Assembly (NCBI RefSeq): GCF_001658025.2
Contig: NZ_CP014007.2
Coordinates: 2,108,001-2,172,000, forward strand
Length of the DNA stretch: 64,000 nucleotides
Direction of reading: 5' to 3'
Source: Kosakonia oryzae
GTDB taxonomy: Bacteria > Pseudomonadota > Gammaproteobacteria > Enterobacterales > Enterobacteriaceae
In this document: positions 1-64,000 of the stretch, piece after piece
Layout of the letters: the number at the start of each line of letters is the position of its first letter
Position numbering within the stretch: the stretch's first letter is position 1
Made by a program: the position numbers and the translations under genes
Notes under the pieces: model-generated
Database searches by the model: none
Seen by the model: only the letters and a program-made list of their open reading frames with translations
Told to the model about the DNA's origin: nothing

Positions 1-1346
1 TGAGCGCCTCCTGCATGATGGTGCGCAAAGAGGTTTTCTTCTCCTTAAACGGCTTTACCCAGGAGCGTTATCCTCTCTATTTCGCCGATGTGGATCTGGG
101 ATTGCGCGCGCAGCAGCAGGGATATCTCAATGTCTGGACGCCTTACGCCCGCGTGAAACATATGGGCGGCGCGACGCGTTTATTCGGCAACAAAATTGGC
201 GTGCAGGAGCGCCCGCTGTTGCAGGACTATACGACGCTGCGCGGTGAGTGGCAGCAGGGGTTGCTGAATGAACCTTCGTACCATCCGCTGATGCAGAAGA
301 TGGGCAAGGCCTTCACGCTGAGCGCCAGTATTGCGCGGTTGCACCAGCCGCTGCCTGGCCGCCCGTTGCCGGTAGTGTTAGCCCATCACATCAACTGGGT
401 CGGTGGTGGTCATCACCGGGTGATGCAACCATTCAAAGCGCTGGAACGCCATTTGATGATTGAAGGCGGGCTGACGAACACCATCCCCGGCCTGATGGAA
501 GCCGCGCAAATGCGGCCGGATGTGATTCTGCTTGAGCTGATCACCGGCAGCCGCTTCCCGGATATCATGAAACAGTTACGCGATGTCAGCGGCGCGAAAA
601 TCGTGCTGGAATATGATGATTACCTGCTGAACGTGCCGATGAAAAACGGTAACCGCCAGCACTTCCCGCCGCAGATGCTGAAAAACTTCCGCAAAGTGAT
701 GGACAGCGCCGACTGGGTTGTGGTTTCTACTGCGCCGCTGGCCGAAGCCTACAGCCGTTTCCACAGTGATATTCGCATTGCGCAAAACCGCCTGGCACCG
801 AATCAGTGGGATCATCTGCTCAGCGCTCGCGGAACCGGGAAAAAAGTGCGTGTTGGTTGGGCCGGAGGCAGTTCGCATACCGGCGATCTGGAGATCCTGT
901 TGCCGCTGATCAAAGAGCTGGAAGGGCAGGTGGAGTGGGTGTTTATGGGCATGAAGCCGCGCAACGTGCTCTGTGAATTCCACCCCGGCGTACCGTTTGA
1001 AATGTACCCGGAGAAACTGGCGAGTTTGAATCTTGACCTGGCGCTGGTGCCGCTGGAAATCAACCAGTTCAACGAATGTAAGAGCAATCTGCGTTTGCTG
1101 GAGATTGGCACCTGCGGCGTGCCGATCATCGCCACCGACATTGAACCTTATCGCTGCAATCTACCGGTGACGCTGGTGGCGAACCGCTTTAAAGACTGGA
1201 TGAACGCGATTCAGGCGCACATTCACGATCCGGCGCTGCGCGAGCGGCAGGGTGATGCGTTGCGTACCGCCGTGCGCAGCGACTGGTATCTGCGGGATGC
1301 CGGGCTCGATGACTGGCGTCAGGGCTGGTTACCGGCCGACAAGTAA
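1..1346 (+). CDS. Glycosyltransferase, C-terminal part (5' end outside window)
   Basis: The reading frame is open from the first bases, so this is the 3' part of a longer gene (about 447 residues visible). The first ~45 visible residues are the end of a GT2 (GT-A fold) domain, with the ADVDLGLRAQQQGY and NVWTPYARVKHMGG segments typical of rhamnosyl/GT2 enzymes. Residues ~110-447 form a GT-B-like (group 1) domain containing the KVRVGWAGGSSHTGD, KLASLNLDLALVPLE and LLEIGTCGVPII segments. The same two-part arrangement ends the convergent gene at 1406-4966, so the two are paralogues. Its place upstream of fliA suggests a role in flagellin glycosylation; that is inference, as fliC is not in the window. 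Sugar donor and acceptor are unknown. A surface polysaccharide role is the main alternative. Confidence 0.85.
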   Translation, partial: SASCMMVRKEVFFSLNGFTQERYPLYFADVDLGLRAQQQGYLNVWTPYARVKHMGGATRLFGNKIGVQERPLLQDYTTLRGEWQQGLLNEPSYHPLMQKMGKAFTLSASIARLHQPLPGRPLPVVLAHHINWVGGGHHRVMQPFKALERHLMIEGGLTNTIPGLMEAAQMRPDVILLELITGSRFPDIMKQLRDVSGAKIVLEYDDYLLNVPMKNGNRQHFPPQMLKNFRKVMDSADWVVVSTAPLAEAYSRFHSDIRIAQNRLAPNQWDHLLSARGTGKKVRVGWAGGSSHTGDLEILLPLIKELEGQVEWVFMGMKPRNVLCEFHPGVPFEMYPEKLASLNLDLALVPLEINQFNECKSNLRLLEIGTCGVPIIATDIEPYRCNLPVTLVANRFKDWMNAIQAHIHDPALRERQGDALRTAVRSDWYLRDAGLDDWRQGWLPADK

Positions 1347-1352
1347 AAGAAA

Positions 1353-1377
1353 AGGCGCTGTAAAGCGCCTTTTTTGT
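1353..1377 (+). terminator. Rho-independent terminator, probably bidirectional
   Basis: A 7-bp stem AGGCGCT/AGCGCCT with a GTAA loop is followed by TTTTTG. It lies 7 bases after the stop of the left glycosyltransferase. An A-rich stretch precedes the stem, so it can also stop transcription from the convergent gene that ends at 1406. Confidence 0.85.
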
Positions 1378-1405
1378 TGCCGTTGTTGTTATGTGCAGAG
1401 AAACA

Positions 1406-4400
1406 TTAATCCGGCAACCAGAGTTGCGCCTGGCGCAGCAGGCTTTCACCGTTCCACATACCGTTTTCCAGCACGTACAGGCGCAAATTATCGCCAAGTT
1501 GTGCCGCTGCCGCCGCATCAAGCAGGTGGTTTTCAATCGCTTCGCGCCAGCTTCTCGCGCGATTTTCGACGCGCGTCACGCCAGCAATGCATTGTGTGCT
1601 GATGATATCGCTGCAAATCACCGGCACGCCGCAGGCACCATATTCGAGCAGGCGTACCGGGCTAAGTGCCCGGTTCCATGGCGTATCAGCCAGGGGTTCC
1701 ACGGCGAGATCGAGATTCAGGCTGGCCAGTTTTTTCGCAAAATGCTGCGGGTGAACCGGGGCATGTAATTCGCTGACCCACTCCTGAAGGGAAGGCGGGC
1801 AGTAGCCATAAAACACCCATTCAACCCGATCGGCTAACTGGCTGACCAGCTTATGAATCAGCTCCAGATCGCCGGTATTCGCCGCGGTTCCGCACCAGCC
1901 GATGCGCGGTTTCTTACCCACGCCACGCTGGCTGGATAACCCCGACCATTGCTGCGGCGAAAGCCGCGTCGGCATTACGCGGATATCTCTGTGCAAGCCC
2001 GCGCACTGTTCGGCCAGTTGATCGCTGGCGACGATCAGACGATCCACATGCGCCAGCGTACCGCGCAGCGCAGCGAAAATATCCTGCGGCAGATCGTTAC
2101 GCTCCTCGGCATTGACCGGTAAGCCAGGCAACCAACAATCCAGATCGAAGATTTTAAACACCGATGCTGCCTGCGGCAGACGACGCAACCACTCCTGCGC
2201 ACCGTCGCTGATTTGTCGATGGACGATCAGTGCATCCGGCGCAAAGCGACTGATATCGGTATAGGTGCTGGGGTGATAATTAATTTGCCCTTCGACAACG
2301 CCCGCATTATTCAGTAATGCTAACGGTGCATCCAGGCGTAACCGGCTGCCGGGCTGGCTTTGTAACGGAAACGCGATCAAACGTGGCAGCGGCTTCCAGT
2401 GCAGCGGCTGCCAGCTTTTATTACTGCTGGCTTCAAACTGGAATCCCGCGCCATCGAGCGACAGATTTGGGTTATAGGCCGGATCGTTGGCGATAAGCGG
2501 CATCCATTTGGCATACATGGCGTCCTGCTCGGCCATAAAGCGCTGGCGTTTTTTCTCCTGCACGGTCTTATCGACCTTCTTCTGGCTGACGCTGCCTTCG
2601 TGCATGACGAGAGCATGCGGCGTCCACACCGTCAGATAGCCCGCTTCACGCACCTTCAGGCACAGATCGACATCGTTATAGGAGACGGTGAAGTTCTCTT
2701 CATCGAGCCCGCCGACCTGTTCATAGACCGATTTGCGGATCAGCAGACACGCGGCGGTGACCACGTTGTAATTCTGGTCAACCAGCAGACGATTCATATA
2801 ACCGGCGCGGTTGTTTTCGCTGCCGATAAAGGGGTGATCTGCCGGGCCTCGCAGCCCCAGCACCACACCCGCATGCTGGACTTTACCGTCCGGGTAGAGC
2901 AGCTTCGCGCCGGTGATCCCCACTTCCGGGCGTAACCCATGATTCAGCATATGATCCAGCCAGTTTTCGCTGATCACTGCCGTATCGTTATTCAGCAATA
3001 CCAGATATTCACCACGCGCTTCCCGTGCGGCCATATTGTTGATAGCGGAATAGTTAAACGGATGCGGATAGCGCAGTACGCGAATGCGTTGCGGATCGAT
3101 AGTCGAGATCCCCTCCAGCCACTGCAACGCTTCCGGCGTCTCACTGTTGTTATCAACAATCAGCAGTTCATAGTTCCGGTAGCGCGTCTTCTCCAGCAGG
3201 CTGGTGACGCAGGTGCTGAGAATAGGAAGCTGATCTTTGGTCGGGATAATAATCGACACCAGCGGTTGTTGTTGATGGTTATAACGCAGGGCATATAGCC
3301 CCGGATGCGTAGCCACTACCGTACCCTGAGCATAACCGCGATTATGCAGATGCCGGGTCAAAATCGCCTGTTCTTCCGGCTGGGTGGCCTGCACCGGCGG
3401 ATGACCAATCACAAACGGTTCCGGCAGATGACCCGCAAAACCCATTCCTTTTTGTTCAATCAGACGAACAATAAACTCAAACTGCCAGGCCTGCGGATAC
3501 GCCGGGTTAAATCCGCCTGCGGCCAGAAGCGCTTCACGGCGGAAAATCCAGTGGCGGGCCATCTCTGCCGGGTAGCTGAGCAGTAAATCGAGGTTGAAAT
3601 CCGGGCGCATCGCGGTGGTGACAATTTCGCCATTCTGCGTGTAGAACTCATCGCCATAAATTGCATCGCAGCCAGAGGCGCCATCCAGCGCCAGATCGAA
3701 CATCAGCATGCCGCTTTCCAGCAGCACTTCACCGGCGTCCATGAACATCACCCAGTCAGACGGCTGGCTGGCGATGTACTGATTGACGATCTCAATCTGC
3801 TTATCGTGCCGTGCGATAAGCGTCGGCGCAGGGAGATCGGTGCTTTGCTCCGCGATGATCACTGCATTCAGCGTCAGCCCAAACCCGGCGTAGCGCTGCA
3901 GGCTTTGCAGAGTTGACGTGACAGCATCAGGATGATGTCCGTACTGCGAGATAAAAACGGTTAACGTTTGCTGCGTGTTGCGCGCCTGCTGGAAAGCTTC
4001 CACCAGCGGCCGGAACTGTGGTTGCAGGCGGCGTTCGTCGAGCCATTTGTTGATCTTGTTGCTGTAGAACCGGCGCACGGAGATTTGCAGCGAGTTATGC
4101 AGCGCATGCAGCAGGTTTTCCGTCTGGAAACGTTGCTCACCGTGCATCGGTGCAACTTTGACCTTTTCATTCTCTTCTTTATTACCGCTGTACCAGCCCA
4201 GTTCTCTGACAATTTGCGGCATTCGGGTATAGGTTCTGTTAATGACATCGCCATATTTCCCGGTATGCACGAGTTGACTACTCTGGTTCTCTGAGACGCG
4301 GAAAGCCGAGAGCGTTTCAGCGACAAAGGCCAGATTGCCGAGGCGCAGTAACTTCAGATACAGCGTCATATCGGTCAGGAAGTAGAGGTTCTCGCCAAGC

Positions 4401-4966
4401 AGGGTAAAGAGGTCATCACCGAAGGAGATCAGATCTTCGCGATAGCACAGCACGGAGCTGGGCTCGCCGATAAAGTTGACCGGATGATCGGCGAAAAACT
4501 TCACCACGTCCGGGCCATCCAGAATCACATCGGCGGCAAAAGGAAAGGCGGTCGCCGCGATATCGACCAGCGGGGTGCCATTTTCATCCACGCGAACACG
4601 GCGTGCGGAAGCCATGCTGTTGCCGGGGGAAGATTCCAGCGCCGCGACGAGCCGGGTGATAGCGTGTTCGAACAGAATGTCATCATCGTAGAGAAACTTA
4701 ATGTACTTACCGCGGGCCTGACGCACGCCAGCCAGCACGTTGCCTTCTTCCCATAAACGGACGCTGTTTTTGGTGTAATAGATAGGCGTTTTGGTGGTTA
4801 ATGCATAACGCTCGCAGGTGAGACGAATGGTGTCGTCGTTGCTGTCGTCATAAATAATGACTTCGCAATTTGGCCAGCTCTGATTCAATGCACTGGCGAG
4901 TGTTGTCGCGAAGAATTCGGGCTTGTAAGTCGGGATAACGATACTCACCAAAGCGCATTCGTTCAT
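1406..4966 (-). CDS. Large multidomain glycosyltransferase (1186 aa)
   Basis: The protein has four parts. Residues ~4-120 are a GT2 domain (VSIVIPTYKPEFFATTL, with FLYDDDILF as the DxD region). Residues ~310-520 are a second, degenerate GT2-like domain (FMDAGEVLLES, DAIYGDEFY). Residues ~560-800 are a third GT2 domain (PLVSIIIPTKDQ, LLIVDNNSETPEAL, LLNNDTAVI, YNDVDLCLKVREAGY). Residues ~880-1186 are a GT-B-like domain (KPRIGWCGTAANTGDLEL, LLEYGACGVPVICSD). An upstream in-frame start at 5092 would add 42 residues with no family character. The start at 4966 gives MNECALVSIVIPTYK, the normal GT2 beginning, with a GGAA-type ribosome site. It probably adds several sugars of a glycan, most likely on flagellin given the fliA neighbourhood; O-antigen-like synthesis is the alternative. 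It is transcribed away from the aminotransferase operon. Confidence 0.85.
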   Translation of the reverse strand: MNECALVSIVIPTYKPEFFATTLASALNQSWPNCEVIIYDDSNDDTIRLTCERYALTTKTPIYYTKNSVRLWEEGNVLAGVRQARGKYIKFLYDDDILFEHAITRLVAALESSPGNSMASARRVRVDENGTPLVDIAATAFPFAADVILDGPDVVKFFADHPVNFIGEPSSVLCYREDLISFGDDLFTLLGENLYFLTDMTLYLKLLRLGNLAFVAETLSAFRVSENQSSQLVHTGKYGDVINRTYTRMPQIVRELGWYSGNKEENEKVKVAPMHGEQRFQTENLLHALHNSLQISVRRFYSNKINKWLDERRLQPQFRPLVEAFQQARNTQQTLTVFISQYGHHPDAVTSTLQSLQRYAGFGLTLNAVIIAEQSTDLPAPTLIARHDKQIEIVNQYIASQPSDWVMFMDAGEVLLESGMLMFDLALDGASGCDAIYGDEFYTQNGEIVTTAMRPDFNLDLLLSYPAEMARHWIFRREALLAAGGFNPAYPQAWQFEFIVRLIEQKGMGFAGHLPEPFVIGHPPVQATQPEEQAILTRHLHNRGYAQGTVVATHPGLYALRYNHQQQPLVSIIIPTKDQLPILSTCVTSLLEKTRYRNYELLIVDNNSETPEALQWLEGISTIDPQRIRVLRYPHPFNYSAINNMAAREARGEYLVLLNNDTAVISENWLDHMLNHGLRPEVGITGAKLLYPDGKVQHAGVVLGLRGPADHPFIGSENNRAGYMNRLLVDQNYNVVTAACLLIRKSVYEQVGGLDEENFTVSYNDVDLCLKVREAGYLTVWTPHALVMHEGSVSQKKVDKTVQEKKRQRFMAEQDAMYAKWMPLIANDPAYNPNLSLDGAGFQFEASSNKSWQPLHWKPLPRLIAFPLQSQPGSRLRLDAPLALLNNAGVVEGQINYHPSTYTDISRFAPDALIVHRQISDGAQEWLRRLPQAASVFKIFDLDCWLPGLPVNAEERNDLPQDIFAALRGTLAHVDRLIVASDQLAEQCAGLHRDIRVMPTRLSPQQWSGLSSQRGVGKKPRIGWCGTAANTGDLELIHKLVSQLADRVEWVFYGYCPPSLQEWVSELHAPVHPQHFAKKLASLNLDLAVEPLADTPWNRALSPVRLLEYGACGVPVICSDIISTQCIAGVTRVENRARSWREAIENHLLDAAAAAQLGDNLRLYVLENGMWNGESLLRQAQLWLPD

Positions 4967-5119
4967 TTTTTTTCCGTTATGTGAGCAGCAGTTTGAGCGC
5001 ATCAACACGCGATGCGGCAACGAGGTGATGACGGCCTGGTTTCTCAGGCGTGAAATTTCACGGATTTTCTTTATCTCGGCCAATAATAGCAAAGGGAGGC
5101 AGGTGTCTTGCGGGCTTAA

Positions 5120-5136
5120 TTGGCATGGGAAATGCC
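5120..5136 (+). promoter_or_regulatory. Possible sigma-54 (-24/-12) promoter upstream of the aminotransferase operon
   Basis: The segment TTGGCATGGGAAATGCC has GG and GC separated by exactly 10 bases and matches TTGGCACG-N4-TTGCW except at two positions. It also contains an inverted repeat GGCAT-N5-ATGCC. It lies about 75 bases before the DegT start codon, so transcription would begin near 5146. No enhancer-binding protein site was identified. Confidence 0.35.
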
Positions 5137-5209
5137 CCTTGTTTACCCAATAGATTCACTTTGGTGCCTGTAACATCAAAGTCATCTCTGGCTTGTTCAG
5201 GTTCATTTT

Positions 5210-6364
5210 ATGGACAATAACATCTTCGTCACCAGCCCTCTGTTGCCGCCTCTGGAAGAGTTTATTCCCTATCTGGAAAAGATTTGGCAGAACCGCATCC
5301 TCACCAATGGCGGGACATTCCACCAGCAACTTGAAGAAGCGCTGGCGGAATATCTGGGTGTGAAATATGTCTGTCTGTTCGCCAATGGCACACTGGCGTT
5401 GTTGACGGCACTCCAGGCGCTGCGTATCACGGGTGAGGTGATTACTACTCCTTACTCGTTTGTCGCTACCTCACATACCTTGCTGTGGAATGGCCTGACG
5501 CCCGTGTTTGCGGATATCGACCCGCTGACCTACAACATCAACCCGGAACGCGTTGAAGAGCTAATTACGCCGCAGACGACGGCGATCATGCCGGTGCACT
5601 GTTATGGCGTACCCTGTGACGTGGATAAAATCCAGCAGGTGGCGGATGTTTACGGCTTAAAAGTGCTTTATGACGCCGCGCATGCATTCGGCGTGAAGAA
5701 AAACGGCACCAGCATCCTGAATCATGGCGATCTTTCGGTACTCAGTTTCCATGCCACGAAAGTGTTTAACACCTTCGAAGGCGGCGCGATTATCTGCCAT
5801 GACGCGCGCACGAAGCAGCGCATCGACTACCTGAAAAACTTTGGCTTTGCCGGTGAAACCCGCGTGGTTGCGCCCGGTATCAACGCCAAAATGAATGAAG
5901 TGGAAGCGGCATTCGGTCTGTTGCAGTTAAAACATATTGATCAGGCGCTGGCTGAACGCCAGGCGCTGTATCAGGACTATCTTGCGATGCTCGATGGTGT
6001 TGAAGGACTGAGCCTCCTGAACGTACCCGATGATGTGAGCTGGAACCATGCGTATTGCCCGGTGTTGATTGAACCTGAGTTTGGCATCAGCCGCAATGCG
6101 CTCTATGAAGCAATGAAAAGCGAAGGCATCTTAACCCGTCGCTACTTCTACCCTTTAATTAGCTCGTTCAGTATGTATCGCGGTTTTGCCACCTCGCAAA
6201 AAGAGCATTTACCTTGCGCGAACGATATCGCGGAGAAAGTGCTCTGCCTGCCGATCTACCCTGGGCTTACGCGGGAAGATCAGCAGCGTATTGTGGATGT
6301 TATCCGCCGTATGGCGCGCCCTGTCGCAAACAATGTCGCCATGATTTCTGCGGGGGGCATATGA
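5210..6364 (+). CDS. DegT/DnrJ/EryC1 family sugar aminotransferase (VioA-like)
   Basis: This is a PLP-dependent aminotransferase of nucleotide sugars (384 aa, normal for the family). The Schiff-base lysine is K184 in SFHATKVFNTFEGG, and D155 in YDAAHAFG should bind the pyridine nitrogen. The SFHATK style of active site is found in enzymes that aminate 4-keto-6-deoxy sugars such as VioA. A 4-amino-4,6-dideoxyhexose product is therefore likely, but the exact sugar is inference. The stop codon overlaps the start of the next gene as ATGA, so the ATP-grasp protein is probably translationally coupled to it. It is the first gene of a three-gene operon beside fliA. Confidence 0.85.
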   Translation: MDNNIFVTSPLLPPLEEFIPYLEKIWQNRILTNGGTFHQQLEEALAEYLGVKYVCLFANGTLALLTALQALRITGEVITTPYSFVATSHTLLWNGLTPVFADIDPLTYNINPERVEELITPQTTAIMPVHCYGVPCDVDKIQQVADVYGLKVLYDAAHAFGVKKNGTSILNHGDLSVLSFHATKVFNTFEGGAIICHDARTKQRIDYLKNFGFAGETRVVAPGINAKMNEVEAAFGLLQLKHIDQALAERQALYQDYLAMLDGVEGLSLLNVPDDVSWNHAYCPVLIEPEFGISRNALYEAMKSEGILTRRYFYPLISSFSMYRGFATSQKEHLPCANDIAEKVLCLPIYPGLTREDQQRIVDVIRRMARPVANNVAMISAGGI

Positions 6365-7527
6365 GCCAGCCAGCAACGGCGATGATCCTTGATGCCGGGT
6401 TTGCCTCGCTGCCTTTGCAGCAGGCTGTCAAAGCTGCGGGTTTTACCACGCTGGTGTGCAGCGGCAAAGCGCAGGATGCGGGGATGAAGTTCGCCGATAT
6501 TGCGCATGTGCAGAATTATGCTGACGCCGATGCCGTGCTGGCAGTGGCGCGCGAACAGAAAATTGCGGCGATTTTGCCCGGCGTGACCGATGTTTCTTAT
6601 CTGACCGGTAGCCGCGTGGCTGCCGAACTCGGGCTGGCCGGTTTTGATACGCCGGACGTCAGCGACACGCTGTTTCTTAAAGATCGTTTCCGCGCCTGGG
6701 CCGAGCTGAAGGGGTATCCGATTCCGCGTGCGGTTAACGAACCGGAAGCGGCGCGCAATTTGCCTTTTCCGCTGCTGGTTAAGCCGATTGATGCTTATAG
6801 CGGGATCGGTATTACGCTGGTGCGCGAGCCGGGCGCATTGCCACAGGCGGTTGAACTGGCACGCGGCGCTTCCCGTAATGGCCACTGCGTCATCGAAACC
6901 TTCTGCGAAGGCGCGTTATACAGCCACTCGGCATTTATTCGCGGCGGTGAGATTGTCTGTGAATTTTTTGTCGATGAATATTGCACCGTTTATCCCTGGC
7001 AGGTGAACAGCAGCAGCCTGAGCCTGACGCTCGCTGAAGCGATGCGCGATCGCGTCAGCGAATGTATGCAGACGCTGGTGCGGGAACTGCAACTCGTTGA
7101 TGGCTTACTGCATACCCAGTTCATTGCCAACGAACATGATTTTTGGCTGATTGAGTTAACCCGCCGTTGCCCGGGCGATCTCTATTCACGTCTGATTGAG
7201 TTGTCCACCGGTGAAGCCTATTCCGCTGGTTTTGTTGCTCCCTTTATTGGTCGTGAATCGACATTCAGCGCGCGTCGCCCCGCGCATCGACGAGCCATCG
7301 CCCGGCATACCATTTCCAGCGATGCTGAAAGTCACTTTGTTGGCTATCGCTTTGCCCCGCTGGCGGCGCAAATTATTGAGACTGTTCCGCTGAAGTTACC
7401 TGGCGATCCTCTGCTGCCCGCGCCGCGCGACAGGGCGGGGCTGGTTTTTGCCGAGTTTGAGGATTTCGCCGAACTGGCGCGGCTCACGCCACAGCTCAAA
7501 AACTATTTTTCTTTTAAAACGATTTAA
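6361..7527 (+). CDS. ATP-grasp family ligase
   Basis: The 388-residue protein starts at the ATG overlapping the DegT stop, after a GGGGGG ribosome site; upstream in-frame codons lie inside the aminotransferase gene. It shows an N-terminal Rossmann-like pre-ATP-grasp region (~5-105), a nucleotide-binding stretch FPLLVKPIDAYSGIGITLV (~138-156), and a metal/ATP-binding region LLHTQFIANEHDFWLIEL followed by TRRCPGD (~245-275). Enzymes of this fold join a carboxylate to an amine through an acyl-phosphate. Next to a sugar aminotransferase, a reasonable inference is that it attaches an amino acid or other acid to the new amino group of the sugar. The acid is unknown, and carboxylation chemistry cannot be excluded. 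Confidence 0.8.
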   Translation: MSQPATAMILDAGFASLPLQQAVKAAGFTTLVCSGKAQDAGMKFADIAHVQNYADADAVLAVAREQKIAAILPGVTDVSYLTGSRVAAELGLAGFDTPDVSDTLFLKDRFRAWAELKGYPIPRAVNEPEAARNLPFPLLVKPIDAYSGIGITLVREPGALPQAVELARGASRNGHCVIETFCEGALYSHSAFIRGGEIVCEFFVDEYCTVYPWQVNSSSLSLTLAEAMRDRVSECMQTLVRELQLVDGLLHTQFIANEHDFWLIELTRRCPGDLYSRLIELSTGEAYSAGFVAPFIGRESTFSARRPAHRRAIARHTISSDAESHFVGYRFAPLAAQIIETVPLKLPGDPLLPAPRDRAGLVFAEFEDFAELARLTPQLKNYFSFKTI

Positions 7528-7537
7528 GGACTGGATT

Positions 7538-8647
7538 ATGGCCAAGCCTTTGCGCCTTGCATTCATCGGTGGCGGTATCAATTCTGCCATCGGCATGACA
7601 CATAAGATCGCCAGCCAGATGGACGGGCACTTCCAGTTGACGGCGGGCTGTTTCAGCCGTGATGAAAGTATTAATCAGCAAACCGGAGCCGCCTGGGGGC
7701 TGGAGAAGCGCGCGATTTATCAGGATGCGCTATTGATGCTGGAAAAAGAGCATCAGCGCCTTGATGCAGTGGTGGTGCTGACGCCGACGCCAGCGCACCG
7801 CGACATTTTACTGGCCTGCCTGGAGTACCCGTTACCGATCATCTGCGAGAAGGCGATGGTGGCAACGGTGGGTGATGCGCAAGAGATTCAGCAGCGGGTT
7901 GATGAGGTTAACAGCCCGCTGTATGTGACGTTCAACTATACCGGTTACCCGATGGTGCGCGAATTGCGTCAGCGCCTGCTGAGCGGCGGGCTTGGGCGAA
8001 TTCAGCAGGTGATGGTTGAAATGCCGCAGGAAGGTTTTAGCCGCTGCCGCAATGATGGCAGCGTGACGTTACCGCAACTCTGGCGGCGAGTGGACGGCGA
8101 AATCCCGACGGTATCGCTGGATCTCGGGGTTCATGTGCATCAGTTGGTGGAGTTTCTCACCGACAAACAGGCGCTGGATGTTTACGCCGTCAACAGCACG
8201 TTTGCGCGTGTGCCAAACGTGGTAGACACCGTCAACATCATCTCGCGTTATAGCGACGATATGGTGTGTAACTACTGGTACGGTAAAGCCGCGCTGGGTT
8301 TCCGCAACGGTTTGCGGATCAGAATTTATGGTACGGAAGGCAGCGCCGAATGGTTGCAGATGGAGCCGGAGTACCTGCGCCTCGCTGATATTCACGGCAA
8401 CGTGCGTATTGTCGATCGCACGGCGGGTGATAACACCATCGCTAATCTGGATCGTTACTGCCGCTTTAAAGCCGGTCATCCGGCCGGTTTTATTGAAGCT
8501 TTTGCCAACTATTACTGCGATATCGCCGCCGCGTTGCGTGGCGAAGCAAACAGCTATGCGATTGGTTCTGCCACCGCATTGCAGGGATTATCGTTCCTGG
8601 AAAGCGCGAACAGAAGTGCGATTGCGCAGCAAAAAATAGTGCTGTAA
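7538..8647 (+). CDS. Gfo/Idh/MocA family NAD(P)-dependent oxidoreductase
   Basis: The start at 7538 gives MAKPLRLAFIGGGINSAIGM, a dinucleotide-binding fold at the very N terminus, and is preceded by AAGGA seven bases upstream. It encodes 369 aa. The usual EKP motif appears as EKA (ICEKAMVAT, ~104-112), and the catalytic-helix region is LDLGVHVHQLVEFL. The C-terminal half has the family GTEGSAEW strand. Enzymes of this family oxidise or reduce ring carbons of sugars, often nucleotide sugars (WlbA/WbpB type) and inositols. It follows the ATP-grasp gene after ten bases and completes the sugar operon. It could form the keto substrate for the aminotransferase or act on the finished sugar; the order of steps is not visible. 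Confidence 0.85.
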   Translation: MAKPLRLAFIGGGINSAIGMTHKIASQMDGHFQLTAGCFSRDESINQQTGAAWGLEKRAIYQDALLMLEKEHQRLDAVVVLTPTPAHRDILLACLEYPLPIICEKAMVATVGDAQEIQQRVDEVNSPLYVTFNYTGYPMVRELRQRLLSGGLGRIQQVMVEMPQEGFSRCRNDGSVTLPQLWRRVDGEIPTVSLDLGVHVHQLVEFLTDKQALDVYAVNSTFARVPNVVDTVNIISRYSDDMVCNYWYGKAALGFRNGLRIRIYGTEGSAEWLQMEPEYLRLADIHGNVRIVDRTAGDNTIANLDRYCRFKAGHPAGFIEAFANYYCDIAAALRGEANSYAIGSATALQGLSFLESANRSAIAQQKIVL

Positions 8648-8689
8648 TTGGCCTTTTGACGTCGCCCTGAAATCGCTTTTGTTTATGTA

Positions 8690-8751
8690 GAACGGGCACA
8701 GGCCGCAGTGATTTATAGATATTATAAATGAAATAAAGTGAATGCCCGTTC
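8690..8751. repeat. Nested inverted repeat in AT-rich spacer
   Basis: Outer arms GAACGGGCA (8690-8698) and TGCCCGTTC (8743-8751) are perfect 9-bp complements. Inside them sit ATTTATA (8711-8717) and TATAAAT (8723-8729) around GATAT. No T-run follows, so it is not an ordinary terminator. It may be a structured RNA, an operator or a remnant of a mobile element end. Confidence 0.6.
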
Positions 8752-8781
8752 ACGCGCAGATGACGACCTGCGGGTTATTTA

Positions 8782-9024
8782 GTGCAAAATGCGCAGACAT
8801 TTTTGCTCCATAAAAGCGAGACGGTCGTTTATGAAGCAATAAAGGCGAAAACGTGTCCTGAAGGTTATAGATTTTATGGTCACAATATCATCAAGTTAGG
8901 CCGTAGGGCGCAAAGAGATTTGCCTGGGAATTACATTCTACTTGTCTGCTATGTCTGCAGCGAATTAGATGCACGGGTAGTACAAATAGAGAAACTATTT
9001 TGCAGGCTGGTGCTCATGGATTGA
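8782..9024 (+). CDS. Doubtful 80-residue open frame, unknown
   Basis: This GTG-started frame has no clear ribosome site and no recognisable family. The sequence is AT-rich compared with the flanking genes. The product would hold a mixed charged/hydrophobic stretch with several cysteines and no signal peptide. It may be a decayed gene fragment at the right edge of the island. A non-coding explanation is at least as likely. Confidence 0.2.
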   Translation: MQNAQTFLLHKSETVVYEAIKAKTCPEGYRFYGHNIIKLGRRAQRDLPGNYILLVCYVCSELDARVVQIEKLFCRLVLMD

Positions 9025-9118
9025 TAGAAATATCGTTACGGTTTACGCCACGGAATTTTGCCGGAAAAACAAATCGCTACTGTGTAAATTCTGTCATGTT
9101 CCCGATGGCATAAAAACT

Positions 9119-9523
9119 ATGACAGACAGATTGCTTTTTATGCTTCAGGGGATTGATGTGCTGAGGGCGATTTCTGGTCGACCTTTTGCTACAAGCCCTT
9201 GTTTGTCAGAAGATTTAGCATTCCTACAAACTGATGAAGCGTACGTTGATTATTGCGTTGATGCTGATGAGACGTTTCTGATGATACCGGGAAGCAATAT
9301 GTTAAAAACGCAGCGAAAATTGTGGTCATTGGGGCGCAAGCAAAGAATTTTGTCGGACGCGCAAAACACCGGTGTAAATCACAAAAGTAAAAAACCGATC
9401 GCGATGTTTCAATTTATCTACAATATTTCAAATGATTATCGATTTTACCAGCGCGGACACCATCCGGCGCAGGCTTTCGAGCTAGTATTAAATGCATTAC
9501 CGTCGAAACGTGTGGAGTTATAA
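9119..9523 (+). CDS. Hypothetical protein, 134 aa, unknown family
   Basis: The frame runs from ATG at 9119 to a stop just before the conserved fliA promoter region. Upstream bases offer only a weak ribosome site. The product is soluble-looking, with an acidic first half (EAYVDYCVDADETFL) and a basic middle (KTQRKLWSLGRKQR). I recognise no family. It lies between the sugar operon and fliA, where enterobacteria carry variable flagellin-modification genes, so an accessory gene or a relic of one is possible. Base composition is AT-rich, unlike fliA. Confidence 0.3.
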   Translation: MTDRLLFMLQGIDVLRAISGRPFATSPCLSEDLAFLQTDEAYVDYCVDADETFLMIPGSNMLKTQRKLWSLGRKQRILSDAQNTGVNHKSKKPIAMFQFIYNISNDYRFYQRGHHPAQAFELVLNALPSKRVEL

Positions 9524-9570
9524 AGGCAAATAACCCCCCATTTCACCCACTATTCATCCGATTAAAACCA

Positions 9571-9598
9571 CTCCAGAATCGGATAATCATGCCGATAA
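9571..9598 (+). promoter_or_regulatory. fliA promoter with FliA-type -10 (GCCGATAA)
   Basis: GCCGATAA at 9591-9598 is a perfect sigma-28 -10 element 25 bases before the fliA GTG. The expected -35 position (TCCAGAAT region) is poor. The whole stretch from about 9530 to the start codon resembles the E. coli fliA leader as I recall it, where FlhDC/sigma-70 and sigma-28 promoters overlap. Confidence 0.6.
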
Positions 9599-9623
9599 CT
9601 CAATTAACGCAGGGCTGTTTATC

Positions 9624-10343
9624 GTGAATTCACTCTATACCGCTGAAGGTGTAATGGATAAACACTCGCTGTGGCAGCGTTATGTACCTCTTGTGCGTCA
9701 CGAAGCATTGCGCCTACAGGTGCGATTGCCGGCGAGTGTGGAACTGGACGACCTGCTACAGGCGGGCGGTATCGGTCTACTGAATGCTGTAGACCGATAC
9801 GACGCTCTGCAAGGAACGGCATTTACCACTTACGCAGTGCAGCGTATTCGTGGGGCAATGCTGGACGAGTTGCGCAGCCGCGATTGGGTGCCGCGCAGCG
9901 TCCGGCGTAATGCCCGCGAAGTGGCGCAGGCGATGGGGCAACTAGAGCAAGAACTGGGGCGTAACGCGACGGAAACAGAAGTGTCGCAGCGCCTTGGGAT
10001 TCCTGTCGAGGAATACCGTCAGATGCTGCTCGATACCAACAATAGCCAGCTTTTCTCCTATGATGAATGGCGGGAAGAGCACGGCGACAGTATCGAGCTG
10101 GTGACTGACGATCATCAACAGGAAAACCCGTTATTCCAGCTAATGGAAAGTAATTTGCGTCACCGGGTGATGGAAGCGATTGAATCTCTCCCGGAGCGTG
10201 AACAACTTGTCCTGACGCTGTACTACCAGGAAGAGCTTAATCTCAAAGAGATTGGCGCTGTTCTTGAAGTAGGAGAATCGCGGGTAAGCCAGCTCCATAG
10301 TCAGGCTATTAAGCGCTTACGCACCAAGCTGGGTAAGTTATAG
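9624..10343 (+). CDS. fliA: Flagellar sigma factor FliA (sigma-28)
   Basis: This is the RNA polymerase sigma factor for class 3 flagellar and chemotaxis genes. The 239-residue product matches E. coli FliA over its full length. Region 2 holds LDDLLQAGGIGLLNAVDRYD and the region 2.4 helix follows (FTTYAVQRIRGAMLDELR). Region 4 near the C terminus holds the NLKEIGAVLEVGESRVSQLHSQAIKRLR helix-turn-helix. The start is GTG, as in E. coli, in GTGAATTCACTC. It is followed by fliZ 62 bases downstream in the same operon. Activity is normally held in check by FlgM, not in this window. A recognisable target promoter is present at 39809-39835 before tar. Confidence 0.98.
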   Translation: MNSLYTAEGVMDKHSLWQRYVPLVRHEALRLQVRLPASVELDDLLQAGGIGLLNAVDRYDALQGTAFTTYAVQRIRGAMLDELRSRDWVPRSVRRNAREVAQAMGQLEQELGRNATETEVSQRLGIPVEEYRQMLLDTNNSQLFSYDEWREEHGDSIELVTDDHQQENPLFQLMESNLRHRVMEAIESLPEREQLVLTLYYQEELNLKEIGAVLEVGESRVSQLHSQAIKRLRTKLGKL

Positions 10344-10405
10344 GTTGGTGATCCTGCATCGCCCCTGGTAAATGCCGAACAACGCATTGACAACCAGGAG
10401 TTATC

Positions 10406-10957
10406 ATGACGGTGCAGCAACCTAAAAGACGGCCTCTAAGCCGCTACCTTAAAGACTTTAAACACAGCCAGACGCATTGCGCTCATTGCCATAAGTTGCT
10501 CGACCGCATCACACTGGTCCGCCGGGGCGAAATCGTAAACAAAATTGCGATTTCCCGGCTGGATATGCTGTTGGATGAAGCGGCCTGGCAACAAGAGCAA
10601 AAAGAGTGGGTTGCACTCTGTCGTTTCTGCGGGGATTTGCACTGCAAAGAGCAGAGCGATTTCTTCGATATCATCGGGTTCAAACAATATCTCTTCGAAC
10701 AGACTGAGATGAGCCACGGTACGGTGCGCGAATATGTCGTGCGTCTGCGCCGGCTTGGCAATCATCTGAGCGAGTTAAACATCTCCCGTGATTTGCTCAA
10801 TGAAGGGTTCCTCGACGAAAACCTGGAGCCATGGTTACCCGCGACCAGCACCAATAACTATCGGATCGCTTTGCGCAAATATGCTCAGTTTAAGACGCAG
10901 ATGCGTTTTGCGCCGATGCAAAAAATCGCTGTCGGCGCGAGATCTGATATATATTAA
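10406..10957 (+). CDS. fliZ: Flagellar regulator FliZ
   Basis: FliZ (183 aa, same length as in E. coli) is a DNA-binding regulator. It represses sigma-S-dependent and curli promoters and, in Salmonella, raises FlhDC activity. The sequence keeps the core-binding phage-integrase-like domain (RLRRLGNHLSELNIS, STNNYRIALRKY) and the paired cysteines CAHC...CRFCGDLHC in the first half. A good AGGAG site precedes the ATG. It is co-transcribed with fliA, so its level follows flagellar class 2 expression. Confidence 0.97.
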   Translation: MTVQQPKRRPLSRYLKDFKHSQTHCAHCHKLLDRITLVRRGEIVNKIAISRLDMLLDEAAWQQEQKEWVALCRFCGDLHCKEQSDFFDIIGFKQYLFEQTEMSHGTVREYVVRLRRLGNHLSELNISRDLLNEGFLDENLEPWLPATSTNNYRIALRKYAQFKTQMRFAPMQKIAVGARSDIY

Positions 10958-11045
10958 AAAAGAATAACATGTGGTGAGTCATTGCTTGTGATTACGTTTT
11001 TCCAGGCAATGCACTGCTGCAGCCAATTCTTTTATCGGGGTAACT

Positions 11046-11846
11046 ATGAAACTAGCACTTCTGGGACGTCGGGCGCTGATGGCCGTTATGGCCGTCACGC
11101 TGATGGCGGGGATAAGCGCAAAAACATTCGCCGCGGAAAACCTGCTGAATAAAATCAAAGAGCGCGGCACGTTGTTAGTCGGTCTGGAGGGCACGTATCC
11201 GCCGTTCAGTTTCCAGGGCGATGACGGCAAGTTAACGGGTTTTGAAGTGGAGTTCGCCGATGCGTTAGCGAAGCATTTGGGGGTGAAAGCCGCCCTGAAG
11301 CCGACGAAATGGGACGGTATGCTGGCCTCGCTGGATTCGAAACGCATCGACGTGGTGATCAACCAGGTGACCATCTCCGATGAACGCAAGAAAAAATATG
11401 ATTTCTCCACGCCCTATACCATCTCCGGTATCCAGGCACTGGTGAAAAAAGGCAATGAGGCGGGCATTAAATCCGCGGCCGATCTGAAAGGCAAAAAAGT
11501 CGGCGTTGGCCTGGGCACCAACTATGAAGAGTGGCTGCGCAAGAACGTTCAGGGCGTCGATATTCGCACTTATGATGATGACCCGACGAAATACCAGGAT
11601 CTGCGCGTTGGCCGTATCGATGCGATTCTGGTGGATCGCCTTGCGGCGCTGGATCTGGTGAAGAAAACCAAAGATACCCTGGCGGTGGCTGGCGATGCGT
11701 TCTCGCGTCAGGAGTCCGGTGTGGCGCTACGCAAGGGTAATGAAGATTTGTTGCAGGCGATTGATGCGGCCATTGCCGATATGCAAAAAGATGGCACGAT
11801 GAAAGCGCTGTCGGAAAAATGGTTTGGAACAGATGTGACGAAGTGA
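11046..11846 (+). CDS. tcyJ: L-cystine ABC transporter, periplasmic binding protein TcyJ (FliY)
   Basis: This is the solute-binding protein for L-cystine and diaminopimelate of the TcyJLN importer, acting in the periplasm. It has 266 aa with a signal peptide (basic MKLALLGRRALM, hydrophobic core, cleavage near the AKTFAA site at ~29-30). The family-3 SBP signature is GFEVEFADALAKHLGVKA. It lies 88 bases downstream of fliZ. A strong terminator follows, separating it from dcyD, so the importer genes are not all in one transcript unless there is read-through. The older name fliY reflects position only. Confidence 0.97.
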   Translation: MKLALLGRRALMAVMAVTLMAGISAKTFAAENLLNKIKERGTLLVGLEGTYPPFSFQGDDGKLTGFEVEFADALAKHLGVKAALKPTKWDGMLASLDSKRIDVVINQVTISDERKKKYDFSTPYTISGIQALVKKGNEAGIKSAADLKGKKVGVGLGTNYEEWLRKNVQGVDIRTYDDDPTKYQDLRVGRIDAILVDRLAALDLVKKTKDTLAVAGDAFSRQESGVALRKGNEDLLQAIDAAIADMQKDGTMKALSEKWFGTDVTK

Positions 11847-11860
11847 TCGTTCCTCGTTAA

Positions 11861-11890
11861 AAAAGGCGCTTAAAAAAGCGCCTTTTTTAT
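11861..11890 (+). terminator. Rho-independent terminator after tcyJ
   Basis: The stem AGGCGCTT/AAGCGCCT with an AAAA loop is flanked by A-rich DNA and followed by a T-run. It lies 15 bases after the tcyJ stop codon. Confidence 0.9.
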
Positions 11891-11952
11891 TTCATCTCTG
11901 TAAATGTGCATAATAAAAACAATACACAACGTTATCCGGTCTCGGAGGTTTT

Positions 11953-12939
11953 ATGTCTTTGCACAACCTGACCCGCTTTCCGCGTCTTGAATTTATTGGC
12001 GCACCGACGCCGCTGGAGTACCTGCCGCGACTGTCCGATTACCTTGGGCGTGAGATTTTCATCAAACGTGATGATGTGACGCCGATTGCGATGGGCGGCA
12101 ACAAGCTGCGCAAACTGGAGTTTCTTGCTGCGGATGCGCTACGTGAAGGCGCAGACACGCTGATCACCGCAGGCGCGATTCAGTCTAACCATGTGCGCCA
12201 GACCGCCGCAGTGGCGGCGAAACTGGGTTTGCACTGCGTTGCGCTGCTGGAAAACCCCATTGGTACGAAGGCAGAAAACTATCTCAGCAATGGCAACCGC
12301 TTGCTGCTGGATCTGTTCAATGCGCAAATTGAAATGTGCGATGCGTTGACCGATCCGGCTGCGCAACTGGAGGCGCTCGCGACACGGGTCGAGGCGCAGG
12401 GTTTTCGCCCGTATGTGATTCCGGTCGGCGGTTCTAATGCGTTAGGTGCCATGGGTTACGTCGAAAGCGCGCTGGAAATTGCCCAGCAGTGCGAAGGCGC
12501 GGTCGCGCTGTCGTCGGTGGTGGTGGCTTCCGGGAGTGCCGGAACGCATGCCGGGCTTGCTGTCGGGCTGGAGCAGTTATTGCCGGATGTCGAGTTAATT
12601 GGCGTTACCGTTTCGCGCAGCGTGGCGGATCAAAAACCCAAAGTGGTGAGCTTGCAGCAGGCGATCGCCCACGATCTGGAGATCAGCGCGAATGCCGATA
12701 TTGTGCTGTGGGATGAGTACTTTGCGCCGGGTTATGGCATGCCAAATGAGGAAGGGATGGAAGCCGTGAAGCTGCTGGCGCGTCTGGAAGGGGTTTTGCT
12801 CGATCCGGTCTATACCGGTAAGGCGATGGCGGGTCTGCTTGATGGCATTGAGCAGAAACGTTTTAAAGACGATGGTCCGATCCTTTTTGTCCATACCGGC
12901 GGCGCGCCAGCGCTCTTCGCCTACCATCCGCATATCTGA
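11953..12939 (+). CDS. dcyD: D-cysteine desulfhydrase
   Basis: This PLP enzyme degrades D-cysteine to pyruvate, ammonia and sulfide (328 aa, the E. coli length). The PLP-lysine lies in [12 protein letters not shown] and the substrate-loop motif is [15 protein letters not shown] glycine-rich [13 protein letters not shown] stretch binds the cofactor phosphate. It is the first gene of dcyD-tcyL-tcyN, so D-cysteine degradation and cystine import are expressed together. A GGAGG ribosome site precedes the ATG. Confidence 0.97.
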
Positions 12940-12957
12940 TCCGCAGGCAGCATTCTG

Positions 12958-13626
12958 ATGCAAGAGAGCTTACAGCTAGTTATCGATTCCGCCCCTTATC
13001 TGCTCAAGGGGGCCGTGTTCACGCTGCAATTGAGTATTGGCGGCATGTTTTTTGGTTTGCTGTTCGGTTTTGTGCTGGCGCTGATGCGAATGTCGCCGCT
13101 GCTGCCGGTACGCTGGCTGGCGCGTTTTTATATCTCGATTTTTCGCGGTACGCCGCTGATTGCACAACTTTTTATGATCTATTATGGCCTGCCGCAGTTT
13201 GGCATCGAGCTGGATCCCATCCCGGCGGCGATGATTGGGCTTTCGCTTAACACGGCAGCGTATGCTGCGGAAACCTTGCGCGCCGCCATCTCGTCGATCG
13301 ATAAAGGGCAATGGGAAGCGGCCGCCAGTATCGGCATGACCTCCTGGCAAACGCTGCGCCGCGCGATCCTTCCGCAGGCCGCTCGCGTGGCGCTACCGCC
13401 GCTGAGCAACAGTTTTATCAGCCTCGTCAAAGATACTTCGCTGGCGGCTACCATTCAGGTGCCAGAGCTGTTCCGTCAGGCGCAACTGATCACCTCACGC
13501 ACGCTGGAAGTATTCACCATGTATCTGGCGGCATCGCTGATCTACTGGGTCATGGCGACCGTGCTCTCCACGTTGCAGAACTATTTTGAAAACCAGCTTA
13601 ACCGCCAGGAGCGTGATGCAAAATGA
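12958..13626 (+). CDS. tcyL: L-cystine ABC transporter permease TcyL (YecS)
   Basis: This is the inner-membrane permease of the cystine importer (222 aa). It is a His/Glu/Gln/Arg-type permease with several hydrophobic helices. The EAA loop that contacts the ATPase is EAAASIGMTSWQTLRRAILPQA. The start lies 18 bases after the dcyD stop, and its own stop overlaps the tcyN start by four bases, indicating coupled translation. Partners are TcyJ and TcyN in this window. Confidence 0.97.
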   Translation: MQESLQLVIDSAPYLLKGAVFTLQLSIGGMFFGLLFGFVLALMRMSPLLPVRWLARFYISIFRGTPLIAQLFMIYYGLPQFGIELDPIPAAMIGLSLNTAAYAAETLRAAISSIDKGQWEAAASIGMTSWQTLRRAILPQAARVALPPLSNSFISLVKDTSLAATIQVPELFRQAQLITSRTLEVFTMYLAASLIYWVMATVLSTLQNYFENQLNRQERDAK

Positions 13627-14375
13627 GTGCTATCGACGTTAAAAATCTGGTGAAAAAATTCCACGGGCAAACCGTCCTGCACGGTATCGATCTGGAGGTG
13701 CAGGAGGGAGAAGTGGTGGCGATTATCGGCCCTAGCGGGTCTGGTAAAACCACCTTATTGCGCAGTATTAATCTGCTGGAACAGCCGGAAAGCGGGACGA
13801 TCCGCGTGGGGGCCATCACCATTGATGCCTCTCGATCCTCTGGCGAGCAGAAAAAGGCTATCCGCCAGTTGCGCCAGCATGTCGGGTTTGTGTTCCAGAA
13901 CTTCAATCTGTTTCCACACCGCACGGTGCTGGAGAACATTATTGAAGGGCCGGTGATTGTGAAGGGCGAAGCGAAAGAAGAGGCTTGCGCGCGGGCGCGT
14001 CAGTTGCTGGAAAAAGTGGGGCTGAAAGGGAAAGAGGAGAGTTTTCCACGTCGTTTGTCCGGCGGCCAGCAGCAGCGCGTCGCGATTGCCCGTGCACTGG
14101 CGATGCGCCCTGATGTTATTCTTTTTGACGAGCCAACCTCCGCGCTCGATCCTGAACTGGTTGGTGAAGTGCTTAACACCATTCGCCAACTGGCGCAGGA
14201 GAAACGCACCATGGTGATTGTGACTCATGAGATGAGTTTTGCCCGCGATGTGGCGGACAGGGCGATTTTTATGGATCAGGGGCGCATTGTGGAGCAGGGG
14301 CCAGCGAAACTGCTGTTTTCCCAGCCGCAACATCCACGAACCCGGCAGTTTCTGGAAAAATTCCTGATGCAATGA
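13623..14375 (+). CDS. tcyN: L-cystine ABC transporter ATP-binding protein TcyN (YecC)
   Basis: This is the ATPase subunit of the TcyJLN importer (250 aa). Walker A is GPSGSGKTTLL, the ABC signature is RLSGGQQQRVAIARALA and Walker B is VILFDEPTSALDPE, followed by the switch histidine in VTHEMSFA. The start overlaps tcyL (ATGA). An imperfect hairpin (CGCGATTC/GAATCGCG, 14382-14413) follows the gene and may end the operon. Confidence 0.97.
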   Translation: MSAIDVKNLVKKFHGQTVLHGIDLEVQEGEVVAIIGPSGSGKTTLLRSINLLEQPESGTIRVGAITIDASRSSGEQKKAIRQLRQHVGFVFQNFNLFPHRTVLENIIEGPVIVKGEAKEEACARARQLLEKVGLKGKEESFPRRLSGGQQQRVAIARALAMRPDVILFDEPTSALDPELVGEVLNTIRQLAQEKRTMVIVTHEMSFARDVADRAIFMDQGRIVEQGPAKLLFSQPQHPRTRQFLEKFLMQ

Positions 14376-14664
14376 ACATGGCGCGATTCCGCACGCCTGT
14401 TTGCTGAATCGCGTTAATTGACCTTAACCTAAATTTTTGGGGCGGAATTAATGGCGTGCCGTTGCTGCGGCTATTTTTCGCGTATATCCCTGCAATTATC
14501 CAATAGTCACGCAGTTTTTCCTGTCGGTTGCCAGCATTAAATCCGGCAGCCTGTGCAACTTATTTCCACATTAGCCGATATTTTATATTTATAATTAAGT
14601 TTTATGTGTTAGCTTAATGTATACATAATAATGATTATTAAAACCAGGGGTATTACCGGTCGGT

Positions 14665-15387
14665 ATGCAGGATAAAGACTTTTTTACCTGGCGGCGCGAA
14701 ATGATGTCGCGCTTCCAGGAAATGACAGTAGCTAAGGACGTTTATACAGAGTTACAGCGGCAAACACAGCTGCTGGAGTTTGATTATTTCTCCCTGTGCG
14801 TTCGCCATCCGGTGCCCTTCACGCGCCCGAGGATGAGCGTTGAAACGACGTATCCGCAGGCCTGGATGCAGCATTATCAGGCGGAGAATTACTTTGCCAT
14901 TGATCCGGTGCTCAAAGCCGAAAATTTCATTCAGGGCCATTTGCCCTGGAGTGACAAGCTCTTCCAGGATGCGATGGTATTGTGGGATGCTGCGCGGGAT
15001 CATGGCCTGCGGAAAGGAATCTCGCAGTGTCTGATGCTGCCTAATCATGCGCTGGGTTTTCTCTCGGTCTCGCGTAGCAGCCTGCTTGGCAAAATGATGC
15101 CTGACGATGAGATTGAACTGCGGTTGCAGACGCTGGTGCAGCTCAGCCTGCTGGCGCTTACGCGACTGGAAGATCAGATGGTGTTGACGCCGGAGATGCG
15201 CTTCAGTAAGCGTGAGCGTGAGATATTGAAATGGACGGCGGAAGGCAAGACTTCGGCGGAAATCGCCATGATTTTGTCGATCTCTGAGAATACCGTCAAT
15301 TTTCACCAGAAAAATATGCAGAAGAAATTCAATGCGCCGAATAAAACGCAGATTGCCTGTTATGCGGCAGCGACCGGAATGATTTGA
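14665..15387 (+). CDS. sdiA: LuxR-type quorum-sensing receptor SdiA
   Basis: SdiA binds acyl-homoserine lactones made by other bacteria and regulates transcription. The product has 240 aa, as in E. coli. Residues ~1-165 form the autoinducer-binding domain. Residues ~173-240 form a GerE/LuxR helix-turn-helix (FSKREREILKWTAEGKTSAEIAMILSISENTVNFHQKNM). No luxI homologue is in the window, so it is an orphan receptor here. The AT-rich 289-base upstream gap holds an AATAATGATTATT palindrome at 14627-14639 of unknown meaning. A terminator shared with the convergent yecF follows. Confidence 0.96.
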   Translation: MQDKDFFTWRREMMSRFQEMTVAKDVYTELQRQTQLLEFDYFSLCVRHPVPFTRPRMSVETTYPQAWMQHYQAENYFAIDPVLKAENFIQGHLPWSDKLFQDAMVLWDAARDHGLRKGISQCLMLPNHALGFLSVSRSSLLGKMMPDDEIELRLQTLVQLSLLALTRLEDQMVLTPEMRFSKREREILKWTAEGKTSAEIAMILSISENTVNFHQKNMQKKFNAPNKTQIACYAAATGMI

Positions 15388-15415
15388 TTATTCACTGCGA
15401 CGAATCAGAAATCAG

Positions 15416-15449
15416 CCGGCTGTCAGGTTACCTGGCAGCCGGTTTTTTT
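15416..15449 (+). terminator. Terminator after sdiA
   Basis: A 12-bp stem CCGGCTGTCAGG/CCTGGCAGCCGG with one mismatch and a TTA loop is followed by seven T. It lies between the convergent genes sdiA and yecF. Confidence 0.9.
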
Positions 15450-15450
15450 A

Positions 15451-15675
15451 TTACTGGCGGTAAGCTTGTTTAATTTGCTTAACAGTGCTGGAAAATACCG
15501 CTGCCTGAGCTTCATTTTCCATTTGTTCAATTTGCTTTTCCATTTTAATGATGACGCGGCCCGCATCCGCCTGGCCCATTGCCTGCAACATCAGCGTCAA
15601 CAATGATTTCAGGCAAGCGACTTCCTGTGCCAGATCCTTTGCATTTTCAGCAGTGGAAAAATCAGGTGTGCTCAA
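15451..15675 (-). CDS. yecF: DUF2594 family protein YecF
   Basis: This is a 74-residue protein with the full length and ends of E. coli YecF ([11 protein letters not shown]..., ...[10 protein letters not shown]). It is predicted to be mostly helical with heptad-like spacing in [35 protein letters not shown], so it may form a coiled coil. It is conserved between sdiA and uvrY, and its function is unknown. Confidence 0.93.
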
Positions 15676-16139
15676 TTTATTTTCCTCGTTATGTAGCCGC
15701 GCCGTTGCGCGACGGTCACTGTCAAAGCGGCGGAGTATACCACAACCCGGCCAAAAGAATGCAGTGGTTGTTTTTTGATCGCTATTGTTTGGTTTGTTAG
15801 ATTAAACCAGGCGCAATAAATAGCAGAACTTTCTATTACCTAAGAATATATGTTTAAACGGGGTTTAAGCGTAGTTAATTGTTGTTACATATTACTCAGA
15901 TAATTCCTGCGAAAGTAAAAGCTTTTTTGGCAACTCTATGAAAAATGCGGTTTAGATTTTCTTACGCAACGCCTTGAGAACACGGAAACACTTTCCACAT
16001 TTTGTACAGCTTAATTTCCAGAAACGAGAACAAAATCGAAAAGTACGGGTTATTTTACCTTTCATTATTGGATGAAAAACCGTTAATATACGTTTAATTA
16101 GCTTTCAGCAGCGTTATCCCTCTTTTCGGAGATACTCCA
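15676..16139. other. Divergent intergenic region yecF-uvrY, no gene seen
   Basis: This 464-base AT-rich stretch separates the divergent yecF and uvrY genes. It should hold promoters for both. A CCTAAGAATATATG sequence (15839-15852) resembles half of an RcsAB box, which is weak evidence. I saw no coding frame with a ribosome site. Confidence 0.5.
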
Positions 16140-16796
16140 TTGATCAACGTACTACTTGTTGATGATCATGAACTGGTGCGCGCAGGGATACGACGCATTC
16201 TTGAAGATGTCAAAGGCATAAAAGTCACGGGTGAAGTCAACTGCGGCGAAGATGCCATCAAATGGTGTCGGGCCAATTCCGTTGATGTCGTCTTGATGGA
16301 CATGAGCATGCCCGGAATCGGCGGCCTTGAAGCCACGCGTAAAATTGCGCGTGCCAACGTCGACACCAAAGTCATTATGCTTACCGTTCACACGGAAAAC
16401 CCTCTGCCAGCGAAAGTCATGCAAGCGGGTGCAGCCGGTTATCTGAGCAAAGGCGCCGCGCCACAGGAAGTGGTGAATGCCATTCGCTCCGTGCATTCCG
16501 GACAGCGCTACATTGCCTCTGATATCGCTCAGCAAATGGCACTCAGCCAGATTGAACCTGAAAAAACGGACTCGCCGTTTGCCAGTTTGTCTGAACGAGA
16601 ATTGCAGATTATGCTGATGATCACGAAGGGTCAGAAAGTGAATGAGATTTCTGAACAACTCCATCTGAGCCCCAAAACGGTGAACAGCTATCGCTATCGA
16701 ATGTTCAGTAAATTGAACATTCACGGTGATGTCGAATTGACGCACCTCGCCATTCGCCATGGTCTGTGTAATGCGGAGACGTTGTTAAGTCAGTGA
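16140..16796 (+). CDS. uvrY: Response regulator UvrY (BarA-UvrY system)
   Basis: UvrY is the response regulator phosphorylated by BarA; it activates the csrB/csrC RNAs. The product has 218 aa. The receiver domain keeps the acidic pocket DDH and phospho-acceptor D54 in VLMDMSMPG. The C-terminal LuxR-type helix-turn-helix is [33 protein letters not shown]. The start is TTG, with CGGAGA eight bases upstream; E. coli also uses TTG here. Its stop overlaps the uvrC GTG as GTGA, so the two are translationally coupled. Through Csr it should also influence flhDC. Confidence 0.97.
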
Positions 16797-18625
16797 CTGA
16801 AGTTTTCGATTCAAAAGCCTTCCTCAAAACGGTGACCAGCAAACCCGGCGTTTATCGTATGTATGACGCCGGCGGAACCGTTATCTATGTTGGTAAAGCG
16901 AAAGATCTTAAAAAACGCCTTTCCAGCTATTTTCGCAGCAATCTTGCCTCACGAAAAACCGAAGCGCTGGTCGCGCAAATCCAACAGATTGATGTGACGG
17001 TAACGCATACCGAAACTGAGGCGCTGCTGCTGGAACATAACTACATCAAGCTTTATCAGCCCCGCTATAACGTTTTGTTGCGGGATGATAAATCTTACCC
17101 GTTTATTTTTCTCAGCGGCGATACGCATCCCCGGCTGTCGATGCACCGCGGTGCGAAACATACGAAAGGGGAGTATTTCGGCCCGTTTCCGAACGGCTAT
17201 GCCGTGCGCGAGACGCTGGCGCTGTTGCAGAAGATATTCCCTGTCCGCCAGTGTGAGAATAGCGTTTATCGCAACCGCTCCCGCCCGTGCCTGCAATACC
17301 AGATTGGTCGCTGCCTGGGGCCGTGTGTCGCCGGCCTGGTCAGTGAAGAAGAGTATGCGCAGCAGGTTGAGTACGTTCGCTTGTTCCTTGCCGGCAAAGA
17401 CGATCAGGTGCTGACGCAACTTATCGCCCGCATGGAGAAGGCCAGCCAGGCGCTGGAATTTGAAGAAGCCGCGCGCGTGCGCGACCAGATTCAGGCGGTA
17501 CGCCGGGTTACGGAAAAACAGTTTGTCTCTAACACTGGCGACGATCTTGATGTTATCGGCGTGGCGTTTGATGCCGGCATGGCCTGTGTGCACGTATTGT
17601 TTATTCGTCAGGGGAAAGTACTTGGCAGCCGCAGTTACTTTCCCAAAGTGCCTGGTGGTACGGAGCTGGGCGAAGTGGTGGAAACGTTTGTTGGTCAGTT
17701 TTATTTGCAGGGCAGCCAGATGCGAACCCTACCTGGCGAAATCCTGCTGGATTTTAATCTCAGTGATAAAACGCTGTTGGCCGATTCACTCTCTGAACTG
17801 GCTGGTCGCCGGGTTAATGTACAGACTAAACCGCGCGGCGATCGCGCACGCTATCTGAAGCTGGCGCGTACAAATGCTGCCACGGCGCTTGGCACCAGGC
17901 TTTCGCAGCAGTCGACCGTTCACCAGCGTTTGGCCGCGCTGGCCAGCGTGTTACAACTACCAGAAGTGAAACGGATGGAATGCTTTGATATCAGCCATAC
18001 GATGGGCGAACAGACCGTTGCGTCATGTGTGGTTTTTGATACCAATGGGCCATTACGCGCGGAGTACCGCCGCTATAATATCGCCGGTATTACTCCCGGC
18101 GATGACTATGCGGCAATGAATCAGGTACTGCGTCGTCGTTACGGCAAAGCGATTGAAGAGAGCAAAATTCCGGACGTGATCCTTATTGATGGCGGCAAAG
18201 GGCAACTTGGACAGGCGAAGGCGGTTTTTGCCGAGCTGGATGTTCCGTGGGATAAGCACAAGCCGTTGCTGCTGGGCGTCGCGAAAGGCGCCGATCGCAA
18301 AGCCGGGCTTGAAACGCTGTTCTTTGAGCCGGAAGGCGAGGGGTTTAGTCTGCCACCGGACTCTCCGGCGCTGCATGTTATCCAGCATATTCGCGACGAA
18401 TCGCACGATCATGCGATCAGCGGTCACCGGAACAAACGCGCCAAAGTGAAGAACACCAGTTCGTTGGAAACAATCGAAGGCGTGGGGCCGAAACGTCGCC
18501 AAATGCTGCTGAAATATATGGGTGGATTACAAGGATTGCTCAATGCCAGCGTTGATGAAATCTCAAAAGTGCCGGGGATCTCGCAAGGACTGGCAGAAAA
18601 GATCTTCTACTCGTTGAAACATTAG
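16793..18625 (+). CDS. uvrC: Excinuclease ABC subunit UvrC
   Basis: UvrC makes both incisions in nucleotide excision repair, after loading by UvrB. It has 610 aa, the E. coli length. The N-terminal GIY-YIG nuclease begins [29 protein letters not shown] domain that contacts UvrB is at ~204-239. The C-terminal RNase H-like nuclease includes [12 protein letters not shown] and [11 protein letters not shown]. Two helix-hairpin-helix motifs end the protein ([30 protein letters not shown]). Translation starts at GTG inside the uvrY stop. Confidence 0.98.
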
Positions 18626-18681
18626 GGGCTCTGTAGCACCATAGAGCGAAAATTTACGGACAACAGACAGTTAACGCCACT

Positions 18682-19230
18682 ATGCGATTCAATATTCCTA
18701 CGTTGCTTACCCTTTTTCGCGTCATCCTGATCCCTTTTTTCGTGCTGGCGTTTTATCTTCCTTTTTACTGGTCACCGCTCGTTTGTGCGCTTATTTTTTG
18801 TGTTGCGGCGATAACCGACTGGTTTGACGGCTATCTGGCGCGCCGCTGGAATCAGAGCACCCGCTTTGGTGCCTTCCTCGATCCGGTTGCCGATAAAGTG
18901 CTGGTCGCTATCGCGATGGTGCTGGTGGCTGAACATTATCATACCTGGTGGGTAACGCTGCCTGCGGCTACCATGATCGCCCGCGAGATCATTATTTCCG
19001 CTCTTCGTGAGTGGATGGCGGAGATGGGGAAACGCAGCCGCGTAGCGGTATCCTGGATCGGTAAAGTGAAAACCACGGCGCAAATGATGGCGCTGGTAGG
19101 GCTGCTGTGGCGTCCAAATATCTGGGTTGAATATGCTGGTATTACGTTGTTCTTCGTTGCTGCCGGGTTGACATTGTGGTCAATGCTGCAATATCTGAAC
19201 GCAGCACGTGGCGATCTGCTTGAACCTTGA
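18682..19230 (+). CDS. pgsA: CDP-diacylglycerol-glycerol-3-phosphate 3-phosphatidyltransferase
   Basis: PgsA makes phosphatidylglycerol-phosphate, the committed step to phosphatidylglycerol and cardiolipin, in the inner membrane. It has 182 aa. The CDP-alcohol phosphotransferase motif is intact from DWFDGYLAR through [10 protein letters not shown]. Several hydrophobic helices surround it. It lies 56 bases after uvrC with no obvious terminator between, as in E. coli, and is followed by the tRNA operon with its own promoter. Confidence 0.97.
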
Positions 19231-19279
19231 TCGTATCGTCTTAATTTTCAGCAAACGATCCGGGTTTTGAAAAATATCG

Positions 19280-19307
19280 TTGACTCAGTGCGTCAGGTAA
19301 GTAGAAT
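19280..19307 (+). promoter_or_regulatory. Promoter of the Gly-Cys-Leu tRNA operon
   Basis: The -35 TTGACT (19280-19285) and -10 TAGAAT (19302-19307) are 16 bases apart and lie about 70 bases before the first tRNA. Both are near consensus for sigma-70. Confidence 0.7.
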
Positions 19308-19379
19308 GCAACGCATCGGAAGGCAGCGTAGCTCGCCAGAAGATAGAAAAATCAAGTGATTAGAATAAAACTTGATAAT

Positions 19380-19455
<76 letters not shown>

Positions 19456-19509
19456 AATTAAAGCATCGGCTAAAACAGCGGGTGCTGGCTGAAAAGCACA
19501 GAGATTCAC

Positions 19510-19583
19510 GGCGCGTTAGCAAAGCGGTTATGTAGCGGATTGCAAATCCGTCTAGTCCGGTTCGACTCCGGAACGCGCCTCCA
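19510..19583 (+). tRNA. cysT: tRNA-Cys (GCA)
   Basis: The 74-nt gene has acceptor arms GGCGCGT/ACGCGCC, anticodon GCA at 19542-19544, T-loop TTCGACT and an encoded CCA. It lies 54 bases after tRNA-Gly. Confidence 0.98.
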
Positions 19584-19595
19584 ATTTCTTCCCGA

Positions 19596-19682
19596 GCCCG
19601 GATGGTGGAATCGGTAGACACAAGGGATTTAAAATCCCTCGGCGTTCGCGCTGTGCGGGTTCAAGTCCCGCTCCGGGTACCA
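19596..19682 (+). tRNA. leuZ: tRNA-Leu (UAA)
   Basis: The 87-nt class II tRNA has a long variable arm, acceptor arms GCCCGGA/TCCGGGT, anticodon TAA at 19630-19632 and an encoded CCA. It is the last of the three tRNAs. Confidence 0.98.
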
Positions 19683-19724
19683 TGGGAAAACAAGAATAAA
19701 ATCAATGATAAGCAGTGTCGTGTG

Positions 19725-19748
19725 ACCGCCTCGTAAGGCGGTTTTTTT
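19725..19748 (+). terminator. Terminator of the tRNA operon
   Basis: The stem ACCGCCT/AGGCGGT with a CGTA loop is followed by a T-run. It lies 42 bases after leuZ. Confidence 0.9.
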
Positions 19749-19885
19749 ATGCCTGTTTTTCAGCGCCCATACTATTACCGAATTCAAGCGAAGCGATTTA
19801 CATCGCCTGCGAAAATATTCAAAGCGTTATTGCTTCAGGGATTCTGAAATAAAGTTTGCTGGCCGTTTCGATATCATCCACTGCA

Positions 19886-19921
19886 CAAAAAACCGCACGA
19901 ATCTTATCGCGCGGTTTTTTT
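19886..19921 (-). terminator. Terminator after tyrP
   Basis: The arms AACCGC/GCGGTT at 19891-19896 and 19911-19916 are flanked by A- and T-runs on either side. On the minus strand the hairpin with a T-run follows the tyrP stop by a few bases; it can also work from the plus strand. Confidence 0.75.
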
Positions 19922-19927
19922 TCAGGC

Positions 19928-21139
19928 TTATCCCACTTCAGGCAGCAGACCGGTGACGTTAAAAAACTGAATGACGATAATCGCAATGCCACAGGCGAAA
20001 ATCAGGCACAGCATGGGTTTACCGCCGGGAACACGATAACTGTGTTGCGAATTATGCTTCCGGCTTTGCCAGGCCAGCATTGACGGTAACAGAAGTGCCA
20101 GTACGGAAAGGGCGACACCGGCATAGCCGAGCGCCATCACAAATCCGCGAGGATAAAATAACGCAAAGGCCAGCGGCGGCAGGAAGGTGATCATTCCGCT
20201 TTGCAGGCGTCCGGCCGCATTGTTATGCCGCTGAAAAAGATCCGCGAGATAATCAAATAATCCCAGCGACACACCGAGGAAAGAGGTCGCCAGCGCCAGA
20301 TCGGCAAACAGATGGACGGCCAGTTCCACATGCGGCGAGGCCACCACTTCGCGTAATGCTTGCAGCAACCCGTTTAATCCTGCCTGGCTGGCCAGCAGCC
20401 CCATAAACGTTGACGAATCAATACTGCCAAGCGTTGCGAGCTGCCAGAAAATATAGGCCACCAGCGGAATGGCGCTACCGATGATAAATATTTTGCGCAA
20501 TTTGCGGATATCGCCGCCCATATAACTGACGATGCTCGGTACGCTACCGTGAAAACCAAACGAGGTGAAGATCACAGGAATTGCCGACAGCGCCAGTCCT
20601 TTTTCCAACGGCATGGTCAGCAAATTCGCGCGATGAACGTGCGGCATTAACAGCGCCAGCATCACCACGAGGAACAGGAGTTTGGCGCTGAAAAGAAAGC
20701 GGTTAAACAGATCGACAAGCGAAGTACCAGCGCATACGACACCACCGGCAACAAGAGTGAACAGCAGCACACCGGCGACTGGCGAAAGCGCAACGTTAAA
20801 CCACTGGCTGATGCTGGACGCCAGCAACTCTCCTGCGCCGCTGATGTACGCTGCGGTCAGCGCGTACATTAAGAACATCATACTGAAACCTGTTATCCAC
20901 TGCCCATAGCGCCCAAGATAACGCCTCGCCAGTGAGCCCAGACCGGTATCGGCGGGAACATGCTGATAAACCTCCAGCAAGAGCAGGGCGGTGTAACACA
21001 TCACCCCCCACAGCGCGATAAGTAACCCGAAAGTGGTGGCAAACCCAACGCCAGCTGCTGCCAGCGGCATTGCCAACATCCCTGCGCCGATCGTGGTACC
21101 GGCGACGATAAAAACACTCCCAAGTGTTCGATTCTTCAC
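19928..21139 (-). CDS. tyrP: Tyrosine-specific transporter TyrP
   Basis: TyrP is a proton-coupled tyrosine importer of the aromatic amino acid permease (AAAP/HAAAP) family in the inner membrane. The first eleven or so helices are recognisable, beginning with [28 protein letters not shown] set the start at GTG 21139, which gives VKNRTLGS (read MKNRTLGS) and 403 aa, exactly the E. coli length; GAGGA lies upstream. A longer frame from 21163 adds eight residues without support. Two TyrR-type boxes lie 70-110 bases upstream, so tyrosine- or phenylalanine-dependent control is likely conserved. In E. coli the gene next to it is yecA, absent here. Confidence 0.97.
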
Positions 21140-21207
21140 GCTTTCCTCTGCAATAAAACACACTACTAGCCTAAACTGCGGCGCAGATTAAGATAATTCA
21201 GTAGTTT

Positions 21208-21248
21208 CGTCAAACGACCGTTACATAGAGTGTAACGATATATTTACG
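21208..21248 (-). promoter_or_regulatory. Tandem TyrR boxes upstream of tyrP
   Basis: TGTAAC-N6-TTTACG at 21231-21248 matches TGTAAA-N6-TTTACA at ten of twelve fixed bases. CGTCAA-N6-GTTACA at 21208-21225 is a weaker second box. Their centres are 23 bases apart. A strong and a weak adjacent box before tyrP is the arrangement known in E. coli. Confidence 0.65.
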
Positions 21249-21517
21249 ATGTTTTTTGAGCCATCTGTACAAACAAATTCTGATGGTGAAACTTTGCCCA
21301 AGGGTTAAAGGAAGATGAGTGGAGCATCGAAAACGGCAAGTAGTTAACCGATCTCTTTTTCGATCATGAAATCGCGCTGGAAACGGAAAACGATCGCTAC
21401 TTCTGTCAGGCTGTAAATAAGCAGGACTGGTGCTGGACCAGATGCATGTAAACCTGTCTTAACGCAACATCTACAGATAATGTTGTGTTTATGATGCACC
21501 TTTTGTGAGGAGGATTT

Positions 21518-21757
21518 ATGGCATCAATACATGGTCATGAAGTACTGAATATGATGATTGCATCAGGCGAACATTACACCACAGAGAGTCTCGCTGCGGC
21601 CATTACGGCCCGCTTTGGGGAAACGGCGCGTTTTCATACTTGCTCAGCAGAGGGAATGACGGCGGCGGAATTAGTGACCTTTTTAGCGGCGCGCGGAAAA
21701 TTTATTCCGGCTGAAGAGGGGTTTTCCACTCACGAAAGTAAAATCTGCAAACATTAA
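21518..21757 (+). CDS. yecH: YecH family protein
   Basis: This 79-residue protein has the length of E. coli YecH and the same motifs (SIHGHEVLNMMI, ARFGETARFHTCSAEGMTAAEL, FIPAEEGFSTHESKICKH). The conserved histidines and cysteines (HGH, FHTC, KICKH) suggest metal binding, but this is not shown. A strong AGGAGG site precedes the ATG. Function is unknown. Confidence 0.93.
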   Translation: MASIHGHEVLNMMIASGEHYTTESLAAAITARFGETARFHTCSAEGMTAAELVTFLAARGKFIPAEEGFSTHESKICKH

Positions 21758-21758
21758 T

Positions 21759-21790
21759 AAAAAAGGCGGTAAAGAGTATTATTTACCGCC
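21759..21790 (-). terminator. Terminator of ftnA (minus strand)
   Basis: The 9-bp stem GGCGGTAAA/TTTACCGCC with an 8-base loop is followed on the minus strand by TTTTTT. It sits 8 bases beyond the ftnA stop and between two convergent genes. Confidence 0.85.
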
Positions 21791-21797
21791 TGCGTAA

Positions 21798-22295
21798 TTA
21801 GTTCTGCGAATCCAGCGTCGCCAGTTCTTTATCGATGAAATACAAACCTTCGCCGCTTTTACCCGCCAGCGTTAATTTATCGATAACCGATTTAAACAAT
21901 TTCTCTTCTTCGTGCTGTTCGGCAACATACCATTGCAGGAAATTAAAGGTTGGATAATCCTGAGAGGTCATAGCAACGTGCGCCAGTTCATTAATTTTCT
22001 GCGTGATCAGTTGTTCATGTTCGTAAGTGGCGCGAAACAGCACATCCAGCGAGGCATAATCGGCAACCGGTGATTCGATAGTATTGATGCGCGGCAGGCT
22101 GCCGGTATCCGTAAGGTAGTCAAACAGACGCTGCATGTGCGTCATCTCTTCCTGCGCGTGACGGCGCAGGAAAGCCGCGGCGCCTTCAAAGCTGTGGTAG
22201 CTGCACCATGCGCTCATCTGCTGGTAAAGCAGAGAAGAAAACAGTTCCAGATTCATTTGCTCATTTAGTTTTTCAATCATCTCTGCTTTTAACAT
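21798..22295 (-). CDS. ftnA: Non-heme ferritin FtnA
   Basis: FtnA is the main iron-storage ferritin; 24 subunits form the shell and oxidise ferrous iron. The product has 165 aa. The ferroxidase ligands are visible: E17 in [15 protein letters not shown]49-E50 and H53 in [14 protein letters not shown]94 in [12 protein letters not shown], and the C-terminal [10 protein letters not shown]. It reads toward yecH. The 200-base AT-rich upstream region contains TGAGAATAA and TGAGAATT repeats (22398-22462) like Fur half-sites; in E. coli Fur activates ftnA against H-NS. That regulatory reading is inference. Confidence 0.97.
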
Positions 22296-22497
22296 GGCGC
22301 GGCTCCGAAAATATAAAAATAGAATAGTGGAGCGGCCACTATAATTTGTTATTTAATTATTTGCAAAAGGTTAAATGAAAAATCATCTATTCACGAAGTG
22401 AATGAGAATAACACGCATTGCAGCGGTTAATTAAATAAATGAGAATTGTTTTGATTATTAATAAATGTGCAGGCCAGCATGATTGCCGGCCCGGAAA

Positions 22498-22830
22498 TTA
22501 CCAACTGCCCGCGGTATGAGAAAAGGCCATGCCGCGGCATTGATATTGAATAGTGACTTTTGTATTCATGCAAACTGACCCGCTGATCAGGCTACACGTT
22601 TCGATCGGCTGGCCGAAAGGCACTGCCGTAGCGTAACCCATCTGCTGGCACTGCTTGTTAGCCGTTCCTTGTGCGGTGTATTGATCGTAATTCGCGGTTT
22701 GCATCATCGACTGGTTATAACTCAGACGCACCAGACCACTGGTGGTATCCACGCTGCTGACTTCCGCCTCTTTAGTGAGAGTACAGCCAGCAAGCAGCAG
22801 CAGCGAGGCGGCAACAAAAATTTTCTTCAT
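22498..22830 (-). CDS. yecR: YecR-like lipoprotein
   Basis: This small secreted lipoprotein resembles E. coli YecR, which belongs to the flagellar regulon. The start at 22830 gives a lipoprotein signal MKKIFVAASLLLLAGC with the lipobox ending in Cys16 and a GAGTG site upstream; a frame from 22848 adds MNQSDF. The mature part keeps a conserved block (QGTANKQCQQMGYATAVPFGQPIETC) with four or more cysteines for possible disulfides. About 110 aa. The role is unknown. I found only a partial FliA-type -10 upstream on this strand, so flagellar control is inferred from the E. coli gene. Confidence 0.85.
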   Translation of the reverse strand: MKKIFVAASLLLLAGCTLTKEAEVSSVDTTSGLVRLSYNQSMMQTANYDQYTAQGTANKQCQQMGYATAVPFGQPIETCSLISGSVCMNTKVTIQYQCRGMAFSHTAGSW

Positions 22831-23074
22831 GAAATCACTCTGATTCATTTTGGCATGTTCTCATCTTAACGTGCGGCTCAGAGGGCAATCGGCAGAATAA
22901 CCCGTGGAACTGGCGCTACTAATCGCGACGGCGAAATAACGAGGGAGTGAGGCAAAACTGTGAACCTGCTTTTGATTTTTAAAACAATTTTTCATTAAAT
23001 TTGAAAGTATGTTTGCCAGATAGTATGGTTTATCCAACCTTTGCTATCTGAAGCACGTTCACAGGAGATCAAAA

Positions 23075-23713
23075 ATGAAAATTGCACTGATGATGGAAAA
23101 CAGTCAGGCGGCTAAAAACGCCATCATTCTGAAAGAGCTGAAAGCCGTTGCCGATGAAAAAGATTTCCCGGTGTTTAACGTCGGCATGAGCGACGAGAAT
23201 GACCATCATCTGACCTACATCCACCTGGGCATTATGGCAAGTATTCTGCTGAACGCGAAAGCGGTGGATTTTGTCGTCACCGGCTGCGGTACCGGGCAGG
23301 GCGCGCTGATGTCGCTGAACATTCATCCGGGCGTAGTGTGCGGCTACTGTATTGATCCAGCAGATGCGTTCCTCTTTGCCCAGATCAACAACGGTAATGC
23401 GTTATCGCTGCCGTTTGCGAAAGGTTTTGGCTGGGGCGCGGAACTGAACGTGCGCTTTATTTTTGAAAAAGCCTTTACCGGTCGTAAAGGCGAAGGTTAT
23501 CCGCCGGAGCGTAAAGAGCCGCAGGTGCGTAATGCCGGGATCCTGAACCAGGTAAAAGCTGCAGTGGTGAAAGACAATTACCTTGATTCCCTGCGCGCTA
23601 TTGACCGTGAACTGGTGAAAACGGCCGTCTCCGGCGAGCGCTTCCAGCAGTGCTTCTTTGAACACTGCCAGAACAAAGAGATTGAAGCGTTCGTTCGCGA
23701 AGTGCTGGCCTGA
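23075..23713 (+). CDS. RpiB/LacA/LacB family sugar-phosphate isomerase
   Basis: The 212-residue protein has the LacAB/RpiB fold in residues ~1-145 (VTGCGTGQGALMSLN is the substrate loop) and a ~60-residue C-terminal helical extension, so it is longer than RpiB (about 150). Members isomerise aldose- and ketose-phosphates. The substrate here is unknown. It has a good AGGAG site. A 7-bp inverted repeat CAGATAG...CTATCTG at 23017-23050 lies just upstream and could be an operator. This gene and the convergent transporter at 23753-25177 are not found between yecR and azuC in E. coli K-12, so they look like a lineage-specific insertion. Confidence 0.8.
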   Translation: MKIALMMENSQAAKNAIILKELKAVADEKDFPVFNVGMSDENDHHLTYIHLGIMASILLNAKAVDFVVTGCGTGQGALMSLNIHPGVVCGYCIDPADAFLFAQINNGNALSLPFAKGFGWGAELNVRFIFEKAFTGRKGEGYPPERKEPQVRNAGILNQVKAAVVKDNYLDSLRAIDRELVKTAVSGERFQQCFFEHCQNKEIEAFVREVLA

Positions 23714-23746
23714 TAAAAAACCGCCGCAGCTGGACGGGTTGCGGCG
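23714..23746 (-). terminator. Terminator of the DHA2 transporter gene (minus strand)
   Basis: The arms CGCCGCA/TGCGGCG (23722-23728 and 23740-23746) are followed on the minus strand by GTTTTTT. It is placed between the two convergent genes. Confidence 0.7.
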
Positions 23747-23752
23747 CTCTCT

Positions 23753-25177
23753 TTACGCTTTTTTCTTCTGCGATACGGCGCTTCCGGCATCTTTGGTCAG
23801 GCGCAACGTATCAAACAGGCCAACCAGGCAAATCAGCGCGATAAACACAAACGCCAGCCGGAAACTGATCCCTTCAACGCCAGTGATATGCAGCCACTCA
23901 CTGACATGTTCACCAATACGAATACCAATCGCACCAAGCGTGATACCCAGGCCGACAGCCAGTTGCGTGGCGGTACTGAACAGCGTATTGGCATAACTCA
24001 TTTGTGGCGACGGAACATCGGCAAAGGCGAGGGTGCTGACGCCGGTAAACTGTACCGAACGGAAGACGCCGCCCAGGAACAGCACCACAAAGGTGAGCCA
24101 GCCAGGCGTTGCTGAGGTAAGAAATGCGCAGGCCAGCAGCGCCAGCACATTCAGCGTGCCGTTAATCAGCAGCAATTTTTTAAAGCCCAGCCAGCGAATC
24201 AGCGGTGTCGTGGCGGGTTTGATCGTCAGGTTACCGGCAAATACTGCCAGCACCAGCAGCCCGGCGTGGAACGGATCCATACCAAAACCGACCTGAAACA
24301 GCAGCGGCAGCAGAAAAGGGACGGCGCTTATTGATGCGCGAAACAGCGAGCCGCCGTACATCGTCACGCGAAATGTCGGCACCTGCAGCGCATCCAGCCG
24401 GATCATCGGCCATTGCGCACGCCGGAAATGGCGCAAGGTAAAGGCCAGCGTTAAACCGCCCAGAACCAGCAATCCGCCGGTCAGCACGCCTTGCGGCTGC
24501 TCTGCGCCTAAATCCTCCATGGCATAAACCAGGCTGACCATCGCCACAGACGTGGCGATAAACCCCGGCAAATCGAACGGGCGCCGCTCCTCTTCACGAA
24601 TATTGGGAATGATGCGCAACGCCAGCAAAATCGCCATAATTCCCAGCGGCACATTAATAAAGAAGATCCAACGCCAGTCAGCGTAATGCGTGATAAATCC
24701 GCCCAGCGGCGGGCCGATGATCGGCGCGACCAGCGCGGGCCAGGTGAGCGTGGCGATGGCGGTAATAAGCTGATGTTTTGGCGTGGTGCGCAGTACGGCG
24801 AGGCGCCCAACCGGCACCATCAATGCGCCGCCTATGCCCTGCAAAATACGCATGCTGACAAACATCTCTACGCTGGTCGACAGTCCACACAATATTGACG
24901 CAATGGTGAAGATAGCCAGCGCCAGCGAAAAGACATTGCGCGCGCCAAAGCGATCGGCGATCCAGCCGCTGGCCGGGATCAGCACAGCAAGGGTAATTAA
25001 ATAAGCACTGATACCGATGTTTAGCGCAACGGCTTCGACACCAAACGTTTTTGCCATATCTGGCAGAGCGGTAGCGATTACCGTGCCGTCGATAAACTCC
25101 ATAAAGAAAGCGCCGGCTACCAGTAGCGCAGCGGGAGAAAGACCTCCAGTCTTCCGCAAAAGGGTGCTTTCACTCAT
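23753..25177 (-). CDS. MFS transporter, DHA2 (14-helix drug:H+ antiporter) family
   Basis: This is an inner-membrane multidrug-type exporter of 474 aa. Motif A is GWIADRFGARNVF, and the early motif D1-like segment is FMEFIDGTVIATALPDM; the antiporter motif C region WPALVAPIIGPPLGGFITHYADWRWIFFINVPLG is typical of EmrB/QacA relatives. I chose the start at 25177 (MSESTLLRKTG); an alternative GTG at 25231 would prefix a hydrophobic stretch that looks like chance reading of an A/T-rich dyad. The substrate is unknown, and no regulator gene is adjacent. Confidence 0.85.
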   Translation of the reverse strand: MSESTLLRKTGGLSPAALLVAGAFFMEFIDGTVIATALPDMAKTFGVEAVALNIGISAYLITLAVLIPASGWIADRFGARNVFSLALAIFTIASILCGLSTSVEMFVSMRILQGIGGALMVPVGRLAVLRTTPKHQLITAIATLTWPALVAPIIGPPLGGFITHYADWRWIFFINVPLGIMAILLALRIIPNIREEERRPFDLPGFIATSVAMVSLVYAMEDLGAEQPQGVLTGGLLVLGGLTLAFTLRHFRRAQWPMIRLDALQVPTFRVTMYGGSLFRASISAVPFLLPLLFQVGFGMDPFHAGLLVLAVFAGNLTIKPATTPLIRWLGFKKLLLINGTLNVLALLACAFLTSATPGWLTFVVLFLGGVFRSVQFTGVSTLAFADVPSPQMSYANTLFSTATQLAVGLGITLGAIGIRIGEHVSEWLHITGVEGISFRLAFVFIALICLVGLFDTLRLTKDAGSAVSQKKKA

Positions 25178-25291
25178 TGTGGGTCTGCCATCTGCAAAAA
25201 TAATTGAGAATGCTAAAAAAATTTTTAGCACGCTAACCGCAGGATTTATAATTAAATTTTTAACAAAGCTACGCTGCTTTTATTTTTTGAA

Positions 25292-25338
25292 ACGTGATTT
25301 CTATCACATGACGATTGATTTTTGTGATGGGGGTCATA
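25292..25338 (+). promoter_or_regulatory. Two CRP-like sites upstream of azuC
   Basis: The first site, CGTGA-N6-TCACA (25293-25308), matches the CRP consensus at nine of ten core bases. The second, TGTGA-N6-TCATA (25323-25338), also matches at nine of ten. Their centres are 30 bases apart, about three helical turns. A TATTAT element (25337-25342) may be the -10. E. coli azuC is reported to respond to CRP and glucose. Confidence 0.6.
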
Positions 25339-25390
25339 TTATGTACGCATTGAGACGTAACACCTGCATAACAAATCGCCGGAGCAAAAA

Positions 25391-25474
25391 ATGAAACTGC
25401 GTAAGATTCTGAAGCACATGTTTGAAACCTACTGCAAAACTTTCAAAGACGTACCGCCAGGCGCTATGTTCTGA
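25391..25474 (+). CDS. azuC: Small protein AzuC (27 aa) / AzuCR dual-function RNA
   Basis: This 27-residue amphipathic protein, MKLRKILKHMFETYCKTFKD followed by VPPGAMF, differs from E. coli AzuC (28 aa) at only a few positions. It has GGAG seven bases upstream and a strong terminator right behind it, giving a transcript of roughly 150 nt. In E. coli AzuC is a membrane-associated small protein that affects GlpD, and the same RNA acts as a base-pairing sRNA (AzuR). Whether the base-pairing part is kept here is not tested. It precedes yecJ, as in E. coli. Confidence 0.93.
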   Translation: MKLRKILKHMFETYCKTFKDVPPGAMF

Positions 25475-25484
25475 TGATAAAAAA

Positions 25485-25506
25485 ACCTGCTGAAGCAGGT
25501 TTTTTT
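25485..25506 (+). terminator. Terminator of azuC
   Basis: The stem ACCTGC/GCAGGT with a TGAA loop is preceded by A's and followed by seven T. It lies 10 bases after the azuC stop. Confidence 0.92.
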
Positions 25507-25585
25507 ATGCCCGTCGTCCGGCGGTCAGGCCTACTCATACGCATGAATTCCCGCTACTATGGCGCACTTTATTAAAGGAGCGCCT

Positions 25586-25837
25586 ATGTCACAGAATCTC
25601 TCCGCCGACCAGGAACTGGTATCCGATATCGTTGCCTGTCAGCTCGTCATCAAACAGATCCTCGACGTTATCGACGTCATCGCGCCGGTTGAAGTGCGTG
25701 AGAAAATGTCTCACCAGCTTAAGAGCATCGATTTTACTACCCACCCGGCAGCGACCGACCCGGTTACCCGCCGTGCAATCCAGAAAGCTATCGCCTTAAT
25801 TGAACTGAAATTTACCCCTCAGGGTGAAGCTCACTGA
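25586..25837 (+). CDS. yecJ: DUF2766 family protein YecJ
   Basis: This 83-residue protein matches E. coli YecJ in length and sequence ([42 protein letters not shown]). The start at 25586 has AAGGAG upstream; a longer frame from 25559 runs through that ribosome site. It is predicted to be helical and cytoplasmic, with unknown function. Confidence 0.93.
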
Positions 25838-25942
25838 GTACTCTGCCTGGCAGGGATGTGACGCAGCGGGAATTTTGAAACGCTGTTTTGATCAACAATA
25901 ACCCCACTTTAATCAACCCACCTTCAACGTAAGGAGTCGGAC

Positions 25943-26500
25943 ATGAAAAAAGTGGCGGTGTTGTTGGCGCCCGGTTTCGAAGAAGCAGAAGCGATTATCA
26001 CCATTGATATCCTGCGTCGCTTAAATATTGAAGTCGAAACACTGGCCTGCGCGGAGTCCCGCGCGGTGGTCAGTTATCACGCTATTCCGATGGTTGCAGA
26101 CAGCACACTGGTTGAGCGTCAGGCTACGCTGTATGACGCCATCGTCTTACCCGGCGGGCCGCAGGGCAGCGCGAATCGGGCCACCAGCCAGGCGGTGGTG
26201 CAATTTGTTGAACAGCACGACACTGCCGGCAAGTTAATTTGCCCTATCTGTTCCGCTGCTGCGCGCGTGCTGGGCGGCAACGGCTTGCTGAAGGGCCGCC
26301 GCTATGTCTGCTCCGGCGATCTGTACGAAACAGTCCATGATGGTGAGTATGTTGACGCGCCAGTGGTGGAAGATGGCAACCTGATTAGCGGCAAAGGTCT
26401 CGGGCTGGCTTTCGATTTTGCGCTGACGATTGCCGCGCGTTTGCAGGGGGACGACACTGCGGCGCGCAATCAGGCCGATCATATCTACTATAGCTGGTAA
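25943..26500 (+). CDS. DJ-1/PfpI family protein
   Basis: The 185-residue protein has the DJ-1/ThiJ fold. The reactive cysteine is C103 in LICPICSAAARVL (C100 also present), and the conserved glutamate lies in APGFEEAEA (E14-E17). Oxyanion-type loop VLPGGPQGSAN precedes the nucleophile. Relatives include YajL, with chaperone and deglycase-type claims, and amidase-like enzymes, so the reaction is not fixed. A TAAGGAG site precedes the ATG. E. coli carries ftnB at this place between yecJ and araF. Confidence 0.85.
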   Translation: MKKVAVLLAPGFEEAEAIITIDILRRLNIEVETLACAESRAVVSYHAIPMVADSTLVERQATLYDAIVLPGGPQGSANRATSQAVVQFVEQHDTAGKLICPICSAAARVLGGNGLLKGRRYVCSGDLYETVHDGEYVDAPVVEDGNLISGKGLGLAFDFALTIAARLQGDDTAARNQADHIYYSW

Positions 26501-26816
26501 TTTTTCTGCCCGGATGCGCCCTGCATCCGGGACAAGGATAAGCTGGCTGATGTTATGGATTATCCTGCTTTTACCCTTTCTATTTGTCTGACAAAATCGC
26601 CTGTTTTTATGTGCTATATCGCTGAATTTATGTACAGAATTACTGTAATTCTGCGGTGTGATGCCGCTCTCCTATGGAGAATCAATTTCCCGCTAAAACT
26701 ACTTCCAGCACAGGTGTCCAGGGGTGTGCGGACTCTAATGCCTTGTTTTATTAACTTTTAAATGAACCGGTAATTCTTTTTCCCTACATAAAAGAAAGCT
26801 AAAGCTGGAGTTTACC
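26501..26816 (+). promoter_or_regulatory. Intergenic region upstream of araF, with AraC-like half-site and REP-like hairpin
   Basis: A perfect hairpin CCCGGATGC/GCATCCGGG at 26509-26531 resembles a REP unit. TATGGA-N7-GCTT at 26554-26570 resembles an AraC half-site in the reverse orientation (TATGGA-N7-GCTA). TGTGATGCCGCTCTCC around 26657-26672 is a weak CRP-like sequence. These fit arabinose control of araFGH, but no araC gene is in the window and none of the sites is certain. Confidence 0.4.
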
Positions 26817-27797
26817 ATGCACAAATTCACTAAAGCGTTGGCGGCCATCGGTCTGGCTGCCGTTATGTCACAATCCGCTATCGCTGAAACGATGAAGCTC
26901 GGATTTCTGGTTAAACAGCCGGAAGAACCCTGGTTTCAGACTGAATGGAAGTTTGCCGACAAGGCGGGCAAAGATTTAGGTTTTGAAGTGATTAAAATCG
27001 CCGTCCCTGATGGCGAAAAAACGCTGAACGCCATTGATAGCCTGGCGGCCAGCGGCGCAAAAGGATTTGTTATTTGTACTCCGGATCCCAAACTTGGCTC
27101 GGCGATTGTCGCCAAAGCGCGGGGTTATGACATGAAAGTCATTGCGGTGGATGACCAGTTCGTCAACGCCAAAGGCGAACCGATGACCTCGGTGCCGCTG
27201 GTGATGATGGCAGCGAGCGAAATCGGCGCGCGTCAGGGTGAAGAGCTCTATAAAGAGATGCAAAAACGCGGCTGGAATGTGAAAGAGACGGGCGTCATGG
27301 CGATTACCGCGAACGAGCTGGATACCGCTCGCCGCCGCACGACCGGTTCTATGGACGCGCTGAAAAAAGCCGGTTTCCCGGAAAAACAGATCTACCAGGT
27401 GCCGACCAAATCTAACGATATCCCCGGTGCATTTGATGCCGGTAACTCCCTGCTGGTACAGCATCCGGAAGTGAAACACTGGCTGGTGCTGGGCATGAAT
27501 GACAACACTGTGCTGGGTGGCGTACGTGCGACAGAAGGCCAGGGCTTTAAAGCGCCGGATGTCATCGGTATTGGTATTAACGGCGTCGATGCGGTAAGTG
27601 AGCTGTCGAAAGCGCAGGCGACCGGCTTCTTTGGTTCGCTGCTGCCAAGCCCGGACGTGCATGGCTATAAAACCAGCCAACTGCTCTACAACTGGGTTAC
27701 CAAGGGGGTTGAACCACCGAAATTTACAGCAGTAACGGACGTGGTGCTGATCACCCGCGAGAACTTCAAAGAAGAGCTGGCGAAAAAAGGACTGTAA
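26817..27797 (+). CDS. araF: L-arabinose ABC transporter, periplasmic binding protein AraF
   Basis: AraF is the high-affinity arabinose-binding protein. It has 326 aa with a signal peptide ending near SQSAIAE (residue ~23). The mature start KLGFLVKQPEEPWFQTEW and the ITANELDTARRRTTGSMDALK segment are as in E. coli AraF. A CTGGAG site lies before the ATG. It is the first gene of araFGH. The start lies behind a 316-base regulatory gap. Confidence 0.98.
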   Translation: MHKFTKALAAIGLAAVMSQSAIAETMKLGFLVKQPEEPWFQTEWKFADKAGKDLGFEVIKIAVPDGEKTLNAIDSLAASGAKGFVICTPDPKLGSAIVAKARGYDMKVIAVDDQFVNAKGEPMTSVPLVMMAASEIGARQGEELYKEMQKRGWNVKETGVMAITANELDTARRRTTGSMDALKKAGFPEKQIYQVPTKSNDIPGAFDAGNSLLVQHPEVKHWLVLGMNDNTVLGGVRATEGQGFKAPDVIGIGINGVDAVSELSKAQATGFFGSLLPSPDVHGYKTSQLLYNWVTKGVEPPKFTAVTDVVLITRENFKEELAKKGL

Positions 27798-27868
27798 TTC
27801 TCTGTTGATTGTGCTCCCCGCGTCAGGCGGGGAGCCAGACGTACAATGAACTGCTTTACGGAGACGTT

Positions 27869-29383
27869 ATGCAACAGTCTACTCCTTATCTCTCTTTTCG
27901 CGGCATCGGCAAGACCTTCCCCGGTGTGAAAGCGCTTAGTGAGATCAGTTTTGATTGTTACGCCGGGCAAATCCACGCCCTGATGGGTGAAAACGGCGCA
28001 GGTAAATCGACACTGTTAAAAATCCTCAGCGGCAATTACGCGCCAACCACCGGTTCGCTGGTAATAAAAGGTGAGGAAGTCGCCTTTGCGGATACCACGG
28101 CAGCGCTGAATGCCGGAGTGGCGATCATCTACCAGGAGCTGCATCTGGTGCCGGAAATGACCGTCGCGGAGAATATCTATCTCGGCCAGATCCCGCACAA
28201 AAGCGGCATTGTGAACCGCTCGCTGCTGAATTACGAAGCCGGTTTGCAGCTTCAGCATCTTGGGCTGGATATCGATCCGCAAACGCCGCTGAAATATCTC
28301 TCTATTGGTCAGTGGCAAATGGTCGAAATTGCCAAGGCGCTGGCGCGCAACGCCAAAATCATCGCTTTTGATGAACCCACCAGTTCTCTCTCCGCGCGTG
28401 AGATCGACAACCTGTTCCGGGTGATCCGTGAGCTACGTAAAGAGGGACGGGTGATCCTCTATGTCTCCCACCGCATGGAAGAGATTTTTGCGCTCAGCGA
28501 TGCCATTACCGTCTTTAAAGATGGCCGCTATGTGCGCACCTTTACGGACATGCAGCAGGTCAATCATGACCAACTGGTGCAGGCGATGGTTGGACGCGAG
28601 CTGGGGGATATTTATGGCTGGAAACCCCGGGAATACGGTGCAGAACGCCTGCGGCTGGAGCAGGTTAAAGCGCCAGGCGTACGAACGCCCATCTCTTTAA
28701 ACGTGCGCAGCGGTGAAATTGTCGGCCTCTTCGGGCTGGTGGGTGCCGGGCGCAGTGAATTAATGAAAGGCTTATTCGGCGGGACGAAAATTACCGAAGG
28801 GCAGGTCTTTATCGACGGGGAGCAAGTCAATATCACTAAACCGGCGCATGCCATCCAGGCGGGCATGATGTTGTGCCCGGAAGATCGTAAAGCGGAAGGT
28901 ATTATTCCGGTTCACTCGGTGCAGGAGAACATCAATATCAGCGCCCGGCGCAAATACATTCGCGCGGGTTGCCTGATCAATGATGGCTGGGAAAGTGAAA
29001 ACGCCGAACACCACATTCGTTCGCTCAATATCAAAACGCCTGGCGCGGAACAACTGATTATGAATCTCTCCGGTGGCAACCAGCAGAAGGCGATTCTTGG
29101 TCGCTGGTTATCGGAAGAGATGAAAGTCATTTTGCTCGACGAGCCGACGCGCGGCATCGATGTCGGGGCGAAACATGAGATCTACAACGTAATTTACGCG
29201 CTGGCTTCCCGCGGTGTTGCGGTGCTGTTTGCCTCCAGTGATTTGCCGGAAGTGCTCGGCGTTGCCGATCGCATTGTGGTGATGCGTGAAGGGGAAATTG
29301 CCGGTGAACTGCTTCACGGTCAGTGTGATGAACAGCGGGCGTTGAGCCTCGCGATGCCGAAAGTTAGCCAGGCTGTCGCCTGA
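27869..29383 (+). CDS. araG: L-arabinose ABC transporter, ATP-binding protein AraG
   Basis: AraG carries two fused ABC domains (504 aa). The first has Walker [15 protein letters not shown] and a signature-like [15 protein letters not shown]. The second has the signature [15 protein letters not shown] and Walker [13 protein letters not shown]. As usual for monosaccharide importers, the second Walker A is degenerate ([14 protein letters not shown]). The start at 27869 follows GGAG; a longer frame from 27809 begins in the spacer after araF. Confidence 0.97.
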
Positions 29384-29394
29384 GTGAGGAGAAA

Positions 29395-30378
29395 ATGATG
29401 TCATCTTTAACTACGTCCCGCGCACCGAAATCCTCGCTCAGCTTTGGGCGAATCTGGGATCAGTTCGGCATGCTGGTAGTGTTTGCCGTGCTGTTTATCG
29501 GCTGCGCGCTGTTTGTGCCGAACTTCGCCTCTTTCGTCAATATGAAAGGGCTTGGGCTGGCGATCTCAATGTCCGGCATGGTGGCCTGCGGCATGCTGTT
29601 CTGCCTTGCGTCCGGGGATTTTGACCTGTCGGTCGCGTCGGTCATTGCCTGCGCCGGGGTAACCACGGCAGTGGTGATTAATATTTCGGAGAGTTTGTGG
29701 CTCGGCGTATTTGCCGGTTTGCTGCTCGGCGTGGTCAGTGGTTTCATTAACGGCTTCGTGATTGCGCGTTTGAAGATCAATGCCTTGATCACCACGCTTG
29801 CCACGATGCAGATCGTCCGTGGGCTGGCGTATATCATTTCCGACGGTAAAGCGGTCGGCATCGAGGATGAACGTTTCTTTACCCTCGGTTACGCCAACTG
29901 GCTGGGGCTGCCCGCGCCGATTTGGTTGACGGTTGGCTGCCTGGTTATTTTTGGCTTCCTGCTCAATAGAACCACGTTTGGCCGCAATACGCTGGCAATT
30001 GGCGGTAATGAAGAAGCGGCCCGTCTGGCGGGCGTTCCGGTGGTACGCACGAAAATCATCATCTTTGTGCTCTCCGGCCTGGTCTCAGCGGCAGCGGGGA
30101 TTATTCTTGCTTCGCGTATGACCAGCGGCCAGCCGATGACGTCGATTGGCTATGAGCTGATTGTTATCTCAGCCTGCGTATTGGGTGGTGTTTCGCTGAA
30201 AGGCGGAATTGGCAAAATATCGTATGTTGTTGCCGGGATCCTGATTCTGGGTACCGTCGAAAATGCCATGAACCTGCTGAACATCTCGCCGTTCTCACAG
30301 TATGTGGTACGTGGTTTGATCCTGCTGGCGGCGGTGATTTTCGACCGTTACAAACAAAAGGCCAAACGCACTGTTTAA
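29395..30378 (+). CDS. araH: L-arabinose ABC transporter permease AraH
   Basis: AraH is the membrane permease of the importer (327 aa), with about ten hydrophobic helices. The BPD_transp_2 core includes SGDFDLSVASVIACAGV and RNTLAIGGNEEAARLAGVPV, the cytoplasmic loop that meets AraG. The ATG at 29395 matches the E. coli MMSS start. The second ATG at 29398 has better spacing to AGGAG and may be used too. A hairpin at 30427-30454 follows the gene. Confidence 0.97.
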   Translation: MMSSLTTSRAPKSSLSFGRIWDQFGMLVVFAVLFIGCALFVPNFASFVNMKGLGLAISMSGMVACGMLFCLASGDFDLSVASVIACAGVTTAVVINISESLWLGVFAGLLLGVVSGFINGFVIARLKINALITTLATMQIVRGLAYIISDGKAVGIEDERFFTLGYANWLGLPAPIWLTVGCLVIFGFLLNRTTFGRNTLAIGGNEEAARLAGVPVVRTKIIIFVLSGLVSAAAGIILASRMTSGQPMTSIGYELIVISACVLGGVSLKGGIGKISYVVAGILILGTVENAMNLLNISPFSQYVVRGLILLAAVIFDRYKQKAKRTV

Positions 30379-30426
30379 GCCTTACCGCGCAATTTTTAGA
30401 CCTAACCTTATAGTTTATCCCCCTAC

Positions 30427-30454
30427 CTTACCAGCCGCTAATCCGGCTGGTAAG
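30427..30454 (+). terminator. Hairpin after araH, possible terminator
   Basis: A perfect 11-bp stem CTTACCAGCCG/CGGCTGGTAAG has a 6-base loop. No T-run follows, so it may stabilise the 3' end or act as a weak stop rather than a classic terminator. Confidence 0.5.
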
Positions 30455-30525
30455 TCATGCTTAAAATGGCGAGCAGCGTCACACTGTCTATACTTACATG
30501 GCTAATGATAATGAGATGTTATTGA

Positions 30526-32770
<2,245 letters not shown>

Positions 32771-32778
32771 CGTCAGCG

Positions 32779-32802
32779 GCGCTCCTGCGACAGCAGGAGC
32801 GC
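32779..32802. terminator. Hairpin between otsA and uspC
   Basis: The perfect 10-bp stem GCGCTCCTGC/GCAGGAGCGC with a GACA loop lies between convergent genes. T-runs are short on both sides, so it is a candidate bidirectional terminator. Confidence 0.6.
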
Positions 32803-32803
32803 T

Positions 32804-33229
32804 TCACGTTCCTAATGGCACCAATAAAACATCCACTTCACTGGAATGCACAATGCTCTTTGCCGCACACGCTGCGCGGGCGAGGAACGTTTGATTGTGA
32901 TTGCCGCAGACCACCAGATCGATGCCCTGCGTACGGCAGATATGCAAAATATGTTCGCTTAATGTGCCCGAGGCGATGAGCGCCTGTTCGATAGGGTAAC
33001 CTGCCTCGCTAATGAGCTGGTCCAGAAATTGCTGCGTCTCTTCCTGCAACACTTCACGGACATTCTCCATCATCGGAGCGGCTAGCTGGTTATAGAGTTC
33101 GGGATCGGAAGCTAAGGTAATAAGGGAGATGCGGGCATTGAAAGGGCGAGCAATATCAATGGCTTTCGCCAGTAAACGCTGACTTTCGGGCGTCACTGCA
33201 ACGGCGACCAGAAGATGAGCATATTGCAT
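32804..33229 (-). CDS. uspC: Universal stress protein UspC
   Basis: UspC (141 aa) is a UspA-fold stress protein. The nucleotide-type loop and strand VVCGNHNQTFLARA are conserved, and the N terminus HLLVAVAVTPESQRLLAKAIDIARPF and C-terminal SEVDVLLVPLG match the E. coli protein. In E. coli it links to osmotic stress (KdpD scaffold) and to motility/adhesion. It lies between otsA and flhDC as in E. coli and is transcribed away from flhD. Confidence 0.95.
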   Translation of the reverse strand: MQYAHLLVAVAVTPESQRLLAKAIDIARPFNARISLITLASDPELYNQLAAPMMENVREVLQEETQQFLDQLISEAGYPIEQALIASGTLSEHILHICRTQGIDLVVCGNHNQTFLARAACAAKSIVHSSEVDVLLVPLGT

Positions 33230-33727
33230 TTCTCACTCTCCACGACAAATCAAATTTTTTTCACCATTACTCTGTTTCAGCACGCAGTGCAACCCAGAAT
33301 TATTGCGGGGATGTGAAGGTTATCATAAATATTCATTAATTATTCTTATGCTAAGACTTTAATGCATATTCCTGCATTTAACCGATTTTAAAATCTTATC
33401 TAAAATTTAAAGAATTTAAGATCAAATTGTTAAACTATCAATCATAATAACTAACAATTTTGAAATGATTGCCTGGAGTAATTAATTAGCACGCCTGAAA
33501 GCTTAATTTGTTGTTTTATATACTTTTTTAATTTTATGTCTGCAATAGAAACGTTTCGTTAACGAGGAATGTTGCAAAACGCTACTCCTCAGACCAGTTG
33601 CCGGATTGCAGCCCTGGTTTTGCATGAGTATTCGGACAAATGGAATAAAAAAAGCGGCTGACAGAACAAAAAAGCATCAAATCACAAGCGGGACTGATAG
33701 ATTTATTACCCATAATCCGTTAAATTT
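33230..33727. other. AT-rich intergenic region uspC-flhD, no gene seen
   Basis: About 500 bases of strongly AT-rich DNA lie between the divergent uspC start and the flhDC control region. I see no convincing coding frame or hairpin. In E. coli the corresponding region binds H-NS and other regulators and is a known IS-insertion hot spot that alters motility. Confidence 0.6.
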
Positions 33728-33743
33728 TGTGACGCAGATCACA
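33728..33743 (+). promoter_or_regulatory. CRP site of the flhDC promoter
   Basis: TGTGA-CGCAGA-TCACA is a perfect CRP consensus. Its centre is about 71 bases upstream of the predicted flhD transcription start, the distance known for E. coli flhDC. Confidence 0.9.
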
Positions 33744-33771
33744 AAAATTTCAAATTTTTGTTCGGGTCAGA

Positions 33772-33800
33772 TTGTATGTGTCAGCACCTACGAGTACAGT
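33772..33800 (+). promoter_or_regulatory. flhDC promoter (-35/-10)
   Basis: TTGTAT (33772-33777) and TACAGT (33795-33800) are 17 bases apart. The start would be near 33807, giving a leader of about 200 bases before flhD, as in E. coli. The leader has a TGCGGC/GCCGCA hairpin at 33961-33975. Confidence 0.75.
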
Positions 33801-33810
33801 TGCGTCGAAT

Positions 33811-33824
33811 TAGGAAAAATCTTA
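33811..33824 (+). promoter_or_regulatory. RcsAB box in the flhDC leader
   Basis: TAGGAAAAATCTTA lies just downstream of the predicted start. This is the same sequence and position as the RcsAB box through which the Rcs phosphorelay represses flhDC in E. coli. Confidence 0.85.
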
Positions 33825-34008
33825 GTTCTTTGTAAGAAATGATTAAGCACGTATCAAGGCCATTACATTTGAGCGAAGTGCCGCGAGTGCGAGATTCTAA
33901 GTCAGTTATGCATTTAGCCTTTCTTTCTTTATACCGGTTTTTTCCGGCGACATCACGGGGTGCGGCTCAGCCGCATAAGATACAAGTTGGTTATTCGGGA
34001 TGGGAAAA

Positions 34009-34359
34009 ATGCATACATCCGAGTTGCTGAAACATGTATATGACATTAACTTGTCGTATTTGCTTCTTGCTCAGCGTTTAATTAGCCAGGACAAAGCGTC
34101 CGCAATGTTCCGTCTTGGTATTAACGAAGAGATGGCTAACACATTGGGTGAATTAACTCTTCCACAAATGGTAAAACTGGCTGAAACCAATCAGCTTATC
34201 TGCCAGTTCCGTTTTGACAGCCACCAGACAATTACTCGTCTGACCCAGGAATCACGCGTGGATGACTTACAGCAAGTCCACACCGGGATTTTACTTTCAA
34301 CCCGCCTGCTGAATGAGTCTTCACAGACCGGCGATGCGGCAAGGAAGAAAAGGGCTTAA
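34009..34359 (+). CDS. flhD: Flagellar master regulator subunit FlhD
   Basis: FlhD and FlhC form the heteromeric activator of class 2 flagellar promoters. FlhD has 116 aa from MHTSELLKH. An upstream in-frame ATG at 34000 would add MGK; the start at 34009 has GGGA closely upstream and matches the usual annotation. The helix-rich core [35 protein letters not shown], with its single cysteine, is conserved. It sits two bases ahead of flhC. Control sites for CRP and RcsAB lie upstream. Confidence 0.97.
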
Positions 34360-34361
34360 TC

Positions 34362-34940
34362 ATGAGCGAGAAAAGCATTGTTCAGGAAGCCCGCGATATT
34401 CAGTTAGCAATGGAGCTGATTTCGCTGGGTGCGCGTTTACAGATGCTGGAGAGTGAGACACAGCTTAGCCGTGGTCGTCTTATTAAACTCTACAAAGAGT
34501 TACGTGGTAGCCCGCCGCCGAAAGGCATGCTGCCATTCTCCACTGACTGGTTTATGACCTGGGAGCAGAATATTCATGCATCCATGTTCTGTAACGCCTG
34601 GCAGTTTTTATTAAAAACAGGCCTGTGCAGCGGCGTTGATGCAGTCATCAAAGCGTACAAACTCTATCTGGAACAATGCCCTCATAACGATGATGGGCCG
34701 CTACTGGCGCTGACTCGCGCCTGGACACTGGTTCGTTTCGTGGAAAGCGGAATGCTGGAGTTGTCTCGCTGTAATTGCTGTGGCGGTAATTTTATTACGC
34801 ACGCACATCAGCCTGTTGGTAGCTTTGCCTGTAGTTTATGCCAGCCGCCGTCTCGCGCGGTAAAAAGACGTAAACTTTCCCGGGATGCTGCCGATATTAT
34901 TCCACAACTGCTGGATGAACAGATCGAACAGGCTGTTTGA
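34362..34940 (+). CDS. flhC: Flagellar master regulator subunit FlhC
   Basis: FlhC (192 aa) provides much of the DNA binding of FlhD4C2 and a zinc cluster. The ligands are C137 and C140 in CNCCGGNF and C157 and C160 in CSLC. It starts two bases after the flhD stop. A strong terminator follows, separating it from motA. Confidence 0.98.
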
Positions 34941-34963
34941 CCGAATCAGGTGGAAAACACTCC

Positions 34964-34996
34964 AGCAGCGGTGCAGTAATGCCGCTGCTTTTTTTT
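34964..34996 (+). terminator. Terminator after flhC
   Basis: The stem AGCAGCGG/CCGCTGCT with a 10-base loop is followed by eight T's (34989-34996). It lies 24 bases after flhC. Confidence 0.88.
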
Positions 34997-35065
34997 GCCT
35001 GAAATTCGGTTTAACCCTTTGCAATGTTTATCCCGAGCCTTAGTCATTAGCAGAAGGATGATGTC

Positions 35066-35953
35066 GTGCTTATCGTATTAGGTTACCTGGTTGTTCTTGG
35101 TGCAGTCTTTGGCGGTTATATGATGACCGGCGGAGAACTTGGGGCACTTTATCAACCGTCTGAACTGATCATCATCGGTGGCGCGGGGGTAGGTGCATTC
35201 ATCGTTGGTAACAATGGCAAAGCGATCAAAGGTACGATGAAAGCCATGCCTTTGCTGTTTCGTCGTTCGAAATACACCAAAAGCATGTATATGGATTTGC
35301 TGGCTCTGCTTTACCGCCTGATGGCGAAATCGCGTCAGCAAGGGATGTTCTCGCTCGAAAGAGATATTGAGAATCCGAAAGAGAGCGAAATTTTCGCCAG
35401 CTATCCGCGTATTCTTGCGGATGCGACGATGCTTGAATTTATTGTCGATTATCTGCGCCTGATCATCAGCGGCAACATGAATACCTTTGAAATTGAAGCG
35501 CTGATGGACGAAGAGATCGAAACGCACGAAAGCGAAGCCGAAGTGCCGGCGAATGCGCTGGCGATGGTGGGCGATTCGTTACCCGCGTTCGGTATCGTTG
35601 CGGCGGTGATGGGGGTGGTGCACGCGCTGGCCTCCGCCGATCGTCCGGCGGCTGAACTCGGCGCGCTGATTGCGCACGCGATGGTGGGAACCTTCCTCGG
35701 CATCCTGTTGGCGTACGGTTTTATCTCTCCGCTGGCCAGCGTTCTGCGCCAGAAGAGCGCGGAAACCGCCAAGATGATGCAGTGCGTCAAGATCACTTTG
35801 CTGTCGAATCTTAACGGTTATGCACCGCCAATTGCGGTCGAATTTGGTCGTAAAACGCTGTACTCCAGCGAACGTCCGTCGTTTATCGAACTGGATGAAC
35901 ACGTCCGTGCGGTCAGAAATCCTAACCAACAGACTACGACCGAGGACGCATGA
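35066..35953 (+). CDS. motA: Flagellar stator protein MotA
   Basis: MotA (295 aa) is the four-helix stator subunit that turns proton flow into rotor torque in the inner membrane. The cytoplasmic loop with the rotor-contacting charges is [27 protein letters not shown] (R90 and E98 in E. coli). The proline of the third/fourth helix region is in [21 protein letters not shown]. The start is GTG with AAGGA upstream. The stop overlaps motB as ATGA. I could not place a clear sigma-28 promoter in the short gap after the flhC terminator. Confidence 0.97.
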
Positions 35954-36909
35954 AAAATCAGTCCCATCCGATCGTCGTAGTCAGACGAAAAAAACATAAA
36001 GGTCATGGCGGTGGAGCGCACGGCTCCTGGAAGATTGCCTACGCCGACTTTATGACGGCGATGATGGCGTTCTTCCTGGTGATGTGGTTGATCTCCATCT
36101 CCAGCCCGAAAGAACTGATTCAGATTGCGGAGTATTTCCGTACGCCGTTAGCAACCGCAATTACGGGTGGGCAGCGAATTTCAAACAGCGAGAGCCCGAT
36201 CCCGGGCGGTGGCGATGACTACACACAGCAACAGGGCGAAGTGCAAAAACAGCCCAATATTGACGATTTGAAAAAACGCATGGAGCAGTCGCGGTTGAGT
36301 AAGTTGCGCGGCGATCTGGATCAGTTAATTGAAGCCGATCCTAAACTGCGTGCGTTGCGTCCGCACCTGAAAATCGATCTGGTGCAGGAAGGGTTGCGTA
36401 TTCAGATTATCGACAGCCAGAACCGGCCGATGTTTAAAACCGGCAGCGCAGAAGTCGAACCTTATATGCGCGATATTTTGCGTGCTATTGCGCCAGTACT
36501 GAATGGCATCCCTAACAAAGTGAGCCTTTCGGGCCACACCGATGATTTCCCTTACGCCAATGGCGAAAGAGGGTACAGCAACTGGGAACTGTCCGCCGAT
36601 CGCGCAAACGCGTCGCGCCGTGAACTGGTTGCCGGTGGGCTGGATAACGGCAAAATTCTTCGAGTTGTAGGTATGGCGGCGACAATGCGCCTGGCGGACA
36701 GAGGTCCGAATGAAGCAATCAACCGCCGAATCAGTCTTTTGGTACTCAACAAACAGACTGAAGAAGCCATTCTGCATGAGAATGCCGAAAGTGAGAGTGC
36801 GCCAATAAGCGCGATTACACAGCCAGAACCTGCGGTCGGAGCAGCACCTGCATCCACACCGGCGGCTCCGGCAGCAGTTCCCACATCGCCACAAGCAAAT
36901 CCGAGGTGA
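35950..36909 (+). CDS. motB: Flagellar stator protein MotB
   Basis: MotB (319 aa) anchors the stator to peptidoglycan. A single membrane helix carries the proton-accepting aspartate D33 in [12 protein letters not shown]. The plug region follows, and the OmpA-like peptidoglycan domain spans ~150-270 ([31 protein letters not shown]). The C-terminal ~40 residues are Ala/Pro-rich and somewhat longer than in E. coli (308 aa). Translation is coupled to motA by overlap. Confidence 0.97.
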
Positions 36910-36913
36910 TAGC

Positions 36914-38965
36914 GTGAGCATGGATATAAGTGATTTTTATCAGACATTCTTCGATGAGGCCGACGAGTTGTTGGCTGATATGGAACAACATTTACTGGAT
37001 CTGGTGCCGGAAGCGCCGGATTCGGAACAGCTCAACGCCATCTTTCGTGCGGCGCACTCTATTAAAGGAGGCGCAGGTACATTTGGTTTTACCATCCTGC
37101 AGGAAACCACACACCTGATGGAAAACCTGCTTGATGAGGCCCGGCGTGGCGAAATGCAGCTTAACACCGACATTATCAACCTGTTTTTGGAAACCAAAGA
37201 TATTATGCAGGAACAGCTCGACGCTTATAAAAGCTCGCAAGAGCCGGACGCCGCCAGCTTCGAATATATCTGCAATGCCCTGCGCCAGCTGGCGCTGGAA
37301 GCAAAAGGGGAGGTCGTTGCTGCCCCTGCGAATGGCGCAAAACTCTCCGTTGTGGATACGGCTGCACTGGGGTCCGAAACTGCTGCTGCGCCAGCTGCCG
37401 AAAGCGACGGCAAACTGCGCATCGTCCTGTCTCGCCTGAAAGAGAGCGAAGTTGCGCTGCTGGAAGAAGAGTTAGGTAACCTCGGAACATTGAGCGACGT
37501 GGTGAAGGGGACTGATACCCTGAGCGTGACGCTTGATGGCGGCGTCAGCGAAGACGATATTATCGCGGTATTGTGCTTCGTCATCGAAGCCGATCAAATT
37601 GCGTTCGAAAAAACCACCGCAGAGGCAGCCCCCGCGCCAGCCGCAGTTGAAGCGGTTGCGCAAGTGGTTGAAGCACCGGCGCCTGTTGCGGTTCCGGCGG
37701 AGAAACCAGCGGCTCCGGCGCTGAAAGCGGTAGCGAAAGAGCAACCGGCAGCGCGTGAAAAACCGGCGCGCGCCAGCGAATCAACCAGTATCCGTGTGGC
37801 GGTTGAAAAAGTTGACCAGTTAATTAACCTGGTCGGCGAGCTGGTGATCACCCAGTCGATGCTGGCTCAGCGCTCCAACGAGCTGGATCCGGTCACACAC
37901 GGCGATCTGATCACCAGCATGAGCCAGTTGCAGCGCAACGCCCGCGACCTGCAGGAATCGGTCATGTCCATCCGTATGATGCCGATGGAATATGTCTTTA
38001 GCCGCTTCCCGCGTCTGGTGCGCGATCTGGCGAGCAAGCTGGATAAACAGGTTGAACTGACCCTGCAAGGTAGCTCGACGGAGCTGGATAAGAGCCTGAT
38101 CGAGCGCATCATTGACCCGTTAACACACCTGGTGCGTAACAGCCTCGACCACGGTATTGAAACCCCGCAAAAACGTGTCGAAGCCGGTAAATCACCTATC
38201 GGTAACCTGATTCTTTCTGCGGAACACCAGGGCGGAAACATCTGCATCGAAGTGACTGACGACGGTGCGGGTCTTAACCGCGAGCGTATTCTGGCGAAAG
38301 CGATTTCGCAGGGAATGGCGGTCAATGAAAACATGACCGATGAAGAAGTCGGCATGCTGATTTTTGCCCCGGGCTTCTCCACCGCAGAGCAGGTTACTGA
38401 CGTTTCCGGCCGCGGCGTGGGTATGGACGTGGTAAAACGTAACATCCAGGAAATGGGTGGTCACGTTGAAATTAAATCCAAACAAGGCTCCGGTACGACG
38501 ATTCGTATCCTGCTGCCGCTGACGCTGGCAATCCTCGACGGAATGTCAGTAAAAGTGAACAACGAAGTCTTCATTCTGCCGCTGAACGCGGTGATGGAGT
38601 CACTGCAACCGCGTGAAGAAGATCTGCACCCGCTGGCCGGTGGCGAGCGCGTACTGGAAGTACGTGGCGAATACCTGCCTCTGGTTGAGTTGTGGAAAGT
38701 GTTTGATGTGATGGGGGCGAAAACTGAAGCCACGCAGGGGATTGTCGTTATTCTGCAGAGCGCAGGTCGTCGCTATGCGCTGCTGGTTGATCAGTTGATC
38801 GGTCAGCACCAGGTTGTGGTGAAAAACCTGGAAAGCAACTATCGCAAAGTGCCGGGTATTTCTGCCGCCACCATCCTGGGCGATGGTAGCGTTGCGCTGA
38901 TCGTGGATGTGTCAGCGTTGCAGGGGTTGAATCGTGAACATCGTATGGCGCACACAGCCGCCTGA
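36914..38965 (+). CDS. cheA: Chemotaxis histidine kinase CheA
   Basis: CheA (683 aa) autophosphorylates and feeds CheY and CheB. The P1 domain has the phosphorylated H48 in [15 protein letters not shown]2 (~167-232) binds CheY. P3 dimerises ([18 protein letters not shown]), P4 has N-box [12 protein letters not shown] and G-boxes [11 protein letters not shown] and [13 protein letters not shown], and P5 binds CheW. A second start at M98 (37205), which makes the short form in E. coli, is conserved. The P1-P2 and P2-P3 linkers (~132-166 and ~233-290) are Ala/Pro-rich and longer than in E. coli (654 aa). The start is GTG four bases after motB. Confidence 0.98.
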
Positions 38966-38985
38966 TTAAGTAAAAGGTATAAAAC

Positions 38986-39489
38986 ATGACCGGTATGAGT
39001 AATGTAGCAAAACTGGCTGGCGAGCCGTCAGGACAGGAATTTCTGGTATTCACTCTGGGCGATGAAGAGTACGGCATCGATATACTCAAAGTGCAGGAAA
39101 TTCGTGGCTACGATCAGGTGACCCGTATCGCCAATACCCCGGACTTTATCAAAGGCGTGACCAACCTGCGTGGCGTGATCGTGCCGATTGTTGACCTGCG
39201 CGTGAAGTTCAGCCAGGGCGACGTCGAATATGATGACAACACCGTGGTTATCGTTCTGAATCTGGGACAGCGTGTGGTTGGCATCGTGGTGGATGGCGTC
39301 TCTGATGTGCTTTCCCTGGCATCGGACCAGATCCGCCCGGCGCCGGAATTCGCCGTCACCCTGTCCACCGAATACCTGACCGGCCTCGGCGCGCTTGGCG
39401 ACCGGATGCTGATTCTGGTGAACATCGAAAAACTGCTCAACAGCGAAGAGATGGCGCTGCTGGACATCGCGGCAACGCACGTCGCGTAA
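38986..39489 (+). CDS. cheW: Chemotaxis coupling protein CheW
   Basis: CheW (167 aa) couples chemoreceptors to the CheA P5 domain. It is one SH3-like CheW domain throughout ([41 protein letters not shown]). It ends the motA-motB-cheA-cheW operon and is followed by a strong terminator. Confidence 0.98.
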
Positions 39490-39501
39490 CCGCCATACAA
39501 G

Positions 39502-39533
39502 AGCGGATGACTCACCGGTCATCCGCTTTTTTT
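39502..39533 (+). terminator. Terminator after cheW
   Basis: The 10-bp stem AGCGGATGAC/GTCATCCGCT with a 6-base loop runs into a T-run. It ends the mocha-type operon. The ~270 bases from here to the tar promoter hold no gene that I can see. Confidence 0.92.
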
Positions 39534-39808
39534 ATACTCTTTTTTGTCCATTATTTTGTCTCTTCTTTACTGCCCATGAGCAACGCGTTAGTTTCTTCTA
39601 ATTGCTTATTTTTACTGATAAAAATATCTCTTTTGCAGTGTCGTTCGTTGTAAGATTTTCCAGTCATTAAACCGCTATCGGTGCGACATTAACGTTAACT
39701 GACTGCACCTTACAACGCAGACCACGCCGCCGCAGGGCACATACAGTGAAAAACCCTGACCGTGGGACATTTCATTTTAAGTTGCTATTTAATTCCCTTT
39801 CGCAAATG

Positions 39809-39835
39809 TAAAGTTCCCTGACCGCATGCCGATAA
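39809..39835 (+). promoter_or_regulatory. Sigma-28 (FliA) promoter of tar
   Basis: TAAAGTTC, 11 bases, then GCCGATAA match the FliA consensus at all but one position. It lies 31 bases before the tar start and should drive tar-tap-cheRBYZ. Confidence 0.93.
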
Positions 39836-39866
39836 CACCATTAAGAACATATCGAAAAGGTGTTGC

Positions 39867-41531
39867 ATGTTGAACCGTATCCGCGTCGTTACTCTGCTGA
39901 TGAGTGTGCTGGCAGTGTTTGCCCTGTTGCAGCTCGTATCCGGGGGGCTTTTTTTCTCTTCCCTTAAGCAAAACCAGCAGAGTTTTGCTGCGTCTAATGA
40001 CCTGCGTATGCAACAAACCGAACTGGGTAAAGCCTGGGAATTAATGCTGCAGACGCGTATCAACCTGAGCCGCTCGTCGGCGCGTATGTTGCTCGACCCG
40101 AGCAACCAGCAAAGCAGCGCCAAAACCGACCTGTTGAACAGCGCGAAAGCTTCCCTGGCGGAAGCGGCAAAACATTACGATGCCTTTCATAACATGCCAT
40201 CGCTGCCGGAAATGGATGCGGCGCGCCAGACGCTGGATGAGAAATATCGTACCTATAATGCTGCGCTGACGGAGCTGGTTCAGTTTCTGGAGAGCGGCAA
40301 TATCAACGCCTTTATGGCGCAACCGACTCAGGGAATGCAAAACGCCCTCGGTGACGCGATGGCGAAATATGCCGCACTGAGCGACAGCCTCTACCGTAAT
40401 GCCTGGGAGCAGAGCGTTAGCGATTACACCTTTGCGAAATGGCAGATGGCGATTCTGGCGCTGGCGCTGGTGATTGTCCTGACCGGCGTCTGGTACGGGA
40501 TCCGCCGTATTCTGCTGTCGCCATTGTCAGCAGTCATCGCTCATATCCGCGAAATCGCGGGCGGTAACCTGACGCATACGCTGACCATTGCCGGTCGCAG
40601 CGAAATGACGGAACTGGCGCAAAGCGTCGATCACATGCAGAACGCGCTAATCGATACCGTTACCAATGTGCGCCAGGGCTCCGATGCCATTTATTCTGGC
40701 ACCAGCGAAATTGCGGCCGGAAATAACGATCTCTCCTCGCGTACCGAAGAACAAGCTTCGGCGCTGGAGCAGACCGCTGCCAGCATGGAAGAGTTGACGG
40801 CTACCGTTAAGCAGAACGCCGACAACGCCCGTCAGGCTTCGCTGCTGGCGCAAAGTGCATCGGAAACTGCCGAGCGCGGCGGTAAAGTCGTCGATGGCGT
40901 GGTGAAAACCATGCACGATATCGCCACCAGTTCGCAGAAAATCGCTGACATTATCGGTGTGATTGACGGTATTGCCTTCCAGACTAATATCCTGGCGCTG
41001 AACGCGGCGGTAGAAGCGGCGCGTGCGGGCGAGCAGGGCCGGGGATTTGCCGTGGTGGCAGGGGAAGTGCGTAATCTGGCCAGCCGCAGCGCCCAGGCGG
41101 CGAAAGAGATTAAAACTTTAATTGAAGATTCCGTTTCCCGCGTGGATACCGGCTCTGTGCTTGTGGAGAGTGCCGGTGAAACCATGTCGGACATTGTTAA
41201 CGCCGTTACGCGTGTTAACGACATCATGGGTGAGATCGCCTCGGCATCGGATGAACAGAGCCGTGGCATCGATCAGGTTGCGCTGGCGGTATCCGAGATG
41301 GATCGCGTCACGCAACAGAATGCGTCACTGGTACAACAATCGGCAGCCGCAGCCGCTGCCTTAGAAGAACAAGCCAGTCGATTGACGATGGCGGTATCTG
41401 CTTTCCGCCTTTCTTCTGTATCCGGCAAACCGGCGCAGCGTGCCTTAACTCCGGCAGCAGGCAGCGCTAAGACCCCGGCGCGGAGTCGCCAACTTGCAAC
41501 CGGACAAGAAGATAACTGGGAAACATTTTAG
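39867..41531 (+). CDS. tar: Methyl-accepting chemotaxis receptor Tar (aspartate)
   Basis: This 554-residue receptor has two membrane helices (~7-33 and ~190-212) around a periplasmic four-helix ligand domain. The aspartate-binding arginines R64, R69 and R73 are in [13 protein letters not shown], and the [11 protein letters not shown] loop is kept. A HAMP domain and the signalling hairpin follow ([41 protein letters not shown]). It ends in NWETF, the docking tail for CheR and CheB. Ligand assignment rests on these residues; maltose sensing cannot be judged. Confidence 0.96.
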
Positions 41532-41573
41532 CAGTTCTTAACCGCGGACATTTTTCCGCCAGATGGGGCGTTA

Positions 41574-43172
41574 ATGTTTAATCGTATTCGTATCTCGACA
41601 ACACTTTTTTTGATTTTGATTGTGTGTGGCATTTTGCAGGTCGGCAGTAACGGATTGTCCTTTTGGGCTTTTAAACAGAGCACATCGCATTTACAGGAAG
41701 TAGCGAACAGCAACCATCAACGCAGCGCTCTGATGCAAATTCGCGCCACGTTGCTTGAAGCGAGCACATTGCTCAATAAAGCGGGTACGCTCACGGCATT
41801 AAGTTATCCGCCAGATGATATTAAAGCTCTGATGACGCAGGCAAAAGCCAGCCTGAAACTGGCAGATGAGAAAGAGAAAGAGTTTCTGGGCATTGCCGCA
41901 ATGACGCCTGCGGGACAAAAATTGCAGGACGGGACGAAAGCGACGTATAGCGCATGGCGCAGCGATCTGGAGCATCAGGCCACCTGGCTTGAAAATAACC
42001 AGCTATCAGATTTTATGACCGCGCCGGTAAAGGAGTCGCAGGACCAGTTTGACGCGAATTTTAACGCGTGGGAAAAGCACATAAATGAGTTTGCCGAGCA
42101 GGCACGGCAGGACAGCGAAAGCAACTATCACCGTTCGGCGGCCATTTTTATTGCGGTGGTGATCCTTGCGGCGCTGATTACCAGCATCGCACTGTTCTGG
42201 TCGCGCAAGATGATTGTTCAGCCGCTGGCGATCATCAGCAGCCACTTTGACAGCATCGCGGCAGGCAATCTGGCGAAGCCGATTGCTGTTAACGGACGTA
42301 ATGAAATTTCGGCGATCTTCGCCAGCCTGAAAAAAATGCAGGCAGCGCTGCGTACTACGGTCAGCGATGTTCGGCAGGGCAGCTACGCGATGCATACCGG
42401 TATTTCGGAAATTGCTTCAGGCAACAATGACTTATCGGCGCGCACTGAACAGCAGGCCGCTTCGCTGGCGCAAACGGCAGCCAGCATGGAGCAGTTGACG
42501 GCGACGGTCGGGCAGAACGCCGATAATGCGCGTCAGGCTTCCGGTCTGGCGCAGAGTGCGGCGGAAACCGCGAGAAAAGGCGGGCAGCAAACCACCCGCG
42601 TGGCAAGTACCATGCAGGAGATTGCCGGCAGCTCGCAAAAAATCGGCGATATCATCAGCGTGATTGATGGCATCGCGTTTCAGACCAATATTCTCGCGCT
42701 GAACGCCGCAGTGGAAGCGGCACGTGCGGGTGAGCAGGGCCGGGGATTTGCCGTGGTGGCAGGGGAAGTTCGTAACCTGGCCAGCCGCAGCGCTCAGGCG
42801 GCAAAAGAGATTAAAGGTCTGATTGAAGAGTCGGTATCCCGTGTTCAGCAGGGTTCAGCGCTGGTGGATACCGCCGCGCAGACGATGACGGAAATCGTCC
42901 GCTCGGTGACGCAGGTCAACGACATTATGGGCGAGATCGCCTCCGCGTCGGATGAACAGCGTCGTGGCATTGAACAGGTTGCGCTGGCGGTCAGCCAGAT
43001 GGATCAGGTCACACAGCAGAACGCGGCGCTGGTAGAAGAGGCCGCTTCCGCGACCGATCAACTGGCAAACCAGGCGGATAACCTGACCTCGTTAGTGGCT
43101 GTATTTAAGATTGAAGAGCATATTGCATTACCCGAAGTGGCACCGCCCAAAGCCGTGCCTGCTGCATCCTGA
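41574..43172 (+). CDS. tap: Methyl-accepting chemotaxis receptor Tap-like (dipeptide)
   Basis: This 532-residue receptor aligns with E. coli Tap: MFNRIRISTTLFLILI at the N terminus and ALSYPPDDIK and DLEHQATWLENNQLSDFMTAP in the sensor domain. The HAMP and signalling hairpin follow. It lacks the NWETF tail, as Tap does, so adaptation depends on CheR/CheB docked on Tar-type receptors. Tap works with the dipeptide-binding protein DppA; that link is assumed from homology. It shares a 38-base identical stretch with tar. Confidence 0.93.
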   Translation: MFNRIRISTTLFLILIVCGILQVGSNGLSFWAFKQSTSHLQEVANSNHQRSALMQIRATLLEASTLLNKAGTLTALSYPPDDIKALMTQAKASLKLADEKEKEFLGIAAMTPAGQKLQDGTKATYSAWRSDLEHQATWLENNQLSDFMTAPVKESQDQFDANFNAWEKHINEFAEQARQDSESNYHRSAAIFIAVVILAALITSIALFWSRKMIVQPLAIISSHFDSIAAGNLAKPIAVNGRNEISAIFASLKKMQAALRTTVSDVRQGSYAMHTGISEIASGNNDLSARTEQQAASLAQTAASMEQLTATVGQNADNARQASGLAQSAAETARKGGQQTTRVASTMQEIAGSSQKIGDIISVIDGIAFQTNILALNAAVEAARAGEQGRGFAVVAGEVRNLASRSAQAAKEIKGLIEESVSRVQQGSALVDTAAQTMTEIVRSVTQVNDIMGEIASASDEQRRGIEQVALAVSQMDQVTQQNAALVEEAASATDQLANQADNLTSLVAVFKIEEHIALPEVAPPKAVPAAS

Positions 43173-43196
43173 AATTAACCTGGTTGAGAAGGCGCT

Positions 43197-44066
43197 ATGA
43201 CATCATCACTGCCCACAGGGCAAACGTCATCAATACTGCAACAGATGACACAGCGCCTGGCGCTGTCCGATGCGCATTTCCGTCGGATATGTCAATTGAT
43301 CTACCAGCGTGCGGGGATCGTTCTTGCGGACCATAAACGCGACATGGTGTACAACCGCCTTGTTCGCCGTTTACGCACGCTGGGGTTGGATGATTTTGGT
43401 CGCTATCTGAGCATGCTGGAAGCGAACCAGAACAGCGCCGAGTGGCAAGCGTTTATCAACTCGCTGACCACCAATCTCACCGCATTTTTCCGGGAAGCGC
43501 ATCACTTTCCGGTACTGGCTGAGCATGCGCGTAAGCGCACGGGTGAATACCGCGTATGGAGTGCCGCGGCCTCTACCGGCGAGGAACCTTACTCGCTGGC
43601 GATTACTCTTGCCGATGCGCTGGGCATGGCGCCGGGTCGCTGGAAAGTGTTTGCCAGCGATATCGACACCGAAGTGCTGGAAAAAGCACGCAGCGGTATT
43701 TATCGCCAGGACGAGTTGAAGACCCTCTCGCCACAGCAGATGCAGCGCTATTTTATGCGTGGAACCGGCCCGCATGCCGGGCTGGTACGTGTACGGCAAG
43801 AACTGGCGAATTACGTCGAATTCACCACCGTGAACCTGCTGGATAAGCAGTACAACGTTCCGGGGCCTTTTGACGCAATTTTTTGCCGTAACGTGATGAT
43901 TTATTTTGATAAAACGACGCAACAGGACATTCTGCATCGTTTTGCTCCGCTGCTTAAGCCGGACGGATTACTGTTTGCCGGGCATTCGGAGAACTTCAGC
44001 AACCTCGTGCGCGAGTTCAGCCTCCGTGGGCAGACTGTTTATGCGCTGAGTAAGGATAAAGCATGA
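43197..44066 (+). CDS. cheR: Chemotaxis methyltransferase CheR
   Basis: CheR (289 aa) methylates receptor glutamates using SAM. A helical N-terminal domain is followed by the SAM domain with [21 protein letters not shown] and [14 protein letters not shown]. It lies 24 bases after tap, and its stop overlaps the cheB start as ATGA. Confidence 0.98.
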
Positions 44067-45112
44067 GTAAAATCAGGGTGTTGTCCGTCGATGATTCCGC
44101 ATTGATGCGCCAGATCATGACAGAAATTATCAATAGCCACAGCGATATGGAGATGGTGGCGACGGCGCCAGACCCGTTAGTCGCCCGGGATTTAATCAAA
44201 AAATTCAACCCGGATGTCTTAACGCTGGATGTAGAAATGCCGCGCATGGATGGGCTCGATTTCCTTGAGAAATTAATGCGTCTGCGGCCAATGCCGGTGG
44301 TGATGGTCTCTTCGCTGACCGGTAAAGGCTCGGAAGTGACGTTGCGTGCGCTGGAGCTGGGGGCGATTGATTTCGTCACCAAACCGCAAATCGGCATTCG
44401 TGAAGGGATGCTGGCCTACAGCGAAATGATTGCGGAGAAAGTGCGCACTGCTTCGCGTGCGCGTATTGCTGCGCATAAACCGATGGAAGCGCCGGCGCTG
44501 CTGAAGGCTGGCCCGCTGCTGAGCTCGGAAAAATTGCTGGTCATTGGTGCGTCAACCGGAGGAACAGAGGCAATTCGTCATGTACTCCAGCCATTGCCGC
44601 TCTCAAGTCCGGGTATTCTAATCACTCAGCATATGCCGCCGGGCTTTACCCGCTCATTTGCTGAGCGGTTGAACAAGCTCTGCCAGATCAGCGTCAAGGA
44701 AGCGGAAGATGGTGAGCGCGTTCTGCCGGGACACGCGTATATTGCTCCGGGCGATAAGCATATGGAGCTCGCGCGTAGCGGGGCAAACTATCAGATTAAG
44801 ATCCACGATGGGCCGCCGGTTAACCGGCACCGTCCGTCGGTGGATGTGCTGTTTCATTCGGTCGCGAAACATGCGGGGCGCAACGCCGTAGGTGTGATTC
44901 TTACGGGGATGGGCAACGATGGCGCGGCGGGAATGTTAGCAATGCACCAGGCGGGAGCCTGGACCATCGCGCAAAACGAAGCAAGTTGTGTGGTGTTCGG
45001 CATGCCGCGTGAGGCCATCAATATGGGTGGCGTCAACGAAGTGGTCGATCTTAGCCAGGTAAGCCAGCAGATGCTGGCGAAAATCAGTGCCGGACAGGCA
45101 ATACGTATTTGA
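44063..45112 (+). CDS. cheB: Chemotaxis methylesterase/deamidase CheB
   Basis: CheB (349 aa) removes receptor methyl groups and deamidates receptors. The N-terminal receiver domain has D56 in [13 protein letters not shown]. The C-terminal esterase has the serine in [10 protein letters not shown], the histidine in TQHMPPGFT and the aspartate in [11 protein letters not shown]. It is activated by CheA, and it overlaps cheR by four bases. Confidence 0.98.
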
Positions 45113-45123
45113 ACCAGGAGTAA

Positions 45124-45519
<396 letters not shown>

Positions 45520-45529
45520 GGACCGGACT

Positions 45530-46174
45530 ATGTTGCAACCTTCAATAAAACCTTCTGAAGAGCATTCTCCCAGCGACATTATTGCCCGCATTGGTAGTCT
45601 GACGCGCATGCTGCGCGATAGTCTGCGCGAGTTGGGCCTGGATCAAGCGATTGCCGAAGCGGCGGAAGCGATTCCGGACGCGCGCGATCGCCTGGATTAT
45701 GTGGTCCAGATGACGGCGCAGGCCGCCGAGCGCGCGCTGAACAGCGTGGAAGCCTCTCAGCCTCACCAGGATGAGATGGAAAAAAATTCAAAAGCGCTGA
45801 GCAAGCGCTGGGACGAGTGGTTCGAGAACCCGATTGAACTGGCAGATGCCCGTGAACTGGTGACCGATACCCGCAAGTTCCTTGGTGAAATTCCGGGTCA
45901 TACCAGCTTCACCAACGCCCAGTTGCTGGACATCATGATGGCGCAGGATTTCCAGGATCTTACCGGTCAGGTGATCAAGCGCATGATGGACGTAATCCAG
46001 GAGATCGAACGCCAATTGCTGATGGTGCTGCTGGAAAACATCCCGGAGCAGTCTGCGCGCCCGAAACGCGAAAACGACAGCCTGCTCAATGGTCCTCAGC
46101 TCGACGCCACCAAAGCAGGCGTGGTGGCAAGCCAGGACCAGGTGGACGACCTGCTGGACAGCCTCGGCTTCTAA
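45530..46174 (+). CDS. cheZ: CheY-P phosphatase CheZ
   Basis: CheZ (214 aa) dephosphorylates CheY. The catalytic helix [15 protein letters not shown] carries the conserved Gln (Q147 in E. coli). The C-terminal peptide [10 protein letters not shown] binds CheY. I chose the start at 45530 (MLQPSIKP), with GAGGA seven bases upstream; an earlier in-frame codon lies inside cheY. It ends the tar operon. Confidence 0.98.
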
Positions 46175-46186
46175 TTTGTCGGCACA

Positions 46187-46257
46187 TTCACCTTCAGACA
46201 GCCTGAAGGTGAAGTCAGCGAACCCACGAAAAAGGGAAGGGAAACCTTCCCTTTTTT
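46187..46257 (+). terminator. Tandem hairpins and terminator after cheZ
   Basis: A perfect 11-bp hairpin TTCACCTTCAG/CTGAAGGTGAA (46187-46213) is followed by a second hairpin AAAGGGAAGG/CCTTCCCTTT with a GAAA loop (46231-46254) and a T-run. The stop codon of the convergent protease gene lies within this T-run. Confidence 0.88.
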
Positions 46258-46906
46258 ATTGCAGGAAGATATCGCCCACTGCGAAGAGATTCGACAGCGC
46301 ATGCAGCACTATTGGTATCAGCAGCCCGCCTGTCCCGAGCCGGACAACACACAATAGCGCAGAAAAAATAAACAACTGAATAAAAGTGAGCGGCGCCTGA
46401 TATTGCATATGAATGGCGGCAAACAATAAAGAAGTCAGCACAATACCGAGTTGTTGCGGTACTTTTCCCCATCCCAGACTGGCATTGAGCAAAAAGCCGC
46501 GAAAAATAATCTCTTCACTCACAGGCGCTATCAAACAGGCCGTGAATATCCACGCCCAGCGGGTTAACCCGGTATACCCTTCCAAAGAATCCAGCCACGG
46601 CTCAGGCTGCTGGAAGAGTTTTTCCATTACCAGCATTGCCACCAGCGCCAGCAACGGCGCGGCAAGGTTTCGCCACGCCAGGGTGCCGAAAGGCAGTAAC
46701 CCGTCATAATGACGCCCGTAATAACGCCACAGCAGCAGTGAGCAGGGGAGCAACAGTGCGCCATGCAGAAACGGACCATCGAGGCCATTTTGATATAGAC
46801 GCATAAAGCCTGGAATGTAAATAGCGAAATAGAAGAGGCTGTAATAGATAACAAACGCCGCGATGCACACCGCTGTATGCGATGTTCGGTCCGATTGTAC
46901 TGGCAT
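46256..46906 (-). CDS. CPBP family intramembrane metalloprotease
   Basis: This 216-residue membrane protein carries the three CPBP (CaaX protease and bacteriocin-processing) motifs: E131-E132 and R136 in EEIIFRG, F162 and H166 in FAAIH, and H202 and N206 in HALSN. Six or more hydrophobic segments surround them. The family includes Rce1-like proteases, bacteriocin self-immunity proteins and uncharacterised enzymes; the substrate is unknown. It lies between cheZ and flhB on the opposite strand, a place with no gene in E. coli, so it is an accessory gene inserted in the flagellar cluster. Confidence 0.85.
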   Translation of the reverse strand: MPVQSDRTSHTAVCIAAFVIYYSLFYFAIYIPGFMRLYQNGLDGPFLHGALLLPCSLLLWRYYGRHYDGLLPFGTLAWRNLAAPLLALVAMLVMEKLFQQPEPWLDSLEGYTGLTRWAWIFTACLIAPVSEEIIFRGFLLNASLGWGKVPQQLGIVLTSLLFAAIHMQYQAPLTFIQLFIFSALLCVVRLGTGGLLIPIVLHALSNLFAVGDIFLQ

Positions 46907-47192
46907 AAAAAAGTTACGTCCGTGCAGGGTTATACGCGAAGCCGACCATTATAAAGGAGATTGTCTGCAATTCTGTTCAGTCGTTAACAATCAGGACAGG
47001 CCGACAAAAAATGGCGTTTAGGCAGGATTTTTTACATGGCATTGCTGTTTTGGCCTCGTTTCAGGTGCGTGGATGATGCCTGCGGGGCACTTCAAATGGC
47101 GAAAACCCCCTGTTTTTATGCCTTACTCTGCCCATTAGATACCCTTGACTCTGGCAATATGTTGTCAAATCCGTAATCCGTGGATGCAGGCC

Positions 47193-48344
47193 GTGGCCTC
47201 TGAAGACAACGAAGACAAAACAGAAGCCCCCACAGCGCACCGACTAGAAAAGGCGCGTGAAGAAGGGCAAATCCCCCGATCGAAAGAGCTGACATCACTG
47301 CTGGTGATGCTGGTGGGTGTTTGCATTCTGTGGTTTGGCGGCGAGATGTTTGGTCGACGGTTATCGATGGCGCTCTCTTCCGGGCTGCGCTTCGATCATA
47401 AAATCATCAACGATCCGGGGCTGTTTGTCGGGCAGGTGATCATGATGCTGAAAACGGCGCTGCTGGGAATGCTGCCGCTGTTGACTGGCGTGGTGATTAT
47501 CGCGCTGATTGCGCCGGTAATGTTGGGGGGACTGGTTTTCAGCACCAAGTCGCTGGCGTTTAATTTTTCCAAGCTCAATCCGCTAAGCGGTCTTGGACGT
47601 CTGTTTTCTTCCCAGGTAGGCGCGGAACTGCTTAAAGCGTTAATGAAAGCCCTGTTGATGGGCAGTGTTGCCGGCATATTCGTCTGGCATCACTGGCCGG
47701 ATATGATGCGCCTGATGAGCGAATCGCCGTTAACCGCGATGGCCAGCGCCCTTAATCTGGCCGGGCTGTGTGCGCTGCTGGTGTCGCTGAGCATCATCCC
47801 GATGGTCGGTTTCGACGTTTTCTGGCAGATCTACAGCCATATGAAAAAATTGCGCATGTCGCGCCAGGATATTCGTGACGAATTTAAGCAGAGCGAAGGC
47901 GACCCGCATATCAAAAGCCGTATCCGCCAGATGCAGCGAGCCGCTGCTCGCCGCCGCATGATGGCCGATGTACCGAAAGCTGATGTGATTGTCACCAACC
48001 CGACGCACTATGCCGTCGCGCTGCAATATGACGAAAATAAAATGAGCGCGCCGAAAGTCGTAGCGAAAGGCTCCGGCCTGGTCGCGCTGCGTATTCGCGA
48101 GTTGGGTACGGAAAATCGCGTACCGATTCTGGAAGCGCCGCCACTGGCGCGTGCGCTTTTCCGCCATGCGGAAATTGGACAGCAGATCCCAGGCCAGCTT
48201 TATGCGGCGGTCGCCGAAGTGCTGGCGTGGGTATGGCAGTTGAAACGCTGGCGACTGTCAGGCGGACAACGACCTGTTAAACCTGAGAATCTTCCGGTGC
48301 CTGAAGCGCTGGATTTTATGAACGAGAAGGACACTGATGGCTAA
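47193..48344 (+). CDS. flhB: Flagellar export apparatus protein FlhB
   Basis: FlhB controls the substrate switch of the flagellar type III export machine. Four membrane helices lead into a cytoplasmic domain with the self-cleavage motif N269-P-T-H (VIVTNPTHYAVAL). The start GTG at 47193 gives M-ASEDNEDKTEAPT and 383 aa, near the E. coli and Salmonella lengths. An ATG at 47184 would add three residues. The end overlaps flhA by eight bases. The preceding ~280-base gap should hold the FlhDC-dependent promoter; I could not place it. Confidence 0.95.
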   Translation: MASEDNEDKTEAPTAHRLEKAREEGQIPRSKELTSLLVMLVGVCILWFGGEMFGRRLSMALSSGLRFDHKIINDPGLFVGQVIMMLKTALLGMLPLLTGVVIIALIAPVMLGGLVFSTKSLAFNFSKLNPLSGLGRLFSSQVGAELLKALMKALLMGSVAGIFVWHHWPDMMRLMSESPLTAMASALNLAGLCALLVSLSIIPMVGFDVFWQIYSHMKKLRMSRQDIRDEFKQSEGDPHIKSRIRQMQRAAARRRMMADVPKADVIVTNPTHYAVALQYDENKMSAPKVVAKGSGLVALRIRELGTENRVPILEAPPLARALFRHAEIGQQIPGQLYAAVAEVLAWVWQLKRWRLSGGQRPVKPENLPVPEALDFMNEKDTDG

Positions 48345-50415
48345 TCTGGTAGCAATGCTGCGTCTGCCCAGCAATCTGAAATCGACCCAATGGCAAGTGC
48401 TTGCCGGGCCTGTGCTCATTTTGCTTATTTTGTCGATGATGGTGCTGCCGCTGCCGGCGTTTGTCCTCGACCTGCTGTTTACCTTTAATATCGCGCTGTC
48501 GATCATGGTGCTGCTGGTGGCGATGTTCACCCAGCGTACGCTCGAATTCGCCGCTTTCCCGACCATTCTGCTGTTTACCACTTTGCTGCGCCTGGCGCTC
48601 AACGTCGCCTCCACGCGTATCATTCTGATGGAAGGGCACACCGGTGCCGCCGCCGCAGGGCGCGTGGTTGAAGCCTTCGGTCACTTCCTGGTTGGCGGTA
48701 ACTTTGCCATTGGTATCGTGGTGTTCGTCATCCTCGTGATCATCAACTTTATGGTTATCACCAAAGGTGCCGGACGTATCGCGGAAGTAGGCGCGCGCTT
48801 CGTGCTCGACGGGATGCCCGGTAAGCAGATGGCGATCGATGCCGACCTTAACGCCGGGATTATCGGCGAAGATGAGGCGAAACGCCGTCGTTCGGAAGTG
48901 ACGCAGGAAGCCGACTTCTACGGTTCGATGGACGGTGCGAGTAAGTTCGTTCGTGGTGATGCCATCGCCGGTATTCTGATCATGGTGATCAACATCATCG
49001 GCGGTCTGTTGGTGGGTGTACTGCAACATGGCCTGTCGATGGGCGATGCGGCGGAAAGCTATACGCTGTTGACTATCGGTGATGGCCTTGTGGCGCAGAT
49101 CCCGGCGCTGGTCATTTCAACCGCAGCGGGCGTTATCGTCACGCGCGTCAGCACCGACGAAGATGTCGGCCAGCAGATGGTTGGGCAACTCTTCTCTAAC
49201 CCGCGCGTTATGTTGCTGAGCGCCGGTGTTCTCGGTCTGCTGGGGATGGTGCCTGGCATGCCAAACTTTGTCTTCCTGCTGTTTACTGCGGCGCTGCTCG
49301 GGCTTGCCTGGTGGTTGCGCGGACGTCAACAGGCGGCACCTGTCGAAGCGGCACCGGTGAAGGTACCGGAAAACACGCAGGCCGTGGAAGCGACCTGGAA
49401 TGATGTGCAACTGGAAGATTCCCTCGGCATGGAAGTGGGTTACCGTCTGATTCCGATGGTGGATTTCCAGCAGGATGGCGAGCTGCTGGGGCGTATCCGC
49501 AGTATTCGTAAGAAATTTGCCCAGGACATGGGCTTCCTGCCGCCGGTGGTGCATATTCGCGACAATATGGATCTGCCGCCGGCGCGCTACCGTATTTTGA
49601 TGAAAGGGGTGGAAATTGGCAGCGGCGAAGCCTATCCGGGCCGCTGGCTGGCGATTAACCCCGGCACGGCAGCCGGTTCGCTGCCGGGCGAGCAGACTGT
49701 CGATCCGGCTTTTGGTCTGGCAGCAATCTGGATCGAGAGCGCGCTGAAAGAGCAGGCGCAAATCCAGGGCTTTACCGTGGTGGAAGCGAGTACCGTGGTA
49801 GCAACGCACCTCAACCACCTGATTGGTCAGTTCTCAGCGGAACTGTTTGGCCGTCAGGAAGCGCAGCAACTGCTCGATCGCGTGAGCCAGGAGATGCCGA
49901 AGCTGACCGAAGATTTAGTGCCGGGCGTGGTGACGCTGACCACGCTGCACAAAGTGTTGCAAAACCTGCTGGCGGAGAAAGTGCCGATTCGCGATATGCG
50001 CACCATTCTCGAAACGCTGGCCGAGCATGCGCCGCTGCAAACCGACCCGCACGAACTCACCGCAGTGGTGCGCGTCGCGCTCGGCCGCGCGATTACGCAG
50101 CAGTGGTTCCCGGGTAATGATGAAGTGCAGGTGATTGGCCTTGATACGCCGCTGGAACGTCTGCTGCTGCAAGCACTGCAGGGCGGCGGTGGCCTGGAGC
50201 CGGGTCTGGCCGACCGTTTACTGGAGCAGACTCAGGAAGCGCTGGCGCGTCAGGAGATGCTCGGTGCGCCGCCGGTGCTGCTGGTCAACCATGCCCTGCG
50301 TCCGTTGCTGGCGCGTTTCCTGCGTCGCAGTCTGCCGCAGCTGGTGGTGATGTCGAATATGGAGATGTCCGACAATCGTCATATCCGCATGACAGCAACC
50401 ATCGGGGGTAAATAA
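48337..50415 (+). CDS. flhA: Flagellar export apparatus protein FlhA
   Basis: FlhA (692 aa, the E. coli length) forms the nonameric export gate. The N-terminal half has about eight membrane helices and the FHIPEP loop region (LLRLALNVASTRIIL, GDAIAGILIMVINIIGGLLVG). The C-terminal half is the cytoplasmic docking ring for chaperone-substrate complexes. It overlaps both flhB and flhE (TAATG). Confidence 0.98.
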   Translation: MANLVAMLRLPSNLKSTQWQVLAGPVLILLILSMMVLPLPAFVLDLLFTFNIALSIMVLLVAMFTQRTLEFAAFPTILLFTTLLRLALNVASTRIILMEGHTGAAAAGRVVEAFGHFLVGGNFAIGIVVFVILVIINFMVITKGAGRIAEVGARFVLDGMPGKQMAIDADLNAGIIGEDEAKRRRSEVTQEADFYGSMDGASKFVRGDAIAGILIMVINIIGGLLVGVLQHGLSMGDAAESYTLLTIGDGLVAQIPALVISTAAGVIVTRVSTDEDVGQQMVGQLFSNPRVMLLSAGVLGLLGMVPGMPNFVFLLFTAALLGLAWWLRGRQQAAPVEAAPVKVPENTQAVEATWNDVQLEDSLGMEVGYRLIPMVDFQQDGELLGRIRSIRKKFAQDMGFLPPVVHIRDNMDLPPARYRILMKGVEIGSGEAYPGRWLAINPGTAAGSLPGEQTVDPAFGLAAIWIESALKEQAQIQGFTVVEASTVVATHLNHLIGQFSAELFGRQEAQQLLDRVSQEMPKLTEDLVPGVVTLTTLHKVLQNLLAEKVPIRDMRTILETLAEHAPLQTDPHELTAVVRVALGRAITQQWFPGNDEVQVIGLDTPLERLLLQALQGGGGLEPGLADRLLEQTQEALARQEMLGAPPVLLVNHALRPLLARFLRRSLPQLVVMSNMEMSDNRHIRMTATIGGK

Positions 50416-50825
50416 TGCGTTATCTCGCTCTGTTTATCGTCGCACTGCCGTTGTTTGCCAGCGCGGCGGGCGAAGGCGCCTGGCAAGCCAGCAGCATCGG
50501 CATTCGGCTGGATAACCGGGGCGTAGCGGCGTCGTCACGGCCATTAGGGCCAACACAGCCGGTGAATGGGCTGATAACGGAAGTCTCCTGGCGCTATGAG
50601 CTGAACGGCCCGACGCCAGCGGGATTGCTGGTGCGTCTCTGTTCGCAGACGCGCTGCGTGGCGCTCGATGGCCAGAGCGGTTCAACGCGCGGTTTGGCGG
50701 ATGTACCCGCTGCCGAACAGTTACGTTTTGTCTGGGAAGTGCCGGGCGGCGGGCGTTTGTGGCCGCCGCTGAATGTCCGCAGTAATCAGGTCATTGTGAA
50801 TTACCGTCAGCCTGCCAAAAGCTAG
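50415..50825 (+). CDS. flhE: Flagellar protein FlhE
   Basis: FlhE (136 aa) is a periplasmic protein associated with the export apparatus, where it is reported to limit proton leak and affect assembly. A signal peptide covers MRYLALFIVALPLFASAA. The mature part has a cysteine pair in LVRLCSQTRCVALDG. Its ATG overlaps the flhA stop by one base. A hairpin terminator follows. Confidence 0.95.
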   Translation: MRYLALFIVALPLFASAAGEGAWQASSIGIRLDNRGVAASSRPLGPTQPVNGLITEVSWRYELNGPTPAGLLVRLCSQTRCVALDGQSGSTRGLADVPAAEQLRFVWEVPGGGRLWPPLNVRSNQVIVNYRQPAKS

Positions 50826-50875
50826 CCGCTTCGCTGGCAATAAACTCAATCGCTTAGCTGCTTTTTTAGCCTTCT

Positions 50876-50899
50876 ATCCCGCCATCAGCGCGGGATTTT
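50876..50899 (+). terminator. Terminator after flhE
   Basis: The stem ATCCCGC/GCGGGAT with a 7-base loop is followed by TTTTG. It lies 50 bases after flhE. Confidence 0.65.
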
Positions 50900-50937
50900 G
50901 CTATCTGCCACTCATTTTTGACCACGCCTTTTGAAGC

Positions 50938-50959
50938 ATTAGAAACGCTGTTTTATAAA
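50938..50959 (+). promoter_or_regulatory. KdgR-like operator upstream of rhiT
   Basis: The sequence ATTAGAAACGCTGTTTTATA has GAAA-N6-TTTA, similar to the KdgR core GAAA-N6-TTTCA. A second related dyad GAAAC...GTTTC lies at 51021-51036. KdgR controls pectin-breakdown genes in pectinolytic enterobacteria. No RhaS site was identified. Confidence 0.35.
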
Positions 50960-51127
50960 TCAGTGATGCACGTATCGACACTCTTTGCATTTTTGCCAGT
51001 TACGCCTTTTTGCTGGCAGAAACAGAAAGGTTTCCTGTTGTACATCCTCTTACTTTAGCCGTGTAAGAAATTCCTTTGGCTAAGCCGGATTGTCAAAGGT
51101 CCCCAATAATGAACAGGGTTGACGGCA

Positions 51128-52702
51128 ATGAAAACACGTAAAATTGGACTGGTTAATTACCTCGCCTACGGTTCTGGCGATTTTCTGGGAGCGGGCACGA
51201 CCGCGTTGACCGCAGCATGGTTACTCTATTTCTACACAACCTTTTGTGGTCTGACACCGATCGAAGCGACATTTATCTTTGCCGCTGCAAGGGTGCTGGA
51301 TGCGGTCGTGAGTCCGCTGATGGGCTTTTTGACCGATAACTTCGGTACGACCTGGCTGGGCAAACGCTTTGGTCGCCGTAAATTCTTTATTCTGCTGGGT
51401 ATTCCTTGTGTGTTCAGCTACTCAATTATGTGGGTAGGGGACATGAACTTTTGGTATTACCTGCTGGCCTACCTGCTGTTTGATGTGGTCTACACCATGA
51501 TTCTGGTGCCCTATGAAACGCTGGTGCCGGAAATGACCGATGACTTCAAACAGAAAACCAAATTCTCCGGCGCGCGCATCTCAATGGCGCAGATGTCAGC
51601 AATTCTGGCGTCATTCCTCCCCGGGATCCTGCTGACCTGGTTCGGCAAAGACAACCCGATCTCTTTCTTCTATGCCAGCCTGGTGTTCTCGGTGATGTGC
51701 GCGATGATGCTGACGTTTGTCTGGTGCTTCACCTGGGAGCGCCCGCGTGAAGAGTGGACGGAAGCGGCGCTGCGCGCGGAAGCGGAGAAAAAACATCTTA
51801 CTCTCGGCCAGAGCCTGAGCCGCCTGTTTGTTGAACTGAGCTCAACGCTGCGCATCAAAATCTTCCGCCAGCATCTGGGCATGTATCTCGGCGGCTATAT
51901 TGCGCAGGATGTGTTCAACGCCGTATTCACTTACTACGTGGTGTTTGTGCTGATGCACGAAGCCTCGGTGGCATCCAGCCTGATGGGCACCATGGCGATC
52001 TTCCAGTTCATTGCAGTTATCGCCATGATCCCGCTGTGTATTCGCTTTGGGCCTGCGCCGTCTTACCGCATGGTGGTGACGCTGTTCGGTCTAAGCGCCG
52101 CGTCTTACGCCGTACTTTATTACACCGGTTTGAGCGACGTGTACTCGCTGTTGCTGCTGGTTTCTGCCGTTGCAGGGCTGGGGCGTGGCGGTATCAACTA
52201 TGTGCCGTGGAACATTTACACCTATATCGCTGATATTGACGAAGTGGTCACCGGCCAGCGTCGCGAAGGGATTTTCGCTGGCATCATGACGCTGACGCGC
52301 AAAGCCTCGCAGGCTGGTGCAGTGATGCTGGTGGGGATCGTGATGCAGGCATCGGGCTTTGTCTCCGGTCAGAAAATCCAGGCACCGGAAGTGAGCCACA
52401 CCATCCTGATGATCATGTGCTTTGGCACTATCGCGGTGCTGTGCTGCGGTTTCCTCGTTTCCCTGCGCTTCAGGCTGAACCTGAAAACGCACAGCGTGCT
52501 GCGCGAAGAGACGGCAAAAATGCGCCAGAGCGGGCGTGCGATGCCGGAATGCATTACTCCGCAGGCGCGGGAAACGGTTGAGATGCTGGCGGGAATGCCA
52601 TACGAATCCCTGTGGGGCAATAACAATATCGGCTATCTGAATCGTAATAAACCTGCCGCACCCTCCCTGAAAGACGCGTCACTGAAATCGACTTACAACT
52701 GA
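51128..52702 (+). CDS. rhiT: GPH-family sugar transporter, RhiT-like (rhamnogalacturonide)
   Basis: This is a 12-helix Na+/H+ symporter of the glycoside-pentoside-hexuronide family (524 aa). The family GPH signature region is DAVVSPLMGFLTDNFGTTWLGKRFGRRKFFILLG, and NYVPWNIYTYIADIDE lies in the second half. The C-terminal ~70 residues are a soluble tail. In Dickeya the GPH transporter RhiT is paired with the GH105 enzyme RhiN, exactly the pairing here, so rhamnogalacturonide uptake is the best guess. I set the start at ATG 51128; a TTG nine bases earlier is also possible. It is inserted between flhE and argS. Confidence 0.75.
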   Translation: MKTRKIGLVNYLAYGSGDFLGAGTTALTAAWLLYFYTTFCGLTPIEATFIFAAARVLDAVVSPLMGFLTDNFGTTWLGKRFGRRKFFILLGIPCVFSYSIMWVGDMNFWYYLLAYLLFDVVYTMILVPYETLVPEMTDDFKQKTKFSGARISMAQMSAILASFLPGILLTWFGKDNPISFFYASLVFSVMCAMMLTFVWCFTWERPREEWTEAALRAEAEKKHLTLGQSLSRLFVELSSTLRIKIFRQHLGMYLGGYIAQDVFNAVFTYYVVFVLMHEASVASSLMGTMAIFQFIAVIAMIPLCIRFGPAPSYRMVVTLFGLSAASYAVLYYTGLSDVYSLLLLVSAVAGLGRGGINYVPWNIYTYIADIDEVVTGQRREGIFAGIMTLTRKASQAGAVMLVGIVMQASGFVSGQKIQAPEVSHTILMIMCFGTIAVLCCGFLVSLRFRLNLKTHSVLREETAKMRQSGRAMPECITPQARETVEMLAGMPYESLWGNNNIGYLNRNKPAAPSLKDASLKSTYN

Positions 52703-52712
52703 GGTTAAGAAT

Positions 52713-53852
52713 ATGAAGGTTTGGCCTGTCAAACACAGCCCGTTACTGCGTCAGCCGGAGCGTTTTATCGCCCGTGATGAACTGAAGGCGTTGATTCGCA
52801 AAGTTACCCACAATCTGGTCAACATTCACGATACCACTGGCGAGTTTTTACTCCGTCTGGATGATGGCCGCGTGATTGACACCAAGGGCTGGGCTGGCTG
52901 GGAATGGACGCACGGCGTTGGGCTGTACGGCATGTATCAGTATTACCGCCAGACTGGTGACGAGACCATTCGCGAGGTGATTGATAGCTGGTTCGCCGAT
53001 CGTTTTGCCGAAGGCGCAACCACCAAAAACGTCAATACCATGGCGCCGTTTCTGACGCTGGCGTACCGCTATGAAGAGACGCGCAATCCAACGTATTTAC
53101 CGTGGCTGGAGAGTTGGGCGGAGTGGGCGATGAACGAGATGCCGCGCACCGATCACGGCGGTATGCAGCACATTACGCTGGCAGAAGAGAATCACCAGCA
53201 GATGTGGGATGACACCCTGATGATGACGGTACTGCCATTGGCGAAGATCGGTAAGCTGCTCAACCGCCCGGATTATGTGGAAGAGGCGGTCTATCAATTT
53301 CTGCTGCATGTGCAAAATTTGCTGGATCGGGAAACCGGGTTGTGGTTCCACGGTTGGAACTACGAGGGGCGACATAACTTTGCCAAAGCGCGCTGGGCGC
53401 GCGGTAATAGCTGGCTGACCATTGTGATTCCGGATTTTCTTGAACTGGTGGATCTGCCGGAAAATAACGCGGTGCGCCGCTATCTGGTGCAGGTGCTGAA
53501 TGCGCAAATCGCCGCGCTGGCACAGTGCCAACATGAGAGCGGGCTGTGGCATACACTGCTGGACGATGCCGATTCCTATCTGGAGGCGTCGGCGACTGCA
53601 GGGTTTGCCTACGGTATTCTGAAAGCGTTGCGTAAACGCTATATCAGTGCTGATTATTCTGAGGTGGCAGAAAACGCGGTGAAAGCGATCGTCGGCAATA
53701 TTTCGCCGGAAGGGGAGTTGTTGCAGGTTTCGTTCGGCACCGGCATGGGCAGTAATCTGGAGTTCTACCGTCAGATCCCACTTACCTCTATGCCATATGG
53801 TCAGGCGATGGCCATGCTCTGCCTGACGGAATATTTGCGTAAATATTTCTAA
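52713..53852 (+). CDS. rhiN: GH105 unsaturated rhamnogalacturonyl hydrolase, RhiN/YteR-like
   Basis: The 379-residue protein is an (alpha/alpha)6-barrel glycoside hydrolase of family 105, cytoplasmic by lack of a signal peptide. The general-acid aspartate lies in QQMWDDTLMM (D166-D167), and the barrel repeats GWEWTHGVGLYGMYQYY and FHGWNYEG are typical. These enzymes remove the unsaturated galacturonyl residue from the lyase-made rhamnogalacturonan disaccharide. It follows rhiT by ten bases in one operon. The genes for the pectate lyases that would make the substrate are not in the window. Confidence 0.85.
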   Translation: MKVWPVKHSPLLRQPERFIARDELKALIRKVTHNLVNIHDTTGEFLLRLDDGRVIDTKGWAGWEWTHGVGLYGMYQYYRQTGDETIREVIDSWFADRFAEGATTKNVNTMAPFLTLAYRYEETRNPTYLPWLESWAEWAMNEMPRTDHGGMQHITLAEENHQQMWDDTLMMTVLPLAKIGKLLNRPDYVEEAVYQFLLHVQNLLDRETGLWFHGWNYEGRHNFAKARWARGNSWLTIVIPDFLELVDLPENNAVRRYLVQVLNAQIAALAQCQHESGLWHTLLDDADSYLEASATAGFAYGILKALRKRYISADYSEVAENAVKAIVGNISPEGELLQVSFGTGMGSNLEFYRQIPLTSMPYGQAMAMLCLTEYLRKYF

Positions 53853-53872
53853 GTTCGCTATGTATAAAATAA

Positions 53873-53905
53873 AAACCGCTCCTGCATATAGTGAGCGGTT
53901 TTTTA
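53873..53905 (+). terminator. Terminator after rhiN
   Basis: The stem ACCGCTC/GAGCGGT with an 11-base loop is preceded by AAAAA and followed by TTTTTA. Confidence 0.85.
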
Positions 53906-54107
53906 TCTGGAATAATCCGAACGGTTTTTATTGTATCGAAAATAATTAATCTAAATGTAATTAATAAAAACATTCCTCTCATGAATAATTAAATTATTTA
54001 TTCGTTATTAATAAAATTGTGATTAAGGACACATTGTATGAATTCTGTATCGTCTACTTTTAATTTGTGTTTGAGATTTATCTAATGCGCAAAACAAGGA
54101 GGTGAGA

Positions 54108-54398
54108 ATGGGGGAAATAGTGGGTGGCTATGTTATTGACCCTGCGGTGAACATCAATGAAAAAGGAATGACAAAAGATCAGGTATCCCGGTTTATAACA
54201 GCGTTTGAAGGGATCGTCGGAGCGAAATATTTGCCGCTAATGTATATTGGTAGTCAACTGGTTGCTGGCCATTTGTACGCTTATATTGCTCAACGCACTT
54301 TTATTCATTCCCAGTCAGTTGAGGTTACTCTGGTCAAGGTCGTTATATATGAGTCATTTGACAATGAATTAGCTATCCACTCGATTAGTGAGATCTGA
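54108..54398 (+). CDS. Cystatin (stefin)-like protein, putative cysteine-protease inhibitor
   Basis: This 96-residue protein, with a perfect AAGGAGG site five bases before ATG 54108, has no signal peptide or membrane helix. Three features fit cystatins: a Gly-Gly pair near the N terminus (G6-G7), a helix-like segment (SRFITAFEG, ~27-35), and Q50-L51-V52-A53-G54 in GSQLVAGHLYAYIA. That matches the QxVxG wedge of stefins and phytocystatins. The overall spacing GG - helix - QxVxG - strands is that of the ~98-residue stefins. A second PW-type hairpin is not evident. It is likely to be an intracellular inhibitor of papain-like proteases; host or plant targets are only inference. The AT-rich surroundings suggest gene transfer. 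Confidence 0.65.
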   Translation: MGEIVGGYVIDPAVNINEKGMTKDQVSRFITAFEGIVGAKYLPLMYIGSQLVAGHLYAYIAQRTFIHSQSVEVTLVKVVIYESFDNELAIHSISEI

Positions 54399-54513
54399 AC
54401 CATATTATCGTCATGATAGTGATTGCTCTTTGAAATAAACATCCTGTTATTGTTGACTCTGTTATTTATTGAGTATGCGCGTCTGTTCAATCTTAGCCAG
54501 ATTGTAACAAACA

Positions 54514-54546
54514 GTCCGCCTCTGGTGAGGCGGACAATTTTTTTTA
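54514..54546 (+). terminator. Terminator between the cystatin-like gene and argS
   Basis: The 9-bp stem GTCCGCCTC/GAGGCGGAC with a TGGT loop is followed by eight T on the plus strand. On the minus strand it sits at the end of argS with only TGTTT behind, so it serves the plus-strand gene best. Confidence 0.85.
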
Positions 54547-56277
54547 CATTCTGTCGATGGTCTCAATTCCCAGCGTATCCAGCCCCAGCTTCAGCGTTTT
54601 CGCCGTCAGCAGCGCCAGTTTCAGACGGCTGTTGCGCACCTCTTCATTCCCGGCGGAGAGAATCGGGCAGTGCTCATAGAAACCGGAAAACAGACCGGCC
54701 AGATCGTAAAGGTAGGCGCACATCACGTGCGGCGTCCCTTCACGCGCCACAACATTCAGCGTCTCTTCAAATTGCAGCAGGCGAGCCGCCAGTTGCGATT
54801 CGCGCTCTTCATTGATGATAACCGGTGCATTTTCCAGCTCGCTCTCTTCAAGCCCCGCTTTGCGGAACACGGAGAGTACGCGCGTATAGGCATACTGCAT
54901 ATACGGCGCGGTATTGCCTTCAAACGCCAGCATGTTATCCCAGTCGAAAACGTAATCGGTGGTACGGTTCTTTGACAGATCCGCGTATTTCACCGCGCCG
55001 ATGCCCACCGCGTTAGCCAGTTTTTCCAGCTCGTCTGCTGGCATCTCCGGGTTTTTCTCGGCCACCAGACGACGGGCGCGCTCCAGCGCTTCATCCAGCA
55101 GATCGGCAAGTTTCACCGTACCGCCGGCACGGGTTTTAAACGGTTTACCATCTTTGCCCAGCATCATGCCGAACATATGGTGTTCCAGCGGTACGGAATC
55201 CGGCACATAACCGGCTTTGCGCACGATGGTCCACGCCTGCATCAGATGCTGATGCTGACGGGAATCAATGTAGTAGAGCACGCGATCGGCATGCAGCGTT
55301 TCATAACGATATTTGGCGCAGGCGATATCCGTCGTGGTGTAGAGGTAGCCGCCATCCTTCTTCTGGATGATAACCCCCATCGGTTCGCCTTCCTTGTTTT
55401 TGTACTCATCAAGGAACACCACGGTAGCGCCTTCACTTTCTACCGCCAGACCTTTTGCTTTCAGGTCGGCAACGATACCAGGCAGCATCGGGTTGTAGAG
55501 GCTTTCACCCATCACATCTTTGCGCGTCAGGGTAACGTTTAAGCGCTCATAGGTTTTCTGGTTCTGACTCATAGTGATGTCGACCAGCTTGCGCCACATT
55601 TCACGGCAGTATTCGTCGCCACCCTGCAGTTTTACGACATAGCCGCGCGCACGTTCAGCGAAATCGGCATCTTCGTCGTAATGCTTTTTCGCTTCGCGGT
55701 AGAAACCTTCCAGATCGGCCAGCGCCATTTCACCGGCGTTTTCTTGCTGCTTCAGCTCAAGATACGCAATCAACATGCCGAACTGGGTGCCCCAGTCGCC
55801 AACATGGTTCGCGCGAATAACGTGGTGCCCGAGGAATTCCAGCGTACGTACGGAGGCATCGCCAATAATGGTTGAACGCAGATGGCCAACGTGCATCTCT
55901 TTCGCCACGTTTGGCGCAGAGTAGTCAATCACAATGGTTTGCGGCTGCGGCTGTGTTACGCCCAGGCGTTCAGATTTCAGCGCCTGGTTAACTTCCGCCG
56001 CGAGAAATTCCGGTGCGAGGAAGATATTGATAAAACCGGGCCCGGCGATCTCAACTTTGTTAGCAATCCCGTCGAGTGAGAGATGAGACAGAACCTGCTC
56101 AGCCAGTTGTCGCGGCGCCATGCCCAGTTTTTTAGCCACTGCCATTACACCGTTAGCCTGATAGTCGCCAAACTGAACTTTAGCTGACTGACGAACCTGC
56201 GGTTCGCAATCGGCGGGCGCGCCTGCCGCAATCATAGCCTGACTGACTTTTTCTGAGAGAAGAGCCTGAATATTCAC
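54544..56277 (-). CDS. argS: Arginyl-tRNA synthetase
   Basis: ArgRS (577 aa, the E. coli length) charges tRNA-Arg. The class I HIGH-type motif is [17 protein letters not shown]. The long N-terminal Add-1 domain (to ~120) and the C-terminal DALR helical bundle ([23 protein letters not shown] region) bind the tRNA. It is divergent from yecM. Confidence 0.98.
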
Positions 56278-56491
56278 CGGGATACCTTACGTTTAGGACG
56301 CGACACAAGCGGGCTGCGTCCGGGTGTTCATTAAAGGCGGGAGTATACTGCAATTGCCCGTTGGCGTCAGCACCGCGTCGCGCGTGGTCTGTGCAGAAAA
56401 TCATCTGCCGGCGCGCAGAACGCCAGGCAGTTGGTTAGCGGCGCATAACAAGGTAGATTATGCGCTTTGCGACGACATACGGGCACGGCTT

Positions 56492-57052
56492 ATGAACAAC
56501 TGGCAAGAAATTGAAGAATTGCAGGATATTCTCGCGGATCTGCCGCGTTTTCGCGACGATTTGCAGGCGCTAACCGCGCGATTAGGGTTGGCGATTGCGC
56601 CACTTCATGCCGACCATATTTCTCTGCGCTGCCACCAGAACGCCACGGCAGATCGCTGGCGACGCGGGTTTGAACGGTGCGCTGAACTGCTGTCGGAAAA
56701 TATCATCAACGGGCGCCCGATCTGCTTATTTAAATTGCATCAGCCGCTGCACGTGGAGCACTGGGCATTTACGGTGATTGAACTGCCGTGGCCGGGCGAG
56801 AAACGTTATCCGCACGAAGGTTGGGAGCATATCGAAATTGTCCTGCCAGGCGCGCCGGAAACCCTGAATGCCCGCGCGCTGGCGCTGCTGGCTGATGAAG
56901 GATTAAGCCAGCCCGGGATCGTCGTGAAAACCAGTTCGCCAAAAGGGGAACGTGAACGTTTGCCAAACCCAACGCTTGCGGTAACCGACGGCAAAGTGAC
57001 GGTGAAATTTCACCCGTGGACCATTGAAGAGATTGTCGCCAGCGAGCAGTGA
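56492..57052 (+). CDS. yecM: VOC-superfamily protein YecM
   Basis: The 186-residue protein matches E. coli YecM along its length. The fold belongs to the vicinal-oxygen-chelate class, with metal-binding-like HADHISLR, HVEHWAF and GWEHIEIVLPG motifs that bring histidines and a glutamate together. The start at 56492 (MNNWQEIEELQD) fits the family; longer frames to 56324 run through the argS-yecM spacer. The substrate is unknown. Confidence 0.95.
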   Translation: MNNWQEIEELQDILADLPRFRDDLQALTARLGLAIAPLHADHISLRCHQNATADRWRRGFERCAELLSENIINGRPICLFKLHQPLHVEHWAFTVIELPWPGEKRYPHEGWEHIEIVLPGAPETLNARALALLADEGLSQPGIVVKTSSPKGERERLPNPTLAVTDGKVTVKFHPWTIEEIVASEQ

Positions 57053-57122
57053 CGCTCGCAGGTGTGAGGGCGCGCAGATTCGCAATTATATAAGCGTGTC
57101 ATGATGAATAAAGGGAGGATCT

Positions 57123-57866
57123 ATGGCCTTACTGGAAATCTGTTGTTACGGCGTTGATGACGCGGTGATCGCCCAGCAGCAGGGGGCAGATCGCATCGAG
57201 TTTTGTGCGGCACCGAAAGAGGGCGGGTTAACGCCTTCCGCCGGTGCGCTGAAAAGCATCCGCCAACGAGTGACGATTCCGGTGCATCCGATTGTTCGCC
57301 CGCGCGGCGGCGATTTTTGCTACCGCGCCGATGAATTTGCCGCCATGCTGGAAGATATCCAGTTGCTGCGTGAACTCGGTTTTCCCGGCCTGGTCACGGG
57401 GGTACTGAACGAAGACGGTCAGGTCGATATGCCGCGTATGCAGGAAATTATGTCGGCAGCGCAGGGGATGGCGGTGACCTTTCATCGTGCCTTCGATATG
57501 TGCGCCAACCCGCATCAGGCCTGCGATGCGCTGGCAGAATTAGGCGTTGTTCGTATTCTCACTTCCGGTCAGCAGGCGTCGGCAGAAAAAGGACTTTCAT
57601 TAATTAGGGAACTTAATGCCCGCTCTGGCGCTCCAATCATTATGGCCGGTGCTGGTGTGCGTCCGCAAAACCTGGAAATGTTTCTGGAGGCGGGGGTCAA
57701 AGAGGTTCACAGCTCGGCAGGACGCTGGTCAGCGTCACCAATGCGTTATCGCAATAGTGGATTATCGATGTCGTCGGATGCCCAGGCGGATGAATATGCC
57801 CGCTACGGTGTTGACGGCGCGGCAGTGGCGAAGATGAAGCAGATCATTGCGCTTCACCGCCCGTAA
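57123..57866 (+). CDS. cutC: CutC family protein
   Basis: CutC (247 aa) is a TIM-barrel protein once linked to copper tolerance, a role later questioned in E. coli. Conserved segments include [32 protein letters not shown] and [18 protein letters not shown] lies upstream. A strong terminator follows. A metabolic role is possible, but its reaction is not known. Confidence 0.95.
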
Positions 57867-57914
57867 CAGTTTTTACCGCGCATCATGTCGCCCAATATGA
57901 TGCTTGCTTGTACC

Positions 57915-57945
57915 AGGCCCCTGCCATTAACAGGGGCCTTTTTTT
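57915..57945 (+). terminator. Terminator after cutC
   Basis: The stem AGGCCCCTG/CAGGGGCCT with a 7-base loop is followed by a run of seven T. It lies between the convergent cutC and cmoB. Confidence 0.92.
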
Positions 57946-57948
57946 GTC

Positions 57949-59696
<1,748 letters not shown>

Positions 59697-60092
59697 CTAA
59701 TGCAGGGAGAAAACCAACTCCCAGGGCATATACCACAGGTTGGCCAGCACCATCAGCACCAGCGAACAAAACGTTGCACCCATACCAGAACGACGCCAGC
59801 GAACCAGCCGATGGTGGTATCCGTAATAATGCATCAGGCGACCAACAATCAACATCATCCCGCAGATATGCACCATCCAGGTTTCTGCGCCGTCCATCTC
59901 CATGAACAGCAACAACAGCAGCGCGACAGGAATATATTCCACGGCATTACCATGAATGCGTATCGCGCTTTGCAGTTCACTGAACCCGCCGTCGCCATAA
60001 CTGACGCGATATTGTGAACGCAGGCGGATAACATCAAAAGAAAACTTCAGCAGCAATAATGCACCCAGCACGGCGTAGAGCGCGCTAACCAT
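59697..60092 (-). CDS. yecN: MAPEG-family membrane protein YecN
   Basis: This 131-residue inner-membrane protein of the MAPEG superfamily has four hydrophobic helices. FSELQSAIRIHGNAVEYIP is the family signature region with the conserved Arg-Asn-E pattern. The E. coli protein is the same length. An enzymatic (glutathione-type) role has not been settled. Confidence 0.93.
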   Translation of the reverse strand: MVSALYAVLGALLLLKFSFDVIRLRSQYRVSYGDGGFSELQSAIRIHGNAVEYIPVALLLLLFMEMDGAETWMVHICGMMLIVGRLMHYYGYHHRLVRWRRSGMGATFCSLVLMVLANLWYMPWELVFSLH

Positions 60093-60144
60093 ACTAACTC
60101 CCTTTACGATGATGGCGATGGCTTCTCAATGATAGGTGCTTCAC

Positions 60145-60963
60145 TCAAAAAAGAGAAGATTGCTGCGGAAGGGAAGGCGCCGCGCCAATAGCCGGGATGG
60201 CGGTGGAAAGATCCTGCCACAGCGTCTCAACCAGTTCCGGCGCCTGGGCGATATCCGGGGTATGCAGGAAAAGATACGGTGTGGTGGTCTGTTCCCATTG
60301 CGGCAACTTTTCCAGCCAGACGGCGAAAAGCTGCCGATTCTGCGCCATATTGTCGCTACCAATGAAACGCACCATAGGATGATGAGCGGTGATCAGCGCA
60401 TGTACCGGCACTTTCGGTTTTTTGCGCTGGGCTTCAATCACGGCTTCACTGTGCGCAATTGCGCTGTGCACCGGACGGCTGTCAAGGATCACGCGGTTGA
60501 CGCCACGGGCATGCAAACCCTGATTAAGGGCTTTTTCTTCTTCGCCTTTGGCGAAAAAGAGCGGGTGGCGCACTTCGACGCCGTAGGTAAATTCCCCGGG
60601 AAGCGCATCAAGAAATGCCCACAGTGCAGGCAAGTCCCGCGGTGAGAAAACGGCCGGAAGTTGTAACCAGTACTGACCTATTCGTCCCGCTAACGGGGAC
60701 ATGCGGCTGAAAAATTCCGCTGTCAGATCGTCGCAATTTCGCAGCGCCGCCTGGTGCGAAATGGTGGCCGGAAATTTAAAACAGAAGCGAAAATCATCGC
60801 TGGTCTGCGCGTACCAGCGCGCGACGACCTCCGCTTTGGGAAGCGCATACAGCGTGGTGTTGCCTTCGACACAGTTGAAGTGGCGGGCATACGCCTCAAG
60901 ACTGTCAATGCCAAGACGCACCCATTTCGGGTGCGACCATTGCGGCAGGCCGACATACATCAT
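60145..60963 (-). CDS. yecE: DUF72 family protein YecE
   Basis: YecE (272 aa) is a TIM-barrel DUF72 protein of unknown activity. Conserved blocks are [29 protein letters not shown] and [18 protein letters not shown]. The start at 60963 overlaps the yecD stop as ATGA and gives the E. coli length; a longer frame to 61062 lies inside yecD. Confidence 0.95.
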
Positions 60964-61526
60964 AACGCGCTGAGGATCTCGTCCGTGCTGCGCACGCGGC
61001 TGATGCGCGGGAAGATATTTTTCATGCTGCCCTGATGCTGTTCGGCATTCGCCGCGCTGCACGCATCTTCAGCAAGCACCAGCGAGAAGCCCAGTTCCCA
61101 GGCATTACGGGCGGTGGATTCCACCCCGATATTGGTGGAAATGCCGCACAGCACAATGGTATCAATCCCGCGACGGCGCAGTTGCAGCTCCAGATCGGTG
61201 CCGTAAAAGGCGCCCCACTGACGCTTGGTTACTTCGATGTCGCTCTCTTTTTTCCCCAATGCTTGCGGGTAAGTCCACCAGTTATCCGGCAACGCATGGC
61301 CGCCTGTCGCGGCGTCAACCGGTTGTTTCAGCGCTTCGGCGAAATCCGCTGACCAGCCCACGCGTACCAGCACAACAGGTGCACCGTTCGCACGAAATTT
61401 TTCCGCCAGAGCAGCGGCGCGTTTTACCACATCCTGTGCCGCGTGAGGACCACCGGCGAAAGGCAGAATTCCTTCCTGTAAATCGATCACCACCAGAGCG
61501 GTTTTCTCAGCATTGAGCTTCAGCAT
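60960..61526 (-). CDS. yecD: Isochorismatase-like cysteine hydrolase YecD
   Basis: YecD (188 aa) is an isochorismatase-superfamily hydrolase. The catalytic aspartate is D15 in [13 protein letters not shown], a lysine is in [13 protein letters not shown], and the cysteine is in [22 protein letters not shown] chose the ATG at 61526 because AGGAG is five bases upstream; an ATG three bases earlier is too close. Its end is coupled to yecE. Confidence 0.95.
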
Positions 61527-61685
61527 CATAACTCCTGAAAAATGAATGACGTCGGTGGATACCTTACGCGTTCTGCACGCCAGCGCGGTGTAGAAATTTT
61601 GTTAATTTTTGTGAGAATGCGCAATAAGCGCGCAGCAAACGTGCGTACAGTCAGTAGCGGGCTTATCGTTGGTCAGAATTTCCAG

Positions 61686-61691
61686 TATAAT
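61686..61691 (+). promoter_or_regulatory. Candidate -10 of the aspS promoter
   Basis: A perfect TATAAT lies about 100 bases before aspS. The expected -35 region (TTATCG near 61663) is weak, and no other strong promoter was seen in the 267-base gap after yecD. Confidence 0.45.
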
Positions 61692-61793
61692 AGCCCCCTT
61701 TTTTCATCCAGTAGTGACATACGAAAATAGCTGCCACCAGAATGCCTGCCGCGCAGGTGACAGGTCGCGCGCAGCTAATTTAAGGGATATCTC

Positions 61794-63572
61794 ATGCGTA
61801 CAGTATATTGCGGGCAGCTTAATCAGTCCCATGTGGGGCAGCAAGTAACGCTTTGTGGGTGGGTCAACCGTCGTCGTGACCTCGGTAGCCTTATCTTTAT
61901 TGATATGCGCGATCGTGAAGGCATCGTGCAGGTGTTTTTCGACCCGGACCGTAAGGATGCGTTCCAGCTCGCCTCTGAACTGCGTAATGAGTTCTGTATT
62001 CAGATTACCGGTACCGTTCGTGCCCGTGACGCGAAAAACGTCAACAAAGATATGGCTACCGGCGAAGTTGAAGTGTTCGCCACTGAACTGAACATCATCA
62101 ACCGTTCCGATGTGCTGCCGCTGGACTCCAACCACGTCAACACCGAAGAAGCGCGTCTGAAATATCGCTATCTCGATCTGCGTCGTCCGGAAATGGCGCA
62201 GCGCCTGAAAACCCGTGCGAAAATCACCAGTTTCGTGCGTCGCTTTATGGACGATCACGGCTTCCTCGATATCGAAACGCCGATGCTGACGAAAGCCACG
62301 CCGGAAGGCGCACGCGACTACCTCGTACCTTCGCGCGTGCATAAAGGCAAATTTTACGCGCTGCCGCAGTCCCCACAGCTGTTCAAACAGCTGCTGATGA
62401 TGTCCGGTTTTGACCGTTATTATCAGATCGTTAAATGCTTCCGTGATGAAGACCTGCGCGCTGACCGTCAGCCGGAATTTACCCAGATTGATGTGGAAAC
62501 CTCTTTCATGACCGCGCCGCAGGTGCGTGAAGTGATGGAAGCGTTAGTGCGTCAGCTGTGGCTGGAAATTAAAGGTGTTGATCTGGGGGATTTCCCGATC
62601 ATGACCTTTGCTGAAGCAGAGCGCCGCTATGGTTCTGATAAACCGGATCTGCGTAACCCGATGGAACTGGTGGACGTGGCTGACCTGCTGAAAACGGTCG
62701 AATTTAAAGTCTTCTCCGGCCCGGCAAACGATGCAAAAGGTCGCGTTGCCGCGCTGCGTGTGCCAGGTGGCGCACAACTTAGCCGTAAACAAATTGACGA
62801 CTACGGCAAATTTATTGAAATCTACGGCGCGAAAGGCCTGGCGTACATCAAGGTTAATGAAGCAGCGAAAGGCCTGGAAGGCATTACCAGCCCGGTGGCC
62901 AAGTTCCTGAATGCTGAAATTGTCAGCGCGATCCTTGAGCGCACGGGCGCGCAGGACGGCGACATGATCTTCTTCGGCGCGGACCACAAGAAAGTGGTTG
63001 CTGATGCGCTGGGCGCGTTGCGTCTGAAGCTCGGTAAAGATCTGAATCTGACAGACGAAGCGAAGTGGGCTCCGTTGTGGGTTATCGACTTCCCGATGTT
63101 TGAAGATGACGGTGAAGGCGGTCTGACGGCGATGCACCATCCGTTCACCTCGCCGAAAGACATGACCGCTGCCGAGCTGAAAGCGGCGCCGGAAGATGCG
63201 GTGGCTAACGCCTACGATATGGTGATCAACGGTTACGAAGTGGGCGGCGGTTCTGTCCGTATCCACAGCGGCGAAATGCAGCAGACCGTGTTCAGCATCC
63301 TGGGGATTAACGAGCAGGAACAGCGCGAGAAGTTTGGTTTCCTGCTTGATGCGCTGAAATACGGTACGCCGCCGCATGCGGGCTTGGCATTCGGCCTGGA
63401 TCGTCTGACCATGCTGCTGACCGGTACCGATAACATCCGTGACGTTATTGCCTTCCCGAAAACCACGGCGGCAGCCTGTCTACTGACCGAAGCGCCGAGT
63501 TTCGCTAACCCGGCCGCGCTGGCGGAACTGGGCATTGCGGTGGTCAAAAAAGAGACCCCGGAGAATAAATAA
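61794..63572 (+). CDS. aspS: Aspartyl-tRNA synthetase
   Basis: AspRS (592 aa, E. coli 590) charges tRNA-Asp. It has an N-terminal OB-fold anticodon domain ([28 protein letters not shown]), class II motif 2 ([18 protein letters not shown]) and a late motif 3 ([15 protein letters not shown]). The bacterial GAD insertion occupies ~290-420. It is two bases ahead of nudB. Confidence 0.98.
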
Positions 63573-63573
63573 G

Positions 63574-64000
63574 ATGCCATTCAAGCATCCCGTTTCCGTG
63601 CTGGTGGTAATTTACGCGCAGGACACGAAACGGGTGCTGATGTTGCAGCGACGCGACGATCCCGATTTCTGGCAGTCGGTAACCGGCAGCCTGGAAGCGG
63701 GGGAGAACGCAACGCAAGCCGCCCTGCGTGAAGTAAAGGAAGAGGTCGAAATCGATGTTGTCTGCGAGCAACTGACCTTAGTCGACTGTCAGCGCACGGT
63801 GGAGTATGAAATCTTTAGTCATTTACGTCATCGCTATGCGCCGGGCGTAACGCACAATACCGAATCCTGGTTTTGTCTTGCGCTGCCCCATGAACGTCCG
63901 ATTGTTTTTACCGAACATCTGACGTACCGCTGGCTTGATGCCCCCGCAGCGGCGGCATTAACCAAATCATGGAGCAACCGGCAGGCGATTGAAGAATTTG
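63574..64000 (+). CDS. nudB: Dihydroneopterin triphosphate diphosphatase NudB (3' end outside window)
   Basis: NudB removes pyrophosphate from dihydroneopterin triphosphate in folate synthesis. The visible 142 residues contain the Nudix box GSLEAGENATQAALREVKEEVEID. The N terminus MPFKHPVSVLVVIYAQDTKR lacks a few residues found at the E. coli start. The gene runs off the window; about eight residues would be missing by comparison with E. coli (150 aa). Confidence 0.95.
   Translation, partial: MPFKHPVSVLVVIYAQDTKRVLMLQRRDDPDFWQSVTGSLEAGENATQAALREVKEEVEIDVVCEQLTLVDCQRTVEYEIFSHLRHRYAPGVTHNTESWFCLALPHERPIVFTEHLTYRWLDAPAAAALTKSWSNRQAIEEF

Follow-up and report, generated by a model that had tools for sequence, protein, structure and literature searches.

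Between a GH88-family hydrolase gene and argS, the window (the whole stretch of 64,000 nucleotides of Kosakonia oryzae DNA analysed here) carries a small gene encoding a stefin-like protein. The following features were assigned:

54096..54105, + strand: ribosome-binding site AAGGAGGTGA, ending 2 bases 5′ of the ATG (direct reading and comparison with three other Kosakonia)
54108..54398, + strand: stefin-like gene, 96 aa (direct reading, purifying selection and family profile)
54123..54128, + strand: Gly6-Gly7, counterpart of the cystatin N-terminal Gly (sequence; low-confidence part of the model)
54174..54203, + strand: predicted helix, residues 23-32 (AlphaFold2)
54255..54269, + strand: QLVAG, residues 50-54, the QxVxG loop between strands 40-51 and 55-66 (sequence and AlphaFold2)
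54514..54535, no strand assigned: terminator-like stem with a T run on the + side, between the stefin-like gene and argS (consensus scan)

The initial annotation had described a 96-aa reading frame with Gly-Gly at residues 6-7, the segment SRFITAFEG (residues 27-35) and Q50-L-V-A-G54, all of which are correct by direct reading, and the near-perfect ribosome site that it claimed lies where listed above. Of three other Kosakonia compared, one has an unchanged AAGGAGGTGA and two carry a single-base difference each. The ORF list places the start of the gene at a GTG six bases upstream, but since this GTG sits inside the ribosome site the ATG is preferred. In comparisons with three other Kosakonia genomes the gene displayed dN/dS ratios of 0.034, 0.078 and 0.148, with 1, 2 and 14 nonsynonymous versus 8, 7 and 22 synonymous changes. 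The ratios of argS and the GH88 gene were 0.03-0.04 in those pairs, so that the stefin-like gene has the higher ratio in two of the three. The ORF is a real gene under purifying selection. Its GC content is 42%, compared to 53% in the window and 28% in the gap upstream, in agreement with the AT-rich locus described earlier.

The gene was found in four of 15 Kosakonia genomes including its own (85-100% identity), in all four between the GH88 gene (PF07470) and argS; in the window an MFS transporter gene and flhE lie further upstream. In the fetched flanks the GH88 gene was beside argS in 13 of the 15 genomes, only four of which carry the stefin gene, while it was absent from the 1.5-kb flank in the other two. 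An arrival of the stefin gene together with the rhi genes is rejected on these numbers, and the tie to the neighbouring rhi insertion proposed in the initial annotation does not hold. The nine genomes with the GH88-argS pair and no stefin gene have aligned-end gaps of 40-260 bases in eight cases and 693 bases in one, and a profile search at E 1 revealed no stefin remnant in the flanks of the 11 stefin-free genomes. The variable gaps and the lack of a remnant show that the site tolerates inserts and that the gene is an addition to it, gain and loss being indistinguishable. The 693-base gap (L029 808-1500) holds, at the stefin position, a transposase-like ORF that appears IS200-like by eye. The stefin gene with its gaps gave no match in 20,395 E. 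coli records.

A stefin gene encoding a 38% identical protein is also found at the GH88-argS site of another genus (G140; L040 7211-7498). A sister relationship of this copy and those of Kosakonia, as the common site would imply, was not borne out by the tree, in which the G140 copy pairs with the G056 copy from a different locus (97/90) and the node joining both to Kosakonia has values of 87/68. The two may perhaps represent separate arrivals at the same site.

The AlphaFold2 model displays one helix followed by four strands in the order of cystatins (helix-strand-strand-strand-strand), with an antiparallel sheet in which QLVAG forms the hairpin between strands 40-51 and 55-66. Residues 1-20, including the Gly-Gly pair, are of low confidence. 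A model built from Kosakonia rows alone had the identical order of elements at a pLDDT of 53. In the VIA-align structural comparison the first eight rows were cystatins or stefins, among which differences in Z below 1 are ties, and the rows of eukaryotic stefins were 14-19% identical to the window protein. Foldseek gave a best E of 6.7e-3, with none at 0.001, and putative ketosteroid isomerases, which we take to be NTF2-like, at ranks 2-4. The structure prediction had been set beforehand as the refuting test of the cystatin interpretation, and its outcome was a helix with four strands and cystatins as the top structural rows.

Scans of the window protein against Pfam, NCBIfam and PHROGs gave no family up to E 10, and PF00031 had no match in its own genome at E 0.1. 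The HMM search suggested initially hence produced no direct match to the cystatin family, and equally none to an unrelated family. Compared to PDB sequences, the protein alone had a lone match, a cystatin at E 1.8. The A2 profile of nine near relatives had three PDB matches with no cystatin among them, A4, a profile with the window protein among its rows, had 13 matches at E values of up to 10, every one a cystatin (best 2.3e-8), and A3, comprising five domains from four loci with the window protein left out, had 19, the first 18 of which were cystatins. An Aureibacter relative matched PF00031 at E 0.0015, under the curated cut-off, and proteins of G776 and G778 from the same order as Kosakonia lie above this cut-off and are both recovered by A6, a profile of 17 rows.

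A 22-row profile from which Kosakonia, G140, G056, G143, the genus g103 and the cystatin rows had been left out scored the window protein at 36.7 bits, whereas the best of 2000 shuffles of this protein reached 9.0. The same profile scored the three cystatin rows G778, G922 and G776 at 29.8, 27.8 and 26.1 bits, the first and last of these being Pfam-checked, and its next match among 461 window ORFs was at E 0.28. When built from the three cystatins alone, a profile matched the window protein at E 2.9, as the fourth of seven matches. Since this profile does not single out the window protein, the link to cystatins runs via intermediates. As judged from sequence profiles, a relationship to the cystatin superfamily through intermediate relatives and with no direct PF00031 match is clear once the more distant relatives are included. 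The cystatin interpretation is thus upheld by the predicted fold, by the cystatin-led structural rows and by the lack of any unrelated family match. Single relatives had weak Pfam hits to unrelated families (E 0.062 to 0.28) that were taken as chance, and a Bacteroidetes match (L003; 32% identical to the window protein across residues 19-94, its longer frame having no QxVxG) was dropped on the same ground.

The window protein is a single domain with zero Cys, and it is the only one with QxVxG among the 89 window ORFs of 80-130 aa. QxVxG is kept in all 33 rows of the tree set, a count that excludes the broken-looking G241 copy, which has no QxVxG; the K. arachidis copy reads QRVTG and retains the motif. 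Two residues past QxVxG, most relatives have Asn-Tyr and the window protein has Leu-Tyr. G6 and G7 align with a GG[WY] block seen in most relatives, their geometry falling in the low-pLDDT region, and the segment between Gly-Gly and the helix is longer in the subgroup of the window protein. Stefins contact their target through Leu-Pro in the second hairpin; by sequence alignment, this region is SFDNE in the window protein and PL.G in many relatives. A helix motif of the LARFAV type is typical of phytocystatins. The window protein has VSRFIT instead, and only F29 is well conserved among relatives, so of the LARFAV-like helix segment claimed earlier SRFITAFEG stands and the phytocystatin motif does not. 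Inspection by eye of the N-terminus MGEIVGGYVIDP revealed no apparent signal sequence, as the initial annotation had stated. Its description as stefin- or phytocystatin-like is better supported in its first half, as signal peptide (by eye), Cys and LARFAV are all lacking.

Relatives outside Kosakonia are scattered. The single protein as query found matches in 8 of 392 genomes of the family, its own included, and the A6 profile in 19 of 392, representing 12 of 154 genera. In an order-wide draw A6 matched 31 of 394 genomes, 16 strongly and 15 weakly (E 7e-7 to 9e-4); 14 of the 15 weak matches were readable, as frames of 118-180 aa with N-termini that look signal-like by eye. A class-wide search with A2 matched only the genome of the window (1 of 369). 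Other relatives lie at unrelated sites, on plasmids of Bradyrhizobium, Persicobacter and Aureibacter and on eight virus-collection contigs. With the window protein as query, neither plasmids nor phages gave a match at E 1, and the relative P0002 as query gave three plasmids and no phage. Scans of viral contigs revealed relatives in 0 of 25 stretches and in 0 of 51, and with A3 in 8 of 25.

Three copies appear broken: G241, G257 and the second of G368. The G257 fragment is part of A2 and absent from A6 and the tree, and the tree also left out G1076, G184, G241 and the second G368 copy. L053 alone stands for itself and its near copies L054, L055 and L056 in A6 and the tree, while L052 is in A6 and not in the tree. 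Of the genomes matched in the order-wide draw, the tree took three of 11 from g455 and one of 12 from f201 (G922). The Kosakonia branch has a length of 1.1 changes per column, and the three relatives of genus g103 are without the N-terminal Gly.

Some relatives occur in distinct contexts. In L045 the stefin gene P0002 (7398-7670, − strand) lies about 6 kb from a CD-NTase gene (13463-14734, + strand; SMODS and AGS_C), in a region that also holds PLD-like, DUF4756 and DUF6387 genes. L017 2974-3537 encodes an Aureibacter plasmid protein with two tandem stefin domains. On a virus-collection contig (L051 3-5255) the stefin domain is C-terminal in a surface-type frame, at least 1,751 aa long, with Cu_amine_oxidN1 and cadherin-like domains, and in L072 (G355:C1, about 3273340-3273570) it lies in the latter half of a 252-aa protein for which Pfam gave nothing at E 0.01. 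PADLOC returned no match for the window protein or P0002. No toxin or C1 protease neighbour was recognised by eye in 12 neighbourhoods and the window; four window genes and nine L045 genes were run through Pfam.

Cystatins fill the active-site cleft of papain-like proteases with a wedge made up of the N-terminal Gly, QxVxG and the second hairpin, and two of these three elements, the N-terminal Gly and QxVxG, are present by sequence in the window protein. We consider it probable that the protein is a divergent bacterial stefin (a family-1-like cystatin) and a putative C1A protease inhibitor with a foreign target. A wedge plugging the active-site cleft of C1A (papain-family) cysteine proteases would be formed by the flexible Gly-Gly segment together with two hairpins, that of QLVAG and the second one near residues 83-87. 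The target would be foreign, most likely proteases of a plant or other eukaryote met by the bacterium, and might be reached upon cell lysis or by some export route. Searches with PF00112 and PF03051 at E 0.1 were negative for the genome of the window and each positive in 3 of 14 control genomes; without a C1 peptidase match, the protein is unlikely to regulate a C1 enzyme of its own cell, and the target is expected to be foreign. K. sacchari has been described as plant-associated, and Cip1 of Pseudomonas syringae inhibits plant papain-like proteases and contributes to virulence on tomato, according to the available part of PMC5014320. Together they make a plant or other eukaryotic protease the first guess for the target. 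One may speculate, tentatively, that a fast-changing enterobacterial stefin branch, unseen by family databases, serves plant-associated Kosakonia by inhibiting plant immune (or cell-entering) papain-like proteases, which it would reach without a classical signal peptide.

The main rival keeps the cystatin fold and makes the protein an intracellular immunity factor against papain-like proteases from competing bacteria or mobile elements. Such a role is rather unlikely, although the strong ribosome site with no signal peptide seen by eye, the patchy presence as a single gene, the relative whose region also carries CD-NTase (SMODS) and PLD-like genes, and another with transposase genes and a type III restriction gene nearby on its plasmid would all suit it. 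However, neither the window neighbours (four genes, Pfam) nor the 12 neighbourhoods (by eye) yielded a recognisable toxin or C1 peptidase, and both the relative within a large surface-type protein and the signal-like N-termini, by eye, of the weaker cystatin-type relatives point outside the cell. We regard it as similarly doubtful that the fold has been kept for another binding role and protease inhibition lost. The long Kosakonia branch, the missing Asn of the QVVxGxNY block, the g103 relatives devoid of the N-terminal Gly and a trend reported among vertebrate cystatins (PMC2784779, available part) are consistent with such a loss, whereas purifying selection, the intact QLVAG and Gly-Gly and the QxVxG of K. 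arachidis argue against it. Hardly probable at all is an unrelated small protein, NTF2-like or of another alpha+beta fold, with QxVxG by chance; the ketosteroid isomerases among the Foldseek ranks and the lack of a Pfam match would agree with this, but the profile scores versus shuffles and PDB, the order of the structural rows and the invariance of QxVxG in the alignments contradict it.

The predicted fold, the QxVxG hairpin, the N-terminal Gly and the absence of Cys from the window protein are points in common with eukaryotic stefins or type 1 cystatins (6i1m of Fasciola, 1stf for human stefin B, 8gqq for Dictyostelium cystatin A2), from which the window protein differs by its low identity in the structural rows. 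Phytocystatins (3ima tarocystatin, 2w9p potato multicystatin) are set apart by LARFAV, and their Z gaps of less than 1 are ties that indicate no special kinship. That few bacterial cystatins have been described, as claimed initially, is fair, yet Kordis and Turk (2009; PMC2784779, available part) already listed bacterial stefins from 17 genera in eight phyla, with cysteine proteases of eukaryotic hosts as their proposed targets. The window protein has in common with these the single-domain intracellular type, QxVxG and a patchy distribution; unlike them its subgroup has the longer Gly-Gly-to-helix segment and is PF00031-negative. In the available part of that paper the 17 genera include Erwinia/Pectobacterium and not Kosakonia. 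Cip1, as far as the available part of PMC5014320 describes it, provides a functional precedent for a bacterial inhibitor of plant papain-like proteases and differs in being secreted, with chagasin-like motifs, and in belonging to another inhibitor family. Within the literature surveyed, mostly outside subscription journals, neither an experimental test of a bacterial stefin nor a report of a Kosakonia cystatin came to light.

Bacterial stefins have accordingly been known since 2009, while the Kosakonia member and its subgroup appear to be new. Members such as the window protein are missed by a PF00031 scan. As a small, Cys-free protein from a plant-associated genus whose sampled species mostly lack the gene, it makes the idea of a host protease as target directly testable.
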